The notes under the pieces were generated by a model. It did no database searches. It had not been told where the DNA came from and saw nothing but the letters and a program-made list of their open reading frames with translations. Source: a virus. Taken from it: 24,356 nt of DNA. Below are positions 1 to 24,356 of the stretch, piece by piece. Positions within the stretch are counted from its first letter, which is position 1; each line of letters begins with the position of its first letter. The stretch lies in IMG/VR virus record IMGVR_UViG_3300048107_000498, positions 1-24,356 of that record; one strand, 5' to 3'. The translations under genes and the position numbers were made by a program.

Positions 1-1361
1 GATCCAAAATTTTCACTAGTTGCATTACGCCGACAAGAAAGTAGTTTTGAGCTACTACTACTGGCACCTAGAGTTGATAATATATTGTCAACAGAGCCTG
101 TTCCATCTGATATAGCTATACACTGCCCACGAGCATCTATCTGCATTCGTGCCAATGATTGACTACCTCCAGCAGGAGTCGTATAGATATGAAGCTTCCC
201 TGGAGTGTTATTTTCACCGGTAAGACCATCTACAATAGCTGTGATTTGTGCAGCAAATGATGCGTAGTCTGTTCCGTCATAAGCTCCAAAAGAAATTGTT
301 CCAAGTTCATCACCATCTAGAACGATGCTAGGTGACGCTAGTGTTCCTCTCGCTTTACCAAGGCCAAGATAGCTACCGAATGCACCCGCAGTGGCTCTTT
401 TAATTGTTATTGCTGCTTCGTTGTCATCAGCACTAACTTGAAGACGTCCGCCAATAGATCCTCTTCCAACTATCTGATTTTGAGTAGACCCAATCAACAA
501 CGAACCCGAACTGTCCAGTCGCATTCGCTCAGTTACTGCTGACGCACCATCTGCAGTAGTGGAGAACACTAGGCGACCTGGTTTGTCACCTGCTGCATGA
601 GGATCATCTGCTTGACAATCAATTTGACCAACAGCTTCATAAGTTCCCCCGTCATTACCATAAAAGGTAATCCTCCCCATGGATTCATTTACTCCTACTG
701 TCCCATCATTTCTAGCAAGAGCTATACTTCCACCACCTGTGGTTGCAGCTTGGAGAATATAATTTGTACTACCAGTAATATCAGACGGTGTGCCCATCAA
801 CAGCCTGCCCTCGGCACTAACTATTAGGGTAGGATCAAAATTTTCACGCTGAAGTATAAAATCAGTGTTAGTTCCATTATGAGCGGTGCCTGCAAACCAA
901 TCATTAGCAGTGTTTCTAAATTGAGCTAATACTTTAGAGCCAGTAGTAGAACTTTTGTTTTCAAGTAAAATCCCTCTAGAACCTGCACCCCAATCTCCGA
1001 AAGCACCAGTGCCTTGAAAAGTAGCATTGTCGTCAGTAAAGCCTACTTCTAAGTATTGGTACATAGTTGAATTTCCAATTCCAACCCTGCCAGAAGCGTC
1101 AATTATTAGGCGCTGGGATCCTGCCGTAGAAATACCTAATGAATTTGCTGCAGGAGCATATAAACCTGTATCTACATCACCTTGTACATGAAGACCAGGT
1201 AAGGCTTCTGTTCCTGGAGGAAATATTACTTCTAAGCTGCTTCCACCAGTTAACAGTGTACCGCCAATTGAAGGCAAAGTAAAAGTCTGGTCAGTATTTG
1301 CAGAAGCAACAATGGTGCTGCGACCAGTAACGTTATTGCTTAAACGAAGAACGCCAGACAT
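1..1361 (-). CDS. Modular tail fiber protein, C-terminus beyond window edge
   Basis: I read this frame codon by codon from an ATG at 1361 down to base 1 and met no stop, so about 453 codons are present and the C-terminus lies outside the window. The product begins MSGVLRLSNNVTGRS and has a GDVDTGLYAPAANSLGIST segment, then modules of roughly 100 residues. Each module carries forms of ESMGRITFYG, DGTDYASF, PGRLVFSTTADG, ERMRLD and a GxLLxG turn. The 1414-2844 fiber has the same modules in the same order, so the two are paralogues. By analogy with it, an S74-type chaperone may sit in the missing C-terminus. Role: distal fiber in host recognition (family knowledge). A TAGAAT -10-like hexamer lies at 1385-1390 upstream. 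The fiber call is firm; the receptor is unknown. Confidence 0.85.
   Translation of the reverse strand, partial: MSGVLRLSNNVTGRSTIVASANTDQTFTLPSIGGTLLTGGSSLEVIFPPGTEALPGLHVQGDVDTGLYAPAANSLGISTAGSQRLIIDASGRVGIGNSTMYQYLEVGFTDDNATFQGTGAFGDWGAGSRGILLENKSSTTGSKVLAQFRNTANDWFAGTAHNGTNTDFILQRENFDPTLIVSAEGRLLMGTPSDITGSTNYILQAATTGGGSIALARNDGTVGVNESMGRITFYGNDGGTYEAVGQIDCQADDPHAAGDKPGRLVFSTTADGASAVTERMRLDSSGSLLIGSTQNQIVGRGSIGGRLQVSADDNEAAITIKRATAGAFGSYLGLGKARGTLASPSIVLDGDELGTISFGAYDGTDYASFAAQITAIVDGLTGENNTPGKLHIYTTPAGGSQSLARMQIDARGQCIAISDGTGSVDNILSTLGASSSSSKLLSCRRNATSENFG
551..581. repeat. Copy 1 of a 31-bp near-exact repeat shared by the two modular fibers
   Basis: This 31-base stretch matches 2256-2286 at 29 of 31 positions, the last 19 exactly. 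It encodes the PGRLVF(S/L)TTA module boundary in both fibers, suggesting recent duplication or gene conversion. Confidence 0.85.
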
Positions 1362-1413
1362 TTTTTACCAACTACTTTTTAACTATTCTAACGTGAGAGA
1401 TTTTTATTTAAGA

Positions 1414-2844
1414 TCAAAGGCCAGCATCAGTTAGGCGTTGTTCAAGGGTTTCGATACGCTCTATCGCTTCTTGAAGAGCTTTGACTGCTTTCATATAGAG
1501 CACGGAGTATGCAACGGATTTATACTCTTCGCCATTTTCCTCTTTTCTTTGACAAACAAGACCAGGAGAAACAGCCTCAATTTCTTGAGCGACAACACCA
1601 ATTTGCTTGTGCGTACCCCAATTTTTTTCTTCTTTGAAGTTAAAGTTTACTATTCTAATCGCTTTAAGATCTTCCCATTGAGATGAAGCATTTATAATAT
1701 TTTCTTTGAATTTAAGATCAGAAATTTGTGTGTACCTACCAGTTGCATTTTCTATATCACCATCTGCCAATATGTTCATGACTAGGGTGCCGTCGTCAAG
1801 GCTAGTCGCACCACTTTTAACCGCAAAAGCTACGTCAGTAGCACCACTGTCTGCGACATGTAAGTCATAAGCATTTGCGTCACTAGCAAAATGATCAACT
1901 CTACCCTCATTATCAAGTCTAAAACGCTCCGTAGGGGTAGTCGCACTATCAGGAGTAATGGAGAAAAGTATGCGACCGGGTTTAGATGTAGATATGTGAT
2001 TAGAATCAGCTTGAAGAGAAATTCTTGCAGCTTCTCCCCATACGCTACCTGCGTAACTATAGCCACGGATAAGTCCCATAGTTTCATTGGCACTTACTGC
2101 GGAGTCTTCTCTTCCAAGTAAAAGATGACCTCCTGAACCTGACGCAGCTTGAATAAGATCTCCGGCAGAACCTGATCCAAAATCACTAGTAATCCCCACC
2201 AACAGCTTACCTTCCTTATTAATTCTCAAACGTTCGGCTGGTGATGCCATACCAGCTGCAGTAGTTAAGAACACTAGGCGACCTGGCATGTCATCAGTGC
2301 CAGGTGTACCGTCTACGTGAGCTTCAATCCTGGCACCACGGATAAGATCTGTTCCATCCGATCCGGAAAAATTAATGGTTCCAAGCTTGTCATTAGCTAC
2401 AACAGCCGCAACTCCTCCAACATCGGTACTTTTTGTTTTTGCAAGTTCAAGAGCGGGGGCTCCTACACCGCTAGAGTTTCGTGTAATTGAAATACTTGAA
2501 GAAGGAAAGTTAGTACCTTCTAACTGCACTTTGCAAGATGCAGTACCGTTATTAAAATCGCTACGCGCACTAGTCGTTCCCACTAGCACTTGGCGAACAG
2601 CGTTAACTATTACTGCAGGGGTGCCATTAGTAGACACACCAATAGTGTTAGTGCCTGCATAATATAAACCTGTATCTATATCACCACTAAACGTATAAGA
2701 AGGTTCTGCAGCAGTACCAGAACTAACGATTGCTTTTGGAGCTTCTAGAGCGCCATTAATTGTTAAACCACTAACAGTAAGATCAGGTTCTTGAAGAGAA
2801 GTACAACCTGTAATTACACCGTCGCCGCCTAGTTGTAATGTCAT
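1414..2844 (-). CDS. Tail fiber with C-terminal S74 intramolecular chaperone domain
   Basis: A 476-residue fiber. The N-terminus (MTLQLGGDGVITGC) leads into a GDIDTGLYYAGTNTIGVST segment and then two or more modules with DKLGTINFSGSDGTD, PGRLVFLTTAAG, ERLRINKEGKLLVG and PGRILFSITPDS. The last 102 residues are a peptidase S74 (endosialidase-type) chaperone: SDLKFKENI, then a GVVAQEIE stretch and a terminal coiled-coil (VKALQEAIERIETLEQRL). S375 and K380 have the Ser-(x4)-Lys spacing of the endoNF autocleavage dyad, so the chaperone is expected to trimerise the fiber and then cut itself off before S375. It lies immediately downstream of the 2856-3641 fiber (11-base gap) and is probably co-transcribed. 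It is a paralogue of 1-1361. Confidence 0.92.
   Translation of the reverse strand: MTLQLGGDGVITGCTSLQEPDLTVSGLTINGALEAPKAIVSSGTAAEPSYTFSGDIDTGLYYAGTNTIGVSTNGTPAVIVNAVRQVLVGTTSARSDFNNGTASCKVQLEGTNFPSSSISITRNSSGVGAPALELAKTKSTDVGGVAAVVANDKLGTINFSGSDGTDLIRGARIEAHVDGTPGTDDMPGRLVFLTTAAGMASPAERLRINKEGKLLVGITSDFGSGSAGDLIQAASGSGGHLLLGREDSAVSANETMGLIRGYSYAGSVWGEAARISLQADSNHISTSKPGRILFSITPDSATTPTERFRLDNEGRVDHFASDANAYDLHVADSGATDVAFAVKSGATSLDDGTLVMNILADGDIENATGRYTQISDLKFKENIINASSQWEDLKAIRIVNFNFKEEKNWGTHKQIGVVAQEIEAVSPGLVCQRKEENGEEYKSVAYSVLYMKAVKALQEAIERIETLEQRLTDAGL
2256..2286. repeat. Copy 2 of the 31-bp fiber repeat
   Basis: Partner of 551-581 in the S74 fiber gene. The two mismatches are adjacent, which fits a short recombination or conversion tract rather than chance. 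Confidence 0.85.
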
Positions 2845-2855
2845 TGCTCTTTAAG

Positions 2856-3641
2856 TTAAACGATTGACCAGTTTTCGCCATCGCCAATGATGACTTCTGC
2901 TGTATTTTCAATTGTAATCGGTCCACAGCTGGTAGCGTTCATCTGATCGGGGATCGTGTAGTTAGTGTTGACACTTTGTTCATTCAGTACAAATACGCGA
3001 TCAGTCCCAGAACCGGTTGCACCTCCACCAAGTGGTCCCCATTCACCACCATCAAATCCTTCATATGTATCAAGAGTAGTGTTGTACCGGATCATGCCAG
3101 CACGAACTTGGCCTGCACCAGTAGGACGTTCAGCAGATGTACCGGAAGGAATCTTCCAATAACCAGAACCATTTACGCCACCATCCGTGGCACCTGAAAT
3201 AGTGCCAGATACGTAAAGATCACCACTAATTGTGGTTAGACCACTGATCCAAACATCACTTCCAAATTGTGCATTTCCTATCTGTTGAGATGTCCCGGTA
3301 ACAGTTAAGTTTCCGCGAATATCAGTATCACCACTGATGCCAACATTGCCAGTAACAGTAGTGTCACCACTTACATACAATTCATCGACAAAAGCAATTC
3401 CTGTGACAGTTAAATTGTTGAGAGTAGTATCCCCACTAACATTTAAATTCTGGTCAAAGATTACGTTACCGCTAACATCTAATTGACCACTGATAAATGT
3501 GTTACCAGAGATAATGACATCACCAGTAAAAGTAGGGTTACCGATCAGGCTTGAAACTGTGACAGTCCGATTGCCTTCAGCCGGAACAACGCCGGTTGTA
3601 TAGGTGATGTAATCAACCCGTACTTCGCCATACTGTGGCAT
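2856..3641 (-). CDS. VSGD-repeat tail fiber
   Basis: 261 residues. The N-terminus (MPQYGEVRVDYITYTTGVVP) matches the start common to many cyanophage fibers. Residues of about 35-160 are near-periodic VSGD/TGD/ISG turns every 8-12 residues, as expected of a repetitive beta-structured shaft. The C-terminal part has a GMIRYNTTLDTYEGFDGGEW element, which recurs at the tips of cyanophage fibers, and ends in a hydrophobic/acidic cap (AEVIIGDGENWSIV). A purine-rich AGGT lies about 10 bases before the ATG, and a TAGAAT hexamer at 3676-3681 could be a -10 element. It sits between the 818-residue repeat fiber and the S74 fiber, in the same orientation. It is likely part of the same adhesion apparatus; its exact position in the tail cannot be read from sequence. 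Confidence 0.88.
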   Translation of the reverse strand: MPQYGEVRVDYITYTTGVVPAEGNRTVTVSSLIGNPTFTGDVIISGNTFISGQLDVSGNVIFDQNLNVSGDTTLNNLTVTGIAFVDELYVSGDTTVTGNVGISGDTDIRGNLTVTGTSQQIGNAQFGSDVWISGLTTISGDLYVSGTISGATDGGVNGSGYWKIPSGTSAERPTGAGQVRAGMIRYNTTLDTYEGFDGGEWGPLGGGATGSGTDRVFVLNEQSVNTNYTIPDQMNATSCGPITIENTAEVIIGDGENWSIV

Positions 3642-3683
3642 AATTTTCTACCTGACTACCACTACTGATCTTTTCATTCTACT

Positions 3684-6140
3684 TTAGCCACCCCAAATTG
3701 TTAGAATGAACCTTCCATTACCAGAAGAAAGTGTCATTCCTGACGCTTGCTGGTTAACGAAAGTCATTTCACTGTACTGTCCGCCAATATTTTCACACAT
3801 GATGCCGTCATAAACGGTTGGCTGCCCTTGTCGTTTAAAACCTAATCCAGGTTCAGTTACTGTTCCAAAGGGTACGTTAAGTTCATCAATGACAGTGATG
3901 CCACTACATTCAATGCCACTCGCAAGGATCTCTGTAAAATTACCTGTTTCGCCAGTGACAATTAATCCTGATACGGTATTCCTTCCATATACGAAAGTAA
4001 AGTCTGCTGTTGATCCCGTTACTGTTCCTTGGAATAAACCGGAACCATCAACTTCTAAATCACCACTTACCGCTAAGTTGCCGCTGATTGTATGAGAACC
4101 ACTGACAACAATCGTGTCAAATAAACCAGAGGTAAAACTGGCAGTCGTTCCCGTTACTGTGATCGCATGAACTGTGTCACCAGTAATTGTTCCGAGGAAA
4201 TTGCCGTTATCTCCAGAAATATCTCCTGTAGCAGTAATATTGTCTGTAACAATAATGTTTCCTGTCGCAACAATGTTATCAGCTGACAGGTCACCTGAGA
4301 TTGTTACGGCATTTAAAAATTCTGCTGCTCCACTGACTGACAGTCCACCAGTAACAGTGAGGTCTCCACTAATAACTGTATTGCTGCCTACATATAATTC
4401 ATTGCGAACTGTTAAATCATTGACATTTAAATCACCAGTGAGCATAATGCCTCCAGCAATTTCTAAATCACCTGAGACACTAAGGCCACCAGTGATTGTT
4501 GCATCAGATGCAAAGATTGCATCTTCCAGGAATAAACCACTGCCTTCAAAGAGGCTTTCACCAGAAACAATAAGATCACCACTTGGGCCAACTACAACAT
4601 CACCACTGACGAATACGTTGTCAAGAACGGTAAGAACACCACTGGTAGACAGTGAACCACTAACATCTAAATTGCCTTGTAACTCAGTATTACCACTGAC
4701 CACAGCATCGCCACTGATCCAGATAACTTGAGCTTCGAGGCCACTAACTCTGGTTACATCTGAATCAAGTGTTGGGAAGATTCCTGAAGTGCCACTGATT
4801 GTTCCTGTGACGGTTAAACCGCTTCGAACATAAACATCTCCGGTAACTGTAATATCTCCAATAACATCTAAACTTCCACTAATAGCCTGGTTACCTGAAA
4901 ATTGAAGAGCAGCCGCATTGAGAACTGTAACGTCAATTTGACCAAATTCTCCTTTCTCCCCAGAGATTACTAAGCCTGAAAGGTATTGAAAATAGCCTGA
5001 TCCAAATTCTCCGCTGTTGGCAACAATGTGATCAGCAGTAATGTCATCAATAACAAGGTCACCGCTGACATTTATATTGCCTGTAATAGTGGCATCACCA
5101 CTAACGTACAAGGCTTCAAACTGTGCAACATCTCCAGTAATTGTGTGTACTGTTAAACCAGTAATTGTTGCATTATCAATGTTTGCAACTTCTGCATACA
5201 AGTCAGTAATGTTTGCGTCCAGAATATTGCTAGTGTTTCCTGTAAAGGTTTGCCCCGTCAGAGTTTGATAGCTGCCACTAACAATGGTCGCGTTAAAGAT
5301 GAAAACATCTTCTCCGGTGATTGTCGTACCAGAGAGATTAAGGGAGCGTAGGTCTTCACCAGTCATACTGGTAAATTCACCGTTAGCAATTCCAACGTTG
5401 TCGCCAGTAATTGTGATACCGGAGATGTAATCGAAATTCCCGCTGGTAACGTTCAGATCTGTAACATTAACAACATCACCAGTAATTGTTGCGCCCGATA
5501 GGGTGCCAGTTACATTGATATCATTTGCATTGATTGTTCCACTAGAAATCAGCTCACCTGTAATAGTGATACCACTGACTTCAATTGTTCCTATATCAAC
5601 AAAATCTGCTGTTAAGTTGGTGAAATTACCGTTAACAAAATTAGAAGTAATACCTGTTTGCGTAACAGTAGAAGTGTGTTGATACGTTCCACTTGTGGCT
5701 TGGATTGTATTACCAGAAAGATTATTAATAAAACCAGATACTTGAGCTTCGAATCCATCAGTGGTAATAAAAACTGCATCAATATCGTCTACGTTTAAGT
5801 CACCAGTGAGATTTAAATCTCCTAATACGTTTAGGTCTCCTGTGATTGTTACATCAGAAGAGAAAAAAGTATTACCACTAACATTTAACGTTGATCCAAA
5901 AATGCTTTCGCCACTGATAATGGCGTATCCAGAAACAATAACATTTCCTGCTACCAGAGGATCAAACTCTGCTGTGTTGATATAGTATTCGTCTAGATAT
6001 AAACGAAGCTGTTCAAAGCTAAACTTTTTATTACGCAGTGCAGGGTCAACTTCAAAAACGTGCACCAAAGTAAGCACGTCTTGATCGTTGATATCCCCTG
6101 GTGCAATAACAGGGAATTGCGTTATTCTTCTATTTGCCAC
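3684..6140 (-). CDS. Long VSGD/TGD-repeat fiber or tail appendage protein
   Basis: 818 residues, starting at a GTG (6138-6140) that gives MANRRITQFPVI; an AAGGA-type ribosome site lies 17 bases upstream. Residues of about 1-60 form a non-repetitive domain (DQDVLTLVHVFEV, FSFEQLRLYLDEYY) resembling the N-terminal attachment domain of cyanophage fibers. Residues of about 60-740 are almost entirely short repeats of the type (V/I)SG(D/N/E) and (V/I)TG(D/N/E), spaced 8-12 residues apart and rich in Gly, Ser, Thr, Asn and Asp, consistent with a beta-helical or beta-solenoid shaft. A short C-terminal cap ends GRFILTIWGG. The repeats also produce long open frames on the opposite strand, which I treat as artefacts. 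A TATAAT hexamer at 6169-6174 is a possible promoter element. Confidence 0.9.
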   Translation of the reverse strand: MANRRITQFPVIAPGDINDQDVLTLVHVFEVDPALRNKKFSFEQLRLYLDEYYINTAEFDPLVAGNVIVSGYAIISGESIFGSTLNVSGNTFFSSDVTITGDLNVLGDLNLTGDLNVDDIDAVFITTDGFEAQVSGFINNLSGNTIQATSGTYQHTSTVTQTGITSNFVNGNFTNLTADFVDIGTIEVSGITITGELISSGTINANDINVTGTLSGATITGDVVNVTDLNVTSGNFDYISGITITGDNVGIANGEFTSMTGEDLRSLNLSGTTITGEDVFIFNATIVSGSYQTLTGQTFTGNTSNILDANITDLYAEVANIDNATITGLTVHTITGDVAQFEALYVSGDATITGNINVSGDLVIDDITADHIVANSGEFGSGYFQYLSGLVISGEKGEFGQIDVTVLNAAALQFSGNQAISGSLDVIGDITVTGDVYVRSGLTVTGTISGTSGIFPTLDSDVTRVSGLEAQVIWISGDAVVSGNTELQGNLDVSGSLSTSGVLTVLDNVFVSGDVVVGPSGDLIVSGESLFEGSGLFLEDAIFASDATITGGLSVSGDLEIAGGIMLTGDLNVNDLTVRNELYVGSNTVISGDLTVTGGLSVSGAAEFLNAVTISGDLSADNIVATGNIIVTDNITATGDISGDNGNFLGTITGDTVHAITVTGTTASFTSGLFDTIVVSGSHTISGNLAVSGDLEVDGSGLFQGTVTGSTADFTFVYGRNTVSGLIVTGETGNFTEILASGIECSGITVIDELNVPFGTVTEPGLGFKRQGQPTVYDGIMCENIGGQYSEMTFVNQQASGMTLSSGNGRFILTIWGG

Positions 6141-6168
6141 CCTGCTATAACGCTAAGATCCTTTGTTG

Positions 6169-6174
6169 ATTATA
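6169..6174 (-). promoter_or_regulatory. TATAAT -10-like hexamer before the 818-residue fiber
   Basis: Reading the minus strand, a perfect TATAAT lies 28 bases before the GTG start of the long fiber, leaving room for a short leader with an AAGGATC ribosome site. I see no convincing -35 at 16-18 bases, so this is a candidate only. Confidence 0.35.
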
Positions 6175-6181
6175 GGACTGC

Positions 6182-6673
6182 TTATTTATCGCGGATCTCA
6201 ATTCGTGGCAAGACATCAGTAGCTACATACCATCCAAATTGAATACCTGTTACAACACCAACTGAAAGGGCGAATACAATAATTAATTCTGCAAATGTCA
6301 GGTTGCGCCTGACATATATGACTTCAGGGTTTTGTTGAACCTGAGGCTTTGGGGGATTAGGTGGGATAGCCCGTGGTGGATTAGGGGGAATCGCTTGTGG
6401 TGGTCTTGCGGGAGGAGCTTGAGGAGTAGGGACTTGCTGACCTTTTACTTGTTCAATTGCTTGCTGTAAAGCAGCTTGCCGCATGGCTGCAAAATCAGGC
6501 ACATTGAACTGAACACCAGGCTGTTGTGGTTGAGGTGTTTGAGCTGCCATGGCCTGCTCGTATTCAGCTGGATTGTTGTAGCGAGGGCCTTCAGGGTTCT
6601 CAAAATAGTTCCCTTCTTGAGGGACTTGACTGGGAGTAACAAAATCCCTTTGCTGAGTTACTTGATCTTCCAT
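6182..6673 (-). CDS. Proline-rich protein with one C-terminal membrane segment
   Basis: 163 residues from the ATG at 6673; a GTG three codons upstream (6682) is an alternative, and neither has a clear ribosome site. The N-terminal half is Gln/Glu/Pro-rich and includes a predicted helix (AAMRQAALQQAIEQVKGQQ). A Pro-rich linker with two copies of AIPPNPP follows. Then VRRNLTF leads into an uncharged hydrophobic stretch of about 25 residues (AELIIVFALSVGVVTGIQF), compatible with one transmembrane helix with the N-terminus inside, and a short charged tail. Its position beside the fiber genes suggests a virion- or lysis-associated protein, but I do not recognise the family. A spanin- or holin-like role cannot be excluded, although there is no lipobox and only one membrane segment. 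Confidence 0.75.
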   Translation of the reverse strand: MEDQVTQQRDFVTPSQVPQEGNYFENPEGPRYNNPAEYEQAMAAQTPQPQQPGVQFNVPDFAAMRQAALQQAIEQVKGQQVPTPQAPPARPPQAIPPNPPRAIPPNPPKPQVQQNPEVIYVRRNLTFAELIIVFALSVGVVTGIQFGWYVATDVLPRIEIRDK

Positions 6674-6720
6674 CAAAAACACAGTATTTTCAAATGAACT
6701 GTAGCATTAAACTTTCGTAT

Positions 6721-7191
6721 ATGTCGGAAGTAAATAAGAGCTTAGACGTTATTGCAGGAGAGCTGAAAGGCATCCGTAATATACTTGCTTCTATGTGGCA
6801 TTCTCGGTATAGCAAGGATGAGACTGATATGGTCAGTCCTGAAATCTATTCTGATGAATACATTTCCACTGAGGAGTGTGCAAAACGTTTAGGCGTAACG
6901 GATCAAACGATTCGTAATTGGATTTTGCAAGGCAAGAAACGTAACAAGACCAAGGGCTTTGACGGCTGGGTCCAGGGGGTTCATTACATTGTTATTCCCG
7001 CAGGTGCCAAAAAACAATTGGTTCGTATCCCTTGGAACCAGTTGATCTTGTCTTATCACAAAGGCCCAGAGGCTACCCTCAGGACTTTTGACAAAAGCAA
7101 GCGTCCTCTTTATGAGCCTCATGACCGCTCGCATTGGGACAACGTTCCTATCCCTAGAACTCAGGAAGAAAAAGATGCCGCATCGTTTTGA
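6721..7191 (+). CDS. Helix-turn-helix DNA-binding protein (MerR/excisionase-like fold)
   Basis: 156 residues if the ATG at 6721 is used. An in-frame ATG at 6694 would add nine residues but leave only about 20 bases to the divergent gene; neither start has a strong ribosome site. An N-terminal helix (LDVIAGELKGIRNIL) is followed by a HTH (ISTEECAKRLGVTDQTIRNW), then a basic loop (QGKKRNKTKG) and a segment (GWVQGVHYIVIP, VRIPWNQLI) resembling the wing of HTH_17/excisionase proteins. It is the first of a tight plus-strand set (6721-9213) and overlaps the next gene by 17 bases. It may regulate the early/accessory genes or the divergent fiber genes (inference). Confidence 0.8.
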   Translation: MSEVNKSLDVIAGELKGIRNILASMWHSRYSKDETDMVSPEIYSDEYISTEECAKRLGVTDQTIRNWILQGKKRNKTKGFDGWVQGVHYIVIPAGAKKQLVRIPWNQLILSYHKGPEATLRTFDKSKRPLYEPHDRSHWDNVPIPRTQEEKDAASF

Positions 7192-7639
7192 CAAAGTTGA
7201 GATCGAAAACTTAACTATTGATAATTATGTCGAGCTTCTTCCTGAAAGCTTGATCTTGCAAGTGGAACCATTCACACCTCCATCAGGTTCTTTTGATAAC
7301 GAGGTACTACAGCGATACATCCAATTGCTCAAAGATTTTGAGTTAGAGGATCCTAATAGCAATATGACGTTAGCTAACCGTTTACGGTTGGCTTTCCGTG
7401 ATATGACACCTGATACGATTTGTACTCGTTTTCCCAATGCTGATCTACCCTTGAAACGGCGGTTACGTTGCGTTGCTGAGTATTTAATCCGTTCAGGTGA
7501 GTTTGAAAAAATGCGTCATGAAAATGGTAAGCTGATTAAAAAGCGGGGCGTTTTGGGAAAAATGGTTGTTATCTATCAGCCATTACCTAAGATGTTGACT
7601 GTCTTGCAAAAACAAAAACTGATCACCAATGACAGATAG
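7175..7639 (+). CDS. Conserved-looking phage protein of unknown function
   Basis: 154 residues. The ATG at 7175 is chosen because AGGAAGAAAAAG immediately precedes it; an earlier in-frame ATG at 7088 would lie deep inside the HTH gene. The start is MPHRFDKVEIENLTIDNYVE. The C-terminal third is strongly basic with alternating hydrophobics (KRRLRCVAEYLIRSGEFEK, then KRGVLGKMVVIYQ) and could be a winged-helix-like nucleic-acid-binding region. That is speculative. It overlaps the upstream HTH gene by 17 bases and the next gene by 11, so all three are probably translated from one message. I do not recognise the family. Confidence 0.75.
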   Translation: MPHRFDKVEIENLTIDNYVELLPESLILQVEPFTPPSGSFDNEVLQRYIQLLKDFELEDPNSNMTLANRLRLAFRDMTPDTICTRFPNADLPLKRRLRCVAEYLIRSGEFEKMRHENGKLIKKRGVLGKMVVIYQPLPKMLTVLQKQKLITNDR

Positions 7640-8012
7640 AAGAGAAAAAATCCTCCAAGCTGTTTGCGGGAAGGATGTCGATGGTAATAGCGCAGCTTAC
7701 GCAGACGTAACTGCCAGAATTATCTTGGCAGATATGGGTAAATATTTTTTTGAATTTTGGAAAACAGAAGGCCCTGGTGCATTGGTAATGCAACCAGAGG
7801 ATGAACGTTCAATGTTCTGGCTGACACTAGAAGAACTCCACGCTGCCAAGGAAGAGTCTGAACGTAAGGGTGAAAAGAAAATGGCAGAAACATTTAATAC
7901 AATTCTTGAGTCAGCAGCTAAGATCGATCCCACTGCAGCAGCTGCTTATATTCTCAATGACAGTCAGGGGATGCGTTATTTTGTAGTTGATTATGAAAAG
8001 GATGCAAAATAA
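7629..8012 (+). CDS. Small acidic hypothetical protein
   Basis: 127 residues starting MTDRREKILQAVCGKDVDG. It is mainly helical in character, with an Ala-rich, charged centre (LTLEELHAAKEESERKGEKK) and a C-terminal segment (DSQGMRYFVVDYEKDAK). No catalytic motif is visible. Its start overlaps the stop of the upstream gene (11 bases), and its TAA shares a base with the ATG of the methylase-like gene (TAATG), which suggests translational coupling across 6721-8605. Function not recognised. Confidence 0.72.
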   Translation: MTDRREKILQAVCGKDVDGNSAAYADVTARIILADMGKYFFEFWKTEGPGALVMQPEDERSMFWLTLEELHAAKEESERKGEKKMAETFNTILESAAKIDPTAAAAYILNDSQGMRYFVVDYEKDAK

Positions 8013-8605
8013 TGGGATTAAGGAGAGGGAACTTAAAGTCTGAAGACTTTGAATGGATTTCAAATCGTGATTTAGTTGACTCTGCCCATATGCTCATGGG
8101 TGAAATTGATCTTGATCCTGCTAGCTCAGCCTTTGCCAATCCGTATGTAGGAGCAAAAAATTATTACAACCCAGTTGACGATGGGCTTAACGATCAAAAA
8201 TGGTTTGGCAAAGTCTACTTATTTCCTCCACACCAGTCTTACTTCTGGGATAAAAAGAATGCTCGCTGGAAGCCGACTAGAGGTTTGTCACCCACTCTTA
8301 CATCAGGGCATTCTCTCTGGTGGAGAACTTTAAAGCGTAAATGGTTGGCTCGTGAAGTAGAGCAAGCTGTTTATCTTACCAATTATGTGGATATGGTGAT
8401 GTACAGCCAGGACATCTTTGATCATCCAGTGTGCATCATGAAGCAAAGACCTTCTTTATTGCGTCACTATTATGCTGATGACAAAGTGGAGCCAAAGTCT
8501 ACTGGGGTTTCTATGATTGTCTACTTAGGTCCACCAGACAATATCGCTGAAGCAACTGAAAATTTTGTCGATATTTACTCTGAAAAAGGTAGAGTGCTGG
8601 TGTAG
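8012..8605 (+). CDS. Dam-family DNA N6-adenine methyltransferase homologue, altered catalytic motif
   Basis: 197 residues. The N-terminal half matches the phage Dam-like family: DLVDSAHMLMGEIDLDPASS (about 20-39), ANPYVGAKNYYNPVDDGL (42-59), then KWFGKVYL. In active members the next motif is (N/D)PP(Y/F/W), which binds the target adenine; here residues 71-74 read FPPH, losing both the Asn/Asp and the aromatic. The second half (AVYLTNYVDMVMYSQDIF and a late TGVSMIVYLG strand) also follows the family layout. The fold is therefore supported but the activity is doubtful: it could be inactive, DNA-binding only, or use a different base or substrate. It is coupled to the upstream gene by TAATG and lies 23 bases before dCTP deaminase. 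Confidence 0.75.
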   Translation: MGLRRGNLKSEDFEWISNRDLVDSAHMLMGEIDLDPASSAFANPYVGAKNYYNPVDDGLNDQKWFGKVYLFPPHQSYFWDKKNARWKPTRGLSPTLTSGHSLWWRTLKRKWLAREVEQAVYLTNYVDMVMYSQDIFDHPVCIMKQRPSLLRHYYADDKVEPKSTGVSMIVYLGPPDNIAEATENFVDIYSEKGRVLV

Positions 8606-8628
8606 ATTATCTGAACAGACATAGTCAG

Positions 8629-9213
8629 ATGAGCGTTCTAAGCGATAAAGAGATCCGTAAATTTGCAAAGAAGGGGATGATTGAACCCTTTCAGGATCGT
8701 CTTGTGACCAAAGAAAAAGATGTACCTGTACTTAGTTACGGACTTAGCTCTTATGGTTACGATATCCGGTTATCTCCCAGTCAGTGCCTTTTGTTTGGTG
8801 GCGTTCAGCACGGAATGTGCGATGCTAAGAACTTCGATCCTGAAATTTTAAAGGAGACTGCACTTCATGAAGACGAGCGCGGAAAGTATTTTATCTTGCC
8901 TCCTTACGGTTACTGCCTTGGCGTTGCTATTGAACGCCTGGCTCTACCCAGGGACGTTACGGTGGTGGCTGTAGGCAAAAGTACTTATGCCAGGGCTGGC
9001 ATTATGGCTAACATTACTCCTGCGGAGGCTGGTTGGGAAGGGCATTTGACTTTGGAGATTAGTAATTGCACTCCTTTGTTCAATAGAATTTACGCCAACG
9101 AAGGTATTTGCCAGCTCTTGTTCTACCAGGGTGAGCCCTGTGAAGTGAGCTATTTAGAACGCAAAGGAAAATATCAGAACCAGCCGCTGGAAGTAATATT
9201 AGCTAAGGCTTAG
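8629..9213 (+). CDS. dcd: dCTP deaminase
   Basis: 194 residues, the usual length for bacterial Dcd. It converts dCTP to dUTP, feeding dTTP synthesis during phage replication. Visible signatures are SYGYDIRLSP (about 41-50), GKSTYARAG (116-124), which supplies Ser118 and Arg122, and GWEGHLTLEISN (135-146), which supplies the catalytic Glu143. The S-to-E spacing is two residues shorter than in E. coli because of a shortened loop before GWEG. The C-terminal CQLLFYQGE matches the family strand near the trimer active site. No dUTPase or thymidylate synthase is seen in this window. It is the last gene of the 6721-9213 plus-strand set, and its TAG overlaps the stop of the convergent 9210-9563 gene by four bases. 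Confidence 0.95.
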   Translation: MSVLSDKEIRKFAKKGMIEPFQDRLVTKEKDVPVLSYGLSSYGYDIRLSPSQCLLFGGVQHGMCDAKNFDPEILKETALHEDERGKYFILPPYGYCLGVAIERLALPRDVTVVAVGKSTYARAGIMANITPAEAGWEGHLTLEISNCTPLFNRIYANEGICQLLFYQGEPCEVSYLERKGKYQNQPLEVILAKA

Positions 9214-9563
9214 AAAAAGCTACTGGTTGACGCTTGTGGTTTATCTGCATAGTTCGTTGAACCGGCCCTGCCAAACTGATCACCTTCGGTAAAAGCAGGG
9301 ACTTGTCCTTCTCTGTTCGTCCATGGACCGTCGAATTTTCTCTTCTGAGAAAACTTACCTGCAGATCGCTTTGCTCGCAGAAACTTTTCAACACGATTTT
9401 GCTTCCCTACGTTGCGAGTGTCCGCAGCCTTCGCGATTTCTCTCTCATCCTCATCTAATCGACGAATATCTACGTCATAAGCCCTTTGTGGGTTAAGGTC
9501 ATTAACCTCTCCACCAGAAGATCCCGCATCTAAACTGCGGTCATAATTCTTTGAATAAGCCAT
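9210..9563 (-). CDS. Small charged hypothetical protein
   Basis: 117 residues, starting MAYSKNYDRSLDAGSSGG. It is hydrophilic, with a basic middle (KQNRVEKFLRAKRSAGKFSQ) and a Ser-rich end; no hydrophobic core or motif is obvious, so it may be intrinsically disordered. It is the only minus-strand gene within the 6.7-10.7 kb plus-strand block and converges exactly on dcd. A TATAAT read on the minus strand (9570-9575) lies only seven bases before the ATG, which would imply an essentially leaderless message or coincidence; no ribosome site is visible. Unknown function. Confidence 0.68.
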   Translation of the reverse strand: MAYSKNYDRSLDAGSSGGEVNDLNPQRAYDVDIRRLDEDEREIAKAADTRNVGKQNRVEKFLRAKRSAGKFSQKRKFDGPWTNREGQVPAFTEGDQFGRAGSTNYADKPQASTSSFF

Positions 9564-9601
9564 AATAGAATTATAGTTGACTTAAACCAGGGCATAGTGT
9601 A

Positions 9602-9994
9602 ATGAGTTTCCTCAATGAATTCATGGGAACGAATGATACGTTAAAAGATCGTATGTTGACTCTTGATAGTTTTGGTCAGCCTTTGGATAATGAGGCTAAT
9701 GATGTTCCTTTGTATGACCAATACAATACTGGTCTTGCTGCAACGCAGCAAAATATGAGCGATCGTATTAACCTAAGTATTGATCCAAGAGCACAGCCCA
9801 GATGCGGAGTAACGGGAACGATTCCAAGCGCAGAAACCGGAATGATGCACGGAGCGGAACCTCAGCCAAGGCAGCTGATAGTAGACATGGGTCAGCTGTC
9901 ACCAGAGGAGCAGGAAGTAGCGATGAACCAGCAACGCAAACTACAGACTGGTTTGAACCGGTCGGGAGCGGTTCTTCAGAATCTAGCGATGTGA
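9602..9994 (+). CDS. Hypothetical protein
   Basis: 130 residues, starting MSFLNEFMGTNDTLKDRM, then a linker-like Asn/Asp/Gln-rich stretch and a C-terminal region with a possible short helix (SPEEQEVAMNQQRKLQTG). No recognised domain. On the plus strand, TTGACT at 9577-9582 could be a -35 for this gene and the next two, but the -10 is poor. The ATG-TGA at the end overlaps a GTG and lies three bases before an ATG of the DUF3310 gene, implying coupling. The last 190 bases are also open in the DUF3310 frame, but that upstream extension looks low-complexity. Confidence 0.65.
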   Translation: MSFLNEFMGTNDTLKDRMLTLDSFGQPLDNEANDVPLYDQYNTGLAATQQNMSDRINLSIDPRAQPRCGVTGTIPSAETGMMHGAEPQPRQLIVDMGQLSPEEQEVAMNQQRKLQTGLNRSGAVLQNLAM

Positions 9995-9996
9995 TT

Positions 9997-10278
9997 ATGG
10001 AGTTTTCTGATTGTCCGGGGGGTGTTTGTCCTGTCCCTTGGGCAACAGATACAAGCGGAGATGATATAAAAGAAGATCTTGTCAATCATCCTGCACACTA
10101 CACTGATGGCAATATTGAATGCATTGAAGCAATTGAAGCGCAGCTAACGCCAGAAGAATATAGAGGGTACTTAAAAGGTAACGTCGCCAAATATTTGTGG
10201 AGAGAAAAATATAAAGGAGGGGTTCAGTCATTACAAAAAGCGCAATGGTATCTCACGCGTCTTGTAGATATAGAATAA
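9997..10278 (+). CDS. DUF3310 family protein
   Basis: 93 residues from the ATG at 9997; a GTG at 9991 would add two residues. The core is the DUF3310 signature: NHPAHYTDGNIECIEAIEA (30-48), then YLKGNVAKYLWREKYKGG (58-75) and KAQWYLTRL near the end. DUF3310 proteins are common in phages, including cyanophages, and are sometimes labelled nucleotide kinase, but without good biochemical support, so I give no activity. The same frame stays open back to 9802, but the added residues are Ser/Arg/Gly-rich and lie inside the upstream gene. The gene is followed after 18 bases by hli, so the two are likely co-transcribed. Confidence 0.88.
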   Translation: MEFSDCPGGVCPVPWATDTSGDDIKEDLVNHPAHYTDGNIECIEAIEAQLTPEEYRGYLKGNVAKYLWREKYKGGVQSLQKAQWYLTRLVDIE

Positions 10279-10296
10279 ACAAGATCATGAAAAACT

Positions 10297-10488
10297 ATGA
10301 CGGTAACAACTAACGAGCATGGACAAACAAACGTCTTTGCTAAAGAACCCACAATGGAGGTAATTAAAGTGACCGAAGACCACAACACAAAAGCAGAACG
10401 TTTAAACGGTAGGTTCGCAATGCTTGGAATCATTGCTGCTATCGGTGCGTATGCGACCACAGGTCAATTGATTCCTGGCTTGTGGTAG
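10297..10488 (+). CDS. hli: High-light-inducible protein (Hli), auxiliary photosynthesis gene
   Basis: 63 residues. The N-terminal TNVFAKEPTM (11-20) is conserved in cyanobacterial and cyanophage Hlis, supporting the ATG at 10297. The single membrane helix follows AERLNGRFAMLG (33-44). E34, N37 and R39 form the ExxNxR chlorophyll-binding signature of the LHC superfamily, and the protein ends TTGQLIPGLW. Hlis protect photosystems from excess light in the thylakoid and are carried by many cyanophages to keep photosynthesis running during infection. A GGAGGT followed by an in-frame GTG inside the gene (codon 25) could start a shorter form, but that would lose the conserved N-terminal motif. Confidence 0.96.
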   Translation: MTVTTNEHGQTNVFAKEPTMEVIKVTEDHNTKAERLNGRFAMLGIIAAIGAYATTGQLIPGLW

Positions 10489-10667
10489 GTGCACACTACA
10501 CTCCTCCGCCATTGCCTGCAAAGCTGTGTGCGGAGGTTGCTTGGGAGATAATCCATACTCCTGTCCTTAAGACAGAAGATAAAAGAAAAGTTTTAAATAA
10601 TCTTCGTCGTCGATGTGGACAAAACTTTTTGCACCCAGGAATTGTAGCTCCTACTGGGTGGCCTTAA
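10482..10667 (+). CDS. Small hypothetical protein downstream of hli
   Basis: 61 residues from a GTG that overlaps the hli stop by seven bases. It is basic and helical in character (CAEVAWEIIHTPVL, RKVLNNLRRRCGQNF) with a Pro-rich start and end. No family recognised. Support is mainly positional: it fills the 175 bases between hli and the convergent gene, and its TAA overlaps that gene's stop by four bases, the same compact arrangement as dcd/9210. There is no clear ribosome site, so the start is uncertain. Confidence 0.55.
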   Translation: MVGAHYTPPPLPAKLCAEVAWEIIHTPVLKTEDKRKVLNNLRRRCGQNFLHPGIVAPTGWP

Positions 10668-10981
10668 TCGCGTTGACGCCAATCATCAGTTTTTTCTTGA
10701 CTAAACCAATTTGCAATATCATCTGGACCATTGAACTTAGTCCGATGATTGCTTGGGTCTGGATCACCTAGATCCATTGCATTCATAAAGCTGTCAAGAC
10801 TACCTTCTTCCATTTCTGGTTTATTTGCTTTTCGCCTTGCTTTGCGCATCATCTCACCTGCTGAACGATTAGCTTTTCCTAGCTTCTCAGCCCAGATCAT
10901 ATCGGTGAGTTTTACCTCTTCTTGATTTGCAATGCGCTTGCAAATGTACTCTAGGCGTAGCCTGTATTCAGTTGATAGCAT
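10664..10981 (-). CDS. Small charged hypothetical protein
   Basis: 105 residues, starting MLSTEYRLRLEYICKRIANQ. The first 60 residues look helical with a basic patch (MMRKARRKANKP), and the C-terminal half is acidic and polar. No recognised motif. It follows the NblA-like gene by six bases in the same direction, so it is probably read from the same message as that gene, and possibly as the endolysin upstream. A nucleic-acid-binding role is possible from the charge pattern but is only a guess. Confidence 0.72.
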   Translation of the reverse strand: MLSTEYRLRLEYICKRIANQEEVKLTDMIWAEKLGKANRSAGEMMRKARRKANKPEMEEGSLDSFMNAMDLGDPDPSNHRTKFNGPDDIANWFSQEKTDDWRQRD

Positions 10982-10987
10982 GACAAT

Positions 10988-11284
10988 TTAACCAAAAATT
11001 GGCTGTTCATCATCCTCTTCGTCGTCCATCTCTTGACTCATCATGCTGATAGCAAGCTGAGTAAGCTCTAGATCTGTGGGGATATCAAATTCAATTTCAA
11101 CGTCTTCAGCCTGGAGCATGTCCTTAATTGCTTGCAGCTCAAGCATTCGTTGGTGGTACAGATTCAAAAGAGCAATCTGCAGCTGGTCCCATGTCATCTC
11201 TTGCGCTGCCAACTCGGCTTTACGCATAGAAAGCTGTAAGTGTAAAGGCAGATCCATTTCTTTCAACGATGTGAAATCTTCCAT
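10988..11284 (-). CDS. NblA-like phycobilisome degradation adaptor (putative)
   Basis: 98 residues. Residues of about 12-59 align without gaps to the short helical NblA family as I recall it: LPLHLQLSM, then Q28-x-M30-T31-x-D33-Q34-x-Q36-x-x-L39-x-x-L42-Y43-x-Q45-x-M47, then KDML. NblA proteins (about 60 residues) pair phycobilisome subunits with Clp protease and trigger phycobilisome breakdown. Freshwater Microcystis phages carry nblA, and I recall a report of an active NblA from an uncultured marine cyanophage. Unlike canonical NblA, this protein has a C-terminal extension of about 40 residues ending in a strongly acidic run. A TAGAAT at 11306-11311 could be a -10. It lies between the endolysin and an unknown gene. 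The match is by eye, so confidence in function is moderate; that the ORF is a gene is more certain. Confidence 0.62.
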   Translation of the reverse strand: MEDFTSLKEMDLPLHLQLSMRKAELAAQEMTWDQLQIALLNLYHQRMLELQAIKDMLQAEDVEIEFDIPTDLELTQLAISMMSQEMDDEEDDEQPIFG

Positions 11285-11308
11285 TCTTCAGACCTTGTTG
11301 GAATAATT

Positions 11309-11971
11309 CTAACTCCAAGAACTAAAGATGTCTCTTAGCTCTTCGTCTTCCATTTCATCTATTGTATCTGTCACGCAAAAGGCATTTGCGAACTCACTTA
11401 AAACGTAAGGGCTGACTGCGCTTTCTAATTCCCGAATAGCACGTACCTGGTGAGGTGCTGCAGAATAATTTCTAAAAGCCTTTAGTAGAATCATGTCTGA
11501 AGGCCATGGGTTCATCTCTATATCTTGCAGAAATAGCCTGACTTCTTGTCTGCGTCTATCCAGTAAACCTCCTATCACCTGGTGGTTTTTATCAAAGACC
11601 CATTGGTTGATGGATTCAGTTACTGCCTTGTAATCGTTGCTGTCTAATTGGTCAATAATTTCACTGTACAAAAAAGCTTCCCATCCAATGGAATGGATAA
11701 AAGAAATCAATGCTTCCAGGCTGGATGGGTATAGACCCATGTTTAAAGCTTTGAGTTCATGCGCAATGATATTGATGTCTTTGAGAACATACTCAAGAGC
11801 TTTCTTCTTGGTACACATATGTCCTTGCTTAACAGCAGTACCATCAGGGTAGAACTGTGTTCCATGGCCAATCGTGTAGGGTTCTCCTCCAGACCCAGGG
11901 TCTGGGTATGCTTTTTCATTAAAGCCCTCAAAGGTTTTAATGATGTTCAACGCAGTCTTATAGGGGTACAT
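11309..11971 (-). CDS. Endolysin, GH24 phage-type lysozyme
   Basis: 220 residues. The N-terminus KTFEGFNEKAYPDPGSGGEP followed by YTIGHGT is the GH24 active-site region. E15, D24 and T33 correspond to the E11-D20-T26 triad of T4 lysozyme, with the same nine-residue E-to-D gap. Later features fit the helical lobe (LISFIHSIGWEAF, VIGGLLDRRRQEVRLF). It cleaves the glycan strands of host peptidoglycan at lysis. The C-terminal 60 residues, with a charged end (DEMEDEELRDIF), go beyond the usual T4-type domain and have no recognised role. There is no signal peptide, so release would depend on a holin, which I cannot identify here. A TATAGT lies upstream at 11997-12002. Confidence 0.9.
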   Translation of the reverse strand: MYPYKTALNIIKTFEGFNEKAYPDPGSGGEPYTIGHGTQFYPDGTAVKQGHMCTKKKALEYVLKDINIIAHELKALNMGLYPSSLEALISFIHSIGWEAFLYSEIIDQLDSNDYKAVTESINQWVFDKNHQVIGGLLDRRRQEVRLFLQDIEMNPWPSDMILLKAFRNYSAAPHQVRAIRELESAVSPYVLSEFANAFCVTDTIDEMEDEELRDIFSSWS

Positions 11972-12004
11972 TGAACGCTGAAAGAGAATCCCTTTAACTA
12001 TATA

Positions 12005-12118
12005 TTACTTTCCTTGCCCTCGTAACTGTTTACGGCGATGAGAAGGCTTTGAATGCTTGCCTTGACCTTGACGTGTTTTCTTAGGCTTTGCTTGAACATA
12101 AGAGCCAGCGGTATTCAT
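12005..12118 (-). CDS. 37-residue basic protein (KKTRQG...RGQGK type)
   Basis: A 38-codon frame read directly from the minus strand: it starts MNTAGSYVQAKPKKTRQG and ends KQLRGQGK. About 30% of residues are Lys, Arg or His, and there is no hydrophobic core. A very similar small basic protein (KKTRQG near the start, RGQGK at the end) recurs in cyanophage genomes as a conserved unknown, which is why I call it despite its length. Its ATG overlaps the TGA of the upstream 12115-12294 gene (ATGA), implying coupled translation. A nucleic-acid- or ribosome-binding role would fit the composition but is unproven. Confidence 0.72.
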   Translation of the reverse strand: MNTAGSYVQAKPKKTRQGQGKHSKPSHRRKQLRGQGK

Positions 12119-12294
12119 AAGTCATAATTAGCTTCACAAACTATACTAAACAAAAATAATTTCATTTGTCTATAATTTTCTTGCTCCTCTGCTGGTCTGG
12201 CTGGTGATCCAGGCCAGTATTCCAGTGCATCATTGACTGCTTGGTAAAGAGTACGTACTCCTTCTACTGAAACTTTAATGTCTACATGAGTCAT
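12115..12294 (-). CDS. 59-residue hypothetical protein
   Basis: A 60-codon frame read directly: it begins MTHVDIKVSVEGVRTLYQAV and ends FSIVCEANYDL. An N-terminal amphipathic strand/helix region is followed by a Pro/Glu linker and a hydrophobic helix (MKLFLFSIVCEA). It starts three bases after the upstream 12298-12597 gene and shares ATGA with the next gene, so 12597 to 12005 forms a compact three-gene set. Function not recognised. Confidence 0.65.
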   Translation of the reverse strand: MTHVDIKVSVEGVRTLYQAVNDALEYWPGSPARPAEEQENYRQMKLFLFSIVCEANYDL

Positions 12295-12297
12295 AAG

Positions 12298-12597
12298 TTA
12301 CCATTTGACCTTATGACTCCAATACCTGGCACTCATTTTAGATGGCTTGCTATCCTGTGCATTGTGTCTTGCGTAATATGACTTCTTACGTGCTCGCTCT
12401 TTGTCTGTCTGGGGATTTTTACCGGCTCCCTTCACGCCCTGCTGGCCAAAACGGATTATCTTTTCTTTACCGTTTTCGCAAGCTTTTACGACGTGGGACT
12501 TAGTTTTATGCCCTGGTGTTTTTTGTGGCTTATTGCATTTCATCTTATCTTTATGCAGCTTGGCAGCCTTCGCTGCTCTCTTAGGCTTGTCTGACAT
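12298..12597 (-). CDS. Small basic protein of DUF5872-like type
   Basis: 99 residues, very Lys-rich. The core reads CNKPQKTPGHKTKSHVVKAC, then GKEKIIRFGQQGVKGAG, then ARKKSYYARHNAQ and a final MSARYWSHKVKW. I recall this pattern (RFGQ-GVKGA, KSFKARH, MSAxYWAxKVKW) from small conserved proteins of phages and large viruses (DUF5872-like), whose function is unknown; the assignment is from memory. AAAAGGATC sits 10-17 bases before the ATG as a ribosome site. It follows the 973-residue gene by 24 bases on the same strand. Confidence 0.8.
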   Translation of the reverse strand: MSDKPKRAAKAAKLHKDKMKCNKPQKTPGHKTKSHVVKACENGKEKIIRFGQQGVKGAGKNPQTDKERARKKSYYARHNAQDSKPSKMSARYWSHKVKW

Positions 12598-12621
12598 TTG
12601 GATAAGATCCTTTTGTTTATT

Positions 12622-15543
12622 TTACTTAAAGAAACTTGTAAAATCTGTAATCAACTCTCTTCCTGAATCGCTTGCGTAATCGTTATCATAATTTTTTTCA
12701 TCAGCAAATAAATCAAAATAACTAGGTTCTTTGTCTTCTTCTTTATCTTTATCTTCGTCTGACGATCCAAATAGATCACTACCGTCGTCACCTAGGAAGC
12801 CTTGAACAGAACCTAAGGCGGTGAATGGATCACTCATGTCAGCATCTTTAAGTTGAAGCCCCTCAAGACCTTGGGTGATCATATTAAGATCATTTCTATC
12901 CATATCTGGCAAAAACGTTTCATAAAATTCTTCTTGCGTACCACCAAAACCAGCATTTTTAAATGTTTTGTATAAGGCATCAGCATCAGGATCTTCTTCA
13001 GGATTTGCGTCTTCGTCTCTTTCGATGTATGTGACGCCTAACTCTTTTTGCGTAGGCTTTTTACTTTTTTGGTTTAAATATTTAATACCTTCTCTTATAT
13101 CTTTTGCTGCACCTGTCCTAACGGATTCAAGAATATATTCCTTTACTTCATTTAATGTTGCGCTTTCATCTAGTCCATATAGCTCAAGCAATTCTTTCCA
13201 TTCATCTTTATTTTCTAAGGGATCAATACCTTCAAGTATTTCATTTGCAAATTCTTCAGGTGTAACAAAAGCAAGGAAAGGTGAATCACCAAACTTATCA
13301 CGTGAATCATCTACTGCAGATAAAACGTTATTGCTAATAAAACTTTTTACATCACTGTCTGTTACTACATCACGTGCAGGGTCAAAATTTTTGCTTCGTC
13401 CTATTTTGTCGTAATGTAACTTGGCAAAAGAATTTTTATCTTTTAAATCTAGACCATAATAATAAGCAAGCTCTGCCCAGGTTACTCCAGTTCTTGACCC
13501 CGTTAAACCAAAGTCCTTAGCTTCCTTTTTAGTCAATGCGTAAGCGATGGAATTAGGATTTGCTTTTGCTTTTTTCCAGTCAGCAGCAACTTCTTTTTTC
13601 TGATTTGCATAATCTAATTTTTTGGCATCATTTACAGTTCCATACTTAGCGGAATTCCCAGGATTAAAATAAAATTCAGGATTAAAAGATTTTTGATAAC
13701 TATCTCCTACTTTTCCTTCTAGTCCTGCATAAAACTCTTCTGCACGTAATGCTGCGACATCACGCAGTGCATTTACTGCTGTTTGTGTTTGAAAAATATT
13801 TTGTTCTGTTTCTTTATCAATAGTGTCAATGTAACTAATAAATTCATCCATAGATTTTGATTGATCAAAACGTGGCGTTACATAGTTATCGATAAAGTTC
13901 TTTTTAAAATCTTCTTCTAGTTCATAAACAGTTGTACGTTCGTCTCCGATTTTTACCTCTCCTGTATCTTTATTGTAATCAACACCAAAACCTAGTACTT
14001 CACTTTTACTCTCTATATCTTTAATTAAAGTATCGTTAAACCATTTTTGCCAGTTGTATTCTGAGCTATTGAAGTTTACGCCTGTAACCGCCCCTATTTG
14101 ATCTTCAAAACTTTCTTCTAATTGGGATGTATTAACACCCATCGTTCCTAGGATTCCGCCTACACCTGAGTCACCCAGGATAGAGTTTGAAAGTGTCGCA
14201 TTCATATTAAATATTTCACTAAATCCTGGTAAACCTTTGTATATATCTAATTCTCTTTCTCTTGCTCTTGCTTTATTTAATTCATTAATTGCATCAGTTG
14301 CCATGTCAAGACCAAGGCCTTTAAACTTATCTTGTTCTGTTAATTCTCTTTGTGCAATACTGCCGCCAATAATTACTTCTAAATCGCCACCTACTCCGTC
14401 GTCCCAGTTAACAGTGCGAATAGGTTTGCCATCTGATATCCTTTCACCCGTAAGGCCTAGCTGGTTATCACGAATTAATTGTCTATCAGCATCTGAAAAA
14501 TTCTTTTGAAAATCTTCTCTATAAGCATCTGTTTGTGCTGTTGGTTTTTCTTTATTACCTCTATAACCAGCTGATTTTCCTACTGTACTGTAATCATTCC
14601 ATGCAAAATTACCTTTGTTTTCATAACGAACAAGAATATCAAGGTCATCGTTTTTTACAGCATTATTCCATTTTTTTTCTAAATTACTGTTGCCTTCATT
14701 TTGGTTTATGTAATACTTACTATCAAAGCCCCCTACAGGGGGATTGATTCCTTGTGCTTCGTAATTCCAGGCTGTTACCCTTGTGCTGCCGTAGTAGGTC
14801 TTATAAGAAGTTGTTAAAGTACCTAAAAGATCCTTTTTTTCCTTATTTGTAATATAACCATCATTAACTAATGAAGTTAAGAACTCACCTTGGCCTCCAG
14901 AAGCATTTGAATTTATTTGAGAACGATTACCAACATAGCGACCAGTCGGACTAGCCTTCGCCCATTTAACAGCAGAAGAACTCCATTGGTTTATGGAATT
15001 TACTTTTGTTACTTGCTTATCACCTTTTGCATTAAATTCATCTGCTTTTTCTTGACGTAACGCAGGGACTGTTTCGTTATAAGCTTGGTCTGTTTCATTT
15101 AAAATTCTATTCGCATCATTTGTTCTTCTAGCTGTCTCATTATCTTTGATGTTATTTTCTCGCTCAGTTTTTATTCGGTCGCCAAAACCACGTGCCTCAT
15201 TTAAATATTTATCAGTCCATTCAAAGTTTCTATTTTCTGCAAACTGCTTTAACCCGTAACCATCATAGTCATTCGGTTGCCTTATAGTAAATGCTTTCCA
15301 TTCATCTCCTTGATAATCTTTGCCATCATTTTTAAGATCTACTACTCTTCCATTTCTAATTTTTACATAAATTTGTGTTGATGTTTCTTCTGGACGATTA
15401 GTCTTTGCATCCGTTTTACGGTTTGCTGATCTTGTAGGTATAGCTTCTGAAAACTCACCTGCTGTATATGGATTATTACTTGAGCTTCTTCCGTTGTATT
15501 TTAAATTTGTTGCTTTCCATCCTTTGCTTGTATATGTAGCCAT
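12622..15543 (-). CDS. Large cysteine-free protein, probable virion/internal protein
   Basis: 973 residues, starting MATYTSKGWKATNLKYNGRS. I find no cysteine in the whole protein. It is hydrophilic, rich in Lys, Asp, Glu, Asn and aromatic residues, with helical charged regions (RIKTERENNIKDNETARR) and a highly acidic end (SDEDKDKEEDKEPSYFDLF). No enzyme motif is visible. The DNA is visibly more AT-rich than the capsid genes, with many TTT/TTA-type codons on the reverse strand. Length, lack of Cys and location next to the virion module suggest an internal or tail protein, but an accessory gene brought in with the HNH endonuclease is possible. Its ATG directly follows the TAA of the HNH gene (TAAATG). 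Confidence 0.82.
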   Translation of the reverse strand: MATYTSKGWKATNLKYNGRSSSNNPYTAGEFSEAIPTRSANRKTDAKTNRPEETSTQIYVKIRNGRVVDLKNDGKDYQGDEWKAFTIRQPNDYDGYGLKQFAENRNFEWTDKYLNEARGFGDRIKTERENNIKDNETARRTNDANRILNETDQAYNETVPALRQEKADEFNAKGDKQVTKVNSINQWSSSAVKWAKASPTGRYVGNRSQINSNASGGQGEFLTSLVNDGYITNKEKKDLLGTLTTSYKTYYGSTRVTAWNYEAQGINPPVGGFDSKYYINQNEGNSNLEKKWNNAVKNDDLDILVRYENKGNFAWNDYSTVGKSAGYRGNKEKPTAQTDAYREDFQKNFSDADRQLIRDNQLGLTGERISDGKPIRTVNWDDGVGGDLEVIIGGSIAQRELTEQDKFKGLGLDMATDAINELNKARARERELDIYKGLPGFSEIFNMNATLSNSILGDSGVGGILGTMGVNTSQLEESFEDQIGAVTGVNFNSSEYNWQKWFNDTLIKDIESKSEVLGFGVDYNKDTGEVKIGDERTTVYELEEDFKKNFIDNYVTPRFDQSKSMDEFISYIDTIDKETEQNIFQTQTAVNALRDVAALRAEEFYAGLEGKVGDSYQKSFNPEFYFNPGNSAKYGTVNDAKKLDYANQKKEVAADWKKAKANPNSIAYALTKKEAKDFGLTGSRTGVTWAELAYYYGLDLKDKNSFAKLHYDKIGRSKNFDPARDVVTDSDVKSFISNNVLSAVDDSRDKFGDSPFLAFVTPEEFANEILEGIDPLENKDEWKELLELYGLDESATLNEVKEYILESVRTGAAKDIREGIKYLNQKSKKPTQKELGVTYIERDEDANPEEDPDADALYKTFKNAGFGGTQEEFYETFLPDMDRNDLNMITQGLEGLQLKDADMSDPFTALGSVQGFLGDDGSDLFGSSDEDKDKEEDKEPSYFDLFADEKNYDNDYASDSGRELITDFTSFFK

Positions 15544-15906
15544 TTATGCAACACCTAGCCTTAGCTGGCTCATATCAGAAGTAAATACTATTTTATCTCC
15601 TTTTGTCCATTCATGAACAGCATCTAATTTTTTTTGGGAAAAGAATTCTTGTTGTCTGTACCATTCTTCCATTGGGCTTGAAGCTTTATTAGTATTGCAT
15701 GTACGACAACAAGGAATTAAATTATTTCGGTTGGAAGAACCCGATTTAAATTTTGGGATAATATGGTCCAGGCTGGTTGCCTCGTTTCCACAATATCCAC
15801 ATTTATAGTTCCAGGCTTTGTATATTTCATCTCTAAAACGTTTTTTCGCTTGTTTCGGTCGGAGTTCAAGTAGGAGTGCGAGCGGTTCGTTCTCCGTTTT
15901 GAACAT
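15544..15906 (-). CDS. HNH endonuclease
   Basis: 120 residues. The HNH fold is clear: CGYC (36-39), SLDHIIPKFKSG (45-56) with the D47-H48 pair, RNNLIPCCRTCNTNK (60-74) with Asn62, and C67-x-x-C70 completing the zinc-ribbon pair. The N-terminus has a basic helix (RPKQAKKRFRDEIYKAW). HNH proteins in phages act as homing nucleases or help terminase cleave DNA; the terminase genes are not in this window, so I cannot choose. It is abutted head-to-tail by the 973-residue gene and preceded by a 140-base intergenic region with a dyad and the divergent HTH gene. Confidence 0.92.
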   Translation of the reverse strand: MFKTENEPLALLLELRPKQAKKRFRDEIYKAWNYKCGYCGNEATSLDHIIPKFKSGSSNRNNLIPCCRTCNTNKASSPMEEWYRQQEFFSQKKLDAVHEWTKGDKIVFTSDMSQLRLGVA

Positions 15907-15953
15907 GTTGTTCTAGCCGTTAATCCATCCTATGTCAGGTAAATATCATAAAA

Positions 15954-15969
15954 CTTCAACCTGTTGAAG
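15954..15969. promoter_or_regulatory. Perfect 7-bp-arm dyad, candidate operator
   Basis: CTTCAAC-CT-GTTGAAG is a perfect inverted repeat in the region between the divergent HNH and HTH genes. It has no adjacent T-run, so an operator is more likely than a terminator. The neighbouring 16048-16266 HTH protein is a plausible ligand (inference). Confidence 0.45.
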
Positions 15970-15996
15970 ACTCTGTTAACATCCTCTGCACACAGC

Positions 15997-16024
15997 TTGA
16001 CTTTTCTGTATCTGGAACTATTTT
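15997..16024 (+). promoter_or_regulatory. Candidate sigma70-like promoter for the 16048 HTH gene
   Basis: TTGACT (15997-16002), 16 bases, then TATTTT (16019-16024). This gives a 5/6 match to the -35 and a 4/6 match to the -10, about 25 bases before the ATG at 16048. The rest of the 15907-16047 gap holds the dyad and no ORF or tRNA fragment that I can see. Confidence 0.35.
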
Positions 16025-16047
16025 AGATATGTACATGATTAAAACTA

Positions 16048-16266
16048 ATGGCTAGTAGCTGGCAACCAAGGCATCGCGCAGTAAAGATGCTTGGCGTAGA
16101 TACCAGTACGCTCTATCGCATGCGGGATAGTGGTGACTACAAACTAGGAAAGCACTTTGGTGCGGGACCAATGACTAGGTGCCGTGACACTTACTATTGG
16201 AATATTCCTTTGGTAGAGAAGCTTCTCAAGCAGAAACAAGAGCAGGCAACTGCTTCTGTCGTTTAA
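16048..16266 (+). CDS. Small HTH protein, excisionase- or repressor-like
   Basis: 72 residues, the size of phage excisionases and Cro-like repressors. Residues of about 10-36 (RAVKMLGVDTSTLYRMRDSG, then a basic segment ending at HF) form a MerR/excisionase-type HTH, followed by TRCRDTYYWNIPLVEKLLKQ, which matches the wing and a final helix. It is transcribed alone on the plus strand, with a candidate promoter and a dyad upstream. Its 3' end overlaps the 3' end of the recombinase-like gene on the opposite strand by 41 bases. The pairing with an integrase-like gene is what suggests excisionase; the protein alone would only support a small DNA-binding factor. Confidence 0.78.
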   Translation: MASSWQPRHRAVKMLGVDTSTLYRMRDSGDYKLGKHFGAGPMTRCRDTYYWNIPLVEKLLKQKQEQATASVV

Positions 16267-16645
16267 TAGGAGTGTAATAAATTTTACGAATCTTATGAGC
16301 AAGAATAAGACCATCAATTGAAAGATTGATCTGTTCTTTATTCATTGCATCAGTTAAGCTGACGACGAGGAGATTCCAGCAGCTTTTCTTTTTGAGAGGC
16401 TGCTTTTCTTTGAGTTGAAAAATAAAAACCCACTGAGGATGCAGAGGGTGAATGGGTCTTTTTTTTGATTTGATGTTAATTGAATTATCTTCATTCCAGG
16501 TAAACCCTTCTAGTTCAATAGGTGCTTTACCGTAAACGGCAACCATTGCAAGAAGCCACCCTACTTTTGCCAGTCCTGGTTTTGCAACTACATTGAAAAC
16601 TTCGTCAACTATCCGGGCGTCGTTCGGAAGGTGTTGATGGATCAT
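16226..16645 (-). CDS. Truncated, degenerate tyrosine recombinase (integrase-like) homologue
   Basis: 139 residues that resemble the middle of the catalytic domain of cyanobacterial phage integrases. WLLAMVAVYGKAPIEL (30-45) aligns with LAxxATYGLRPHEL, KKRPIHPLHPQWV (61-73) with the beta-hairpin Lys followed by PLHPEWV, and AHKIR (116-120) with the HxxR box. The first catalytic Arg is replaced by Ala (A41), the DNA-binding N-terminus is missing, and the protein stops about 19 residues after HxxR, before the expected Tyr nucleophile. It should therefore not recombine DNA on its own. It may be a relic, a regulatory DNA-binding derivative, or an unrelated protein with chance similarity. It overlaps the HTH gene at the 3' end; 16646-16782 upstream holds dyads and no other ORF. 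Confidence 0.6.
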   Translation of the reverse strand: MIHQHLPNDARIVDEVFNVVAKPGLAKVGWLLAMVAVYGKAPIELEGFTWNEDNSINIKSKKRPIHPLHPQWVFIFQLKEKQPLKKKSCWNLLVVSLTDAMNKEQINLSIDGLILAHKIRKIYYTPIKRQKQLPALVSA

Positions 16646-16705
16646 GGTAAGAGGAGAAAAAGAATAATGGCACTATAGACACTGGTCAACCAGCTCGACG
16701 AGTAA

Positions 16706-16723
16706 CTTGATTTGAATATCAAG
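16706..16723. promoter_or_regulatory. Second inverted repeat upstream of the recombinase-like gene
   Basis: CTTGAT-TTGAAT-ATCAAG has perfect 6-bp arms. A weaker CTGGT-CA-ACCAG dyad lies at 16682-16693. Both sit in the 137-base gap between the recombinase-like gene and the 16783 gene. An operator or a recombinase core site is possible; neither has a terminator-like T-run. Confidence 0.35.
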
Positions 16724-16782
16724 AGAACTTATTGTTCCTTGATAAAAACATTATAAAGGATTAAGTTATGCTAAGTCAAATC

Positions 16783-18516
16783 CTAGTAATTTATGCCTGG
16801 TCCTAAGTCGTAAGCGTTGGTTTTAAAGTTCCAGTCATTAATAGTGAATCCACTTGACTGACCGCCTGAATCAGGTTTCTGTCCTGAAGCAACACTATAG
16901 TAATTACCGTCTTTATCTTTCATCATGAAGTTTTTTATATCGATAAAAGTACTAGGTACATTGAACAGTCTTTGCATCATTGGCATCATCATTGGTGCCT
17001 GGATATTGAATGGTGGTACATCCATGTACCCCATTCCGTAATAATCCAGTTTATTAAATGCACGTACCTGTTCTGCTTGGGTTCTGAGAACTAATTTTGT
17101 TTCCCATTCACTCATAAGCCCTATTTCTACAGGAAAATCTGATGGTTCTGGTGGTGCTTCGCCAGCAGCAAATTTCATTGCATAAATGTGCTTGCACCAA
17201 CGATAGGAATCAAGTGTGTAGGTCCAGTTGTCAGCGATGAAAGTAAGCTCTCCGCCGGGTGCCCTGTAATCGTTGTAGTTAGGCATGCCTTCTGCAACTT
17301 GATCAGGATTTGGTCCAACTCCTCTGGTATACGCTTTGCCGAAATCAGAGAAGACACCTGGTAAATCTCTATACAAGTTCTTAGGATCTTCAATGTTTTT
17401 GCCTGACTCAAATGTTCCAACCCCTGGTAAAGAGTAATCATTTGGATTACCGCTTGGATAGACAAGAGTCATCAAACGGTTTTGTTGAATCTGTGCATTA
17501 ACTTTGGTTTGGGCTGCATTCATCACCTGCCCATTCATTGTCATCACTTCGTAGCGACCCGGTTTAGTCGTGGCGCACCTTGTAACAGGAAACAAAGGTT
17601 TCTTTCTAAGTCCAAGATTAGATAGGTAAGCGTAATCACGACGCATGTAATCCTGGCAAGAGCAACAGTAACGTCTGCCTGTCTGAAGAAATCGTCCTGG
17701 ATGAAATGGTATACGAGACGGCGTTCTTCTAACGCCGGAATCAATCGTTGTCTCTACTGAACCAGTCTTTGCAACTTTAAGGATGCCTTGATTTTGATCA
17801 ACATCAATAAGAACAGCTTGTACAAAACCGTAAAGTTTATTGGTTAATGGATCACGTGTCTCTGCATCGATTGCTTCTCCTGACACAGTTAAAATCGTAT
17901 CTTCCAGTATGTCTCCGTTGATTGCTTTAAGACTGCCAGCAGGACCAAAGCTTACATACAAAGGCGGAGGTAAAGGCCCTGTTACGCCAGAAATAGTACC
18001 TGAGCTAAACGTACCACTGAGCTGTATATACCAATAGTTTGTATTGTCTTGGCCACTGCTGAGAAACAAAACTCTTGGATCAGCTTCTCCAGAAACTGCC
18101 AGCAGGGTTCCATCTTGTGCTTGTAAGCCATCAAATCTTAAGTTACCTGCTTCTACAACACCGGCCCAGTGCATACCCAGTTCTTTGTTCTGAGTTGGAA
18201 AACCCTGTAAGACACCGGAGATAACAGGTTGTCTTGCACCAATGGGTGTAATGATTCCTGGAGGAAAAGGAATTTCATAGTCAAACGGATACAAGAAAGA
18301 CTTACGTGCCCCATCTCCAACAGCAAGCTCCCATCCTTTGCGCCATCGTGTCCAGGCTGCTTCTCTATTGCTGCTATAAAGAGAGTCTGGAACGCTACCC
18401 CCAAAAGCTCCTGTGATTGGTTTTACTTTATAATTTTTATCTTTCTTGTCTGGTCTTTTTGCAAAAGAATCGGTCCCGAAGTTTCCAAAGTTTCCTCCGG
18501 GTCTTCTTCGTGTCAT
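16783..18516 (-). CDS. Virion structural protein with split SWIM-like Cys/His motif
   Basis: 577 residues, starting MTRRRPGGNFGNFGTDSFAK. The first half is Gly/Pro/Ser-rich with beta-structured segments (VSGEADPRVLFLSSGQ, LSGTFSSGTISGVTG). Residues 280-291 (GRRYCCSCQDYM) and 440-445 (WCKHIY) give CxC ... CxH, the pattern of a SWIM zinc site but with an unusually long gap of about 155 residues. The C-terminal part is Met/Pro-rich (APMMMPMMQ) and ends with a polar tail. It is one base downstream of the 18518-19303 gene, in the virion module, so a tail or baseplate role is likely. The metal site is an inference from motif only. Confidence 0.82.
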   Translation of the reverse strand: MTRRRPGGNFGNFGTDSFAKRPDKKDKNYKVKPITGAFGGSVPDSLYSSNREAAWTRWRKGWELAVGDGARKSFLYPFDYEIPFPPGIITPIGARQPVISGVLQGFPTQNKELGMHWAGVVEAGNLRFDGLQAQDGTLLAVSGEADPRVLFLSSGQDNTNYWYIQLSGTFSSGTISGVTGPLPPPLYVSFGPAGSLKAINGDILEDTILTVSGEAIDAETRDPLTNKLYGFVQAVLIDVDQNQGILKVAKTGSVETTIDSGVRRTPSRIPFHPGRFLQTGRRYCCSCQDYMRRDYAYLSNLGLRKKPLFPVTRCATTKPGRYEVMTMNGQVMNAAQTKVNAQIQQNRLMTLVYPSGNPNDYSLPGVGTFESGKNIEDPKNLYRDLPGVFSDFGKAYTRGVGPNPDQVAEGMPNYNDYRAPGGELTFIADNWTYTLDSYRWCKHIYAMKFAAGEAPPEPSDFPVEIGLMSEWETKLVLRTQAEQVRAFNKLDYYGMGYMDVPPFNIQAPMMMPMMQRLFNVPSTFIDIKNFMMKDKDGNYYSVASGQKPDSGGQSSGFTINDWNFKTNAYDLGPGINY

Positions 18517-18517
18517 A

Positions 18518-19303
18518 TCAATAGAAACCGCCTTGCGCTGTAATTCTAATTCCGTTTACATAACCAGTTTGAGAAGACTGTGCACCGCGCTGTACAACAC
18601 CAACATAAAGACGATCACCGCGTTGAAGATTGATAGCCCTATTACGAAGAGGACTGGCTTCTCCAAGTCCTGCGGTATTACCTGTATTAGGAACTGGTAC
18701 GCTGAGTTCAGGCAAGACATCTGTGAAATCCATGTTAGTTTCGCCCACGGCTAGGGTCTTGTAGCTAACCATGTGGTAGTCACCATCTGCTGGGATGGGA
18801 ACTGTGGTTCCACGAGTGTGATAAAGAGCTAATGTGACTGCGGGAAGAGTGCCAGCTTCAAGGGAAGTGTATGTAAAACCATTGACGACTCCTCCTGAGT
18901 AAAGGATTTCTGTATTGATTTCTCCAGTAACAGTAGTTCCTGTATAGGTGTAATACCCAGGGCCGTTAGAAGTACCAGTAGCCAAAAGACCAGTACTAGT
19001 AACGTAAACAGTCTGGCCGCTAACCAAGCCAATGAATTGTCCTGAAGTTGTTGTATTAACAATATAGTCAGGATCAATAGAGGTGTTCATGTCATCACGA
19101 ACAGCCCTTACTGAATCGATGATGCCGCCACTGTTGTTGTCGGAGCTTAGGTTTGCATCCATATCAACCAGTAGAGCAGGGCTTTGGCCACCCTGGACTT
19201 CGACCGTTGCGTTACTACCAACAACCTGATTTGTTAAACGAGTCCGAGCAATTAGCGGCCGATCAACAAATACTGGCTGCTTATTAGTATTCGTAGCGGT
19301 CAT
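18518..19303 (-). CDS. Virion structural protein, beta-rich
   Basis: 261 residues, starting MTATNTNKQPVFVDRPLIAR. It is rich in Thr, Val, Gly and Ser with alternating strands (GQTVYVTSTGLLATGTSNGP, TYTSLEAGTLPAVTLALYH) and a conserved-looking end (DRLYVGVVQRGAQSSQTGYV). No cysteine is seen. The composition fits a tail-tube, decoration or baseplate component. It lies between the virion transglycosylase and the 577-residue protein, on one message by spacing. No family recognised. Confidence 0.75.
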   Translation of the reverse strand: MTATNTNKQPVFVDRPLIARTRLTNQVVGSNATVEVQGGQSPALLVDMDANLSSDNNSGGIIDSVRAVRDDMNTSIDPDYIVNTTTSGQFIGLVSGQTVYVTSTGLLATGTSNGPGYYTYTGTTVTGEINTEILYSGGVVNGFTYTSLEAGTLPAVTLALYHTRGTTVPIPADGDYHMVSYKTLAVGETNMDFTDVLPELSVPVPNTGNTAGLGEASPLRNRAINLQRGDRLYVGVVQRGAQSSQTGYVNGIRITAQGGFY

Positions 19304-19332
19304 GTTTCCACTTCTAGTATCAGTTTATTTTA

Positions 19333-20151
19333 CTACTTATTGATTAAGTTTAGATAGGTTGCTGGATCTAAATATCCAGGTGTCTCCTCTTTAGTCGTTT
19401 CTCCTGGCATAAATTGCTTTAAATTCATGCCTGTGTACTGCTGGACAATACTCATCGGGTCGTACGAGGTTGAACTTTTTTTATTCTGGTCCAGAAGCGC
19501 TTGACCCATAAGTTGCTTTTTGATCGCATCCATAAAGTTCGCTTTATCTTTGCCTTCCGTGACATTGATAGTAGTGTTGTAAGTATTACCACCGGAAGTA
19601 GTAGATCCACCAGCTGAGCTGGGGTCAATGCCGATAACGTTTCCGTCTTCGTCGAATTGGTAGGAGAGTTGGGGGAAGCCTGGACCGCCTTGCCCTACAC
19701 CGTAGCTAGTTAGATCTCCTAGCTTTTTCTGTGCTGCAGTGTAATCAGCACCACCGGGTTGGAATCTTCGCAAAGAGTTGTTTACTGAACTACCAAACGA
19801 ATCTTGTGTATTCATGTTGGCATTTGGATTGCCACCAAGAATTGTGTTGTATAAAAGAGCTACTCCCATTCCTCGCTCATACCCTCGACCACCAAGCCAT
19901 TTTTGAACATGTGGCATTTGCTCTGCCAGGCTGTAGTTGCCAATCTTATTAGGATCTAAGCCAGCTTCTTTGCGTTCCGGACCACCAAATTGAATAGCAC
20001 CATAGTAATTGCCGCCTTTACCACCCCAGATATTAGGGTTCATGCCTGACTCACGCTGAAGAACGGCTCCTAGTTCAATAGGGGTAACTCCTAACTGTTG
20101 TGCCGTTCTGACAATGGCTGCTTTATCGTTATCAGTGATTTGGTAATCCAT
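19333..20151 (-). CDS. Virion-associated lytic transglycosylase-like protein
   Basis: 272 residues. The first 100 residues look like an SLT/goose-type lysozyme domain: GVTPIELGAVLQRESGMNPN (21-40) places a catalytic Glu34 followed by Ser, NYYGAIQFGG (48-57) is the GxxQF-type motif, and YERGMGVALLYNTILGG follows the usual helix. The remaining 170 residues are a Gly/Ser/Asn-rich linker and a C-terminal tail. Such proteins cut peptidoglycan locally during DNA entry. It overlaps the upstream gene by one base (TAATG), so it belongs to the structural transcript. Activity is predicted, not certain. Confidence 0.82.
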   Translation of the reverse strand: MDYQITDNDKAAIVRTAQQLGVTPIELGAVLQRESGMNPNIWGGKGGNYYGAIQFGGPERKEAGLDPNKIGNYSLAEQMPHVQKWLGGRGYERGMGVALLYNTILGGNPNANMNTQDSFGSSVNNSLRRFQPGGADYTAAQKKLGDLTSYGVGQGGPGFPQLSYQFDEDGNVIGIDPSSAGGSTTSGGNTYNTTINVTEGKDKANFMDAIKKQLMGQALLDQNKKSSTSYDPMSIVQQYTGMNLKQFMPGETTKEETPGYLDPATYLNLINK

Positions 20152-21509
20152 TAATAACCTGACCTCCTTAAGTTCATTGCATTGAGTTGAGCAAGAATTG
20201 TAGGATCAATTAATTCTTCTACTGCGTTCGTGGATGCATCTAGTTCAGACATTGCATCCAAATTGTTCATTGTGCTTGGCTCTTGCAAGGGTGTTTTAGG
20301 CCCTTCATTTGGGTAAAGGCCGGGATACAGTTGCCTGTGAATAGAAAGTCCTAGGTCACGCACAGCAGCTTGTGAAGACTGTGTAGCAGCATCTTGGCGT
20401 CCTTGTCCATATACATTTAATTGATATGCATAAGGATCCATTGCTTGCCCAATGTCTGGTGTTGGCGTAGGAGGTACGGGATCAGGTGTCAGCGTTGTGG
20501 GTGGTACGTAAGGAGGATTATTTATTGTGGGTGCACCAGGCAGTGTCACACTTGAATCATAGTTCTGTCCGGGAAGATCATCATTGACAGAAGGAGGAAT
20601 GGATCCGTAGATTTCTTCAGATTTAGGTGGTGTTAGCTTTTCTTGTCTATTATCTACTTCTCCATTAGGCCCTAAAGGAGAAAATCCTTGTTCTTTACGC
20701 GCTTTATTGGCTACTTTTATTTGTGCAGGAGTGAGCTGCGGGGCATCCGCCAAGGTTCCAGTAGCAAGCGGATTGTTAAAATCATGCGCCATAAGACCCG
20801 CTAAAAGTTTCAACGATGGGGGTCCAGGCATTGTAAGTGCAGTGGAAATAGCGGCTGTATTCTTTTTATCTAAACCTATACGAGGAAGAAGTTGGTCAGC
20901 AGCTGTACCGTAAAGAAGACCCCCACGAAATCCAGTGGGATTCAGAAGGCGACCGGGCTTATTAAAAGGATTTAAGTTGTTTAAAAAACTTGTGGCTTTA
21001 GCAGGTGCTTGTGTTAAAAGCTTACGAACATCTGCCATTTCATTAACAGCTCCTGAGCTACGTCCTAAGGCGTAATCACGAGCTAAAGGACCACCGGCCT
21101 GTGGAAGCTGTGTAACAGGCACACTTGTCGCTACAGTTGGGCGCGGTGCTGCACTGCCTACGTTAGGCGCTCTTAACAAACCTGATGCTGTTTGTCCTGC
21201 AGGGCGACGAAGGGTAGGCTCTAAAGAACGCGCAACCTGGTTTAATTGTGTCTTTGCACTATTACGTGCTTGCTCTCTAGCTGCGCCAGGGGCCATGCCT
21301 GCAATATCATTAAGCGTTCCAGTAAACGCAGTCGGGATATCTTTAAAGCCAGCTCCTTGAAAACGAGTCGGAAGTGTCCGTTGCAGTACGTCACTAGCCT
21401 GGTCTCCCAGTTTGATATAAGTCTGGGGGTTTGTAATAGCATCAACAGCAGAACTAACAACCGGCCTGCCAAATCGTACAGCTTGCTTAGCGAGAAAGTT
21501 AAGGGGCAT
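20151..21509 (-). CDS. Proline-rich internal virion-type protein
   Basis: 452 residues, starting MPLNFLAKQAVRFGRPVVSS. The N-terminal half is Ala/Leu/Arg-rich with glycine-containing segments (RGGLLYGTAADQLLPRIGLD). The middle has a Pro/Thr-rich linker (PPYVPPTTLTPDPVPPTPTP), and the end is helical (LDASTNAVEELIDPTILAQL). I see no cysteine and no enzyme motif. It lies between the neck-like protein and the transglycosylase, the place where ejected internal or tail-tip proteins are often found. Function otherwise not recognised. Confidence 0.75.
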   Translation of the reverse strand: MPLNFLAKQAVRFGRPVVSSAVDAITNPQTYIKLGDQASDVLQRTLPTRFQGAGFKDIPTAFTGTLNDIAGMAPGAAREQARNSAKTQLNQVARSLEPTLRRPAGQTASGLLRAPNVGSAAPRPTVATSVPVTQLPQAGGPLARDYALGRSSGAVNEMADVRKLLTQAPAKATSFLNNLNPFNKPGRLLNPTGFRGGLLYGTAADQLLPRIGLDKKNTAAISTALTMPGPPSLKLLAGLMAHDFNNPLATGTLADAPQLTPAQIKVANKARKEQGFSPLGPNGEVDNRQEKLTPPKSEEIYGSIPPSVNDDLPGQNYDSSVTLPGAPTINNPPYVPPTTLTPDPVPPTPTPDIGQAMDPYAYQLNVYGQGRQDAATQSSQAAVRDLGLSIHRQLYPGLYPNEGPKTPLQEPSTMNNLDAMSELDASTNAVEELIDPTILAQLNAMNLRRSGY

Positions 21510-21511
21510 GG

Positions 21512-21991
21512 CTATCTGTAGTTAACGCGAAGGTAAAGGTTTGCGCCCACTGCTGTATCAGCTGGGCCTGGTAGAGCCATGATAAATTCTGCCCCAGAAC
21601 GCTCATAGCGATAACGTGCCTGGAAGGGATCTTTGTAGTTAGGTACATAAAGAATCTGTGCAAGACGATTAGTCTCATACAGATAAACTTCGTCCCATAC
21701 TTTCAAAGCATCTTTGACATTGCTGGAGCGAATCGTACGATCAACGTCTCCCACAATACCTTCGACTCTTGTGCTTGGAGGAGTGAAGTCATCCTCATAA
21801 GAAGCAAGCTGTGTTTTCTTCTCTGCAGCGTCACAACGATTGATCTGATAAATGATCTTATCGTTGAACACTGAATCAGGGACAGAATTCAAAGCTTCTT
21901 CTAGCCGCGCATAGTCACCTGCTGGGACACTGGTAACGTAATACCCAAGATGATACCTGACGCGGCTTTTATTGAAATCAGATAACTGCAC
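21512..21991 (-). CDS. Head-completion or neck/adaptor-like protein
   Basis: 159 residues, from a GTG at 21991 giving MQLSDFNKSRVRYHLGYYVT. It is helical and charged, with VPAGDYARLEEALNSVPDSV, RLAQILYVPNYKDPFQARY and a C-terminal GAEFIMALPGPADTAVG stretch that I associate with a conserved small protein in marine phages. The size and position, just downstream of the capsid block, fit a head-tail connector; this is an inference and no structural motif proves it. A terminator (22039-22056) and a TATAAT (22014-22019) lie immediately upstream, so it probably opens a new transcript that includes the genes down to 16783. Confidence 0.68.
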   Translation of the reverse strand: MQLSDFNKSRVRYHLGYYVTSVPAGDYARLEEALNSVPDSVFNDKIIYQINRCDAAEKKTQLASYEDDFTPPSTRVEGIVGDVDRTIRSSNVKDALKVWDEVYLYETNRLAQILYVPNYKDPFQARYRYERSGAEFIMALPGPADTAVGANLYLRVNYR

Positions 21992-22013
21992 AATGCACCG
22001 TCAGTATTTGTTA

Positions 22014-22019
22014 ATTATA
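22014..22019 (-). promoter_or_regulatory. TATAAT -10-like element opening the tail-side transcript
   Basis: Minus-strand TATAAT lies 23 bases before the GTG at 21991 and just downstream of the 22039-22056 terminator, a logical place for a promoter. No good -35 is visible (GCTTTT at 17 bases), so a phage-specific or activator-dependent promoter would be needed. Confidence 0.45.
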
Positions 22020-22038
22020 ATCTGCACAAATAATAGAA

Positions 22039-22056
22039 AAGCCCCTACAGGGGCTT
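22039..22056 (-). terminator. Rho-independent terminator after the head genes
   Basis: On the minus strand AAGCCCC-TGTA-GGGGCTT forms a perfect 7-bp, GC-rich stem with a four-base loop, followed by TTTTCTATT. It lies just after the stop of the HhH gene (22062) and would end the capsid-gene message. Confidence 0.85.
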
Positions 22057-22061
22057 AACCA

Positions 22062-22472
22062 TTAGACGCGGATTAGATCAGCTGCAAACACTGAGTCCCA
22101 ATCTACGCGGGGAATCGATTTTAACTGCTCAAGGCTAGTGAACCTTTCGCCTGACAAAGAAAGCTGTAAATCCTTAATCTCTTTTGCAGTTTTAAGACCG
22201 ACTCCTTTGATATGATCGGCAATCATTTGAGCCGTAGCTCCATTGACATTAAGCCGAACATCTGTAGGAAATTTACGAGGCTCGTCACCTTTGGCTGCAT
22301 CTTTTACTTGAAGAGTTTTAACCTTCTTAGATGCTTCCTTGTCTTCAACAATTTCTGTCTTGTAAACAGTAAAGATGCGACCGTCTTGGTCTTCGACCAT
22401 GAACCAATCGCCCTCATCCCATTCAGACACGATCTTTAACCTTACACCGGTTTTATTGTGTTTAAAGAGCAT
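22062..22472 (-). CDS. Helix-hairpin-helix (ComEA-like) protein in the head module
   Basis: 136 residues. The N-terminal 45 residues look like a small beta domain (GVRLKIVSEWDEGDWFMVED, then GRIFTVYKTEIV). After a Lys-rich linker, LNVNGATAQMIADHIKGVG (74-92) and KTAKEIKDL form a helix-hairpin-helix like that of ComEA (LNVNTA... GIGPKTA), followed by FTSLEQLKSIPRVDW (111-125), matching the usual second half. HhH domains bind DNA non-specifically through the backbone. Its place between the capsid genes and the terminator is unusual and suggests a DNA-packaging or head-lumen role (inference). Its ATG directly follows a 9-bp hairpin (22473-22501), with no visible ribosome site. Confidence 0.85.
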   Translation of the reverse strand: MLFKHNKTGVRLKIVSEWDEGDWFMVEDQDGRIFTVYKTEIVEDKEASKKVKTLQVKDAAKGDEPRKFPTDVRLNVNGATAQMIADHIKGVGLKTAKEIKDLQLSLSGERFTSLEQLKSIPRVDWDSVFAADLIRV

Positions 22473-22501
22473 TGGGACTAGCTATTTATTAACTAGCCCC
22501 A
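22473..22501 (-). other. Hairpin abutting the start codon of the HhH gene
   Basis: On the minus strand TGGGGCTAG, an 11-base AT-rich loop, then CTAGTCCCA. The nine pairs include one G-U wobble, and the structure ends exactly at the base before the ATG. No T-run follows. The single mismatch in the plus-strand reading becomes G-U only in minus-strand RNA, so an RNA-level role for that strand is favoured. It could be a translation-controlling or message-processing element between the head gene and the HhH gene. Confidence 0.6.
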
Positions 22502-22515
22502 TGTTACCCTAAATA

Positions 22516-23283
22516 TCAATAACCAGGATAGTTAGAAGCGATCTTGTAGGGAAGATACTGCTCAAGCTCGTCGTAATCGACAGGAACATCTTGACGTACG
22601 AAGCAAACTTCGCAAAGGATGTAGCCAGCACGGCCAGCAGCTGCGTCAGCATTAGAGATAGCCCAGCCGCCATTAGTGGCAGTGGAGTTAGTCAATGCTT
22701 TGGAATAAACACGGAAGTTTGTGTTAGCAGTTAAGACTTCGTAATCAACAGAAGAATCTAGAGGGCAAGCACCCAATCCACCAGTACCTGCAGCAAGATT
22801 GCTAGCAGCAGCAGTGATATTAGCTCCTTCAACTACACCTGAGAAACTTACAGGAGCAGTAGCAGTACCAGGACCGAAACCGATTACCTGAGTAGCGCCA
22901 GAAGTAGTGATGCCATCCAGTGCAACGCGTCCGTCACCCCAGCCAGAGGCTACGGAAACAGCAGTGCGATAAACGTAAGCAGGGCGCTCAGCATCAGCAG
23001 TGACAGTCATGCCAGTGATGTTGACGCGGGTGTCATCATTCTTGTAAGGAGAAGGGATGATCACATCGCCCACAGTGACGTAGCCTGCACCAACAGTATT
23101 GGTAACAGGTACGTATCCACGCAGTTGATAAAACTGCCATCCAGGATTGGCCAAGACCGAAGTCGGGCCTGCCAAGGATGCATTATTTTGTGATCCACCA
23201 GTAGTGTCAATATTCTGATACCACCCATTAAGGGGTTCAGTCATGTCACCTGGGAAGATTTTCTTAGCAGATAAGTATGCCAT
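22516..23283 (-). CDS. Head-region structural protein downstream of the capsid gene
   Basis: 255 residues, starting MAYLSAKKIFPGDMTEPLNG. It is beta-rich, with Thr/Gly/Ala/Val strands (GVVEGANITAAASNLAAGTG) and a C-terminal end (VDYDELEQYLPYKIASNYPG) that may be a conserved cap. It follows the major capsid gene by 30 bases on the same strand, a place often held by decoration, cement or head-fiber proteins; this is inference by position. Two Cys occur close together (ILCEVCF). No family recognised. Confidence 0.75.
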   Translation of the reverse strand: MAYLSAKKIFPGDMTEPLNGWYQNIDTTGGSQNNASLAGPTSVLANPGWQFYQLRGYVPVTNTVGAGYVTVGDVIIPSPYKNDDTRVNITGMTVTADAERPAYVYRTAVSVASGWGDGRVALDGITTSGATQVIGFGPGTATAPVSFSGVVEGANITAAASNLAAGTGGLGACPLDSSVDYEVLTANTNFRVYSKALTNSTATNGGWAISNADAAAGRAGYILCEVCFVRQDVPVDYDELEQYLPYKIASNYPGY

Positions 23284-23313
23284 TTTTCTTGATAGAGGTT
23301 TACTTATTTATGA

Positions 23314-24356
23314 TCAGACTACGCCGTCATCGGAGAGGTAGCTGAATGCAGTAGTGATGAAGTCTTTGTTCAAGACCTCGAAACCAGCATAGAGCTGCCA
23401 AATCAGGATGATAAAGCGAGAGAAGTCATCATTGTTGTTAATGAGTACTTGTGCGTTAGGACCGCCAATACCAACACCAACAGACTGAGGACCGAAGAAG
23501 TAACCTTGTGCAACTTCTTCAGAAGCGTAGTTAGCACCCGCATCAAATGAGGTGGTTACACTCTTATTTGGGAAGTTGGTTGACTCAAAGAACTTAACGC
23601 CTTCAAACTGAACGCCAGTAGGCATCACAGGTTCACCAGCCAGGAAGTAGCCCTGACCAGCTTGTGGTCCCATGTAGAAACTGGAGTTGTTAGGCATCAT
23701 GGGGTTAGCCATGTACATGCCTTGTCCAGGATTGCCTGCGTAGCGAGCGATCTCACGGAAATCTTCGTCACGACGCAAGTGCATCATGAAGGTAGGATCG
23801 CAAATACAGCGATACAGACCATCAGCAAATGTAGGTACGTTGCGCTTACGAAGATCTTTTACAACTTCGAGAAGGTCGGTACGAACAGAGAACTGTTGTA
23901 CTTGTGCGGTGTACTCAGCAGCTGTATAAGAAATACGGCCAGTACCATCTTTACCTTTACCACCAGCGAAGTAATAACCGCCTTGGCTTGAAGAAGCTGC
24001 ACCTTGTGCTTCTGCTTTTGCAAGTTCGTCAATGAAGACGCGGTCACGCCAACGACGATAGTCATCAAGCAGCGTCAAGCTACCGATTGACTGGTGGAAC
24101 ATGTTCAAGTTGCCAGTGTCGAGCAGCAAACGCTGCGCGGTGACCAGGGTCTCACGAGCAATCTTAAAGGTTGAAGGCTGGGTAGGATCACCTGGGTCCG
24201 CAGGGCCGGTGTATTCCTTAAGCACCACGAGGACTTTCTCCTTCGTGATGTTACGGCTATTAGCTGTACCAATAGTCTGGTCAGCAATACGCTCGCGTGA
24301 ATCCTTAGTACCAGGAGTTCCCCAGAACTTATAGCGATCCAGCTGCACGGTCTGGC
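23314..24356 (-). CDS. Major capsid protein, N4-gp56/P22-coat type, 5' end outside window
   Basis: At least 347 codons. A GTG at 24348 is in frame, but the frame stays open to the window edge (QTVQLDRYKFW), and QTVQLDR looks like the interior of such proteins, so I treat the true start as outside. Recognisable pieces are ITKEKVLVVLKEYTGP, QSIGSLTLLDDYRRWRDRV, VPTFADGLYRCICDPTFMM, DEDFREIARYAGNPGQG and GVKFFESTNFP, which match the N4-gp56 family of HK97-fold coat proteins. It forms the icosahedral shell. The family is typical of non-T4-like phages, which informs the lineage. A conserved-looking end (WQLYAGFEVLNKDFITTAFS) closes the protein. Confidence 0.88.
   Translation of the reverse strand, partial: QTVQLDRYKFWGTPGTKDSRERIADQTIGTANSRNITKEKVLVVLKEYTGPADPGDPTQPSTFKIARETLVTAQRLLLDTGNLNMFHQSIGSLTLLDDYRRWRDRVFIDELAKAEAQGAASSSQGGYYFAGGKGKDGTGRISYTAAEYTAQVQQFSVRTDLLEVVKDLRKRNVPTFADGLYRCICDPTFMMHLRRDEDFREIARYAGNPGQGMYMANPMMPNNSSFYMGPQAGQGYFLAGEPVMPTGVQFEGVKFFESTNFPNKSVTTSFDAGANYASEEVAQGYFFGPQSVGVGIGGPNAQVLINNNDDFSRFIILIWQLYAGFEVLNKDFITTAFSYLSDDGVV

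Follow-up and report, generated by a model that had tools for sequence, protein, structure and literature searches.

A divergent NblA-like protein with an acidic C-terminal extension encoded beside the lysozyme gene of S-EIV1-like cyanophages

The stretch of DNA analyzed here, referred to as the window, comprises positions 1 to 24,356 of the IMG/VR virus record IMGVR_UViG_3300048107_000498 (24,356 nucleotides). Near its middle lies an open ORF with an ATG start and 98 translated codons, whose product was the only one in the window to match the NblA family of Pfam (Table 1). The ORF is part of a same-strand block that runs from the capsid gene to the lysozyme gene, and due to this position it is expected that the NblA-like protein would be made together with the late genes. 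It should also be noted that a weak match to a phage tail lysozyme domain (PF18013, E 6e-4, below cut-off) was found within the structural block at positions 19336–20151 of the window.

Table 1. Features of the NblA-like locus, with coordinates in the window.
Feature	Coordinates	Strand	Basis
C-terminally extended NblA-like protein, 98 aa	10988..11284	(-)	ORF and translation
Core very likely homologous to NblA, residues 10-60	11105..11257	(-)	Ungapped hhalign alignment, AlphaFold2 helices, dN/dS
C-terminal extension, residues 61-98	10991..11104	(-)	EFDIPTDLEL motif, a third predicted helix (71-91), PIFG at the end of an acidic tail
Phage lysozyme (endolysin), immediately upstream and codirectional	11309..11971	(-)	PF00959, E 2e-20
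phrog_507 protein, cyanophage-specific, directly downstream	10664..10981	(-)	phrog_507, E 3e-51
High-light-inducible protein (Hli), convergent	10297..10488	(+)	phrog_178, E 4e-28
Major head protein, upstream end of the same-strand late block	23314..24348	(-)	phrog_1357, E 2e-14

Comparison of 145 loci revealed a common gene order consisting of a large ORF, a phrog_7595 gene, the lysozyme gene and the NblA-like gene, followed by a block on the opposite strand with DUF3310. The lysozyme gene adjoined the NblA-like gene in every locus that includes the upstream stretch (140 of 140). The cyanophage origin put forward in the preliminary description was borne out by synteny with Synechococcus phage S-EIV1 (KJ410740), the sole matching isolate, whose host is a Synechococcus. 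The ortholog in this phage (AHV82245.1) occupies the same place after the lysozyme with 65% identity over residues 1–79; it is the sole annotated relative and is described only as a hypothetical protein. Membership of the S-EIV1 lineage was indicated by both the shared order around the lysozyme and a shared capsid. Among 15 capsid-bearing contigs, 11 carry the NblA-like gene, these being all of the long ones that reach the expected site, while the other four, as read from their coordinates, end before or about at that site. Relatives are encoded by at least 528 viral contigs, and the S-EIV1 lineage of cyanophages has the NblA-like gene as part of its core set. Two S-EIV1-like contigs (L083 and L084) were binned in metagenome-assembled genomes labelled Puniceicoccaceae and Euryarchaeota, which are probably binning errors.

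The other neighbors were less constant. The proximity of the NblA-like gene to an Hli gene had been pointed out earlier as a pairing of two light-harvesting manipulators, and in the window the Hli gene does end 500 bp away. This does not hold for the general neighborhood, with the Hli gene present in 24 of the 145 loci and the phrog_507 gene in 30. Both appear to be variable inserts at this junction and the pairing is thus regarded as incidental. The phrog_507 protein is found in 460 phage records, all of them named Synechococcus, Prochlorococcus, Cyanophage or Marine and mostly T4-like.

The relationship to NblA was investigated with the Pfam model PF04485, which has a gathering cut-off of 25 bits. 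The window protein scored 17–18.2 bits (E 0.0085) and thus fell under this cut-off, but three family members passed it (27.5, 26.1, and 25.2 bits), so that this check on the proposed NblA identity succeeded for these three relatives and not for the window protein itself. A search of NCBIfam gave no match. A match to phrog_31712 (E 0.0027) was shown by one of 17 members only and was taken as chance. When a profile of the family was compared with 177,635 distinct PDB sequences, a single match at E ≤ 10 was returned, namely Anabaena NblA (1ojh), with an E value of 7e-4 using a 17-member profile and 1e-3 using a 77-member profile. Conversely, when 10,258 ORFs were ranked with a profile of 11 canonical NblA sequences, family members came first (best E 4e-6) and the first unrelated ORF scored 8.4 bits. 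A tblastn search of phages with Anabaena NblA gave no match.

Alignment of the family with NblA by hhalign gave a score of 29.9 (P 2.8e-5) over 50 ungapped columns with 26% identity. One hundred column shuffles gave a mean of 11.3 (sd 2.4, maximum 21.9) and the reversed family 11.6, which indicates a similarity beyond chance. The ungapped alignment described at the outset was recovered by three methods: residues 10–57 with phmmer against 1ojh, 9–59 with the family profile, and 11–60 with hhalign. A likeness to NblA that arose in a short amphipathic helical hairpin by chance or convergence, with no shared ancestor, is nevertheless conceivable for a 50-residue helical segment of this identity whose representative in the window is sub-threshold in Pfam and which lacks a Foldseek fold match. 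This is considered improbable, as the alignment runs ungapped across both helices and the turn, independent tests all return NblA as the sole database match, and the hhalign score is well over that of the best shuffle and the reversed control. The agreement of phmmer, the profile search of PDB, hhalign with its shuffles, and the three members over the Pfam cut-off supports the relatedness, and as judged from these comparisons the family very likely shares common ancestry with NblA, even though the score of the window protein lies under the curated threshold.

The NblA-type motifs named in the preliminary description are present in the window protein as LHLQLSMR, EMTWDQ, LYHQRM, and DML. Models built by AlphaFold2 with either 17 or 77 relatives contained helices at residues 14–29, 32–59, and 71–91/93, with a core pLDDT of approximately 74–81 and a pTM of 0.38–0.39. 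The model is compatible with an NblA hairpin that has one further helix and then a disordered tail after it. A structure prediction had been suggested as a check on the helical hairpin; the two-helix arrangement was obtained at moderate confidence, but a Foldseek match to NblA was not. Searches of PDB and BFVD with the model gave nothing usable, and no NblA structure was returned from PDB. Foldseek performs poorly with short helical hairpins as queries, and this negative result says little about a helical model of such length. The core has a dN/dS of approximately 0.02–0.08 (median 0.02), which places the NblA-like gene under strong purifying selection. The tail has a dN/dS of approximately 0.7, representing weak purifying selection, this being a rough figure owing to the loose alignment of the tail.

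In relation to the NblA of cyanobacteria (PF04485; 1ojh, 2q8v, and 3cs5), the ungapped 50-residue match extends over the entire hairpin, with positions L7/L9, Q/E12, R16, M25, S/T26, D/E28–Q29, L34, Y38, and Q40 matched or conservatively kept. However, the family possesses H/E-L in place of the N-terminal E10–Q11 and has lost K53 and W56, which lie toward the C-terminal end of the domain. All 11 canonical sequences have E10–Q11, whereas the 77 family members have His (54), Glu (22) or Gln (1) at the first of these positions and Leu (72), Met (4) or His (1) at the second, with Gln in none. At K53, the canonical sequences have Lys in eight cases and Arg in two of 11, whereas Gln or Ala prevails in the family; W56 is absent from the family, with mostly Asn, Gly or Asp in its place. 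The family also has invariant residues of its own, with W32, R46, E49, and E60 standing out against cyanobacterial NblA, and with P13, R21, A23, E24, T31, L40, L42, E60, P69, E73, and L77 specific to the family across its 77 members. In NblA, ClpC binding has been located near the N-terminus and phycobiliprotein binding near the C-terminus (PMC4103541). Given these sites, the changes at E10, Q11, K53, and W56 suggest that both contacts may differ in the family, and the changed positions may be the ClpC and phycobiliprotein contacts themselves.

The family also differs from the roughly 60-residue cyanobacterial NblA by approximately 38 additional C-terminal residues, its members being 93–105 aa in length (median 98). 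The acidic C-terminal extension noted earlier is real and conserved across the 77 members: P69, E73, and L77 are invariant in it and D71, L74, A78, P95, and F96 nearly so. Residues 61–98 of the window protein carry a net charge of −14, its tail being DDEEDDEQPIFG, and Asp and Glu make up 33–67% of the last 18 residues across the family. The extension alone had no match in Pfam.

The acidic tail of the window protein (10991–11044) resembles the tip of bacterial single-stranded DNA-binding protein (SSB), DDDIPF, as do the tails of the family. Mimicry of this tip, by which the protein would act on DNA-repair or replication partners of the host, would fit the ends of the family, which are exactly PF in 37 of 77 members and of a Pro-Phe type after an acidic stretch in 75. 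Such ends were found in no ORF outside the family among approximately 2,370, with the two matches of the filter both being family members. Against this, about half of the members, the window protein included, end in PIFG, PFFG or similar, by which the terminal Phe would be hidden, and the gene also lies outside any replication module. Such mimicry is therefore regarded as very improbable.

An NblA domain is likewise carried by the freshwater Microcystis phage Ma-LMM01 and Planktothrix phage PaV-LD, but these proteins are of normal length and, unlike the window protein, score well above the PF04485 cut-off (46.8–52.4 bits). NblA-like genes of marine cyanopodoviruses and cyanomyoviruses are attributed to Nadel et al. 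(2019), as cited in PMC9602691. The marine cyanophage proteins, such as S-SCSM1 ORF237, are also divergent and recognized through remote homology; ORF237 is 54 aa in length, carries no such extension, and gave no match to the NblA model of Pfam. A search with the family profile found no family member in Ma-LMM01, S-SCSM1, S-TIM5, Syn5, P-SSP7, PaV-LD or P60. Assignment of the gene to the lysozyme-adjacent cyanopodoviruses was rejected, the small ORFs after the tail fiber/lysozyme in P60 and Syn5 not being NblA-like. A canonical NblA-like ORF (84 aa, 30.6 bits) was detected directly upstream of a T7-like terminase in a 125,842-base S-EIV1-like contig, IMGVR_UViG_3300042503_000838 (L157, 4801–6787). 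The terminase was found in none of the 13 other S-EIV1-like records, so this contig is probably a chimera of two cyanophages and was excluded as evidence for a second, canonical NblA in the lineage.

Expression of phage NblA in cyanobacteria leads to loss of phycobilin (PMC9602691). Together with the Synechococcus host of the lineage, this favors docking on phycobilisomes, and we hold at a little better than an even chance that the protein descends from NblA in divergent form, is retained as a core gene by the S-EIV1 lineage, is made late and acts on the phycobilisomes of the host. Residues 10–60 would form the NblA helical hairpin. In an infected Synechococcus-type cell, this hairpin would dock on phycobiliproteins and either loosen them or deliver them for Clp proteolysis, presumably to the benefit of the phage. 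The acidic, Pro-Phe-ended extension, rather than the usual NblA motifs, may make or tune the second contact. Dismantling of the host antenna, as the preliminary description had proposed, was not established, given the sub-threshold PF04485 score of the window protein, the loss of Q11, K53, and W56, and the absence of NblA among the Foldseek results. The invariant placement beside the lysozyme, unlike that of patchy auxiliary genes, also counts against action on phycobilisomes.

The main rival to action on phycobilisomes, from which computation cannot separate it, is that an NblA-derived or NblA-fold hairpin was repurposed for lysis timing, assembly or packaging. This would be consistent with the position directly after the lysozyme in the late block at every locus having that stretch, the presence of the gene in 11 of 11 long capsid-bearing contigs reaching the site, the low dN/dS of the core, and the changed functional residues of NblA alongside invariants such as P13, R21, and P69. 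We nevertheless consider it a possible but less likely explanation, as the NblA likeness is still strong enough to give the sole PDB match, the one host known so far is a Synechococcus, and families for lysis, tail, and packaging give only chance-level single matches. It is also conceivable, though rather unlikely, that NblA was turned into a fixed and probably essential late protein and re-aimed, with the acidic Pro-Phe tail as its second contact instead of the ClpC site. Such a protein would be an adaptor or blocker that decides, at lysis, what becomes of the host antenna or of a different target in the host. An S-EIV1-like prophage reported in S. elongatus UTEX 3055 (PMC9239245) offers a laboratory route to the function of the NblA-like protein.

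In cyanophages, NblA genes have been known as auxiliary genes of scattered occurrence, and marine and divergent forms are among those already known. In an ocean survey, the S-EIV1 group represented 3.3% of the cyanophage signal, and nblA was recorded in other phages while only hli and ptoX were recorded for the S-EIV1 genus-level group (PMC5332604). No prior report of the extended S-EIV1-type family was found, with earlier mention possible in Nadel et al. (2019) or in the description of the S-EIV1 genome (Chenard 2015). The NblA-like protein described here is a fixed core gene product of a widespread lineage and apparently unannotated. If it does act on phycobilisomes, takedown of the antenna would be a standard part of infection by the S-EIV1 lineage; if not, it would represent an example of a host adaptor recast as a phage core protein.
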